Part shown: positions 1-36,642 of the stretch, piece after piece
Position numbering within the stretch: the first letter of the stretch is position 1
Layout: every line of letters starts with the position of its first letter
Virus record (IMG/VR): IMGVR_UViG_3300034141_000022
Location: 1-36,642 of that record
Reading direction: 5' to 3' (one strand)
Length of the DNA stretch: 36,642 nucleotides
Source: a virus
Position numbers and translations under genes: made by a program
Notes under the pieces: model-generated
Databases searched by the model: none
Told to the model about the DNA's origin: nothing
The model's input: only the letters and a program-made list of their open reading frames with translations

Positions 1-375
1 CATGCTTTTGATGTCGATCACCGCCATGCGCCCGCGCACCAGCCCGCCGAGATCCGGCGTACCACTGAATCCCATCGTGTGATACAGGCGTTGTTCGCGC
101 AGCACCGGCTTGAACGCGCAGTCATCCAGAAAACGCTTGTACGCCAGCAGGTACAGCCGCATTTCTTCGGTCAGCATGGATTCGTCCAGATCGTTCGCGT
201 CGTACAGTTCCGTCATCTTGTGGACCGCCGTGCCGCGGGCGCTGGCCGCTTCCAGGATGTGCGGCTTGACCATTGAGAAATCCATCAGCGGCTGCAGAAT
301 CTGCGTGACACTCGGGACCACGACGCCGTTGTAACGGTACTCGTGGCTCTTGGGGTTGAAGGTCAAGCCATCCAT
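1..375 (-). CDS. PD-(D/E)XK phage recombination exonuclease, 3' end cut by window edge
   Basis: The first 125 residues of a leftward gene run off the left edge. The start is the ATG at 375-373, overlapping the recT stop (TGATG), with an AAGGA ribosome site 9 nt upstream. The translation shows the nuclease core of the PD-(D/E)XK superfamily: GTPD at residues 105-108, followed by VIDIK at 119-123, giving candidate metal ligands D108, D121 and catalytic K123, with E94 as a possible earlier ligand. In phages this fold (RecE, lambda Exo and Cas4-like forms) resects double-strand ends to make 3' single strands. The neighbouring RecT would then load on these strands, so the pair forms a two-component recombinase. 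The C-terminal part is not visible, so the exact subfamily is open. Confidence 0.8.
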   Translation of the reverse strand, partial: MDGLTFNPKSHEYRYNGVVVPSVTQILQPLMDFSMVKPHILEAASARGTAVHKMTELYDANDLDESMLTEEMRLYLLAYKRFLDDCAFKPVLREQRLYHTMGFSGTPDLGGLVRGRMAVIDIKSM

Positions 376-1415
376 CAGATCTGTTCCTTCACCCATGCCA
401 GGATGTGCGCGCACTTGCTTTCGGTCAGCAGGTCCAGATCGACGTCGAATTTCGATTCGATCGCGTTTTCGCCAAGGCCCGCCGCATCAATCTTTTTGCG
501 CAGCGTGGCAATCGCCTCTTTGCTGGCCAACTCGCCCGAATCCTCATCAGCTGCCGGCGCTGGATCCTGGCGCTGCGACTTGGCGCGCACGCCATGGTCG
601 GCGGGCGCCCACTCGCCAGCAGCCGGATCCGCTGCCGGCATGTCGCCAAAATCCGGAATGTCACCATGGTCGACCACCACGAAATCGCCGTCGATGGTGA
701 ATTTCTCGCCCGCGTCGGCAGCTTCGGCGGCGGCGATCGCCTTCTGGATCTCCACCGATTGCGGCATGTACTTGAGAACCTGCAGCAGCGGCACCTTGCG
801 CGCGTACATTTCGAAATTGCGGTAGTCGTCTTTCAGCGCGTAATGGTTGCCGCCTACCTTGTTGAACTTGTTCAGGTGCCGGATGATGCGGTCTTTGGAC
901 CAAACCTCGATCACTGGCATGTCGGTGCCGGTGATTTTGCCGATGGCGTACACGTATTCTAGGTCTTCCCAATCGTCCGAATCGCTGTTCGGCTTGTGGA
1001 CGCAACGCGGGTTCGCGCCCAACTCCCAATCGAAATGATCGCCGGCATACACGGCGCCGGTCCAGACGACGGCACGGCCAGCGCGCGCCACCAGATCAAC
1101 CAAGCCTTTCCAGCCCGGCACAAACTGCGCTTCGTGGTGGCGCTTTTTGTTGTTGAAGTATGGGATCAGGTAGCCCTGCCCGCCGACGCCGATTTCCAGC
1201 CCCAGCTGCGCCGCCGTCAGCGTCGAACCGAACAGGCTAATCAGGTCGCACTTCTGCAGATCCGCGCTGCGGCTCCACGCGGTCGCGGCCAGCCGGATCA
1301 GGCGGTCGACGCCGATGTGCGCCGGCAGCGCCATGGCCAGCTGCTTTTTCGATCGCTCAAAAAAGCCAACCAGGTCGGCAGGCTTGTGCGCGACCATAAT
1401 TTCGTTGTTACCCAT
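375..1415 (-). CDS. recT: RecT-family single-strand annealing protein
   Basis: This 346-aa protein has the RecT signature: an N-terminal segment (FERSKKQLAMALP), then the core with LTAAQLGLEIG, GYLIPYFNNKK and FVPGWKGLVDLVARAG at about residues 68-113. RecT anneals complementary single strands and promotes strand exchange during phage recombination. It is longer than E. coli Rac RecT (269 aa). The extra length is an acidic, proline/alanine-rich C-terminal region after about residue 255, perhaps a partner-binding tail. The start ATG at 1415 has AGGAG 8 nt upstream. It lies between a 69-aa gene and the exonuclease gene, all leftward, so the three are probably co-transcribed from the promoter at 1694-1722. 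The family call is secure. Confidence 0.93.
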   Translation of the reverse strand: MGNNEIMVAHKPADLVGFFERSKKQLAMALPAHIGVDRLIRLAATAWSRSADLQKCDLISLFGSTLTAAQLGLEIGVGGQGYLIPYFNNKKRHHEAQFVPGWKGLVDLVARAGRAVVWTGAVYAGDHFDWELGANPRCVHKPNSDSDDWEDLEYVYAIGKITGTDMPVIEVWSKDRIIRHLNKFNKVGGNHYALKDDYRNFEMYARKVPLLQVLKYMPQSVEIQKAIAAAEAADAGEKFTIDGDFVVVDHGDIPDFGDMPAADPAAGEWAPADHGVRAKSQRQDPAPAADEDSGELASKEAIATLRKKIDAAGLGENAIESKFDVDLDLLTESKCAHILAWVKEQI

Positions 1416-1448
1416 TGTATGAACTCCTAAGTTGGTGGAACTACCGTT

Positions 1449-1658
1449 TTACTTCGCCAGACGCAACAATGCAATTTCATTTGCCGCCGCCTGGATGGCC
1501 TTATCAAGTGCATCGATCCTAGCCTGGGTGCGGTCCAATTCCGCCCATTCCTGCAGCGATTCGGAGCGCAGATACCGCAAGCGGCCCATCTTCCACCAGA
1601 TACAAACGCGCCGCATCAGTGGCAGTGGTTTTGTCGCCGCCTTACCCGTCGATACCAT
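1449..1658 (-). CDS. Small phage protein of unknown function, 69 aa
   Basis: This is the first gene of the leftward early operon. An upstream TTG at 1685 is in frame, but the ATG at 1658 is preferred because AAGGGG sits 5 nt before it. The N-terminal half is basic and aromatic (VCIWWKMGRLRYLRSE at about residues 19-34). The C-terminal half is heptad-like and probably an alpha helix or coiled coil (LDRTQARIDALDKAIQAAANE). No catalytic or metal-binding motif is visible. Its place before recT suggests an early recombination or host-takeover accessory, but this is inference from position only. Confidence 0.75.
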   Translation of the reverse strand: MVSTGKAATKPLPLMRRVCIWWKMGRLRYLRSESLQEWAELDRTQARIDALDKAIQAAANEIALLRLAK

Positions 1659-1693
1659 GTCATCCCCTTGTGTTTTTGTTAGCAACGGTTAAG

Positions 1694-1722
1694 ATCATAT
1701 TTCAAATTAACAGGATGCGCAA
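1694..1722 (-). promoter_or_regulatory. Candidate leftward early promoter
   Basis: On the minus strand there is a -35-like TTGCGC (1722-1717), a 17-bp spacer and a good -10 TATGAT (1699-1694). It points into the 69-aa gene, recT and the exonuclease. It lies back to back with the rightward promoter at 1747-1776, as in lambdoid early control regions. The -35 matches the consensus poorly, so it may need an activator or be weak. Confidence 0.55.
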
Positions 1723-1731
1723 TAGAAATTT

Positions 1732-1776
1732 ACGACAAAATTGTCGTTGACAGCGGCAGATTTGTCGTCACATAAT
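1732..1776 (+). promoter_or_regulatory. Rightward early promoter with overlapping operator half-sites
   Basis: There is a perfect -35 TTGACA at 1747-1752, an 18-bp spacer and -10 CATAAT at 1771-1776. An inverted repeat, ACGACAA-AA-TTGTCGT (1732-1747), overlaps the -35. A further half-site, TTTGTCGT (1761-1768), lies inside the spacer. A protein bound at these sites would block RNA polymerase. The likely ligand is the small HTH protein encoded just downstream or a repressor outside the window; that link is inference. Confidence 0.65.
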
Positions 1777-1809
1777 GACAGCCATCAATTACTAGGAGGC
1801 ATTAAACAA

Positions 1810-2037
1810 ATGAAGATTGATCCGGAATATGTAAAAAAGGAATTGATACGGCGCACCAGCGAACGACAGCTGAGCCTGGTTGCGCTGGGCTGCGGCGTCA
1901 ACGTCCGCACCATGCAGCGCATCATGGCCGGCTACACCGGCGCCAAGGTCAAGACCGTCAGCGCGCTGCAGACCTACCTGAAAAACACCGAGCGCCTGCA
2001 CTTCCTGCCGGATGCGCGCAAGAATGGGAATAACTGA
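1810..2037 (+). CDS. Small helix-turn-helix regulator, 75 aa
   Basis: The start is the ATG at 1810, with AGGAGG (1794-1799) 10 nt upstream. In-frame codons further upstream lie inside the promoter and are rejected. The central segment, SLVALGCGVNVRTMQRIMAG, fits a helix-turn-helix: a hydrophobic helix, a Gly-containing turn, then a recognition helix with R-T-M-Q-R. It is followed by a stabilising helix (VKTVSALQTYLKN). As the first gene downstream of the operator-bearing promoter, it is the best candidate in the window for a Cro-like autoregulator that binds the TTGTCGT sites. It is shorter than CI-type repressors and has no peptidase domain. The exact family was not identified. Confidence 0.75.
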   Translation: MKIDPEYVKKELIRRTSERQLSLVALGCGVNVRTMQRIMAGYTGAKVKTVSALQTYLKNTERLHFLPDARKNGNN

Positions 2038-2039
2038 CC

Positions 2040-3107
2040 ATGGCCGAGCCGGTTTATTACAACGAATACGATCTGACCGCTGCCAAGTGGCTGGAAAACC
2101 TGATCAGGGCCGGGCACATTGCCTATGGCGTGGTCGACACCAGGAGCATAGAAGATGTACGACCAAACGATCTCGTCGGATTTAAACAATGCCACTTCTT
2201 CGCCGGAATCGGTGTGTGGTCCTACGCGCTTCGTCGTGCCGGCTGGGCAGATGATCGACCTGTTTGGACCGGTTCCTGTCCTTGCCAACCTTTCAGCGCG
2301 GCAGGCGAAGGCGCTGGGTTTGCTGACGAGCGGCACCTATGGCCAGCCTTCAAGCACCTTATCAAAGAGCGTCGCCCTGCAGTCGTCTTTGGAGAGCAGG
2401 TTGCAAGCAAGGCTGTCGACCCTTGGATCGACCTTGTACACACTGACATGGAAGGCATGGGATACGGGTTCGGGGCGGTTGCGTTCCCGGCTGCGAGCGT
2501 CGGTGCGCCGCACATCCGAGATCGAACCTATTGGGCCGGCTGGCTGGGTGACGCCGACGTCGCGCGACTGGAAAGACTCCGGCGCGGACATAAAGCCACG
2601 CGAGGGAGGAAAGGAGCGGTTCGACCAGTTGCCGAGGCAGGCGAACTTGTGCGGGTGGCCGACGCCGACGGCAGCACTGGCGGACAAGGGGGTTCGGACA
2701 TTCGAGGGCGGATTGATGGAGGCGATGCGCAATCATGGTCCAGACTTGGCGGCGGCGGCGTGTCTGTCGGGCTGGCCGACGCCGATGTCGGGATCGAAGG
2801 GGACGGACAAGTACAACGGGACGGTGAGCAGCGATTCATCACGGCAGACGGAAGCACTTTGTTTCAAGGAAGTGGCGGGCCACAAGCTGGATCTGCCGGC
2901 GATTTCGCCCGGCCCGGCCCGACTAACGGCTACTGGTCTGCTGCTGACTGGCTTGGATGCCGGGATGGAAAGTGGCGGCCAGTTGAACCCGGCACATTCC
3001 CGCTGGTTAATGGGGCTACCGCCCGAGTGGGACGACTGCGCGGTTACGGAAACGCCATTAATGCTGAGCAAGCGCGAATCTTTATTGAATGCTTCGATGG
3101 GGCTTGA
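2040..3107 (+). CDS. C5-cytosine DNA methyltransferase
   Basis: This 355-aa protein transfers methyl from S-adenosylmethionine to cytosine C5 in DNA. Visible motifs are motif I FAGIG (54-58), motif IV PCQPFS with the catalytic Cys82 (81-86), GEQV in place of the usual ENV of motif VI (118-121), a motif VIII-like [10 protein letters not shown] (156-165), and the C-terminal motif IX/X region around [12 protein letters not shown] (about 325-336). Between about residues 168 and 290 there is a Gly/Asp-rich variable region with repeated ADADG-like strings where the target-recognition domain should lie. No restriction enzyme is adjacent, so it is an orphan, probably protecting phage DNA. Nearly the whole gene from 2155 on is also open in a second frame (see the overlapping gene). 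Confidence 0.9.
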
Positions 3108-3123
3108 TCATGGCCGGAAATAA
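2155..3123 (+). CDS. Overlapping gene inside the methyltransferase gene, WPTP-repeat protein
   Basis: This 322-aa frame, offset +1 from the methyltransferase gene, starts at an ATG with a textbook AGGAG (2142-2146) 8 nt upstream. It ends 16 nt past the methyltransferase stop. The translation looks like real protein: [28 protein letters not shown]-type and TLTWKAW strings, three TPT/WPTP-type repeats ([27 protein letters not shown]), then [20 protein letters not shown] and a basic C-terminus. I recall very similar strings from phage hypothetical proteins, which suggests a conserved family; this is memory, not a search. The function is unknown. Pairing with the methyltransferase suggests a linked role, for example in DNA modification or as a specificity partner, but that is a guess. 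Confidence 0.65.
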
Positions 3124-3670
3124 AAAGCCGCGCAAGAAGCTGGGCAAGCTGGGGGGCATGGGCGCAGCGGTGCGCGCCAGGGCGTCGAAGGTGGCGCAGG
3201 CGCAAAACGAGGTCGACCGGCTGAATATGCTGGTGCGCGTGCAGAATTTAACCGGGCTCGGGCATGAATCGAACAGGTACAAGGTCGATCTGACGTTCGG
3301 CCCCATGGAAACGGCGCTGGATCGCATCGAGGCGACCGGCGAAATGGAAGTCGACGAGGACGGCGACGCCTGCATGCGCGACCCGCTGGATGGCTCGCAA
3401 ATCGCGTTCGGGCCGGCGCTGGTCAGTTCGGCCAAGATATTCGCCCGCATCGCGCCACGCTTCGACTGGCCGCCGATGCCGGACGGGATGCGCCGCGCCG
3501 GCGCCAAGGTATGCAACGGCATGCTGCTCGACGATTTCGACATCGCTGGCATGCGCGAAACGATCGCCTGGATGCGCGCCGCAATCGCAGAAATCACGCC
3601 GAACGAGTGGTCGGAGATCTGCGACGAGGAACTGGTGATCGACGCCATGGCCGCACAGAAAGCGGCCTGA
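3110..3670 (+). CDS. Phage protein of unknown function, 186 aa
   Basis: The start is the ATG at 3110, with a GGGG stretch upstream. An in-frame ATG at 3089 has no ribosome site and lies deeper in the upstream overlapping genes. The N-terminus is very basic ([12 protein letters not shown]), followed by a helical region and a long mixed alpha/beta body. There are no catalytic motifs or membrane segments. The last base of its TGA is the first base of the next gene's ATG. It lies in the early operon behind the DNA methyltransferase, so a nucleic-acid role is plausible given the basic N-terminus, but the family is not recognised. Confidence 0.8.
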
Positions 3671-4176
3671 TGAAAACAAAAATACCGCAAGAAGTCATAA
3701 AGGCGTATCTGGATTACGACCCATTAACAGGTTTTTTCAAGTGGAAGTTTAGTCGCCGTGGGCGTGCTAAAGCTGGAACGATCGCTGGAACGGTAAGTAA
3801 GGAAGATGCATACGTGCGGATAGGTTTGTTGGGCCAAGTCTACATGGCGCATGTCCTGGCTTGGGTTTATGTCACTGGCGACTACCCCATTGCTTGGATT
3901 GATCACAAGGATAGCAATGGCCAGAATAATGTTTTCCTGAACTTGAGGGAGTCGAATAAATCGGAAAATGCCCAAAACGTTCGTACAGCGGTGAGTGGGA
4001 GTGTGTCTGGATTTTTAGGCGTCAGCTTGCATAAAAAGACGGGACTATGGCGCGCTCGCATCACGATAAACCAAGTGGAAAAAACAATAGGGTATTTCAA
4101 AACACCGGAATTGGCGCACTCGGCTTACTTAGCTGAAAAGAAAATTCTTCATCCTTTCGGCGAGATCGCAAAATGA
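3670..4176 (+). CDS. HNH homing-type endonuclease with AP2 DNA-binding domain
   Basis: This 168-aa protein has an HNH nuclease domain in its first half: LAWVYVTGDYP, then IDHKDSNGQNN (77-87) with H79, and NLRESNKSENAQN around 91-103. An AP2-type DNA-binding domain follows (GFLGVSLHKKTGLWRARI at 114-131, then a helix ending near AYLAEKK). This order is typical of free-standing homing endonucleases that copy themselves between phages. The gene is visibly richer in A+T than its neighbours, with codons such as aaa, ata and tta, which fits recent insertion. It fits neatly between its neighbours through ATGA overlaps at both ends, so its arrival did not break translation coupling. The family call is strong; the cleavage target is unknown. 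Confidence 0.88.
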   Translation: MKTKIPQEVIKAYLDYDPLTGFFKWKFSRRGRAKAGTIAGTVSKEDAYVRIGLLGQVYMAHVLAWVYVTGDYPIAWIDHKDSNGQNNVFLNLRESNKSENAQNVRTAVSGSVSGFLGVSLHKKTGLWRARITINQVEKTIGYFKTPELAHSAYLAEKKILHPFGEIAK

Positions 4177-4496
4177 GCTGGGCATATCGCTGTATGAAGT
4201 GTCGTGGTCGGAATACGCTGAAACAGAAGTTGGATTGGTATATCAGGGTGCCGAAATGTCGCCACTGTAAACACGCGTCTTTTTATCTAGACAAGAGCCG
4301 GCAATACCGAGATGACATATGCGATTGCAGCGGATATCACTTTAAACACCGCATCAAGAGCAAGTTTTGCGAGCATCACCCTGATTACCAGTTCAACGTG
4401 CGCACGCTGCGCTACAAGGAATGCCCCGAGGAAGTGCGTCTGGACATGGCATACAACACCGCGTGGCAGCCGCCAACTAAAGTTTTACCATTTTAG
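4173..4496 (+). CDS. Zinc-ribbon phage protein, 107 aa
   Basis: The ATG overlaps the previous stop by 4 nt. Two CxxC pairs, CMKC (7-10) and CRHC (33-36), form a zinc ribbon. A later group, CDCSGY near residue 50 followed by CEHH, may bind a second metal. The protein is basic and aromatic. Similar CDCSGYH-containing proteins are familiar from other phages, but no function is established that I know of. A nucleic-acid-binding role is plausible. The coding sequence is as A+T-rich as the adjacent endonuclease gene, so the two may have arrived together. Confidence 0.8.
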   Translation: MSWAYRCMKCRGRNTLKQKLDWYIRVPKCRHCKHASFYLDKSRQYRDDICDCSGYHFKHRIKSKFCEHHPDYQFNVRTLRYKECPEEVRLDMAYNTAWQPPTKVLPF

Positions 4497-4506
4497 GAGT
4501 TCAACC

Positions 4507-4938
4507 ATGGCAAAAAAAGGCCAAGAAAACAAACAAATCGTTCTTGACGCGTTGCCGGGCACGGTGCGCGATGTGATGCTGATCACCGGCTTGAAGATCG
4601 CATGCGTGTCCCACTGGATCAAGCTTTTGCGTGAAGGTGATGCCACCCATATATCGGAATGGATCCCGACAGCAGGGCGCTATCGTGCGTACTACGTCGC
4701 CGGGGCCGGTGAAAACGTACCAGAGCCCAAACAGAAATCATCAGGTGAATACACGCGCCGCTGCCGCGCCGCTGCCATTGAATTTAATAAGCCGTTCGTA
4801 GCCGCCAAACGTCTTAGCTTAAAAAGAGCAAACAAGACGATCGAGAGCGGCAAGGACCAGGTTATCGGCGACCTGATGGCCGGACTATTCGCAAAGCGCA
4901 TCAAGCGCCAGCGCTCGGCAATGAAGGGCGGTGCGTGA
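4507..4938 (+). CDS. Probable winged-helix DNA-binding protein, 143 aa
   Basis: The start is the ATG at 4507, with AGGAG (4495-4499) 7 nt before it. Residues about 15-45 (LPGTVRDVMLITGLKIACVSHWIKLL in two parts) resemble a winged-helix or HTH unit of the kind that reads gene-order switches, followed by a basic C-terminal tail (RIKRQRSAMKGG). There are no other motifs. It may be a local transcription factor for the early operon, but its target cannot be read from the sequence. The stop overlaps the next start (TGATG). Confidence 0.7.
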   Translation: MAKKGQENKQIVLDALPGTVRDVMLITGLKIACVSHWIKLLREGDATHISEWIPTAGRYRAYYVAGAGENVPEPKQKSSGEYTRRCRAAAIEFNKPFVAAKRLSLKRANKTIESGKDQVIGDLMAGLFAKRIKRQRSAMKGGA

Positions 4939-5198
4939 TGACTACCCGTACCGTTGATCGTAACGAAGATATGAGCGCACGAGGACGGCTGCGCCTAATT
5001 CAGCAAGAAGACGGCGATATTATTGTGGCCGTTCAGCCAGAAGAAAACGGCTTGATCATGGGCGGTTCGGCTGTCGAGTTCTGCTCACCAGTCGCTGGCG
5101 GTGGCCGGAGCCCGCACACGTTGGCGGCACTGCGCGCTCTAATGGATGCGATGGAGAAGGACAACGCAGATAGACCAACTGCAGGCGGTCAGACATGA
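4938..5198 (+). CDS. Conserved-looking small phage protein, 86 aa
   Basis: The start is taken as the ATG at 4938, overlapping the upstream TGA; a GTG one codon earlier is possible. An AAGGGCGG stretch lies upstream. The protein contains GRLRLIQQEDGDIIVAVQ, then a Gly-rich loop and a helical end (TLAALRALMDAMEKDNADR). I recall related small proteins in Burkholderia-type phages. There is no catalytic motif and no assigned function. It is translationally coupled to the gene on each side. Confidence 0.75.
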   Translation: MTTRTVDRNEDMSARGRLRLIQQEDGDIIVAVQPEENGLIMGGSAVEFCSPVAGGGRSPHTLAALRALMDAMEKDNADRPTAGGQT

Positions 5199-5740
5199 GC
5201 GCCGCACCTATCGAGCGCATGAAAAAGATTCTTGCGCTGGCGCGCCGCGGCGTCGACGGAGAGAAGGCGACAGCCGAAGCGATGCTGGCGCGACTAATGC
5301 ATAAATACCGCCTGACCATCGCCGACCTGGAAGACCCGGCAGCAGAGCGCACCAAGCACTGGTTCAAATGCCGCAACAAGCGCGAACGCGCCCTACTTTC
5401 TCAAATAACAGCGTTCGTACTGCAGTCCCGCGAGTTCGATATCTGGTCCGCAAAAACTCTACCGGGCGAGCGCGCCGTATCACTTACGCCGCTTGAATTT
5501 GCCGAGGTTGATGTGCGGTATGAAGCGTACAAGGTGGCATTAAAAGCCGAGCTACAGAAAGCTGAAGCGCGAATTTATTCAGCCTTTATTCAGGCGAACA
5601 ACCTTGGCCTATCGCCGCTTGAAGATGCGGATCATCCATCGCCGCCGATGGATCCTGAAGATCTGTTTGCAATCATGGCCCTGATGGGCGGTATGAAGCC
5701 GGTCCAGGTTTATCGGCAAATCGAGGATGGTGCAGCATGA
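5195..5740 (+). CDS. DUF2786-like phage protein, 181 aa
   Basis: The N-terminal 45 residues match the DUF2786 pattern: a helix with ERMKKILALARRG, then an alanine-rich stretch with EAMLARLMHKYRLTIADLE. The body carries many Arg, Lys and Glu residues and could be nuclease-like or DNA-binding. The biochemical role of this family is not established. The C-terminal part (residues 140-181) is acidic and proline-rich. It overlaps its neighbours by 4 nt at both ends, so it is an integral member of the early operon. Confidence 0.78.
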   Translation: MSAAPIERMKKILALARRGVDGEKATAEAMLARLMHKYRLTIADLEDPAAERTKHWFKCRNKRERALLSQITAFVLQSREFDIWSAKTLPGERAVSLTPLEFAEVDVRYEAYKVALKAELQKAEARIYSAFIQANNLGLSPLEDADHPSPPMDPEDLFAIMALMGGMKPVQVYRQIEDGAA

Positions 5741-5982
5741 AGCCCGCATGCGCGATCTGCGGTCGCCTGACCGTGCCGGCGGCCTACATCGGCGCCGAGC
5801 CAATCGGCCCGACCTGCGCACGCCTTGCTGGGCTGCTGAAAAAGCAAGGCGGGCGTGTACGGCTGGCGCAAGATCCGAACGGTCAAATCGATTTCACTTT
5901 CACGCCGCCGGCGGGCCCACCACCACCGCCACCACCAACCCAGCTTGATCTGTTCACAAACGAGGATGCGCCCCATGGATAA
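5737..5982 (+). CDS. Small zinc-binding protein with polyproline tract, 81 aa
   Basis: It begins with CAICG at residues 5-9 and a third Cys in GPTCARLAG (residue 27), a short metal-binding module. A run of prolines near residues 58-68 follows, and the end, QLDLFTNE, resembles a short peptide motif used to dock on DNA-replication proteins such as the sliding clamp (QxxLF). That docking role is inference from the string alone. Similar small proteins ending in a DLF motif occur in other phages, from memory. The gene is coupled on both sides. Confidence 0.72.
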   Translation: MKPACAICGRLTVPAAYIGAEPIGPTCARLAGLLKKQGGRVRLAQDPNGQIDFTFTPPAGPPPPPPPTQLDLFTNEDAPHG

Positions 5983-6220
5983 TTTGGACCTGATTGTCGG
6001 GCTGCTGAAATTTTATGCCGCCTATGGTGCGGGCTACATGCTAGCGCAACTGGTGCGGCAAGTGGCCTATCTGGCAGCCGACCCCGATGCAGCCATGGCT
6101 GGGCATGTTGGAACGCCTGTCGGGATGTTCTGCAGCGCGCTGTCACTGCTGCTGGCCATCCTGGTGATGATTGCGCTGTGGCCGGTGTACATGCGGCGCG
6201 CGTGGAGGGGTCGACCATGA
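5975..6220 (+). CDS. Small membrane protein, two predicted transmembrane segments
   Basis: This 81-aa protein starts at the ATG at 5975, overlapping the upstream gene by 8 nt. It has one hydrophobic segment in the first 28 residues (LDLIVGLLKFYAAYGAGYML) and another at about 48-72, followed by a basic end (RRAWRGRP). It is in the early operon rather than the lysis cassette, so it may act on the host membrane (for example in superinfection exclusion), but no family is recognised. Confidence 0.7.
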   Translation: MDNLDLIVGLLKFYAAYGAGYMLAQLVRQVAYLAADPDAAMAGHVGTPVGMFCSALSLLLAILVMIALWPVYMRRAWRGRP

Positions 6221-6402
6221 AATGCCCACTTTGCGAAAAACGCCTGTACTGCACTGATACCCGCGAGGCACAGCACGAACGAGCAATGAAGCGCCGCTAT
6301 TCCTGCACTTGCGGAGCGCGCCTGATCACAAAAGAATGCATCGTATCGGTGAAAAAGCAGGAGGCGCAAAATCCTGATCAAGAGCCTGAGCGTGCGACAT
6401 GA
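6217..6402 (+). CDS. Zinc-ribbon protein, NrdR/Ogr-like fold, 61 aa
   Basis: A CPLC pair at residues 3-6 and a CTCG pair near residue 30 frame a segment with basic helices (REAQHERAMKRRYSC). This layout resembles the zinc ribbon of NrdR and of Ogr/Delta transcription activators. It lacks the ATP-cone of NrdR, so only the DNA-binding part is present. A GGAGGGG ribosome site precedes the ATG. It may be a small transcription regulator; the resemblance is by eye. Confidence 0.72.
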   Translation: MKCPLCEKRLYCTDTREAQHERAMKRRYSCTCGARLITKECIVSVKKQEAQNPDQEPERAT

Positions 6403-6845
6403 AGCGATCGGGAGCAATGAAGCGCACGCCGATGCCCCGGGGCACCAGCACCCTGCAGGCTAAAAAACCGATGTCCCGCGGCACTGCCGTCCTCGCAAAC
6501 AAGAGGACGGACAAGAAGCCGGCGCCCAAGGCCACCATGAAGACGCGCCAGCGCGCAGTGACCGCCGCAGAACAGGCGCTGTGGTCGCGCATGGCGGCGC
6601 TGGGATGCGTGGCCTGTATGAAGGATGGCATTTTCAATAACCATGTGTCGATCCACCACATCGACGGGCGCACGAAGCCTGGTTGTCACCAGCTGGTGCT
6701 GCCGCTGTGCGCTCCGCACCACCAGCAAGACGACACCGACCCCATGGGCCGGATCAGCATTCACGGCCACCGCCGCCCGTTTGAGGCCCGCTACGGCACC
6801 GAACTGGAACTGCTGGCGCTGGTGCGCGCCGCACTACATATTTAA
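6399..6845 (+). CDS. Ref-like RecA-dependent HNH nuclease
   Basis: This 148-aa protein has a basic, disordered-looking N-terminus (about 50 residues) and a zinc-HNH domain: C70-x2-C73, IHHIDGRT (85-92), LPLCAPHH (101-108) and the terminal FEARYGTELELL. The pattern matches the phage P1 Ref family (RecA-dependent nuclease), in which the N-terminal tail binds DNA and the nuclease cuts at RecA-formed D-loops. Known Ref needs host RecA filaments. It may work with RecT and RdgC in phage recombination. The ATG overlaps the previous gene by 4 nt. An in-frame ATG at 6417 is an alternative start. Confidence 0.82.
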   Translation: MKRSGAMKRTPMPRGTSTLQAKKPMSRGTAVLANKRTDKKPAPKATMKTRQRAVTAAEQALWSRMAALGCVACMKDGIFNNHVSIHHIDGRTKPGCHQLVLPLCAPHHQQDDTDPMGRISIHGHRRPFEARYGTELELLALVRAALHI

Positions 6846-6859
6846 TAGCCAATAAATAG

Positions 6860-6890
6860 TTGTGCGGTATTAAATTTGTTCGAATATAAT
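6860..6890 (+). promoter_or_regulatory. Candidate promoter before the YdaS/Cro-like gene
   Basis: A perfect -10 TATAAT lies at 6885-6890, with a weaker -35 TTGTGC at 6860-6865 (spacer 19 bp, longer than ideal). The tract is markedly A+T-rich compared with its surroundings. It marks a break in the otherwise gapless operon and would drive the regulator and replication genes. The -35 is uncertain. Confidence 0.5.
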
Positions 6891-6917
6891 AAGCCATCAA
6901 AACCAAGGAGCTACCCA

Positions 6918-7235
6918 ATGCCCACCCCCCGCAACAACCCGAAGCCGGTCGACAAGAAGCTGGTCCGCGCCGAGGCCGCCGGCCAGGCCAAGCTGCATGA
7001 ATACTGCCGCGCCAAGCACGGCAACCAGGCCGCGATCGTGCGCAAGACTGGCATCTACCCGGCCACACTGTCGCGCATGGCCAACGGCCTGATTCCTATC
7101 CCCCTGGAAGCGGCGATTTTGATCGCGGTGGCCACCGATGGCGCGCTGACCGCCGAGCAGCTGTGCCCGTCGAAGGCCGAACTGCTGGCGCAATTTGCTG
7201 CACTCAACAAACCAACGCCTGATGTAACGATGTAA
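6918..7235 (+). CDS. YdaS/Cro-like helix-turn-helix regulator, 105 aa
   Basis: The start is the ATG at 6918, with AAGGAG 7 nt upstream. An in-frame codon at 6876 lies inside the promoter. Residues about 29-75 form an HTH of the YdaS/Cro type: HGNQAAIVRKTGIYPATLSRM is the helix-turn-helix, then NGLIPIPLEAAILIAVATDG and LTAEQLCPSKAELL. Such proteins sit between early and replication genes in lambdoid phages and act as Cro-like repressors. Its gene is followed at once by a palindrome with GTAACGA repeats (7221-7249), which could be its operator; that is inference. Confidence 0.82.
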   Translation: MPTPRNNPKPVDKKLVRAEAAGQAKLHEYCRAKHGNQAAIVRKTGIYPATLSRMANGLIPIPLEAAILIAVATDGALTAEQLCPSKAELLAQFAALNKPTPDVTM

Positions 7236-7249
7236 CGATGTCGTTACAT
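7221..7249 (+). repeat. Direct repeat plus perfect palindrome before the replication gene
   Basis: Two direct copies of GATGTAAC (7221-7228, 7229-7236) run into a perfect inverted repeat, ATGTAACGA-TG-TCGTTACAT (7230-7249). It overlaps the end of the YdaS/Cro-like gene and precedes the replication initiator ribosome site (GGAG at 7257-7260). It could be an operator for the upstream regulator or an initiator-binding site, because the same GTAACG core recurs inside the initiator gene. Confidence 0.65.
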
Positions 7250-7267
7250 AAAGATTGGAGTTAGTTT

Positions 7268-8308
7268 ATGGAACGGATGCCATGGTTCAAGTGGTGGCGC
7301 GGCACGACGGCGGATCCGAAGTTCCGCATGATCGCCGAGGAAAACGCTGTTTCAGTGGCCGCTGTTGTCGGCCTGTGGGCGCACTTGCTGGAACACGCTT
7401 CCAAGGATGAAAACCGGGGATCGATCGCCGGCATCGACATGCACCTGACCGCCTACACGCTGATGATCAAGCCTGAAACGGTTGAAACGGTATGTAACGC
7501 TATGAAACGGGCGCGACTTGTTACAGAAACGGGTGAGATCACAAAATGGGTCGAAAGGCAGGCAAAACGCGAAAATCAGGAGCCATCCGGTGCCAGCACC
7601 AAGCGCGTTCAAGCGATGCGTGAGCGTAAGAAAGCGTTAGAGAACAATGACTTGGGCGATACGTGCGAATCTTCAGGTGATGAAACGCTTGTAACGGATG
7701 AAACGACATGTAACGACGCGGAACGACCTAAGAGGAAGAAGAAGAAGGAGAGTAAGACAGAACCTAAAAACCTTTCATCACCTGACGGCGATGGAACGTT
7801 CGATCGATTCTGGAATGCCTACCCTCGCAAAGTCGGCAAGGTCGACGCTCGCAAGGCATGGGACAAGGCGAATCTGGACGCCACGCTGGTCGACACGATC
7901 CTGCTGGCGATCGAAGCGCAAAAGGATGGCGGCGACTGGCGCGAGGGCGACGGCAAGTACATCCCGCACCCAGCCAGCTGGATCCGTGGTGGCCGCTGGC
8001 TGGATGAGGTCAGGCCGTACGTGGAGCAGGCACCGAAGCTTGGCGCATGGTGGGCCACCAAGGACAGCATGACAAAGATGGGGCTAAGCCTGAATCCACC
8101 ACTGACGCCGCTGCCCGGCGAATACCCGAAAGACTTCCAGGCGCGGATCAATGCGGCCCTGGATCCGGAGAATAAACCGGAGCGGCGCGAACCTGCCGTG
8201 TACGTCCCGCCCCAGCCGACCGGCGGCGAAAAAGTTTTATCACTGGAACAGCGCCAGGCGCGGCTGGAAGAAATGAAAGCAACTTTAAAGGCAGGTAAGC
8301 AGACATGA
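7268..8308 (+). CDS. Phage replication initiator (O-like) protein
   Basis: In this 346-aa protein the first 100 residues (WFKWWRGTTADPKF, VVGLWAHLLEHAS) look like the N-terminal winged-helix unit of phage replisome organisers. A charged, low-complexity linker follows (about 125-175, including RPKRKKKKE). The C-terminal half has the familiar phage replication string FDRFWNAYPRKVGK (178-191), then YIPHPASWIRGGRWLDE. Proteins with this layout bind an origin and recruit the helicase loader or helicase. The start ATG has GGAG 7 nt upstream. No helicase or helicase loader gene follows, so host DnaB/DnaC would be needed. The gene carries phased AACG repeats that may be the origin. Confidence 0.78.
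   Translation: MERMPWFKWWRGTTADPKFRMIAEENAVSVAAVVGLWAHLLEHASKDENRGSIAGIDMHLTAYTLMIKPETVETVCNAMKRARLVTETGEITKWVERQAKRENQEPSGASTKRVQAMRERKKALENNDLGDTCESSGDETLVTDETTCNDAERPKRKKKKESKTEPKNLSSPDGDGTFDRFWNAYPRKVGKVDARKAWDKANLDATLVDTILLAIEAQKDGGDWREGDGKYIPHPASWIRGGRWLDEVRPYVEQAPKLGAWWATKDSMTKMGLSLNPPLTPLPGEYPKDFQARINAALDPENKPERREPAVYVPPQPTGGEKVLSLEQRQARLEEMKATLKAGKQT
7476..7725 (+). repeat. Phased AACG repeats inside the replication gene, candidate iterons/origin
   Basis: AACG cores, mostly within (G/T)AAACG or TGTAACG, occur at 7477, 7486, 7496 and 7506 (steps 9, 10, 10 bp). They recur at 7684, 7693, 7702, 7712 and 7722 (steps 9, 9, 10, 10 bp). The spacing is close to one DNA turn. The second array is followed by a purine-rich, unusually A-rich tract (about 7728-7775). 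Phage lambda places its origin iterons and an A+T-rich unwinding region in the middle of gene O, and this layout is the same in kind. The steps are not multiples of 3, so codon repetition alone does not explain them. Confidence 0.5.
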
Positions 8309-9258
8309 GCGAACACAACATCATTTCGGTATCGGGCGGCAAGGATTCGACAGCGCTGCTGCTGCTGGCGATCGAGCGCCAGCCGGACAACCTGTCCGCC
8401 GTGTTTGCCGACACCGGCAACGAGCATGCGCAGACCTATGAATATATCAAGTATCTGAACGACAACGTTTTTCCGATCCGCGTCATCAAGGCCGATTTCA
8501 CGCGCCAGCTGGCCGGCAAGGCGCAGTTCGTGGCGACCAAGTGGCGCGAGCAAGGCATCGCCGAGGAAAAGGTATTGCGCGCGCTGGCAATCCTGAAGCC
8601 GACCGGCGTGCCGTTCCTGGATCTGTGCATATGGAAAGGGCGTTTCCCATCGACCAAGGCCCGGTTCTGCAGCGAGGAACTGAAACGCAATCCGATCGTC
8701 GATCAGGTACAAAACCCGCTGCTGGAAGCCGGCCATGACGTGATCAGCTGGCAAGGCGTGCGCGCCGACGAGTCGATCAACCGGCGCGACCTGCCGGAAA
8801 ACGAATGCAAGGTGTTCGATGCGGCCACCGGCGCCGAACTGTGGAACTTCCGTCCGATACTGAAATGGAACGTCGAAGAAGTGTTTGCCATGCACCGCAA
8901 GCATGGCGTTAAACCGAACCCGTTGTATAGCCAGGGAATGGGCCGCGTGGGCTGTATGCCGTGCATCCATGCCAAGAAAGACGAGTTGCTGGAAATCGGG
9001 CGCCGCTTTCCGGAGGAAGTCGCCCGCATCGCCGAGTGGGAACGCCTGGTTGGCGAGGCCAGCAAGCGCGACATGTCGACGTTCTTCGCCGCCGACAAGA
9101 CGCCCGGCAGCCACACCAGTGATTTCGATCTCGCCATGCCTGGGATCTACCAGGTCATCGAGTGGTCGAAGACGGGTCGCGGCGGTCGGCAATACGATTT
9201 TCTGAAGATGGAAAACGAAGGCCCGTTATGCACATCGATTTACGGCCTGTGCGAGTAA
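8305..9258 (+). CDS. PAPS-reductase-like ATP pyrophosphatase
   Basis: This 317-aa protein has a PP-loop, SGGKDST, at residues 10-16, which binds ATP and activates a carbonyl as an adenylate or works with sulfur. Further features are FADTGNEHAQTYEY, a cysteine pair with CIWKGRFPSTKARFC, and a CMPC pair in the C-terminal third. The four cysteines resemble those that hold an iron-sulfur cluster in DndC-type and related sulfur-transfer enzymes. Phages often carry such genes. Proposed roles include DNA or tRNA thiolation, or reduction of PAPS. No dndA/B/D/E or ssp genes are nearby, so a full phosphorothioation system is not shown. The ATG overlaps the initiator stop. Confidence 0.8.
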   Translation: MSEHNIISVSGGKDSTALLLLAIERQPDNLSAVFADTGNEHAQTYEYIKYLNDNVFPIRVIKADFTRQLAGKAQFVATKWREQGIAEEKVLRALAILKPTGVPFLDLCIWKGRFPSTKARFCSEELKRNPIVDQVQNPLLEAGHDVISWQGVRADESINRRDLPENECKVFDAATGAELWNFRPILKWNVEEVFAMHRKHGVKPNPLYSQGMGRVGCMPCIHAKKDELLEIGRRFPEEVARIAEWERLVGEASKRDMSTFFAADKTPGSHTSDFDLAMPGIYQVIEWSKTGRGGRQYDFLKMENEGPLCTSIYGLCE

Positions 9259-9297
9259 AGCAGTTCACCCAAAACCAAAACTTAGGATAAAAACATC

Positions 9298-10716
9298 ATG
9301 TGGTTAAAAAACCTACAGGTCTACCGCCTCCCCGCCCCATGGGCCTACACGCCCGAGCAGCTGGAAGCCGCGCTGGCGCCGCAATCGTTCGTGCCGCCCA
9401 CCAGCGCCGAGTTGATGCGCGCCGGCTGGGAATCGCCGCGCGACAACGGGGCCCTGGTCCATGTCGTGAACAAGCAGATGCTGATCAAGCTGTCGACCGA
9501 GAAGAAGTTGTTGCCGGCCAGCGTGATCACTGCGGTGGCCAAGGCCAAGGCCGCCGAAATGGAAGAAGCACAGGGCTTTGCGCCGGGCCGCAAGGCAATG
9601 AAGGAACTGAAAGAGCAGGTCGCCGACGAGTTGCTGCCGCGCGCGTTCCCGATCCGCACCGCCACCTGGTGCTGGATCGATCCGGTCAACGGGTGGCTGG
9701 TGGTGGACTCGGCCAGCGCCAGCCGGGCCGACGACGTGATCAAGCTGCTGCTCAAGGCCGTCGACCGCATGCCGCTGGAAAGCCTGCGCGTTCAGCGCTC
9801 GCCGGTGGGCATGATGACCACTTGGCTGGAAACCGACGAAGCGCCGGCAGGCTTTACGATCGACCAGGACACCGAACTGCGCGCCACCGGCGAGAGCCGG
9901 GCAGCGGTGCGCTACGTGCGCCATACGCTCGAGGTCGACGATATCCGCCGCCATATCGCCGCCGGCAAGCACTGCACCCGCCTGGCCATGACGTGGAGCG
10001 ACAAAATCAGCTTCGTGCTGGACGAGTCGCTGACGATCAAGGGCGTCAAGCCGCTGGACGTGATCAAGGAAAACGACTTCAGCACGCGCAACGAGGAAGA
10101 ACGTTTTGATAACGACATGATGCTGATGACCGGCGAACTGGCGCTGATGCTGGCCGATCTGGTGCTGGCGCTTGGCGGCGAAGCCAGCGACCTGGCATCG
10201 CCTGCCGGGCCGCTGGTGGCTGCACAGTCGAAGGTCGAACGCGCAGTCGGGCTTACCGCCGAACTGTACAAGGTGCGCGCCTTGCATCGTGATGTGCTGA
10301 ATGAAATGTACTTCGAAACGGTTCAGCCGGTGATCGATGCCGTGCGCGAGCATATGCGGTCGACTGGCGACGGTGCAATCGCTGCCGCGCTGGCGCTGAA
10401 CAAGGCACTTCCCGCTGGATCGTCAGCCGGCCAGATGTTCCTGGTCGCAGCGGTGGAAATCATGGAGCCGACTAAATCCGCAGGGTTCAAGACGGTGCTG
10501 GAACTACCAGGCGCCATCGACGGAAGCGACCCGCTGTACGCCAAAGCTGTCGAAGTGGTGCGCGCCAACCAGCGGGCATCGATCTCGCTGGTGCAGCGGC
10601 ACCTGACGATCGGCTACAACCGGGCCGCGCGACTGCTCGAGGCGATGGAAAAAATGGGCGTGGTGTCCGCCATGACGTCGAATGGCAACCGTGAAATCTT
10701 GAAGCCGGCGGCGTAA
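9298..10716 (+). CDS. rdgC: RdgC recombination protein fused to FtsK-gamma domain
   Basis: This 472-aa protein is much longer than chromosomal RdgC (about 300 aa). Residues 1 to about 300 are Rdg[19 protein letters not shown] at the start, [44 protein letters not shown] and [18 protein letters not shown]. RdgC forms a ring around DNA and restrains RecA. Residues about 411-470 match the winged-helix gamma domain of FtsK, which reads KOPS sequences: [31 protein letters not shown], then MGVVS and GNREIL. A middle helical part (about 305-400) is unassigned. The fusion could bring the ring to specific DNA sites. The domain calls are strong; the function of the fusion is inference. Confidence 0.9.
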
Positions 10717-10970
10717 TGGTCACCGGCGCCCGCGGCGGCAACACTTGCGCCAGCTGTGAAAAGTTCGACCTGGCCGCCAGTGTCGGCGCCGGCGGGCGCG
10801 CGACCTGCACGATTTTTGAAAAGCCCGCTGAATGGAGCGACCGGGCATGCGTGCTGCACGACGCGGCCAAGGATGTGCGCCAGCGCAAAACGCTGGTGCT
10901 GCAGTTGATGGAATCCGAAAAACTTACCAAGGAAGCGAAAGATGGACAAGAACGCACAAACCAAGCCTGA
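10716..10970 (+). CDS. Small cysteine-rich protein, 84 aa
   Basis: The ATG shares its A with the rdgC stop (TAATG), so it is translation-coupled. A CASC pair is followed by two more cysteines (RATCTIFE and RACVLHD), spaced as in a small zinc-binding domain. The C-terminal third is helical and basic/acidic (RQRKTLVLQLMESEKLTKEAK). The next gene starts inside its end. The function is unknown; a nucleic-acid accessory to RdgC is possible from position only. Confidence 0.72.
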   Translation: MVTGARGGNTCASCEKFDLAASVGAGGRATCTIFEKPAEWSDRACVLHDAAKDVRQRKTLVLQLMESEKLTKEAKDGQERTNQA

Positions 10971-11481
10971 ATACCAGCTGCTGCAACTCGACGACAAGCT
11001 GATGAATGCGCCTGTCGAACTGAAAATGAAGGTGCAGTTGATGCTGCTGAGCGGAAAGTCGGCCAATCTGGAATTTTTCCTGCCGCCGGGGCAAATCCCG
11101 ACGCGCGCACATCTTCTCGAGATTCTTGATTCCTGCCGCAAGCCGGGCGGGTTGGATCACGCGAATATCCCGCTGGGCTCGCGCCTGATGAACAAGGCCG
11201 AATTCGTCGCCCACATCACCAAAAGGGAAACCGGGATGGAAATCCCGCTGCAGGGCGATCGCGCGTTTGCGCCGTCGACGGTCGAGATCCCGCGCCCAAT
11301 GCTGATGCACGCCATCCACGGCCAGGGCGAGCCGGCGCGCAACGACGTGGCCACCCGCTACCTGGAAGCCGAGGCGGCGGCGATCGACAACGGCGGTTGC
11401 TGGAACTGGCATCAGCATGAGCTGGATAAGCTGGACGACAACGAATTGATGAATCTGTATCGGGAGATCACCTATGGATAA
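10942..11481 (+). CDS. Phage protein of unknown function, 179 aa
   Basis: It starts inside the previous gene (29-nt overlap), with AAGGAAG upstream. It contains KVQLMLLSGKSANLEFFLPPGQIP and a C-terminal helical part rich in Glu, Asp and Trp (GGCWNWHQHELDKLDDNEL). No membrane segment or catalytic motif is visible. Its base composition and codon use match the early operon. I do not recognise the family. Confidence 0.72.
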   Translation: MDKNAQTKPEYQLLQLDDKLMNAPVELKMKVQLMLLSGKSANLEFFLPPGQIPTRAHLLEILDSCRKPGGLDHANIPLGSRLMNKAEFVAHITKRETGMEIPLQGDRAFAPSTVEIPRPMLMHAIHGQGEPARNDVATRYLEAEAAAIDNGGCWNWHQHELDKLDDNELMNLYREITYG

Positions 11482-11848
11482 GCTGCCAAGCTACACGCTG
11501 CACAAGGTGGTGCAGGCCGCGCGCATCACGGCGGTGGGCGCCATCCCCGAAGATGGAAACCGGCTGGTGCGGATCGTGCTGGCACTGCCGGGCGGCGTGG
11601 CCAAGGAAATTACGGTAGTGGCGGACTTCATCCAGCGCCATAATCCGCAGGTCGGCGGCTACATGGTCAGCGAGCATGGCATTTTCACCTACTGCCCGGC
11701 GGCGGTGTTCGAAGTGAGCGCGAGCGCCGGCGACGAGATCCTGCTACTGGAAACGCGGCTGCAGGCCCGCACCAGGGAGGTTGACGAATACCGGCTGCGG
11801 ATCGGCCAACTGGAAGAAGCACTGCGCCAGTCAGGATTGAAACCATAA
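11474..11848 (+). CDS. Phage protein of unknown function with C-terminal coiled coil, 124 aa
   Basis: It overlaps the upstream gene by 8 nt. The first 75 residues are beta-rich and contain VADFIQRHNPQVGGYMVSE followed by CPAAVFE. This pattern (GGY-V, then PAxxFE) recurs in a known class of small phage proteins, here lacking the usual YxDGY part. The last 40 residues are heptad-like (TRLQARTREVDEYRLRIGQL), suggesting oligomerisation. No function is assigned. Confidence 0.7.
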   Translation: MDKLPSYTLHKVVQAARITAVGAIPEDGNRLVRIVLALPGGVAKEITVVADFIQRHNPQVGGYMVSEHGIFTYCPAAVFEVSASAGDEILLLETRLQARTREVDEYRLRIGQLEEALRQSGLKP

Positions 11849-11859
11849 AGGGGAACAAG

Positions 11860-12417
11860 ATGCATAAGAGCGACCAGGAAAAGGCCGAGATCATCAACTT
11901 GGAGATCAAGGAACTGCGCCTGCAGCTGGCAGCCGCGCAAACGGCGCGCGCCGGCTATCAAGGCGAGCTCGAGCGCGCCACACGCACGCTGGAGCATGCC
12001 GGATATACCGACACGGGCGGCACGATGTGGCAGCCACCGCTGGGCGCCGCCTGGGCCAGTGACACTGAAGGGCTGCTGATGAACAAGATGTGGAACCTGA
12101 TCCACGAAGCCGCGCGCAAGGGCTTTGTGTTGACGATCGATCTGGTGCCGCTTAAGCCGTTGGCTATGGGCCACTACAACATGCGGCCAGACGTGCGGCC
12201 CGCCCGAGTGCGCGCCGAGCCGATCGACCGCAACCCGAAACCGGATCCAGAACCGTTTGTCATGGTGCTACACCCGGATACCAGGGAAGTCGAAGCGCTT
12301 TTCAACGGCGTCGACATCGACAAGGCGCACAACGTCGAACAGGTGCACCTGAGGCGCGAGGACGGCACGCTATCGGGAATGGTGATCACCAAGCGCACGG
12401 AAGGCGATCATGGCTAA
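11860..12417 (+). CDS. Phage protein of unknown function, 185 aa
   Basis: The ATG follows AAGGGGAACAAG. An N-terminal coiled coil (residues 3-45: IINLEIKELRLQLAAAQTA) leads into a mixed region with a conserved-looking WNLIHEAARKGFVLTIDLVP (about 82-101), which resembles the end of many early phage proteins. The C-terminal half is acidic. The function is not recognised. Confidence 0.7.
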   Translation: MHKSDQEKAEIINLEIKELRLQLAAAQTARAGYQGELERATRTLEHAGYTDTGGTMWQPPLGAAWASDTEGLLMNKMWNLIHEAARKGFVLTIDLVPLKPLAMGHYNMRPDVRPARVRAEPIDRNPKPDPEPFVMVLHPDTREVEALFNGVDIDKAHNVEQVHLRREDGTLSGMVITKRTEGDHG

Positions 12418-12928
12418 GGGCGGCGGCGCAGTCAGATGGACGCCCGAGCAGCTGGCCGCCTACAAGACGCGCCGCGGCAAGCCGCTCGACATGGCGATCG
12501 TCAGGCCCGGCGATCAGCTGAAAAACCGCGACGGCCTGGTGCAGACCGTACCAGGAACGCCGGCGGCGCCGGTCCCGAGCACGATGGATCAGTTCTACGC
12601 GCTCGGACGGTTGGCCAAGGGCAAGATGAACAAGACCGAGGCGGCGTATGCTCAGATCCTGGCCGCCCGGAAGCACGACGGCACGATACTGGATTGGAAA
12701 TTCCATGCAATTCGTGTAAGACTTGCCGATAATACATTTTATGAGCCCGACTTTCTGGTGCTGAGCGCCAGCGGGCAGATCGAGATCCACGAAACCAAGG
12801 GAAGCTTTACGACGCAGGCCGGTCAAACGAAAGTTAAGCTGTGCGCCGAGGTCTTGCCCTGGTTCCGCGTGTTCAAGTGCAGCCGGCAGAAGAACGGCGA
12901 ATGGATCATTCACGAGTTCAACAAGTAA
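12410..12928 (+). CDS. DUF1064-like PD-(D/E)XK nuclease
   Basis: This 172-aa protein overlaps the upstream gene by 8 nt. Its C-terminal domain has MNKTEAAYAQIL (about residue 73 on), RLADNTFYEPDFLVL and IEIHETKG near 126-133: the E, PD and E-x-K elements of the PD-(D/E)XK nuclease fold. DUF1064 proteins are thought to be phage resolvase-like or endonuclease enzymes. The N-terminal 60 residues are basic and may bind DNA. It is the second nuclease of this fold in the window, after the exonuclease beside recT. A Holliday-junction role is plausible but unproven. Confidence 0.78.
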   Translation: MAKGGGAVRWTPEQLAAYKTRRGKPLDMAIVRPGDQLKNRDGLVQTVPGTPAAPVPSTMDQFYALGRLAKGKMNKTEAAYAQILAARKHDGTILDWKFHAIRVRLADNTFYEPDFLVLSASGQIEIHETKGSFTTQAGQTKVKLCAEVLPWFRVFKCSRQKNGEWIIHEFNK

Positions 12929-12940
12929 AGGATGCGAGAA

Positions 12941-13378
12941 ATGCAAGTAAAACCCGAGGAACTGACCCCGATTCTGGTGGCGCACGGCATTGGCGTCGAC
13001 GTGAACGAGGGGAAGACCACCAGCCGCGTGCGGCTCGACAAGCTGGGCAATGCGATCGGCTACATGCTCGACAACGAAGTGCATGGCCACGGCATGGTCA
13101 AGGACATGGCGCTGCTGATCGCCAGGATGGCGCACCGCCTGCGCGAAACCGACGACGGGCTGGCCATCAAGGCGATGGCGTACCTGGTGCGGCGTGACCT
13201 GGTAACGTCCGAACAGGTCGAAACGATAGCGCGGGATGCTATAACGGGCGAATGCAGGTCCGAAAGCGAGCCGCGGGAGCGCCGAAGCAAGGGTTTGCGC
13301 ATCCCGGAACTGGCAAACATGACAACTGAGCAATTCAATCGCCAGCTGGATAGCACGACCAGGAAGGCGCCGCGATGA
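12941..13378 (+). CDS. Phage protein of unknown function, 145 aa
   Basis: The ATG at 12941 is preferred over 12932 because AAAGGA (12927-12932) lies 8 nt before it. It has a helical N-terminal part and a central region with VHGHGMVKDMALLIARMAHRL. The C-terminus is basic (RRSKGLRIPEL). It could bind nucleic acid, but no family is recognised. The next gene's ATG overlaps its stop. Confidence 0.68.
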   Translation: MQVKPEELTPILVAHGIGVDVNEGKTTSRVRLDKLGNAIGYMLDNEVHGHGMVKDMALLIARMAHRLRETDDGLAIKAMAYLVRRDLVTSEQVETIARDAITGECRSESEPRERRSKGLRIPELANMTTEQFNRQLDSTTRKAPR

Positions 13379-13566
13379 GTTCGATTATCATTCTGCGCGA
13401 GCGCGTGCGCATGTTCAACGCCATGCTGAACGACTCCATGACGATCGGCACCGGCATCCTGCAGGACGGCAAACGCATCGATCCGCGCCAGATCTACAAG
13501 GACCAGGGCCCGGAACGCAAGTGCCTGTGCTGCGGCTTGCCAGAAAGCCAGGTACGCCATGACTAA
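13375..13566 (+). CDS. Small protein with C-terminal CxxCG, 63 aa
   Basis: It is coupled to the gene before it by ATGA. A helical start (IIILRERVRMFNAML) leads to a C-terminal KCLCCGLPESQ, which could hold a metal if paired with another protein. The gene after it overlaps it by 8 nt. No function is recognised. Confidence 0.62.
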   Translation: MSSIIILRERVRMFNAMLNDSMTIGTGILQDGKRIDPRQIYKDQGPERKCLCCGLPESQVRHD

Positions 13567-13834
13567 CCTGGTAGTGACCGACATCGACGTGCTGGTGCTG
13601 ATCGTCATACTGCTGGCCGCGTTCGTCACCTACGTGGTGATGACGATGCAGGACCAGATCCAGCGCCAGTGGACGATCGTTCGCGCCACCAAGCAGCGCG
13701 CAGAGCATCAGGAAGCCATTCTGCGCACGCTGCAGGCCGAGATCAACGAAATGAAGGCAGGACGCCGCAACCTGGGCCGGCGCCACCTGGACAAGCCGCA
13801 GCCCGTACCCAAGGAGAACGACGATGGAGAGTAA
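13559..13834 (+). CDS. Single-pass membrane protein with coiled-coil tail, 91 aa
   Basis: Residues about 9-29 (IDVLVLIVILLAAFVTYVVM) form one strong transmembrane segment near the N-terminus. The rest is a basic coiled coil (RATKQRAEHQEAILRTLQAEI) ending with a charged tail. The topology resembles membrane-anchored inner coiled-coil proteins. It lies at the end of the early operon, away from the lysis genes, so a membrane-tethering role is more likely than lysis. This is inference. Confidence 0.7.
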   Translation: MTNLVVTDIDVLVLIVILLAAFVTYVVMTMQDQIQRQWTIVRATKQRAEHQEAILRTLQAEINEMKAGRRNLGRRHLDKPQPVPKENDDGE

Positions 13835-13886
13835 CGACGCCCTGATGTGGGCAATACTGGCAATGAGCGCGAGCAGCGCAGGGTAA
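13824..13886 (+). CDS. Possible 20-aa peptide overlapping the membrane-protein gene
   Basis: The ATG at 13824 has AAGGAG 7 nt upstream, a strong site, and a short hydrophobic product (MWAILAMSASSAG at its end). It overlaps the end of the membrane-protein gene. It could be a real leader peptide, or the front part of a gene whose rear part lies in the next frame (see 13847-13957). There is little to separate it from chance other than the ribosome site. Confidence 0.35.
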   Translation: MESNDALMWAILAMSASSAG

Positions 13887-13957
13887 CAGAGGCACGCTGG
13901 CAGGAGACAATGCGCCGCCTGAAGGCCGACGCCCCGCCCGATTTCAACCCGGACTAA
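13847..13957 (+). CDS. Possible 36-aa basic peptide (GTG start)
   Basis: A reading frame with the product REQRRVTEARWQETMRRL followed by KADAPPDFNPD looks protein-like: a basic helix, then a proline-rich end. It opens with GTG at 13847 in the middle of the preceding small frame and has no clear ribosome site. A frameshift or broken gene spanning 13824-13957 would explain both pieces. Confidence 0.35.
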   Translation: MGNTGNEREQRRVTEARWQETMRRLKADAPPDFNPD

Positions 13958-14313
13958 CAATTCTTCGGCACGGTCCCGAGCCAACACCACGGCTCGCGCC
14001 GCGCAACGCCGTTTTCCGCTAACAAAAGAAAGAAATTTTTCCTGACCACCGAATAAGTGCAATATCGACAGGTGCAACGCCTGATCGAACCCCGAGTGAT
14101 GAAAAAGCAAAGTTTTCATCTTTCTTGCATCTGATGCAAATAATTTCCCCGCCACGCAAAGGCTCGATCGCCAGCCTTCGACCCGAATGATGGCTGTTTG
14201 ACTACGCCAAAGTTTGTTATAAATTCCTAACGATTGTGCTTGCATGTTGTAGCATGATGCTCTAATATCTCACTCATACCAACCCGCAACACTCTATTTA
14301 AGGAACCCGCACC
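13958..14313 (+). promoter_or_regulatory. 356-bp non-coding control region with inverted repeats
   Basis: No credible gene is seen here on either strand. It contains GATGAAAA-7-TTTTCATC (14098-14120), which could be a weak terminator stem for the early operon, because TTTCTT follows. It also contains a palindrome, TTGCATC-T-GATGCAA (14125-14139), and AGCAT-G-ATGCT (14251-14261) inside the promoter spacer. The sequence is far more A+T-rich than the genes around it. Confidence 0.6.
14240..14268 (+). promoter_or_regulatory. Promoter for the accessory operon
   Basis: There is a -35 TTGCAT (14240-14245), a 17-bp spacer and -10 TAATAT (14263-14268). The spacer holds the palindrome AGCATGATGCT. The -35 hexamer repeats the TTGCAT half-site of the palindrome at 14125-14139, so one protein could bind both. 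The first gene begins 46 bp downstream. Confidence 0.6.
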
Positions 14314-14964
14314 ATGAAGAAGCCAGCCGCCCCTGCACTCCCGAAAGTCAAAGTTGTTCTGTTCGCCGATGGCAATGCGCTGGTCGAGGATAAGCCTGCC
14401 GACGCACGTTGCCTGACGAAATCGCTGTCACACGCCGAGGCGCACCGCATCGCAGGCATCTACAACACCCCGGAAACGCACTTGGAAGGCTTGGAACTGG
14501 TCAAGGCGAACGCAATCGTGCGCGCCAAGGTTGCCACGAAAACCCACGCTGAAAAGCTCGCCGAAATGCGCGCCGCCGCCATCCAAGCAATGGCCGATCA
14601 CAATCACGACATGAAAACGGATCCAGCCTACCGCGCCGCTGTCAAGAAAGAAGCCAAGGCGACCAAGGGCGATCTGGCCAACGAAATGGTGTTGTCGACC
14701 AAAGTGTCGAAAACGACAACACTCGCCGAAATGGAGGCCGCCGACCCGATGGTTTTTGCGCAACCGGCTCAGCCAAGCAAGTTGGATACGTTTTTGAACG
14801 AGTGCCATCAAGTTTGCTTTGGCAAGGTTGCAGAAATCACCGGACTGCGCAAACGGTCGGAAGAAACGGGGCTGTCGCTGAAATCCATGCGGCTTGTGGC
14901 CGACGCCGCATCGGTCAAGATCGTCAAGGACGGCAAAGAACTGAAGGTTGTCCCACTGATTTAA
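14314..14964 (+). CDS. Phage protein of unknown function, 216 aa
   Basis: It is the first gene of the accessory operon, with AAGGA before the ATG. It is lysine- and alanine-rich with long helices (KTHAEKLAEMRAAAIQAM, then DPAYRAAVKKEAKATKGD). A C-terminal part (about 150-216) contains a compact segment ending in SVKIVKDGKELKVVPL. No catalytic motif or membrane segment is visible. It stands alone, with spacers of more than 80 bp on both sides, so it may be made at a different level from the genes around it. Confidence 0.75.
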   Translation: MKKPAAPALPKVKVVLFADGNALVEDKPADARCLTKSLSHAEAHRIAGIYNTPETHLEGLELVKANAIVRAKVATKTHAEKLAEMRAAAIQAMADHNHDMKTDPAYRAAVKKEAKATKGDLANEMVLSTKVSKTTTLAEMEAADPMVFAQPAQPSKLDTFLNECHQVCFGKVAEITGLRKRSEETGLSLKSMRLVADAASVKIVKDGKELKVVPLI

Positions 14965-14967
14965 CCC

Positions 14968-15017
14968 GCACCGATCCAGCAGCACGCAGGCCGCCCACGA
15001 GGCGGCTTTGTCGGTGC
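14968..15017 (+). terminator. Nested hairpin after the first accessory gene
   Basis: An outer pair, GCACCGA (14968-14974) with TCGGTGC (15011-15017), encloses a strong inner hairpin, GCCGCC-CACGA-GGCGGC (14990-15006), followed by TTTG. The inner stem with a short T run could act as a weak terminator. The outer pair would make a larger RNA fold when the inner one is passed. It starts 4 nt after the stop of the preceding gene. Confidence 0.45.
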
Positions 15018-15052
15018 AACACCCCGAACCATTCCATTTAAGGACCAGCATC

Positions 15053-15340
15053 ATGACCCAAGCCACCGTAAAAACCACCACCACGCATGACCGCATGGCG
15101 CTGGTGACCACGTTCGCCAATGGCGACCAATTCAAGTTTTCGATAACGCGCAGTGGCGAAAGTATTCGGTTCGCGCAGTTCCCCAAGAACCCACCAATCA
15201 CCAAGGCGGACATGAAGGCGCTGCAGAAAATGACGGATTTTCGCAAGGATGAATCGAACCTGCAGCGCTTCGAACGCATCGTCGCTATCTGCAAAAGCGC
15301 GGTCGACATGGCGGATCTGGTTTCGAAGGCTGCAGCATGA
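15053..15340 (+). CDS. Phage protein of unknown function, 95 aa
   Basis: The start is the ATG at 15053, with AAGGA upstream. The leader ATTTAAGGA closely matches that of the preceding gene (14314), so both may share a leader type. The protein is a mixed alpha/beta fold with FANGDQFKFSITRSG and a basic helical end. The next ATG overlaps its stop. No family is recognised. Confidence 0.72.
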   Translation: MTQATVKTTTTHDRMALVTTFANGDQFKFSITRSGESIRFAQFPKNPPITKADMKALQKMTDFRKDESNLQRFERIVAICKSAVDMADLVSKAAA

Positions 15341-15564
15341 ACATGACCCACAACCCGACCGTTATCCAGCGCGTGCGTGCGCTGGTCGCTGGTGGCTTTA
15401 TCGCTGGACAGAACGGCATGCTGTCGTCGACCGGCATGCATCAGGAGTTCATCGACGCGGTTTGCGAGGAACAGCAGGACTTCATTCGCCTGTATGGGCA
15501 TCCCGAGCGCTCGCACACTGGCAACGTGTTTGGCCCGGTGTTTTCCATGTTCTGCGGGATGTGA
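15337..15564 (+). CDS. Small phage protein of unknown function, 75 aa
   Basis: It is translation-coupled to the preceding gene (ATGA). Its first half (TVIQRVRALVAGGFIAGQNG) is helical and glycine-rich. The second half has EEQQDFIRLYGHPERSH and ends in an aromatic/hydrophobic stretch. No motif is recognised. Confidence 0.68.
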   Translation: MNMTHNPTVIQRVRALVAGGFIAGQNGMLSSTGMHQEFIDAVCEEQQDFIRLYGHPERSHTGNVFGPVFSMFCGM

Positions 15565-15567
15565 GCC

Positions 15568-15678
15568 ATGGAATATTACCGCCCGCTGGCCGACGTCGCC
15601 GTGCTGTTCCTGCCGCTCCTGATGGCATGGCTGTTGAAAAACCACTTTGTAAGCACTGACGAAAGCTCGACCGAATGA
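15568..15678 (+). CDS. Tiny membrane protein, 36 aa
   Basis: It is a short gene between two coupled genes. Residues about 7-23 (ADVAVLFLPLLMAWLLK) form one transmembrane helix, followed by a polar end. Its stop overlaps the next ATG (ATGA), which supports that it is translated. Function unknown. Confidence 0.55.
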   Translation: MEYYRPLADVAVLFLPLLMAWLLKNHFVSTDESSTE

Positions 15679-15812
15679 TTATGAAAATAACCATCTACAC
15701 CGTAATTTGCATCGCCGGCCTTGTTGCCGGCATTTTCTATTCTGCTTCGCAGGCTGCAGCTGGTCCCGAGGCGGATTACTTCAAGCGCGTTGCCACCACA
15801 AGGAAATCATGA
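15675..15812 (+). CDS. Small secreted or membrane-anchored protein, 45 aa
   Basis: It begins with a signal-like segment (MKITIYTVICIAGLVAGIF from residue 3), followed by an alanine-rich stretch that could be a signal peptidase site and a short polar tail. It overlaps its neighbours by ATGA at both ends, which supports real translation. The function is not known. Confidence 0.55.
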   Translation: MIMKITIYTVICIAGLVAGIFYSASQAAAGPEADYFKRVATTRKS

Positions 15813-17221
15813 ACCCTACTCAGACAAAACCAGACGCCGACAGCGTAGCCTTACGCGCTGCCACGACCATTATGGAAATCGTCAGCAAGCCGCTGGCGGG
15901 CAAGGACGTGCAACGCAAGTCGCTTGTGCAGCTGGCCGTGCTTGATGCCCTGCGCGAACTGATGGTAGCCAGTTCGACCGACATCATGATCACGCCGGGC
16001 CTGGTTCAGCTGCTACAGGAGCGCGACGGAGCGCAATTCGCCGCTGATCAGCACCTTGCTACCGTCACCGCGCAAGCCGCCCAGATCAAGGATATGGCCG
16101 CCTGCATCGCCAAGCAGCAAGCGAGCCTGGTTGCCGCGAAGAAGATGGAATTGGATGCGCTGGCAGTGAGCGGCCAAGAGGCGACCATTGACACACCACG
16201 GTTCCAAGAACTGGCGCGACGACTGCGCACTACTATGGATGATGTTTTCGAAATCGAATTGGCGGGAATGGTCGCTTTTATCAATTACTGGGCAAAGGGC
16301 GAGCGTGTGCGCGCATTTGGAAGCGGAATAAAGGCGTGTATCGACAGCCGCCCCCGTACTGAGGACGACCAATCCGCCGCGCCTGCGCCCATCCAGAGCG
16401 CCGAATTGGCCGAACTGCGCAAGCTGGCAGAGGCGGCGACGCCAGGACCGTGGGCACAGAAGAATAAGAAAATCCCATACGTTTGGGGGACTGACAATGA
16501 GCGCGGCTACCAAATTCACAGCATGCCAATCGGTGATGCCGCTGCCGACTTCCACCCCGATACACGCGCAACGTGGCTAAAGGATGCTGCATACATCGCC
16601 GCTGCCAACCCTGCCGTGATCCTGCGCTTGCTCGCCGCCCCCGCATCCCCTGCCGCAGCCCCTAAGCAGGCCAGCAGCGAGCCGCGACCATCCGACGATG
16701 AACTGTGGGATGCCACGCTGCGCGACCGCGACACCTATCACGAATGGGCTGACAAGCTGGCCGAGCAGATCGCCGCCATCACGACCACCGATATCGGGGA
16801 GCATTCGAACATGAATTGCCCATGGCAAAACGCTCTTGATGCGTGCGACGAGTATTGGAAGTTGGGAGCAAATGCCGTCCAGCAAGAGCAGGCCAAGCCG
16901 ACCGACTTGCAGGCGCTGACAGATGCGGAGATTTCGACCAAGCAGGGGAAGCTGTTGGCTCTTGCCGACCGCATTGACCATGAAAAACTGTGGCGCTTGG
17001 CTGGAATGGATCACGACAAGCTGACAGAAGAACAGAAAGATCGCATGAACGCCGGCGTGGCGCTGCGCCGCTACGCTGACATCTGGACGCCTGGTCATTG
17101 GGTCGTTGTCCCGCCCACAGGTGGCATCCAGTTCGGCGCTAGCACATTGGAAAAGGCCGTGGAAATGACGAAACGCCACCACGCCCGCCACCTTGGCGCT
17201 ACTCCAGCGCAGGAAGGCTGA
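15809..17221 (+). CDS. Ead/Ea22-like mosaic protein, 470 aa
   Basis: The ATG at 15809 overlaps the preceding stop by 4 nt; earlier in-frame codons lie inside the small upstream genes. The central module has LRKLAEAATPGPWAQ (about 211-225), then KDAAYIAAANPAVILRLL, the signature of the Ead/Ea22 family, accessory proteins found near the ea region of lambdoid phages. Upstream is a coiled-coil-like part with alanine and glutamine. Downstream are separate modules joined by Ala/Pro linkers: a DELWDATLRDRDTYHEWADK part and a C-terminal WTPGHWVVVPPTGG part. It reads as several small domains strung together. The function of Ea22 proteins is unknown. Confidence 0.78.
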   Translation: MNPTQTKPDADSVALRAATTIMEIVSKPLAGKDVQRKSLVQLAVLDALRELMVASSTDIMITPGLVQLLQERDGAQFAADQHLATVTAQAAQIKDMAACIAKQQASLVAAKKMELDALAVSGQEATIDTPRFQELARRLRTTMDDVFEIELAGMVAFINYWAKGERVRAFGSGIKACIDSRPRTEDDQSAAPAPIQSAELAELRKLAEAATPGPWAQKNKKIPYVWGTDNERGYQIHSMPIGDAAADFHPDTRATWLKDAAYIAAANPAVILRLLAAPASPAAAPKQASSEPRPSDDELWDATLRDRDTYHEWADKLAEQIAAITTTDIGEHSNMNCPWQNALDACDEYWKLGANAVQQEQAKPTDLQALTDAEISTKQGKLLALADRIDHEKLWRLAGMDHDKLTEEQKDRMNAGVALRRYADIWTPGHWVVVPPTGGIQFGASTLEKAVEMTKRHHARHLGATPAQEG

Positions 17222-17224
17222 GCC

Positions 17225-17491
17225 ATGCAATACCTGTTGACACAAGAGGAATACGAGGGGTTGCGCGCAAAGGCCGCACGCGGGCAGAAATTACCAAGCA
17301 CCGCCGATCTGCAAACGCTGTGCACAAAGATCGCCAATGAAATGCCGGTCGTTTTCAAGTGGAGTCCAGAAATGCAACCGCGCCCATGGGGCTGCATCCT
17401 GAACAAGCGCGGCGACCGCACCCCAAGTTATTGCGATGAATGCCCCGTGAAATCCATCTGCCCGAACTCAAATAAAAATTGGAGCAAGTAA
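17225..17491 (+). CDS. Small cysteine-rich phage protein, 88 aa
   Basis: A C-terminal cysteine cluster (WGCILN, then YCDECPVKSICP) has four Cys spaced C-x13-C-x2-C-x4-C, and could bind zinc or an iron-sulfur cluster. The N-terminal part (QYLLTQEEYEGLRAKA) is a helix with charged residues. Very similar proteins ending near CP...WSK occur in many phages, from memory, always near other accessory genes. No function is established. Confidence 0.75.
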   Translation: MQYLLTQEEYEGLRAKAARGQKLPSTADLQTLCTKIANEMPVVFKWSPEMQPRPWGCILNKRGDRTPSYCDECPVKSICPNSNKNWSK

Positions 17492-19446
17492 TGACCCAAT
17501 CTACCACCCCACCCGATACCGTGACAGTTTTGCGGGAAGCCGTTCAAAAGGCAATCATCGCTATTGACGAAGGATGTCCCGGCAGTGCCAATATCCACCT
17601 GTATAAAGCCCTCGCCGCCACCGAGCGCGCAGCTATTCAACCTGCTGGCGATGCCTTGCCGGAGGGCTGGAAGCCGCCGTTCCGAGTTAACACGGACAAG
17701 CATGAAGTTGTGTCGATCATAGACGCAGATAATTGGGTGTTGCCGTTCGAGCTGAACACGCACACTCAACGCGCGCTGGACGACGCTGAAGGTCTTGCGG
17801 AAGAATTGCGCGCTGCCCAAGCGCTAGCCGGCTTCATGGCGGATTCGATGAATGCCGCCACCGCCCCGCCAGTCTGCACACCTGTACAAGCTGCGCCCGA
17901 TAGCTGGAAGATGACCGTTGAGAACACTATCGCCTACGTGGATAACGGCATGTGGGACCACAAAACGGCGATCAAGAAACTGAGGCGTTGCGTAGATGAC
18001 GACGCCCCGGCTGTGCAAGCTGCGCCAGTGGGTATGCCCGACATGAGCGACGACATGCTAACCCCTAGCCAGATGACGCGCCATGTTCGCGAGCGGAAGC
18101 AGGAATTGTGCGATCACGACTATACGCACCTCGCTAGCTTTGGAGGCGATATCTGCGCCAACTGCGGCAAGATCAAACCGCCACCGTCTGCCCCCGAGGT
18201 CAAACAGGATGCGAGCGCGCTGCCGCCGCTAGATGGTTGCAAGATGTGCCTGGGTGCAAAGGGAGGCGTTCCGGGCAATGAAAATATCATCGGCGGCGTA
18301 GTCGTGTGTGACTACTGCACATCGAAACTGATGGACATGAAGGCGGCAGGGTGGTTTTCCGTACCCGAAGTCAAACAGGGCGCATTGCCACCACTGCCGA
18401 ACAACTTCCATGTACTGCTACCACATCGACTTGTAGTCTACACCGCCGACCAAATGACCGCCTACGTGCTGGCCGACCGTGCAGCCCGTCAGCCGAGCGC
18501 TGTTGATCTGCTTGCTGCCGTGTTTGACGCATGGGAGAACGGCGACGACTGCTACGAGGAAGGCGATGTGGACGGCAGTTATATGGGCAAAGCATTCCGG
18601 CTCGATGATGATGTATATGCCCAATGCTGCGACCTGCTGAACCGCGCCAACCCGCCGCGCAATGCTTCTGCGTACAGCGACCACGACGCCCGCGTATTGA
18701 AATTGGCACTGGAGAATCTGCTGTCGAATTCCATGCCAATGCCAATGATGAGCGCAAAGGAATTTAATGCTGCTGCGGTTGCTCATCGTGAGGCGACCGC
18801 CAAAGCACGCGCCGCACTCGACGCTCTTGCCGCTCGCTCGCCAGTTGCAGCGCCGTCCGACGAGTACGCTGGCATCCGGTTGCGCGCGGTGGCAAAAATA
18901 GTCGGCCTGCCCGATGGCGCGTTCTCTGATGACGACAAAGCGGTTGACGATTGCCGCTTTTCGATTCTCGGAATGATAGCCGGACAGTTGCGCAAGTCTG
19001 CCGTCCGCCAGCCAGTTGCAGCGCCCACCGAAGCGCCCGATAGCGCGAGGGAATTGCCGAAGCCATGGCACACCTATGCTGCCAGCACGATTAAACAGCA
19101 GGAGCCGCGCAATGTACGCGAAAGCGCGATGTGTGCCGAGATTGCCGCCCTGCGCAACCTCGCCGCTGTACCGGATAGCGCCGAGCCGAGCGCGGACCGG
19201 ATGCGGACGTTCATCCTCACCCAATGCATTCACAACCTGGTTGTGGCCGACCAGTCCGCGTGGATCGAATGGAAACACGGCAAAGGCGCCGAAGCCGCGA
19301 TGGAGTGGATCGAGAACGGATTGCGCGGCCCCGGCCACATCCCGAAATACAACGGCGAAACCGCGCAAGAGTACTTCAACGTCAACGTTGACGAGCGCAT
19401 GGACCCGCCTCTTGCCACCAGTAGCGCAGCGAAGGGAGAGGCGTAA
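17491..19446 (+). CDS. Large mosaic accessory protein of linked small modules, 651 aa
   Basis: The ATG at 17491 shares its A with the previous stop; TTGGAG precedes it. At least seven short modules are joined by Pro/Ala-rich linkers: a helical N-terminal module, a WKPPFRV module, two zinc-binding modules (CDHDYTHLASFGGDICANCGK in parts, then CKMCLG...CDYC), a DDCYEEGDVDGSYMGKAF module, helical modules and a C-terminal FILTQCIHNLVVADQSAWIEW module. Three of the linkers are nearly identical at DNA level (see findings). The order suggests fusion of formerly separate small accessory genes. No enzyme motif is visible and the function is unknown. Confidence 0.72.
   Translation: MTQSTTPPDTVTVLREAVQKAIIAIDEGCPGSANIHLYKALAATERAAIQPAGDALPEGWKPPFRVNTDKHEVVSIIDADNWVLPFELNTHTQRALDDAEGLAEELRAAQALAGFMADSMNAATAPPVCTPVQAAPDSWKMTVENTIAYVDNGMWDHKTAIKKLRRCVDDDAPAVQAAPVGMPDMSDDMLTPSQMTRHVRERKQELCDHDYTHLASFGGDICANCGKIKPPPSAPEVKQDASALPPLDGCKMCLGAKGGVPGNENIIGGVVVCDYCTSKLMDMKAAGWFSVPEVKQGALPPLPNNFHVLLPHRLVVYTADQMTAYVLADRAARQPSAVDLLAAVFDAWENGDDCYEEGDVDGSYMGKAFRLDDDVYAQCCDLLNRANPPRNASAYSDHDARVLKLALENLLSNSMPMPMMSAKEFNAAAVAHREATAKARAALDALAARSPVAAPSDEYAGIRLRAVAKIVGLPDGAFSDDDKAVDDCRFSILGMIAGQLRKSAVRQPVAAPTEAPDSARELPKPWHTYAASTIKQQEPRNVRESAMCAEIAALRNLAAVPDSAEPSADRMRTFILTQCIHNLVVADQSAWIEWKHGKGAEAAMEWIENGLRGPGHIPKYNGETAQEYFNVNVDERMDPPLATSSAAKGEA
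18193..18379 (+). repeat. Near-identical linker repeats within the mosaic gene
   Basis: CCCGAGGTCAAACAGG (18193-18208) and CCCGAAGTCAAACAGG (18364-18379) differ at one base of 16 and lie 171 bp apart, in frame. Two other pairs in the same gene behave alike: CTGTACAAGCTGCGCC (17882-17897) with CTGTGCAAGCTGCGCC (18011-18026), and CCAGTTGCAGCGCC (18841-18854) with an identical copy at 19012-19025. Each pair encodes the same linker peptide and brackets a protein module. Confidence 0.75.
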
Positions 19447-19859
19447 TGCGCGCGCTTTCCATTCGCCAGCCGTGGGCCTGGTTGATCGTCAACGGGCACA
19501 AGGATATTGAGAACCGCGTCTGGTCCACACGCTACCAGGGGCCGCTGCTGATCCACGCTAGCAAGGGCATGACGAACGATGAATACGAGGATGTGGAGGA
19601 ATTGCTTTGGATGGACCCGCGCATTCGTGAGCAGAAAATCACGTTACCAGACCGCAAGATTATCGATCGTGGCGGCGTGGTCGGCAGTGCCAACGTCAAC
19701 AGCTGCATGAGTACATCGGATTCGCCATGGTTCTTCGGGCCTTATGGGTTTGTGTTGTCCGACCAGCGCGCATTCCCGATGATCCCATTCAAGGGGCAGC
19801 TTGGCTTTTTCGATGTGCCTGACACCCTGTTGGAAAACATGACAAAGGAACCAACATGA
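19446..19859 (+). CDS. ASCH-domain protein, 137 aa
   Basis: It starts with MRALSIRQPWAWLIVNGHKDIENR, read here as the ASCH signature (SIRQPWA..I..G.K.IENR), then WSTRYQGPLLIHAS and a middle part with GGVVGSANV. ASCH domains resemble the PUA fold, bind RNA or act as small nucleases, and are common in phages. The start codon shares its A with the upstream stop, so it is coupled to the mosaic gene. The substrate is not known. Confidence 0.85.
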   Translation: MRALSIRQPWAWLIVNGHKDIENRVWSTRYQGPLLIHASKGMTNDEYEDVEELLWMDPRIREQKITLPDRKIIDRGGVVGSANVNSCMSTSDSPWFFGPYGFVLSDQRAFPMIPFKGQLGFFDVPDTLLENMTKEPT

Positions 19860-20989
19860 ACAATCCCGCACCAACAAGCGCCGAGCTTCTGCCTTGCCCG
19901 ATGTGCGGCAGCGGTCAGATCGGCGGCGTCCATGACCACGTTTATTGCGACGCATGCGGCCTGACCATCACCAAGCCTAGGCCGCTCGCAAACGCAATTG
20001 CTGCCTGGAACCGGCGTGCAGCAATGCAAACCGCCGAGTCGGTGGGCCCACTGGTCGGCTGCGGAGACGGCAACACGCGCATTGTGCTGGGCGCGCCAGT
20101 TATCCGGAAATCCCGGAACGCTGGTTCTAATTCCCCCGAATTCGAGGGAATTGCCGCCCCGGATCGCGCACCGACATTGGATAGCCTGGGTAAATCGACC
20201 GAAGTTAGCCAAGATTTTAGCCAATGGGATCGCGCACCGAGCATTGCCCCTAATCCGATCCCAAACCGCACGCTCACGTTAGAGCAATGCGACGAGTTCC
20301 GGCGCCACCCCGGCACGTTCAACGAAATGGTGCAGGCGATCTACAGTGCAGGCTATAACGGCGTCTACGGGATGTTGCAGGAAGCGCAGGCCGAGTGCTG
20401 GAAGCGCGGCGTACGCATCCAAGAACTGACGGACAAATCCAGCGCACCGAGCATTGACAGCGCGGCAGATGCGAAGGACGCGGTTGACATAGGCGACGGC
20501 TACAAGCTGAATAAGGATGGTGTCGTGTTCGACCCCGATGGAAAGCACCTGATCCCATATTCCCGCAGCAAAGGATATCTTTGCGTCTCAATGTGGCAAA
20601 GCGGGAAGCGCCGGGATGCATATGTGCACAGGCTCATGGCAGAGACGTTCTGCACAAAGCATTCGGATGAGCAAACCCAGGTGAATCACCGCGACGGCGA
20701 CCGGACGAATAACCGGCTGTCGAACCTCGAATGGTGCACACCGGGCGAGAACAGCATGCATGCTGCGCGTGTTCTGTTCGCTCAGAAAACACGGGCAGTG
20801 ATCGGCACTCGTCTTAGCGATGGTGTGGAAACCCGTTTCGGATCGCTGGCAGAGGCAACTGAACATGGCTTCATTCACGCCAATATCCAGAAGGTGATAG
20901 CAGGCCAAAGACGCAGCCACGCCGGTTACACGTGGCGCGACGAGGCTATCGCTGCATTGCAGCCAGAGGGGAGCAACCATGGCCAGTGA
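19856..20989 (+). CDS. Lar-like zinc ribbon fused to HNH endonuclease, 377 aa
   Basis: The first 55 residues resemble Lar (restriction alleviation): LLPCPMCGS (11-19), YCDACGL (30-36) and AIAAWNRR (47-54). A middle module (about 137-192) is a separate small domain. Residues about 215-300 are an HNH homing-type nuclease: YVHRLMAETF (256-265), VNHRDGDRTNNRLSNLEW (276-293) with H258, H278 and N285/N290. A NUMOD-like DNA-binding part (RFGSLAEATEHGF) follows. The joins carry the DNA string GCGCACCGA three times. It is likely a composite of three once-separate genes. Whether the nuclease is active in this context is not known. Confidence 0.82.
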   Translation: MNNPAPTSAELLPCPMCGSGQIGGVHDHVYCDACGLTITKPRPLANAIAAWNRRAAMQTAESVGPLVGCGDGNTRIVLGAPVIRKSRNAGSNSPEFEGIAAPDRAPTLDSLGKSTEVSQDFSQWDRAPSIAPNPIPNRTLTLEQCDEFRRHPGTFNEMVQAIYSAGYNGVYGMLQEAQAECWKRGVRIQELTDKSSAPSIDSAADAKDAVDIGDGYKLNKDGVVFDPDGKHLIPYSRSKGYLCVSMWQSGKRRDAYVHRLMAETFCTKHSDEQTQVNHRDGDRTNNRLSNLEWCTPGENSMHAARVLFAQKTRAVIGTRLSDGVETRFGSLAEATEHGFIHANIQKVIAGQRRSHAGYTWRDEAIAALQPEGSNHGQ

Positions 20990-21197
20990 AGCAGGCAAGG
21001 GCGACGGCGCCCGCCCGATGGCGATCTCGCGCAAGGCGTTCCGTGACAACTATGACCTGGCGTTCGGCAAGCTGGCGCACCCGGAGGCATGCGGCGATTG
21101 CAAGGGCACCGGCAAGATCAGCAACAGGCCGTGCCCGGTCTGCGCCCCGACCGACGACGGGCCCGGCCAACCAGGGGAGGCGATCAATGTCAGGTAG
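20979..21197 (+). CDS. DnaJ-type zinc-finger protein, 72 aa
   Basis: The start is the ATG at 20979, inside the end of the preceding gene. Residues about 38-55 have CGDCKGTGKISNRPCPVC, two CxxC pairs flanking a GTG turn, as in the zinc repeats of DnaJ. The rest is polar. Such short zinc proteins occur in phages with no known role; a regulatory or chaperone-like role is possible. Confidence 0.75.
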   Translation: MASEAGKGDGARPMAISRKAFRDNYDLAFGKLAHPEACGDCKGTGKISNRPCPVCAPTDDGPGQPGEAINVR

Positions 21198-21408
21198 ACC
21201 ATCCGTCAACATGATCAGGGCGATGCACCTGGTACTGGCCGGCGTTTCGCCGCACCAGGCCGCGCTGCGCGAGCAGATCGCCGTATCAACTATGTATCGC
21301 AGCAGTCTTTACAAGCTGTGGCGCCAGGGCACGGTCGAAGCGCGATCGCAGCTGAAACAGCAGCTGATTACCGATAATCCGGTAAAACGGACAAAGAAAC
21401 TCGCATAA
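21187..21408 (+). CDS. Small HTH protein before the late promoter, 73 aa
   Basis: The start is the ATG at 21187, with GGGGAGG 6 nt upstream. The segment MHLVLAGVSPHQAALREQIAVSTMYRSSLYKLW is a helix-turn-helix of the type that picks a short DNA site. Related small HTH proteins are found in many phages just before the late genes. The strong promoter at 21453 lies 45 bp downstream, so this protein is a candidate late-gene regulator. The link is positional. Confidence 0.68.
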   Translation: MSGRPSVNMIRAMHLVLAGVSPHQAALREQIAVSTMYRSSLYKLWRQGTVEARSQLKQQLITDNPVKRTKKLA

Positions 21409-21452
21409 AGGTTGCGCAAAGTCATTAAAATGCCCACACGCATTATTGAACG

Positions 21453-21481
21453 TTGACAATAAACAGGGATCAACCTACAGT
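21453..21481 (+). promoter_or_regulatory. Late promoter
   Basis: There is a perfect -35 TTGACA (21453-21458), a 17-bp spacer and -10 TACAGT (21476-21481). Transcription should start near 21488. It meets an intrinsic terminator only about 20 bp later, so productive transcription would need antitermination. The lysis and virion genes follow. Confidence 0.68.
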
Positions 21482-21508
21482 GCGTATATTCCTCGCGGAA
21501 ACAAAGTT

Positions 21509-21532
21509 AGCTCGGGAAACCGAGCTTTTTTT
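21509..21532 (+). terminator. Intrinsic terminator just downstream of the late promoter
   Basis: A perfect 7-bp stem, AGCTCGG-GAAA-CCGAGCT (21509-21526), has a stable GAAA loop and a run of seven T (21526-21532). RNA from the promoter at 21453 would be about 45 nt if it stops here. It also ends the accessory operon. Its place between the promoter and the lysis genes matches a Q-type control point. Confidence 0.85.
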
Positions 21533-21573
21533 GTATCTTCGCCACCCTTGTCGACCACTTAACCGACCATCTT

Positions 21574-21894
21574 ATGCAAACACTTTCCCCGACCGAAACA
21601 AAACGAGCGGCGATCGATGCCAACGATGTGCGGTTTCAGACCGGCGTCAATGCCTCATTTCACGAGGGCGAGCAGCGCATGCGGTCGATGGAATTGGCGC
21701 TCGAGGCGAACACGAAAAAGACCAACGAGTTGTATGACAAGACCGCCGAAATGGTCGAGGTATTTACCGCGATGAAGGGCGGGTTCAAGGTGCTGGAATA
21801 CCTGGCGACGATCGCAAAAGTGATCGCCGCTATTGGTGCTGCAGCGATTTTTATCGCAAAAATGGCCGGCTGGAACTGGCCAGGATCCAAGTAA
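21574..21894 (+). CDS. XhlA-like membrane protein, lysis cassette, 106 aa
   Basis: It is the first gene after the late terminator. A long amphipathic coiled coil (LALEANTKKTNELYDKTAEMVEVF) leads to one C-terminal transmembrane segment (YLATIAKVIAAIGAAAIFIAKM). This layout resembles XhlA and similar lysis-associated membrane proteins. Its position directly before the holin-like gene supports a role in lysis or holin control, but XhlA-like proteins are diverse. Confidence 0.7.
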   Translation: MQTLSPTETKRAAIDANDVRFQTGVNASFHEGEQRMRSMELALEANTKKTNELYDKTAEMVEVFTAMKGGFKVLEYLATIAKVIAAIGAAAIFIAKMAGWNWPGSK

Positions 21895-21902
21895 AGGCGT
21901 AT

Positions 21903-22196
21903 ATGAACTTCCGAAACAAGACCCGTATGGTGCAATGGTTGCTACTTTCCTTGCTCGCCTATGCGATCGCCGCCGGCATGGCCGAGATGCTGGCGTACGG
22001 CGATTCCGGGCTGTGGCCGCGCGTGCAGACCATCCTGTGGAAGTGCGGGCACCTGAACCTGGCCGCCTACATCGGCTACTGGATCGACCGCAACAGCTTC
22101 GGCGATCGGATCGAGCCGCATAGCCACGTCACCAAGCACATGCGCCGCGCCGTCATCATGGTGGGCGCCATGATCGCTTTCGGGCTCGCGCTGTGA
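21903..22196 (+). CDS. Putative holin with two to three transmembrane segments, 97 aa
   Basis: This small, basic-ended protein has a strong N-terminal membrane helix (MVQWLLLSLLAYAIAAGMAEM), a central part with LAAYIGYWIDR, and a C-terminal helix (VIMVGAMIAFGLAL). The GYWIDR segment with a basic cluster (HMRRAV) matches the putative 2/3-transmembrane holin type known from other phages. It would make the holes that release the endolysin. Its stop overlaps the endolysin start (TGATG). Confidence 0.78.
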   Translation: MNFRNKTRMVQWLLLSLLAYAIAAGMAEMLAYGDSGLWPRVQTILWKCGHLNLAAYIGYWIDRNSFGDRIEPHSHVTKHMRRAVIMVGAMIAFGLAL

Positions 22197-22843
22197 TGAC
22201 TTCCTATCAGCTGTTCGCCAGAAAGCTGTCGATCGGCCTGATGCTGGCCAGCTTCTTCTGCCTGGTGGCGCTACTGCTCGCAGTGCCGGTGCTGGCCGGG
22301 CCGGATCCGTCGACGCCGTACCGAGCAACCCTGATTCGTGAGGCGCAAGCCGTTCACGGCCCGGATGCCCCGGTCCCCATGTTCGCCGGCCAGATCGCAC
22401 AGGAATCCAGCTGGCGCGCGAACGTGACGGCTTGGGACAATGGCCGCGGCTTGGCGCAGTTCATGGACGGCACCACCGCGCAGGTATCCGGACTGTTCCC
22501 CGAACTCGGTCCGCCGGCGCCGTACGATCCGCGCTGGTCGATGCGGGCCCTGGTCAGGTATGACGCCTGGATCTACAAGCGCGTGCAGGGTAAGGACGCA
22601 TGCCAGCGCTGGGCGGCGGCGCTGAAGGGCTACAACGCCGGCCCCGGCTACGTGCGACAGGCGCAATCCAAGTCACCCGATCCCACCACCTGGTTCGGCG
22701 TGACCGAGTTCATCCCCACGCGCCAGTCGGCCACGAATTTCGAATACAGCCGAACGTATCCGCACAAGATATTGTTCAAACATCAACCGAAGTACAACAC
22801 GATGGGCCGCGTCATGTGCCCGCAAGGAGTGCCAAAACCATGA
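22196..22843 (+). CDS. Lytic transglycosylase endolysin with N-terminal membrane segment
   Basis: This 215-aa protein starts at the ATG at 22196, overlapping the holin stop. Residues about 11-34 form a hydrophobic segment (LSIGLMLASFFCLVALLLAV), a signal-anchor or signal-arrest-release type, followed by a goose-type or SLT-type transglycosylase domain. The probable catalytic Glu70 lies in QIAQESSW (66-73), with WDNGRGLAQFMDG and GYNAGPGYV as further signature strings. It would cleave peptidoglycan between MurNAc and GlcNAc. With the signal-anchor it may reach the periplasm without the holin. It is the endolysin of the cassette. Confidence 0.87.
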   Translation: MTSYQLFARKLSIGLMLASFFCLVALLLAVPVLAGPDPSTPYRATLIREAQAVHGPDAPVPMFAGQIAQESSWRANVTAWDNGRGLAQFMDGTTAQVSGLFPELGPPAPYDPRWSMRALVRYDAWIYKRVQGKDACQRWAAALKGYNAGPGYVRQAQSKSPDPTTWFGVTEFIPTRQSATNFEYSRTYPHKILFKHQPKYNTMGRVMCPQGVPKP

Positions 22844-22953
22844 AACACAAGATTATTTGCGTCGCCATTTTCTACGCCTGCCAGCAGATCGGACGCGACT
22901 ACCGCGATCGGCAGACCATCAAGGCGTTCGCACCTGGACAGCCGACGCCATGA
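22840..22953 (+). CDS. Tiny lysis-cassette protein, 37 aa
   Basis: It is translation-coupled by ATGA on both sides. A short hydrophobic start (IICVAIFYACQQ) is followed by a basic, polar end (RDYRDRQTIKAFAPG). It could be a small membrane-associated peptide or just a coupling gene between endolysin and Rz. The short length limits what can be said. Confidence 0.55.
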   Translation: MKHKIICVAIFYACQQIGRDYRDRQTIKAFAPGQPTP

Positions 22954-23477
22954 CCACCCTGCAGGCAAGGCTGATTTCAGCGCTGGTCAGCATCTTGATG
23001 ATGCTGGCCATTGGCTTTTATGGCTACCACCTGGGCGACAAGCACGCCACTGCAGCGGCGCTGGTGGCCGAGCAGGGCCGCACCGCGACCGCGCTGGCCA
23101 AGCTGGCGAAGGAAGACAAGGCAGTGCTGGACCAGGAGCGCGCCCTACGCGCCATCGACCGGCACAATTTCGACTATTTTATTCAAGGTGAAGCAGATGC
23201 AAAAATCGAAACGGCTCGCATTATTTCTGGTCTGCAGCGCGATGTTATCCGCCTGCGGATCCCCATCCGTCCGCGTGGTGACGCCGCAGCGCCTGAAGGT
23301 GGACCCGCTGCCGGCGCAGCTGGCGAAGAAGGACACGCCGAACTTACGGCAGACGCTTCTGAATTCCTGGTCATTCTCGCCGACCGCGGCGACGAAGGGA
23401 TCCGCAAGCACGCCGCCGTAGTCGACGCCTACGAGCGATTGCGCACCGCCTGCACTACCGATCCCACGCCAGACTGA
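22950..23477 (+). CDS. Rz: Rz inner-membrane spanin
   Basis: The ATG at 22950 overlaps the preceding stop. This 175-aa protein has one N-terminal membrane segment (about 8-27: LISALVSILMMLAIGFYGYH) and a long periplasmic, helical part with charged residues (ALAKLAKEDKAVLDQERALR). With the outer-membrane lipoprotein Rz1 encoded inside it, it forms the spanin that fuses inner and outer membranes in the last step of lysis. It is the last gene of the lysis cassette. Confidence 0.85.
   Translation: MTTLQARLISALVSILMMLAIGFYGYHLGDKHATAAALVAEQGRTATALAKLAKEDKAVLDQERALRAIDRHNFDYFIQGEADAKIETARIISGLQRDVIRLRIPIRPRGDAAAPEGGPAAGAAGEEGHAELTADASEFLVILADRGDEGIRKHAAVVDAYERLRTACTTDPTPD
23197..23421 (+). CDS. 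Rz1: Rz1 outer-membrane lipoprotein, embedded in Rz
   Basis: This 74-aa protein lies wholly inside Rz in another frame. The ATG at 23197 has AAGGTGAAG upstream. A signal sequence (KRLALFLVCSAML) leads to a lipobox, LSAC (17-20), whose Cys20 would be lipid-modified, and a proline-rich mature chain (VDPLPAQLAKKD, then TPNLRQTLL). Rz1 would pair with Rz across the periplasm. Fully embedded Rz1 is known from lambda, where the same nested arrangement is used. Confidence 0.85.
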   Translation: MQKSKRLALFLVCSAMLSACGSPSVRVVTPQRLKVDPLPAQLAKKDTPNLRQTLLNSWSFSPTAATKGSASTPP

Positions 23478-23478
23478 C

Positions 23479-24261
23479 ATGGGTAAGGCAGTAAAACCGG
23501 AAACCAAGCACGATGTCGGTTCGATGACGGACCGGCAGCGTGCTTTCGCGCGCGAATACACGCTTGATTTCAACGGCAAGAACGCCGCCATCCGGGCCGG
23601 CTACGCGCTCAAGAGTGCGGCCAACAACGCTACCCTTTGCCTGGAACACCCGCTGGTGCAGGCCGAGATCCAGCGCCTGATGCAGCGCATCGAGGAACGC
23701 AGCACCATCAGCGGCGCCCGCGTGCTTCAGGAGGCTTGGGGCATCGCCACCGCCGACGTCAACGATCTGGTGGAGTTTCGCCGGACCTGCTGCCGGCATT
23801 GCTATGGCGATCGCTTCGAACGCCAGCGCACCATGGCCGAGTTCAACAAGGCGCAGGCCGACTACCTGGTTAAGCGTACCAAGGCCATGAAGAAAGCCGA
23901 CTTCGACCCGGACACGTACGAAGAATTCGACGAGCAGGGCGGCATCGGCTACGACGCCCGCAAGCCACCGAACCCCGACTGCATGGAGTGTTTCGGCGAC
24001 GGCATCGGCTCGACCTACTTCAAGGACACCCGCAATCTGTCCCCAGCTGCTCGAGCGCTGTACGCCGGCGTCAAGCAGACCAAGGACGGGCACCAGATGC
24101 TACTGGTCGACAAGCTGGCCGCCATGGAAAAGCTGTTCAAGCACCTGGGGCTGTACAAGATCGACAACCAGCAGAAAACTGACGCGCTGGGCGACTTCCT
24201 GCAGGCAGTGCAAGACAAGGCTGGCAGGCTGCCGATCAAGCCGCAAGAGTCAAAGGGATGA
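23479..24261 (+). CDS. terS: Terminase small subunit with zinc-binding insert
   Basis: In this 260-aa protein, TDRQRAFAREYTLDFNGKNAAIRAGYALKSAANNA (in parts, about 17-51) is the DNA-binding helix-turn-helix region of terminase_2-type small subunits. The middle carries a Cys-rich part, CCRHCYGDRF (about 96-105) and CMECFGDG (about 167-174), which looks like a treble-clef or zinc insert not needed in the simplest family members. The protein recognises the packaging site and stimulates the large subunit. It follows the lysis cassette directly, as in many podovirus-like genomes. Confidence 0.87.
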   Translation: MGKAVKPETKHDVGSMTDRQRAFAREYTLDFNGKNAAIRAGYALKSAANNATLCLEHPLVQAEIQRLMQRIEERSTISGARVLQEAWGIATADVNDLVEFRRTCCRHCYGDRFERQRTMAEFNKAQADYLVKRTKAMKKADFDPDTYEEFDEQGGIGYDARKPPNPDCMECFGDGIGSTYFKDTRNLSPAARALYAGVKQTKDGHQMLLVDKLAAMEKLFKHLGLYKIDNQQKTDALGDFLQAVQDKAGRLPIKPQESKG

Positions 24262-24320
24262 TGAATTTCAGAACATTTGGAGTGATACAATCACTACACT
24301 ATCATTTAGTGGAGTGCGTG
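24262..24320 (+). other. A+T-rich leader before the inserted endonuclease gene
   Basis: This short A+T-rich tract between terS and the endonuclease gene contains a perfect inverted repeat, AGTGAT-ACA-ATCACT (24281-24295), and the ribosome site GGAG (24311-24314). It looks like part of the inserted element rather than of the terminase operon. Confidence 0.45.
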
Positions 24321-24935
24321 ATGAAATTTATCGATCTGACTGGTCAGCGTTTCGGGATGCTTGTTTTTGTCGCGCGGGTCAAGGGACGAGCATGGAAGTT
24401 GCGCTGCGATTGCGGCAAAGAGCATGAGGCAGACGCCGGAAATGTGAAGGCTGGAAAAACCACCAGTTGCGGCTGCTTCAATAACCGGGTGAAGATTCCC
24501 GAGCAACACGGCATGACCGGGACGCCTGAATATACCGCCTGGCAAGCAATGATCACCCGCGCCACCAATCCCAATTTTATCGGGGCAAAAGACTATTCGG
24601 CTAGGGGGATTACCGTTTGCCATGCGTGGCGCCATTCGTTCACAGAATTTTACGCCGAAGTCGGGCCGCGCCCCACGCCGGCGCATAGCATCGACCGGAT
24701 TAAAAACGACATTGGCTATGTTCCTGGTAACGTCAAGTGGTCGACCAAGACCGAGCAGGCGCAAAACAGACGCAGTAACAACATGCTGACCGTCGACGGC
24801 ATTACCAAGCCAGTGATCGAGTGGGCCAGGGAAAAAGGTATTGGTCGTACAACGCTAGATGCGCGTGTTGCGCGCGGCATCACTGGCGCCGATCTATTCG
24901 CTCCACTGCGCCCATATGGCCGCAAGGGTGCTTGA
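24321..24935 (+). CDS. Homing-type endonuclease inserted between terS and terL
   Basis: The ATG at 24321 has GGAG 6 nt upstream; an earlier in-frame ATG at 24258 is weaker. This 204-aa protein has an N-terminal zinc ribbon (LRCDCGKEHE, then SCGCFN), a central nuclease core (GTPEYTAWQAMITRA, ARGITVCHAW, GPRPTPAHSIDRIKND) and an NRRSNNMLTVDGI part leading to a small C-terminal DNA-binding unit (VIEWAREKGIGRTTL). This string pattern belongs to free-standing phage endonucleases, usually annotated HNH; a Vsr-like fold is possible. It separates the two terminase genes, which normally adjoin, and is more A+T-rich than they are. Confidence 0.8.
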   Translation: MKFIDLTGQRFGMLVFVARVKGRAWKLRCDCGKEHEADAGNVKAGKTTSCGCFNNRVKIPEQHGMTGTPEYTAWQAMITRATNPNFIGAKDYSARGITVCHAWRHSFTEFYAEVGPRPTPAHSIDRIKNDIGYVPGNVKWSTKTEQAQNRRSNNMLTVDGITKPVIEWAREKGIGRTTLDARVARGITGADLFAPLRPYGRKGA

Positions 24936-26470
24936 TGGCTATCGAAATCGACAAGCAACTGCTGGAAACTTACGGAGCTACCATTGAGCAGTTCTCTGAC
25001 GCAAAATTCCGCATAAATACGCTCTATAGCATCACCGACGACGCCGGCAAGAAAATCCCGTTCCGCATGAACGAGGAACAGGAAGAACTGTTTGAAAACA
25101 TGTGGTACTGGAATTGCATCCTGAAGGCCCGGCAGATGGGATTCTCAACGGCGATCGGCATTTTCGCGCTCGACCAGTGCCTATTCGTGCCGAACACCCG
25201 GGCTGGCATCATCGCGCAGACCGAAGACGACGTTCTCAAGCTGTTCAAAAACAAAATCCGCAAGGTCTACATGGACTTGCCGCAGGATCTGCGCGACCGC
25301 ATCGGCCTGGAATCGATCAGCAAGACCGAGATCACTCTTGGAAACGGTTCGTCGCTGCAGGTCGGAATGTCGATGCGATCGGACACGCTGACGTTCCTGT
25401 GGGTATCCGAGTTCGGGAAGATTTGCGCCAAGGCGCCCGAGCGGGCCAAGGAAGTCGTGACCGGCGCATTCCCGGCGCTGGCGGTCGGCAACCCGCTGTT
25501 CGTCGAGTCGACCGCCGAAGGCCAGGGCGGTTATTTTTTCGACTACGTGAAAGAGGCGCAGGAGGCCCAGCGCACCGGGCAGCTGCTGTCCATGCGCGCC
25601 TTCAAGCTGCATTTCTTCGCCTGGTGGCAGAAAAAGACGAACCGGCTGGATCCGGACACTGTTGCCATCCCCGACAACATGGATCTGTACTTTGACAAGC
25701 TGGCCGCCGAGCGTGGCATCTACCTGGACCGCGAGCAGAAAGCCTGGTACGTCAACGAGAGCAAGACGCTCAAGGGCGACATGCACCGCGAGAACCCGTC
25801 CTATCCGGACGAGGCGTTCCAGGCGTCGCTGCAGGGCGCTTACTACGAGAAACAGATGCTGTGGCTGCGCGAGAACCGCCGGATCGGATCGATCCCATGG
25901 GACCCAGCGCTGCCGGTCAACACGTTTTGGGACTTCGGCGTATCGACCAACAACGAAACCACAATCTGGTTCCACCAGCGCAACGGCCTGCAGAATCTGT
26001 TCATTGAATACTACGAGGCCCGCGGCGAGGGGCTGAAACACTTCGTCGACTACATGATCAGCACCGGCTACACGTTCGGCACCCATTTCCTGCCGCATGA
26101 TGCGAACAGCCGCATGCAGGCCGAGCAGGCAGAAACCCGGCTCGAGATCCTGGAACGGTTGCTGAAGTCGCACAAGTTCGAAGTCGTGCCGCGCGTGTCG
26201 GACGTGAACAACGGCATCGAACTGACCATGGAGCGCTTCCCGACCTGCTGGATGGACAAGGCCAAGTGCGAGAAAGGCATCGCCGCGCTCGATTCCTACG
26301 TGCGCACCTGGAACAAGGCCATGGGCCAGTTCACCAACGTGCCCTATCACAATTGGGCATCGAACGGCTCGGATGCGTTCCGGACGTTCGGCCAGGGATA
26401 CCACCCGAGCAAGGCGCTGCCGCAGAACGCCAGAAAGACCGTCAAGCGCGGCGGATGGAAAGTTGTCTAG
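24935..26470 (+). CDS. terL: Terminase large subunit
   Basis: The ATG at 24935 shares a base with the endonuclease stop (TGATG). In this 511-aa protein, the ATPase part has Walker A KARQMGFST (64-72) and Walker B LTFLWVSEF (152-160) with catalytic E159. The coupling motif region contains VESTAEGQGG (about 190-199). The RNase H-like nuclease part has D333 (FWDFG), D389 (PHDA) and D480 (GSDAFR) as probable metal ligands. It cuts the concatemer and pumps DNA into the prohead. It belongs to the large subunit group used with P22-like portals, as here. Confidence 0.93.
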   Translation: MAIEIDKQLLETYGATIEQFSDAKFRINTLYSITDDAGKKIPFRMNEEQEELFENMWYWNCILKARQMGFSTAIGIFALDQCLFVPNTRAGIIAQTEDDVLKLFKNKIRKVYMDLPQDLRDRIGLESISKTEITLGNGSSLQVGMSMRSDTLTFLWVSEFGKICAKAPERAKEVVTGAFPALAVGNPLFVESTAEGQGGYFFDYVKEAQEAQRTGQLLSMRAFKLHFFAWWQKKTNRLDPDTVAIPDNMDLYFDKLAAERGIYLDREQKAWYVNESKTLKGDMHRENPSYPDEAFQASLQGAYYEKQMLWLRENRRIGSIPWDPALPVNTFWDFGVSTNNETTIWFHQRNGLQNLFIEYYEARGEGLKHFVDYMISTGYTFGTHFLPHDANSRMQAEQAETRLEILERLLKSHKFEVVPRVSDVNNGIELTMERFPTCWMDKAKCEKGIAALDSYVRTWNKAMGQFTNVPYHNWASNGSDAFRTFGQGYHPSKALPQNARKTVKRGGWKVV

Positions 26471-26513
26471 TGGATACCAATCCATTGCCAAAGAACAGTT
26501 GTATATAGGAAAA

Positions 26514-26588
26514 ATGTACCGCATACTTGCGAATCATTCCCCCAAGTCAATTTTCTACGGATCCCCGGCCCATGAGCGCACACGATAA
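26514..26588 (+). CDS. Possible 24-aa peptide between terL and the next gene
   Basis: The ATG at 26514 has AGGA a few nt upstream. The product is basic and aromatic (YRILANHSPKSIFYGSPAH). It overlaps the start of the next gene. It may help couple translation across the 100-nt gap, or be chance. The region is A+T-rich compared with its neighbours, which may point to a remnant insertion. Confidence 0.3.
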   Translation: MYRILANHSPKSIFYGSPAHERTR

Positions 26589-27045
26589 CGCTATCAAGAA
26601 GTCAACCATTGTTCACGCCACCGGCCACAAAATGGTGATGCTGGGCGGCGATGTGTACGACCAGCGCGTGACCGGCGACATCATCAGCGAATTTAAGTGG
26701 GTCGACGGCGAGCCCGTCATGCTGCTCTACAAGAACGTGCTGGGCGCGAACACCAAAGCATACATGGTCGAAATGAAGGATGCGCACCGCTTCGCCATGT
26801 CGAACGGTACCGCGACCAAGGAACTGATGCAGGAGCTATGCCACGACGCGGCACGCGCCCTGAACAGCGAACACGACAAGGCGACCGTGCATCGCCTGAT
26901 CGACGTCATCCTGAACGGCCTGGCCGACCTGCTGCGCATGCCGCCGGAACCGCGCGCGCTCGAGCTAGCCAATCAGCCAGTGGTGCAGGGCGACGAACTG
27001 AAGGTCACGATGGACGGGAAAACCATCATCGAGAAGGTAATCTGA
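26572..27045 (+). CDS. Phage protein of unknown function, 157 aa
   Basis: The start is the ATG at 26572, with only a weak upstream site. It has a beta-rich N-terminal half (ATGHKMVMLGGDVYDQRV, MLLYKNVLG) and a helical second half, ending with a small beta hairpin (VTMDGKTIIEKVI). The place between terL and portal is usual for small head-assembly accessories, but no family was recognised. Confidence 0.7.
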   Translation: MSAHDNAIKKSTIVHATGHKMVMLGGDVYDQRVTGDIISEFKWVDGEPVMLLYKNVLGANTKAYMVEMKDAHRFAMSNGTATKELMQELCHDAARALNSEHDKATVHRLIDVILNGLADLLRMPPEPRALELANQPVVQGDELKVTMDGKTIIEKVI

Positions 27046-27308
27046 TGCTCCTGCGCGACCGGCTACTGGCGAAACTGGCGGCCTGGCTCGACCGCGAGCG
27101 CACCGCGCGCTACCTGCGCCGCACCGACACGCCCAACGGCGACACCAAGCTGGTCGCCCTGTATCAATCCCTTGACGATGCTGACGACTCACTTGCCGAC
27201 GTCGACCGCGCGCTGCGCGACGGCGATATCGAAGAAGCGCGCTCACTGATCCACATGGGGCGCGAAAGCATTGCCGCACATATTGCTGAACTGAGGGAGC
27301 TACTGTAA
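27045..27308 (+). CDS. Phage protein of unknown function, 87 aa
   Basis: The ATG shares its A with the preceding stop. It is helical and rich in Arg and Leu (LRDRLLAKLAAWLDRERTARYLRR), then has an acidic stretch (LDDADDSLADVDRALRDGD) and a helical end. It may be a packaging or portal-associated helper. Its stop overlaps the portal start. Confidence 0.7.
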   Translation: MLLRDRLLAKLAAWLDRERTARYLRRTDTPNGDTKLVALYQSLDDADDSLADVDRALRDGDIEEARSLIHMGRESIAAHIAELRELL

Positions 27309-29668
27309 TGGGCCAGATTGAGAATGTACAAAGCCACCGCGCGACCGACGATCCGCACCGGCTGGGCGGCGTGGCGCCGAAAGTGAACCGCTCCAAGCGC
27401 CGGCGCAGCGAACTGGACGACGAAAAATCGCGCCGCCTGCACGCCAAGCTGATGAACTGGTTTTTGCAGGAGCGCGACAAGCAAGGCCCGAACCGCGTGG
27501 AAATGGCGATCGATGAAGATTTCTATGACGGCCTGCAGTGGTCCGACGAGGACGCCGAGGAACTGATGAGTCGCGGCCAGGCGCCGCTGGTGTACAACCA
27601 GGTCAAGCCGACGATCAACTGGTTGCTGGGCACGGAGCGCCGCACGCGCGTCGACGGCAAGGTGCTGCCGCGCGAGGAAAGCGACGAAGAAGGCGCCGAA
27701 ACCAAAACCAAGCTGCTGAAATACCTGTCGGACGTGAACCACACGCCGTTCAAGCGCTCGGAATGGTGGAAGTCGGCCATTGTGGCGGGCCTGGGCTGGA
27801 TGGAAGATTCAATTTCCAAGGATCCGACGCAGGAACTGCTGAATTGCCGGTATGTGAACTGGCGCAACATGTACCACGACAGCAACGCTGTCGAAATGGA
27901 CCTGTCCGACGCCCGCTACGTGGCGCGCTGGTCGTTTCTCGACCTGGACGTGGCCGAGGCACTGTGCCCCGATCGCAAGGATGTGCTGCGGGCCGCCGCG
28001 ATCGAGTCGAACCAGGTCGGCATGGATGAAGACGACGTTTGGTACTTGGGCGCCAAGGTCAACACCGGCAGCACGGGCGACTACTCGGCCACGTCTCGCC
28101 GCGGCATGCAGGGCGGGATCGTCAACAACGGGCGCGAGCGCGTCAAAATCATCGAAATGTGGTATCGGGAGCCGGTTTCATGCCTGGTCTGCCGCTCCGA
28201 CAGCCCGGAAGCTTCCCGCTTCAATGGCGAGGAATACGACGCCGCCAACCCCGACATGATGGCCGCCTACCAGGATGGCTACCTGTCGATCGCGCAGCAC
28301 GTCATGATGAAGGTCCGTGTTGCAATCATGACCGAAGGCACGCTGCTCTACAGCGGTGCATCGCCGTACCGGCACAACCGTTTCCCGTTCACCCCGATGT
28401 GGGGCTATCGCCGCCACCGCGACCAGCTGCCCTATGGCGTGGTGCGCGATATCCGCGACGCGCAGATCGACTACAACAAGCGCGCATCGAAGGCGCTGTT
28501 CATCCTGTCGACCGTGCGCGTGGTGATGGACGACGATGCTGTCGAAGACATCGAAGAACTGCGCCGCGAAGTATCGCGCCCGGATTCGATCATCACCAAG
28601 AAGCACGGCAGAGAACTGGTGATCGACCAGGACAAAGCGCTGGCCGACCAGCACATCAAGCTGATGATGTTCGACGGCCAGATGATCCGCGACGTCGGCG
28701 GCGTGACCGATCAGAACTTGGGCAAGGATGACAAGGGACTGTCCGGCCAGGCGATCGGCAAGCTGCAGGACCAGGGCTCGATCGTCACCACCGTGCTGTT
28801 CGACAACCGCCGGCTGGCCGTGCAGCTGCAGACTGAAAACCAGCTGTCGCTGATCGAGCAGTTCTACACGGCGCCGCGCGTGGTGCGCATCCTGGGCGAG
28901 AACAAGCCGATTGAATGGCTCAAGATCAACCAGTTCGACACCGAACAGAATAAATATCTGAATGACATCACCCGTTCGAAGGCCGATTTCATCGTGTCCG
29001 AGCAGGATTTCAAGTCGTCCACCCGCCAGGCCATGTTCGAATCGCTGATGGATCTGATCTCGAAGCTGGATCCGCAGGTCGGACTGGCGCTGCTCGACAT
29101 GGTGATCGACTTCGCCGACGTGCCGAACAAAGACGAACTGGTGGCGCGCGTGCGCAAGCTGAACGGCCAGGTCGACCCGAGCCGCAAGCTCAAGCCGGAA
29201 GAACTGGAAGCGAAAGCCAAGGCCGACGCCAAGGCCGCCGAGCTCGAGCAGATCAACCTGGACACCGCCAAGGCCAATATGGAGCTCGCGCAGGCCAACG
29301 TCGAAAAGATCATGGCCGAAGTACAGCGCATCGGCGCCGACAGCAAGCGCCTGGTCGCCGTGGCCATCGAGCAGGGCGTAAAAGCCGCTTACGAGGCATT
29401 GCAGGCCGGTCAGATCGTGTCCACCGTGCCGAACGTCACGCCGGTGGCCGACGCCATCATGGCCGGCGCCGGCTACGAGGAACAGGGCGGCGACGATCCG
29501 AGCATTCCGGGTCAGGCCGAGGAAGCAGCCGGCCAGATCGACCAGATGGCCGGCGTGGCGCCGCAGCAGGAAATGGCACCGCCTCCGGAATTGCAGCAGG
29601 CTGACGGCGCCGCCGCCGGCATCGAAACCATGGCGCCTGATGGCGTCATTCCACCAAACGGAGAATAA
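27308..29668 (+). CDS. P22-type portal protein
   Basis: This 786-aa protein is slightly longer than the P22 portal (725 aa). Strings such as WSDEDAEELMSRGQAPLVYNQVKPTINWLLGTERRTR (in parts, about 77-113), YRHNRFPFTPMWGY and RDIRDAQIDYNKRASKALF match the P22 portal family, which forms the dodecameric entry channel of the prohead. The last 170 residues contain a long alanine/glutamate/lysine-rich helix (KAKADAKAAELEQINLDTAK) and a Gly/Pro-rich end, like the C-terminal barrel and tail. It overlaps the upstream gene by one base (TAATG). Confidence 0.9.
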   Translation: MGQIENVQSHRATDDPHRLGGVAPKVNRSKRRRSELDDEKSRRLHAKLMNWFLQERDKQGPNRVEMAIDEDFYDGLQWSDEDAEELMSRGQAPLVYNQVKPTINWLLGTERRTRVDGKVLPREESDEEGAETKTKLLKYLSDVNHTPFKRSEWWKSAIVAGLGWMEDSISKDPTQELLNCRYVNWRNMYHDSNAVEMDLSDARYVARWSFLDLDVAEALCPDRKDVLRAAAIESNQVGMDEDDVWYLGAKVNTGSTGDYSATSRRGMQGGIVNNGRERVKIIEMWYREPVSCLVCRSDSPEASRFNGEEYDAANPDMMAAYQDGYLSIAQHVMMKVRVAIMTEGTLLYSGASPYRHNRFPFTPMWGYRRHRDQLPYGVVRDIRDAQIDYNKRASKALFILSTVRVVMDDDAVEDIEELRREVSRPDSIITKKHGRELVIDQDKALADQHIKLMMFDGQMIRDVGGVTDQNLGKDDKGLSGQAIGKLQDQGSIVTTVLFDNRRLAVQLQTENQLSLIEQFYTAPRVVRILGENKPIEWLKINQFDTEQNKYLNDITRSKADFIVSEQDFKSSTRQAMFESLMDLISKLDPQVGLALLDMVIDFADVPNKDELVARVRKLNGQVDPSRKLKPEELEAKAKADAKAAELEQINLDTAKANMELAQANVEKIMAEVQRIGADSKRLVAVAIEQGVKAAYEALQAGQIVSTVPNVTPVADAIMAGAGYEEQGGDDPSIPGQAEEAAGQIDQMAGVAPQQEMAPPPELQQADGAAAGIETMAPDGVIPPNGE

Positions 29669-29671
29669 AAC

Positions 29672-30682
29672 ATGACACTGAGTACCGAAGAAGCGGCGGA
29701 ACTGACCGCCACTTACAACCTGATGTCCGCCGACGAACTGCGCGCCCAGCTGGGCGACAGCGACGACGAAGACGCGCTGATCAATGCCGTGCTGGATGGT
29801 GGCCGGGCCGTCGAAACCAAGGCCGGCAAGACGCTGCAGGATGCCGCCGACGATGATGCGGGCGACGACGATCCAGCGCCGGCGAAAAAGCCGGTCGCCA
29901 CTGACGAAGATGACGACGGCGACGAGGATGGCGACGAAGATGGCGATCAAACGCCAGCTGCCAAAGTGATCGACGCCGACGCGGGCAAAATCGACGACAG
30001 CGTGATCGATGGCGCCGAACTGATCACCGAAGTGACGGACCTGAGCGCCAACGTGCCGGCGCTGGATCTGCGCGCTGTCGACGATCGGTTCACCACCGCG
30101 CTGGCCGCGCTGGACGAAGCCAAGGCCCAAAAGCTGCAAGACATGATGGATGGCACGATCGACGCCAAGGAATATTCCAAGGCCGACGCCGAATACATGC
30201 GTGACCGCGACGCCCTGAAAGACCAGCGCGCCGACGAAATCGAATGGTTCGGCATCGTGCATGCGTTCCAGGTCGACGCCGCGCGCAACGGCGTCAACTA
30301 CAGCGCCGACGCTGAAAAGATGTCGGCACTGGATGATTGGGTCAAGCGCCTCAGTACCAAGCCGGAAAACGCCGATCGCCCTGGCAAGTGGTTCCTCGAG
30401 CAAGCGCACAAGAAAGTGATGTCTGAATTCGACATCCCGATGCCTGGCGCAAAGGCAGCGCCAGCTGCAGCACCAGCCAAGCCGGCAGCGCCGAAAAAAG
30501 CGGGCCGCGCGCCGAACCTGGAAGGCATCCCGCCGTCGCTGGGCGGTCTGCCAGCTGCTGCCGAAACCGAAGCAGGCGACGCCGGCGAATTCTCAGGCAT
30601 CGACAAGCTGTCCGGCATGGCCTACGAACGGGCCCTGGCATCCCTGACACCCGAGCAAAAAGCCCGCTACGAGGCAATGTGA
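29672..30682 (+). CDS. Capsid scaffolding protein, probable
   Basis: This 336-aa protein lies directly after portal and shortly before capsid, the usual place for scaffold. The first 110 residues are very acidic (DEDDDGDEDGDEDGD near 78-92). The middle is helical (LDEAKAQKLQDMMDGTIDAKEY), followed by a Pro/Ala stretch (APAAAPAKPAAPKKAGR) and a compact helical end (GMAYERALASLTPEQKARY). Acidic, helical proteins of this type guide capsid assembly and leave the prohead. No protease motif is seen, so it is probably not self-cleaving. Confidence 0.77.
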   Translation: MTLSTEEAAELTATYNLMSADELRAQLGDSDDEDALINAVLDGGRAVETKAGKTLQDAADDDAGDDDPAPAKKPVATDEDDDGDEDGDEDGDQTPAAKVIDADAGKIDDSVIDGAELITEVTDLSANVPALDLRAVDDRFTTALAALDEAKAQKLQDMMDGTIDAKEYSKADAEYMRDRDALKDQRADEIEWFGIVHAFQVDAARNGVNYSADAEKMSALDDWVKRLSTKPENADRPGKWFLEQAHKKVMSEFDIPMPGAKAAPAAAPAKPAAPKKAGRAPNLEGIPPSLGGLPAAAETEAGDAGEFSGIDKLSGMAYERALASLTPEQKARYEAM

Positions 30683-30909
30683 TGAAAAAAACGCTGTTGA
30701 TGGACGTGAAAGTCGGGCAAACCGTGTCTATCGACGACGGCAATATCATCTTTACCATCGAGGAAAAATCGGGTCAGCGCGTCAAGATCCGGTTTGTCCA
30801 CCATGGCGCAGTGATCGAGCGGGCGCCAGGCGGCATCCCGCCCGATGGCGTGGAGCGCCGCCGAAGCACCGGCGCAGCGCAGGCAATGCTGGGTATCAAG
30901 GCAAGCTAA
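30682..30909 (+). CDS. CsrA-like small RNA-binding protein, 75 aa
   Basis: The ATG at 30682 overlaps the scaffold stop. The first 48 residues resemble CsrA: LLMDVKVGQTVSIDDGN (CsrA has L-I-L-T-R-x-VGE..x-IGDD), then IIFTIEEKSGQRVKIRFVHH and AVIERAP, where Arg near residue 47 aligns with the RNA-contacting Arg44 of CsrA. The C-terminal 25 residues are extra. CsrA binds GGA-containing hairpins near ribosome sites. The gene is followed by the capsid leader with a sequestered ribosome site and a near-consensus CAGGAATGT, so it could control capsid translation. The family call is by eye and moderate. Confidence 0.55.
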   Translation: MKKTLLMDVKVGQTVSIDDGNIIFTIEEKSGQRVKIRFVHHGAVIERAPGGIPPDGVERRRSTGAAQAMLGIKAS

Positions 30910-30936
30910 AAATATTTCACTCAGGAATGTTGTTAT

Positions 30937-30951
30937 TGGGCATAATGCCCA
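30937..30951 (+). repeat. Palindrome TGGGCAT-A-ATGCCCA in the capsid leader
   Basis: Perfect 7-base arms with one base between them, in the spacer between the CsrA-like and capsid genes. CATAAT at 30941-30946 could be a promoter -10, but no good -35 lies at the right distance. It may be an operator or a small hairpin in the leader. Confidence 0.55.
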
Positions 30952-30967
30952 TTGTTGGTGGAGCGCA

Positions 30968-31011
30968 GAAAGTGCCCCTCTTGTTTAATCCTTTATAAGA
31001 GAGGTACTTTC
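30968..31011 (+). promoter_or_regulatory. Hairpin that hides the capsid gene ribosome site
   Basis: The segment 30968-30982 pairs with 30997-31011: 15 pairs with one G-U and one C-A mismatch, and a 14-nt loop. The ribosome site AGAGAGG (30998-31004) is fully within the 3' arm, and the ATG follows directly at 31012. As drawn, the ribosome could not bind without opening the stem. The upstream leader has a CsrA-like site, CAGGAATGT (30922-30930), and another GGA at 30960-30962. Confidence 0.6.
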
Positions 31012-32130
31012 ATGGCTCAGACCATTGTTGGCGTCAACGACGCCAAAGCAGTTCGTAAGTTCGGCGGCTTCCTGGCTGTCGACGTAGGCCGCGCTTCCTA
31101 CTTCAACAAGAAGTTCATGGGCGTAGGCATCGAGGCGCAAACCCCGATCCAGACCCTGCTGAACCTGGAAAACGACGCCGGCGACACCATCACCTACGAC
31201 CTGGTGATGCAGCTGAAGATGCAGCCGGTTGAAGGCGACGCCATCCTGCGCGGCAAGGAAGAAGATCTGAAGTTCTACACCGATTCGGTGTCGATCGACC
31301 AGGCCCGCGGTGGCGTGAACACCGGTGGCAAGATGTCGCGCAAGCGCACCCTGCACGACCTGCGCAAGATCGCCCGCGCACGCCAGACCGACTGGTGGGC
31401 TCGCGTGTTCGACGAACTTTTCTTCATGTACCTGTCGGGCCGCCGCGGCAACAACGCCGACTTCATCTACGGCACCGACTACACCGGCATGGCCGGCAAT
31501 GCGTTCGTTGCTCCGGATTCGCTGCACCTGATGTATGGCGGCGCCGCAACGTCGAAAGCATCGCTGGTCGCTGGTGACGTCATGTCGCTGGCAGCCATCG
31601 ACCGCGAAGTGGCCCGCGCTTCGACCATGGGCGGCGGTTCGTCCGGTGTCCCAGCGATCGAGCCGTGCAAGATCGACGGCGAAGAACACTACGTGCAGGT
31701 ATTGCACCCATGGCAGGAATACAGCCTGCGCACCACCACGTCGGCAGGTAGCTGGGTTGATATCCAGAAAGCTGCTGCCGCTGCTGAAGGTCGCAGCAAC
31801 CCGATGTTCAAGGGCGGCCTGGGCATGTACAACAACGTCATCCTGCACAAGCACAAGGCAGTGATCACGGCCAACGACTACGGCGCCGGTTCCAACGTCG
31901 CTTCGGCCCGCTCGCTGTTCCTGGGCCGTCAGGCTGCAGTTGTCGCGTTCGGCTCTGCCGGCACCGGCCTGCGCTTCGACTGGCACGAGGAACAGGAAGA
32001 CCGCGGCAACCAGGTTGTGATCACCACCGGCTCGATCTTCGGCATCAAGAAGACCGCGTTCACGATCGACGGCACCAGCCGCGATTTCGGTGTGATCGCG
32101 CTCGACACGTCGATCGTCGATCCGGGTTAA
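31012..32130 (+). CDS. Major capsid protein, N4-gp56-like family
   Basis: This 372-aa protein starts at the ATG at 31012. An in-frame codon at 30952 would add residues from the structured leader and is rejected. Strings such as VGIEAQTPIQTLLNLENDAGDTITYDL, RKIARARQTDWWARVFDELFF and YNNVILHKHKAVI (in parts) match the N4-gp56/DUF4043 type capsid proteins of podovirus-like phages. It forms the head shell. Codon use is strongly biased toward C/G-ending synonymous codons (aac, gac, ctg, atc), as expected for the most abundant virion protein. A terminator follows. Confidence 0.85.
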   Translation: MAQTIVGVNDAKAVRKFGGFLAVDVGRASYFNKKFMGVGIEAQTPIQTLLNLENDAGDTITYDLVMQLKMQPVEGDAILRGKEEDLKFYTDSVSIDQARGGVNTGGKMSRKRTLHDLRKIARARQTDWWARVFDELFFMYLSGRRGNNADFIYGTDYTGMAGNAFVAPDSLHLMYGGAATSKASLVAGDVMSLAAIDREVARASTMGGGSSGVPAIEPCKIDGEEHYVQVLHPWQEYSLRTTTSAGSWVDIQKAAAAAEGRSNPMFKGGLGMYNNVILHKHKAVITANDYGAGSNVASARSLFLGRQAAVVAFGSAGTGLRFDWHEEQEDRGNQVVITTGSIFGIKKTAFTIDGTSRDFGVIALDTSIVDPG

Positions 32131-32154
32131 TCCCCGCCGGTGCTGTAAGCGACG

Positions 32155-32184
32155 AATAAAGCCCGGCCTGCGCTGGGCTTTATT
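32155..32184 (+). terminator. Bidirectional intrinsic terminator after the capsid gene
   Basis: A perfect 10-bp stem, AATAAAGCCC (32155-32164) with GGGCTTTATT (32175-32184), has a 10-nt loop. T- and A-rich ends on both sides would allow termination in both directions. It follows the capsid stop by 24 nt, so it would enrich capsid transcripts over those of downstream virion genes. Confidence 0.8.
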
Positions 32185-32223
32185 TAAAAGTTTCAAATCT
32201 TATATTTATTTGGAGGCTATAAA

Positions 32224-32679
32224 ATGGCTCTGTACACTTCGAAAACCGCATCGGGCAAAACCCCGGTTCCTTCGCTGCAGTCCGCGCTGATCATGGCGCT
32301 GCTGTTCGAATTCACCACCACCGGCGCGCTGGCCGCTGGCGACATCATCGACCTGGGCCCGATCGAAGCCGGCGTTAAGCCGATGGACGTCATCCTGGTC
32401 AGCGATGACCTGGACACCAACGGTGCGCCAACCATCACCATGTCGGTCGGCATCCTGAATGCTGCCAAAACCGACCTGGCCGCCGGCGCCAATGACACGT
32501 TCATCGCTGCTTCGAACGTGGGTCAAACCGGCGGCCTGGCGCGCGCCACGAATGCCAGCGTGTACCTGTGCGGCGCTGCCGCCGTGGAACGTCGCCTTGG
32601 TATCAAAATCGTGGCTGGCGCCGCGACCCAAGCAGCTGTCGGCAAGAAAATTGCCGTGCAGCTGAGCGCAACGGCGTAA
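32224..32679 (+). CDS. Probable head decoration or minor capsid protein, 151 aa
   Basis: The ATG has GGAGG 8 nt upstream. This alanine-, glycine- and threonine-rich, beta-type protein (ALLFEFTTTGALAAGDIIDLG, VKPMDVILVSDDL) has few charged residues. It follows the capsid gene and its terminator directly, and its codon bias resembles that of capsid, both suggesting an abundant virion component. There is no known motif; a decoration protein is the best guess. Confidence 0.72.
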   Translation: MALYTSKTASGKTPVPSLQSALIMALLFEFTTTGALAAGDIIDLGPIEAGVKPMDVILVSDDLDTNGAPTITMSVGILNAAKTDLAAGANDTFIAASNVGQTGGLARATNASVYLCGAAAVERRLGIKIVAGAATQAAVGKKIAVQLSATA

Positions 32680-32698
32680 GCCCGAGGCGCATGTAGTA

Positions 32699-32721
32699 GG
32701 CGGCTGCGCAATGCAGCCGCC
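32699..32721 (+). terminator. G+C-rich hairpin after the decoration gene
   Basis: A perfect 9-bp stem, GGCGGCTGC-GCAAT-GCAGCCGCC (32699-32721), is followed by CTTCTT. The weak T run makes termination partial at best; it may instead shield the 3' end of the upstream message. Confidence 0.6.
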
Positions 32722-32759
32722 CTTCTTCCACCAGTAGCACCACATCAAAGGAAAATCCC

Positions 32760-33209
32760 ATGGGCAATATCGTTTTCGTGTGCAAGCCGAAGCGCAAGGG
32801 CGGAACCAAAGTCGAACTTGAAGGCAAGGTTTATCACTTCAAGCCAGAATCGGGCGACGGCACCGATCCGGAGATCGACCACACTTGCGCCATCCCTGAT
32901 ACCGACGCCGGCGCGATCTGGCGCCTGCTGGCGATCAAGGAGGCATATTCGCTGCAGGATCCAGACGCCGTGCTGCCGGCCAAGCCAAAAGTCACCGGAC
33001 AGACCATCGCCGGCAACAAGAGCAGCGACCCGAAAGAAGTCAAGCCGACCATGATCGCCAACGCTGCCGGCGACCAGATTAACTTGTCTGTCCTGGCGCC
33101 AGAAGAACTGCGCCAGCTGGCCAAGGAAGAATTCGGCATCGTCGTGCATCACAAGTGGAGCAACCAGACGGTGATCGACAAGATCGTCGAAAAGACGCGC
33201 GGCGAATAA
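32760..33209 (+). CDS. Virion-region protein with SAP/LEM-like end, 149 aa
   Basis: The ATG follows AAAGGAAAATCCC. The N-terminal 45 residues are beta-rich (NIVFVCKPKRKGGTKVELEGKVYHF in parts). A middle helix is followed by a proline/lysine stretch and a C-terminal unit (LAPEELRQLAKEEFGIVV, then QTVIDKIVEKT), which resembles the helix-turn-helix of SAP or LEM folds. It may be a head-completion or tail-attachment protein. No clear family call. Confidence 0.65.
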   Translation: MGNIVFVCKPKRKGGTKVELEGKVYHFKPESGDGTDPEIDHTCAIPDTDAGAIWRLLAIKEAYSLQDPDAVLPAKPKVTGQTIAGNKSSDPKEVKPTMIANAAGDQINLSVLAPEELRQLAKEEFGIVVHHKWSNQTVIDKIVEKTRGE

Positions 33210-33224
33210 GCGAAAGGGCACATC

Positions 33225-33821
33225 GTGAAATTATGGTTTGAACTGCACGACTATTATTTGAGCGATGTGCCCGGCTGCACCTATGCCGCTGCCGCCAACG
33301 CCCTGCGCATGGCGGCGCAAGAATTCTGTGAACAGACGCAAGTCTGGCGCGTGACGCTCGCTGACGTGACCACGCTGGCCAACACGCCGGCGTACAACTT
33401 CCCGGTGACCGCCGAACAGGAAGTGTGCAAGCTGCTCGAGGCGAAGTTAGGCGAACAGCGCCTGCCGCTGCTGCTGCACGACCAGCTGGGCAACAACCAG
33501 ATCGGAATCTGCAACGTCGACCAGCGCCAGTTCCAGCTGCAGCCAACGCCCGCCGCCGGCCTGAAGGTGAGCATCAAGGCCGTGCTGAAGCCGTCGAACA
33601 TCGCCACCGGCATCGATGACCTGCTGTATTCATTCCACGCGCGGGCGATCGCACAAGGCGCGAAAGCCGAGCTGTTCGCCATGGTCAACCAACCGTTCTC
33701 CAACCCGGGCGCCGCCGAGCAGGCCCGCGACAGGTTCGAAAACATGATGGCCATCGCCAAAATCAACGCCGCAAAGGGATACAGCAGCGCGCCTTTGCGG
33801 ACGCAACCGAGTTTCATGTGA
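33225..33821 (+). CDS. Head-tail adaptor-like protein, 198 aa
   Basis: It starts with GTG at 33225, with AAAGGG upstream. The protein is alanine-rich and helical in the first third (AAAANALRMAAQEFCEQTQVWRV in parts), then beta-rich (LADVTTLANTPAYNFPVTAEQEVCKLLEA), ending with a helix (AAEQARDRFENMMAIAKINAA). This layout resembles tail-tubular or adaptor proteins of podovirus-like phages. It would connect the portal vertex to the tail. Moderate confidence. Confidence 0.7.
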   Translation: MKLWFELHDYYLSDVPGCTYAAAANALRMAAQEFCEQTQVWRVTLADVTTLANTPAYNFPVTAEQEVCKLLEAKLGEQRLPLLLHDQLGNNQIGICNVDQRQFQLQPTPAAGLKVSIKAVLKPSNIATGIDDLLYSFHARAIAQGAKAELFAMVNQPFSNPGAAEQARDRFENMMAIAKINAAKGYSSAPLRTQPSFM

Positions 33822-33982
33822 TGTGGGTATGAGCGGTGGCCGCGCGGGAGCCGGCCTGTTGGAATGCAGGATTCGCTATCAGTGCCTGCGCCGTGCAAAA
33901 CGTAGATAAGCACTCCCCCCGTCGTGTGAATCCTTCGCCGGGCAGGGAGGGCTGGAATTTAAGCCACTCAAAAAGGTAGAGC
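33822..33982 (+). other. 161-nt non-coding spacer with a possible long-range stem
   Basis: In an otherwise tightly packed operon this gap stands out. AGGATTC (33868-33874) and GAATCCT (33928-33934) could form a stem around a 53-nt loop. The best small reading frame is 26 aa (33829-33909, basic), with no ribosome site. I see no tRNA. It may be a leader or processing element, or the scar of a lost gene. Confidence 0.5.
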
Positions 33983-34630
33983 ATGCCAACCGTAACCGCC
34001 CAAACCATCATCAACGCCGCCGCCTTCACGCTGCAGGACGAGGGCAATGCGCGCTACTCGCGCGCCGAGTTGCTGGGCTACCTGAACGATGGCCAGCGCG
34101 ACGCCTGCCTGGTCAAGCCTGACGTGCTGACCGTCAGCGCCGCGGTGCAGCTGGTGGCCGGCACCAAGCAGGCCATCCCGGCGAACGGCAACGGCTTTGT
34201 GCGCCTGGTGCGCAACATGGGCGCCGGCGCCACGCCGGGCCGCGTGCCGCGCGTGATGGACCTGCAGACCATGGACCGGCTGTCGCCGAACTGGCATGCG
34301 GATCCGACCAGCGCGACGGTGCTGGAATACGGCTACGACGAGCGCGATCCGAAAGTGTTCTATGTCTCGCCGCCGCAGCCTGGTGGCGCCATGGGCTACG
34401 TCGACCTGATGTACTACGGCACGCCGGCGGATATGGCCGTGGAAGGCAGCACGATCAGCCTGGACGACATCTACAAAACCGCCCTGATGCACTACGTGGT
34501 GTACCGCGCCTACCTGAAGGAAGGCGAATTGAACACCATGGCCGGCGCAGCTGCGCACCGCGCCGAGTTCCTGGCGCTGCTCGGCGCCAAGGAACAAGTC
34601 GAAGCGACCGACAAGAAGGCGGCCAAGTAA
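33983..34630 (+). CDS. DUF6682-like phage adaptor protein, 215 aa
   Basis: The ATG has AAGG upstream. The start resembles a known phage adaptor type: AQTIINAAAFTLQDEGNARYSRAELLGYLNDGQRDAC (in parts, about 5-41). The middle has RVPRVMDLQTMDRLSPNWH, then FYVSPPQP and a helical end (ALMHYVVYRAYLKEGEL). Proteins of this family lie at the head-tail interface in podovirus-like phages. Its stop shares a base with the next ATG. Confidence 0.75.
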   Translation: MPTVTAQTIINAAAFTLQDEGNARYSRAELLGYLNDGQRDACLVKPDVLTVSAAVQLVAGTKQAIPANGNGFVRLVRNMGAGATPGRVPRVMDLQTMDRLSPNWHADPTSATVLEYGYDERDPKVFYVSPPQPGGAMGYVDLMYYGTPADMAVEGSTISLDDIYKTALMHYVVYRAYLKEGELNTMAGAAAHRAEFLALLGAKEQVEATDKKAAK

Positions 34631-35676
34631 TGGCGTCGATCGTCCTGCGCAGCTTCGGCGGCATGGCGCCAAGCGCCAATTCCAAAGCCATCAACGAGGC
34701 GGTGGCCACCTACGCCAAAAACACCAACCCGCGCTTCGGCGACCTGCGCCCGATGCTGGCCGCCGTCAACCTGGGCGCGATCGCACCAGGTGCGACGCTG
34801 TACCGGTTTGAAACCGCCGGCAGCTTTATCTCGAGCATTTACCAGGTCAACTATGTGCGCGGTCCGATCCCGACCGACACGACCGAGCGCACCTATTACA
34901 CCGGTGACGGCGCGCCGAAAGTTACCGACAACTCGTTCGTGGTGCGCCAGCTGGGCGTGCCCAAGCCAGGCGCGGCGCCACTGGTGGGTGTGATCGCGTC
35001 GACCGCCTACACCGAAGCCATCGCAGCGACGGCGATGGGCCTGAAAACGTCGGAATTCACGTCCCTGATTTGGGCCAACGCCACGCTGGGTTATGTCGGC
35101 CTGGAAGTGGGCGACTACTCGCCGCACTTCGTCGTGTCGACCGAGCCATGGGAATTCCGCTTTGTGATCGCCGGGGCCCTGGTCAGCGGCACGTTTGTGC
35201 CCACCAACCCGCTGCACTCGGCGCTGATTTCGGCCGAGTTTGGATTCTTTACCGAGACAGTGGGCCCGACCACCACCGGCTATGTTCCGGTGAACCTGCG
35301 CGGGCAAACCGTCACGTTCGACGCCGGCCTGGCAGCGGATCTGTCGGCAATCGCCAACCCCACCGATTCGCTGGGCATCATCAAGCTGCTGTCGGCGTCG
35401 CAGGTAACGGCGATCACGACCGACCTGGCCGACTCGCTGAAGGCTGCCAACGCCACGCGCGACGCCGCAATCGGGCGCCTCAAGCTGATCAAGAACGAAT
35501 TTGTACTGATCGCCAACGGTGGCGCTTCCGCGACAGTAGCCGCGAACAAGGCGGAAATGACCGCGTTTTACGCGCGCGTCGACGTGGCGTCGGACATCAC
35601 GGCAGCCATTTTGCAGGCAGCAGAGTCGATCGCCAACGCGCTAGACGGGTACTCGGTCGACTATAACGGGCTCTAA
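34630..35676 (+). CDS. Tail protein of unknown exact role, 348 aa
   Basis: This is a beta-rich protein with aromatic and threonine-rich segments (ETAGSFISSIYQVNYVRGPIPTDTTERTYYTGDG in parts, then FVVRQLGVPKPG). The last 100 residues are helical (LSASQVTAITTDLADSLKAANATRDAAIGRLKLI in parts). A TAATG junction precedes it, and it directly adjoins the next gene, whose product resembles the same kind of virion protein. A tail-tube or baseplate-like protein is likely, but the precise family is not clear. Confidence 0.7.
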   Translation: MASIVLRSFGGMAPSANSKAINEAVATYAKNTNPRFGDLRPMLAAVNLGAIAPGATLYRFETAGSFISSIYQVNYVRGPIPTDTTERTYYTGDGAPKVTDNSFVVRQLGVPKPGAAPLVGVIASTAYTEAIAATAMGLKTSEFTSLIWANATLGYVGLEVGDYSPHFVVSTEPWEFRFVIAGALVSGTFVPTNPLHSALISAEFGFFTETVGPTTTGYVPVNLRGQTVTFDAGLAADLSAIANPTDSLGIIKLLSASQVTAITTDLADSLKAANATRDAAIGRLKLIKNEFVLIANGGASATVAANKAEMTAFYARVDVASDITAAILQAAESIANALDGYSVDYNGL

Positions 35677-36642
35677 ATGACAGCGAACATCAACCAAAAT
35701 ACGACGCCCGCCGCAATTGCTGTCCTGCTGGCCGACTTTATCTACATCGACGCCGACGGCAGCAAGCGCGTCAAGCATGCAGAATTGATCAGCTGGATGA
35801 CGACGCAGTTCGGGTTCTCTATGAATGGAACGCGCTTCACTGCGATTCGCGTCAAGGAATCCGACGCGCTGGCCATCGCCAACGCGCTGCAGGCCGTGGT
35901 CAACCGGGAGCATTGGATTCGTCATCCCAACTACCCCGGCACCATCAGCGTCAAGGGCGACGCCCGCACGCGCCTGCTCGACCTGCGCGCCAAGATGGTG
36001 ACCGAGACAGCGGCGATCGAGGCGCCGTACAAGGAATACCGGGCGTCGCTGATCGCGCGCGCCAAGGCCATGTTCAACACCACGATCGCACCATCGTTTC
36101 CCGCCGGCGTGGATGCCACCGAAAGCACGCGCGTGTACGTGGAAACGTTCGTGACCGACCGCGGCGAGGAATCCCAGCCGTCGGCGGCGTCGGCGCTGGT
36201 CACGCTGAACGATATCGACACCGCGCAGATTACCTGCAGCGCGCCGCCCGCCGGGCGCAACATCACCGCGCGCCGGCTGTACCGCTCGGCCACCGGCACC
36301 ACGTCCGCCGCCTTCAAGCTGCAGGGCGAATATCTGATCGCGCAAACCATCATCAACGACGCCAAGAAAGACAAGGATCTGAATGACGTCTGCGCCACGT
36401 TCGGCTGGCTCGAGCCGCCTGCCGGCCTGAAAGGGTTGACCGGCCTGCCCAATGGCGTGTTTATCGGCTACGTCGACCGCACGCTGTACGCCAGCGTCCC
36501 TTATCACCCTTACGCCTTCCCGGCCAAGTACGACAAGCCGCTGGCGCACCAGATCACCGGCGTGGTCGCGGTCGGCCAGTCGGCGTTCGTGGGCACCACC
36601 GGGCGCCCGTACCTGGTGACTGGCACCGATTCGGAAAGCCTG
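35677..36642 (+). CDS. Tail/stabilisation-like protein, cut by the right edge
   Basis: The first 322 residues of a gene that continues past the window. The ATG at 35677 adjoins the previous stop. The visible part has SAPPAGRNITARRLYRSATG, then YVDRTLYASVPYHPYAFPAKY, and VAVGQSAFVGTTGRPYLVTGT (strings shown in part) at the end. These resemble repeated beta-type strings in tail-stabilisation or tail-tubular proteins of podovirus-like phages (a DRTLY-x-SVPYxPYxFP pattern is familiar from other phages). The end is missing, so length and further domains are unknown. Confidence 0.75.
   Translation, partial: MTANINQNTTPAAIAVLLADFIYIDADGSKRVKHAELISWMTTQFGFSMNGTRFTAIRVKESDALAIANALQAVVNREHWIRHPNYPGTISVKGDARTRLLDLRAKMVTETAAIEAPYKEYRASLIARAKAMFNTTIAPSFPAGVDATESTRVYVETFVTDRGEESQPSAASALVTLNDIDTAQITCSAPPAGRNITARRLYRSATGTTSAAFKLQGEYLIAQTIINDAKKDKDLNDVCATFGWLEPPAGLKGLTGLPNGVFIGYVDRTLYASVPYHPYAFPAKYDKPLAHQITGVVAVGQSAFVGTTGRPYLVTGTDSESL

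Follow-up and report, generated by a model that had tools for sequence, protein, structure and literature searches.

Cytosine-5 methyltransferases (C5-MTases) made of two polypeptides are already known, and one of them, M.EcoHK31I, has overlapping frames. Lee, Kam and Shaw reportedly found in 1995 that its beta gene lies inside alpha but in a different reading frame, and the beta polypeptide is said to be 176 aa long. To our knowledge, two real proteins seldom share a long overlap on the same strand, and such cases are usually disputed. PMC3404938 and PMC3439449 present M.EcoHK31I as a two-polypeptide C5-MTase and, in the former, motifs I–VIII and X are assigned to the larger subunit and motif IX to the smaller one, with the predicted target domain in the larger subunit, a placement that speaks against the target region in beta proposed below. 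PMC3404938 also places motif X of M.AquI together with motif IX in the small subunit. Natural circularly permuted C5-MTases, with motifs IX–X before motif I, are named in PMC5944983; as described there, that survey sought motif X before motif I, and an order with motifs II–III before motif I would escape it. In the literature searched, mostly without subscription papers and REBASE, no report was found of a dual-frame arrangement as a widespread feature of phages.

The window considered here is the whole 36,642-nt stretch of the virus record IMGVR_UViG_3300034141_000022 (positions 1 to 36,642). It carries two frames on the same strand that overlap over about 950 bp:

2040–3107, + strand: alpha, a C5-MTase polypeptide of 355 aa with motif X but no motif IX (PF00145, phrog_363, structural match to M.HhaI)
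2142–2146, + strand: ribosome-binding site of beta, AGGAG, with 8-nt spacing to the ATG (sequence)
2155–3123, + strand: beta, a +1-frame polypeptide of 322 aa, putative target-recognition and motif IX subunit (phrog_31772/phrog_1008, conservation, selection)

Very probably, alpha and beta constitute a two-polypeptide C5-MTase produced from overlapping frames and working like M.EcoHK31I. An earlier sequence-only reading of the locus had correctly described the +1 frame, with its own ATG, the AGGAG 8 nt upstream, 322 codons and a stop 16 nt beyond that of alpha. An identical (100%) alpha/beta pair is also present in a 61.9-kb IMG/VR contig. When the codons of alpha were shuffled synonymously, a +1 stretch of at least the observed length arose in 11 of 5000 trials, and this test is conservative because the codon mix of alpha has already been shaped by beta. 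The change in codon usage within the overlap, also pointed out earlier, is borne out by the GC3 of alpha, which is 0.718 upstream of the overlap (39 codons only) and 0.566 within it (316 codons); the corresponding values are 0.711 for beta and 0.729 for four other ORFs of the window.

Alpha matches PF00145 (E 4.3e-13) and phrog_363 (E 3.5e-81), and the elements of the two polypeptides are distributed along the DNA as follows:

2055–2162, + strand: alpha residues 6–41, region of motifs II (NEYD) and III (IEDV), ahead of motif I (M.HhaI alignment, profile match, pattern)
2193–2213, + strand: alpha motif I, HFFAGIG (sequence, conserved columns)
2271–2297, + strand: alpha motif IV, GSCPCQPFS with the catalytic PCQ (P81, C82 and Q83 invariant in a 98-sequence alignment)
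2502–2525, + strand: alpha motif VIII, GAPHIRDR (conserved columns; aligned with M.HhaI)
2545–2784, + strand: WxTP blocks of beta (at 2545, 2656 and 2773), putative target-recognition region, read in alpha as GDAD/VADADG/LADAD (repeats; constraint in beta only)
2616–2885, + strand: alpha residues 193–282, predicted disordered filler at the position of the target domain (pLDDT below 50 almost throughout; middle-segment omega of alpha near 1)
2986–3030, + strand: motif IX-like element of beta, 15 aa (most columns fully or almost fully conserved across 98 betas; alignment with a single-frame enzyme)
3033–3086, + strand: alpha motif X, 18 aa, 3 nt after the end of the beta motif IX and in the other frame (conserved columns; helix at residues 342–354, block pLDDT of about 82–90)

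The alignments for AlphaFold2 held 98 of the 102 selected sequences, with L109, L112, L120 and L122 omitted for cut ends or unusual lengths. In the resulting alpha model (mean pLDDT 68, pTM 0.66) the catalytic part lies mostly at a pLDDT of about 90 or higher, but falls lower at the motif IV loop (residues 84–92, below 50) and around residues 151–160. Structure comparison aligned the model with M.HhaI over 192 residues (Z 13.5, 3.4 Å), other C5-MTases were matched too, and the best Foldseek E-value was 3.4e-7. Alpha carries the catalytic PCQ and, as modelled, the C5-MTase fold expected of PF00145.

The suggestion that the methyltransferase frame has all the main motifs had to be given up. Alpha departs from the canonical single-chain order I–X in two ways, as motif IX is found in the other polypeptide and motifs II–III come ahead of motif I. 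In all 12 M.HhaI rows among the matches listed, residues 1–3 of the alpha model align with residues 32–34 of M.HhaI, which we take to be the start of its motif II–III region. A profile comparison of alpha with the motif II–III part of canonical enzymes gives a weak match (E 0.0029, hhalign probability 10.6%). Of 136 window-type alphas, 116 show the order NExD, FFAGIG, PCQ (or PPQ) in a pattern search, always with exactly 22 aa separating motifs I and IV, as against 56–94 aa in 100 canonical segments; the same kind of search found motifs II–III before motif I in none of the single-frame enzymes classed. Judged by its motif assignments, the window's clade is locally permuted, in the order II-III-I-IV-VIII-X.

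Conservation of the two frames was followed in the best 80 viral loci by beta and the best 80 by alpha, each taken from a longer list; together with the window and its own locus they make up 162 sources, which include some duplicates and, having been chosen by similarity to the window's proteins, do not sample methyltransferases at random. Four segments were sought, one from each end of alpha and of beta, and every one of the 162 has them all. Beta lies at +1 relative to alpha and is unbroken in every source, and alpha is unbroken in 159, the exceptions with a stop being L067, L146 and L154. Among loci fetched by alpha alone, beta is intact in 80 of 80 and alpha in 78 of 80. A second frame broken by stops beside an intact methyltransferase, the outcome that the sequence-only reading had named as contrary to dual coding, therefore occurs in none of the 162 sources of the window's clade; the +1 frame stops early only in distant actinophage enzymes, where motif IX lies in the methyltransferase frame.

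The 159 sources with both frames intact reduce to 137 distinct sequences. The chosen beta start is ATG in 132 of the 137 and is preceded by a Shine–Dalgarno match of at least 4 nt in 119, compared with 193 of 1703 control ATGs inside the overlap, these start and Shine–Dalgarno counts being upper estimates because the choice of start favoured both features; the beta sequence is conserved from soon past the chosen start. A few of the distinct alphas are about 490 aa long, with a C-terminal extension of about 165 aa beyond the beta stop, and one beta frame extends 643 nt past the alpha stop.

Selection was estimated from nucleotide alignments of 64 independent pairs, 78–98.5% identical and covering 128 of the 137 distinct sequences, in which each difference was sorted as synonymous or not in alpha and in the +1 frame. 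Upstream of the overlap the +1 frame is neutral, with an omega of 0.96 (interval 0.72–1.39) at alpha-nonsynonymous and 1.44 (0.88–3.02) at alpha-synonymous changes, and alpha is constrained (0.14). Across motifs I–VIII the omega of alpha is 0.24 (0.21–0.27), and that of beta is 0.40 (0.32–0.50) at alpha-synonymous and 0.67 (0.59–0.75) at alpha-nonsynonymous changes; here, part of the conservation of beta is forced by alpha. In the middle segment, from motif VIII to the C-terminal block, beta is constrained (0.25, 0.18–0.40; and 0.40, 0.33–0.47) and alpha is not (1.34, 1.15–1.51; and 0.84, 0.61–1.28). In the motif X segment both are constrained, alpha at 0.39 and beta at 0.21. The intervals of beta at alpha-synonymous changes all lie at or below 0.50 in the three overlap segments, although this measure is imperfectly calibrated, as the +2 control frame yields 0.49–0.69 there; at alpha-nonsynonymous changes in the overlap the +2 control lies at 1.25–1.76. 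Dominance thus alternates along the gene, with alpha at motifs I–VIII, beta alone from VIII to X and both at the end. Synonymous-site constraint in the methyltransferase frame, which had been put forward as a check, is present within the overlap and absent upstream of it in the window's clade.

In 36 pairs from distant phages, used as a replicate, the omega of beta at alpha-synonymous changes is 0.32, 0.30 and 0.14 in the successive segments, and that of alpha is 0.24, 0.87 and 0.78. The last value, for the IX–X segment (0.56–1.09), fails to reproduce the constraint on both frames that the window's clade shows in that segment.

These results bear on the simplest alternative, that the +1 ORF is incidental, held open by the motifs and GC-rich codons of alpha, with its conservation forced by alpha. 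High GC does yield other long spurious ORFs in the window, and in the motif region alpha does dictate part of the +1 sequence. Such forcing is hard to reconcile with a middle segment in which the +1 frame is constrained and alpha is free, with the loss of +1 constraint upstream of the overlap, with a +2 frame that shows none at alpha-nonsynonymous changes, or with the conservation of the ATG and Shine–Dalgarno site of beta, and we regard it as extremely improbable. The earlier proposal of dual coding by two real proteins accordingly stands, both frames being unbroken in nearly all sources and both under purifying selection.

Two families that bear the label DNA methyltransferase match beta, phrog_31772 at E 2.9e-42 and phrog_1008 at E 1.9e-39; no usable match was obtained in Pfam, NCBIfam, PADLOC or PDB sequences. 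Its fold model is poor (pLDDT 60, pTM 0.26), and in a fold search allowing E up to 10 it drew 18 matches, all above 0.001, with no usable PDB match among them. The 15-aa element near its end aligns with the block that precedes motif X in a single-frame enzyme, and we take it to be motif IX from its position and from the consensus of that motif. In Estave1 and similar actinophage enzymes a beta-like block lies in the alpha frame directly before motif X. The phrog_1008 profile aligns with residues 203–366 of the single-frame Estave1 enzyme (E 9.2e-50), a value that would be inflated if the family includes single-frame proteins, as it may; compared directly, the window-type beta profile matches the single-frame enzyme over only 22 columns (E 0.0054, probability 6.7%). 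The same family also recognises the betas of other phages, including Paenibacillus phage Leyra (E 8e-74), Mycobacterium phage Bipolar (5e-54) and phages of Lacticaseibacillus (1e-27), Porphyromonas (3e-12) and Vibrio (2e-10), with Pseudomonas phage PS-1 at 0.0012. With the window-type profile the probabilities are 98.4% for Leyra and 71.7% for Bipolar, and the comparison with the Porphyromonas phage beta is not significant (3.5%), phrog_1008 providing the link between them.

Between motifs VIII and IX, beta carries the WxTP blocks. The sequence-only reading had recognised a repeat, read as WPTP in one frame and ADADG in the other, at three sites; the underlying 13-mer TGGCCGACGCCGA is exact at 2656 and 2773, and at 2545 it has two mismatches. 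With up to two mismatches it has 17 matches in the window against 3.2 expected from shuffling, and by itself it is therefore not specific to the methyltransferase gene. Among the betas of the 137 loci the number of WxTP blocks ranges from 0 to 5, with a median spacing of 37 aa, and it differs in 46 of 143 close beta pairs, which are not independent of one another. Taken with the location between VIII and IX, this variation suggests a target-recognition region built from modules, which beta probably carries. The order in the DNA, VIII-TRD-IX-X, would then be classical, with the putative TRD and motif IX read in the +1 frame.

One could instead suppose that alpha by itself makes up the whole enzyme and that beta is a distinct protein, such as a methylase regulator, and the want of any notable Pfam, NCBIfam, PADLOC or PDB match and the poor fold model of beta would sit comfortably with this. 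The reading is nevertheless highly unlikely in our judgement, given an alpha that lacks motif IX and, in the model, a folded target domain, and given that single-frame relatives carry the motif IX block of beta within their alpha frame. The 'WPTP-repeat protein' of the sequence-only reading is thus real, but in place of a separate function it probably provides the missing motif IX and target-recognition half of the same enzyme.

The spread of the arrangement was examined in 375 loci, 373 of them with the catalytic core, obtained by seven scans with six query proteins, five of the six being of the split type, and from hand-picked phage records. Merging of identical copies and exclusion of nine cut-off loci left 311 that were classed, and the fractions given here are not population frequencies. 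By pattern, 246 loci have motif IX exclusively in the +1 frame and 32 exclusively in the alpha frame (25 of these in the Estave1 set); it was seen in both frames in 10 and in neither in 18, alpha is broken soon past the core in five, and the pattern occurs in the +2 frame in three loci. The relaxed pattern for motifs IX and X misses variants, and all 12 loci without a patterned motif IX but with motif X show a +1 variant by eye. Inspection assigned these 12 of the 18 negative loci and nine of the 10 both-frame loci to the +1 class, raising it to 267 of 311, with 30 single-frame loci, three with motif IX in the core frame but without motif X, and 11 broken, shifted or unclear.

In the three loci L195, L234 and L296 the core ORF continues straight into the motif IX frame and motif X is lost, which may reflect an indel, a sequencing error or a genuine alpha–beta fusion. 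In L216, L238, L326, L327 and L356 the frame of motif X is +1 relative to the catalytic core, and these may represent a broken alpha, an indel or a shifted join. Both groups can be read in favour of beta being reached by +1 ribosomal frameshifting, yielding fusions of alpha (I–VIII) with beta (TRD–IX) instead of a product of its own start; the second group would imply a mobile join, and fused forms are viable, as the single-frame enzymes demonstrate. The odd loci may, however, be indels or assembly errors, the usual fusion would be without motif X, and no stop codon compels a shift. Moreover, the ATG and Shine–Dalgarno site of beta recur at most loci, even allowing for the choice of start, and the sequence is conserved soon after. 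Frameshifting is in our view very unlikely, and we favour initiation of beta at its own start.

The single-frame actinophage enzymes provide a comparison for the selection results. In 10 such pairs, past the +1 stop, the omega of alpha is 0.28 and the +1 frame is neutral (0.99, interval 0.80–1.16), as expected where the frame is not open; for the remaining +1 ORF beyond the core it is 1.10 (0.59–2.02), and changes in the motif region were too few to judge +1 selection. With an alpha omega of 0.28 here against about 1 in the split relatives, constraint on alpha in the target part tracks the presence of motif IX in the alpha frame. In L168 (Gordonia phage JKSyngboy) and L220 (Estave1) a +1 ORF with a beta-like N-terminus runs across motifs IV–VIII despite the alpha-frame motif IX, with too few changes for a measure of selection.

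Annotation of these loci is uneven. By tblastn, alpha matched 391 phage records and beta 149. For the 60 of the 149 beta matches that were listed, one annotated feature was found at 48, two at nine and none at one, two records being unannotated, and the single-feature counts include short matches that may be confined to one of the two genes. Beta had 14 plasmid matches as well; 11 of them fall under a single 'DNA cytosine methyltransferase' and one under an 'Uncharacterised protein', and two have none, their gene table being incomplete. In Mycobacterium phage Bipolar (L162, 1466–2017) gp69, annotated as 'DNA methyltransferase', corresponds to the beta frame, and the frame with motifs IV–X is unannotated. 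Both frames are annotated in phages K1G and Leyra, and the nested ORF30 of K1G reads as beta.

Genes beside the alpha/beta pair encode RecT, a repressor-like protein and an HNH nuclease, a usual early-gene setting. Scanning of the ten flanking ORFs (375–5979) revealed no recognised type II restriction endonuclease family, and this, together with the setting, makes an orphan, self-protecting phage methylase likeliest. The HNH nuclease (3670–4173), two genes downstream, has an AP2-like C-terminal stretch under the Pfam cut-off; HNH with AP2-like is a common layout of homing endonucleases. An ORF of 186 aa adjoining the end of beta (3110–3667) has no Pfam or PHROG match.

In the proposed mechanism a single transcript would give rise to two polypeptides from overlapping frames. 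Alpha would fold as the SAM-binding and catalytic part, with motif X at its end, and between motifs VIII and X its ribosomes would read the target-domain DNA out of frame, producing a disordered linker of nearly irrelevant sequence. Beta would initiate independently at 2155 from its own Shine–Dalgarno site and, as the +1 reading of the same DNA, would supply the target-recognition region with its WxTP blocks, as well as motif IX. We infer that alpha and beta assemble into one active C5-MTase, most likely an orphan phage enzyme that would mark phage DNA against host restriction.

Taken jointly, we lean towards a broader reading in which the dual-frame form is a major and ancient C5-MTase architecture of phages of Firmicutes, Bacteroidetes and Proteobacteria, with WxTP modules of about 37 aa, the single-frame actinophage form as its other state and, in the window's clade, motifs II–III moved ahead of motif I. 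If so, changes in the number of WxTP modules could let specificity evolve almost free of alpha, and annotation would often miss half of the methyltransferase; many annotated phage cytosine methylases are predicted to be half enzymes, seemingly inactive when cloned within their annotated limits. Beta, for which Pfam and NCBIfam gave no match, would then deserve annotation alongside phage cytosine methylases. The overlap recurs in hundreds of loci, mostly viral contigs, selection switches between frames along one gene, and single-frame relatives are available for comparison.

Among known systems, the C5-MTases permuted in the manner of M.BssHII share with alpha a non-canonical motif order, but in alpha it is motifs II–III that precede motif I, and motif X remains at the end. 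M.AquI is likewise a naturally split C5-MTase, whereas in the window motif X stays in alpha (3033–3086) and the frames overlap by about 950 bp. The single-frame C5-methylases of actinophages Estave1, Graduation, Chanagan, JKSyngboy and Gudmit share the core and motif X and have a motif IX block resembling that of beta, but they hold it in the alpha frame, where alpha is constrained. M.EcoHK31I (YGGCCR) is closest: in its layout the large polypeptide similarly has motifs I–VIII and X without IX and the small one has IX, and its frames are reportedly nested, as beta overlaps alpha here in another frame of the same strand. Unlike M.EcoHK31I, the window's pair has no restriction enzyme family recognised among the ten flanking ORFs, its alpha is permuted in motif order, and its beta is longer (322 aa), with WxTP blocks and probably the target domain. 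New here are the wide spread, the hand-over of selection between frames, the proposed placing of target recognition in beta, the single-frame relatives, the II–III-before-I order and the predicted disordered segment of alpha. The comparison also suggests a re-reading of M.EcoHK31I itself, with target recognition in beta instead of alpha.
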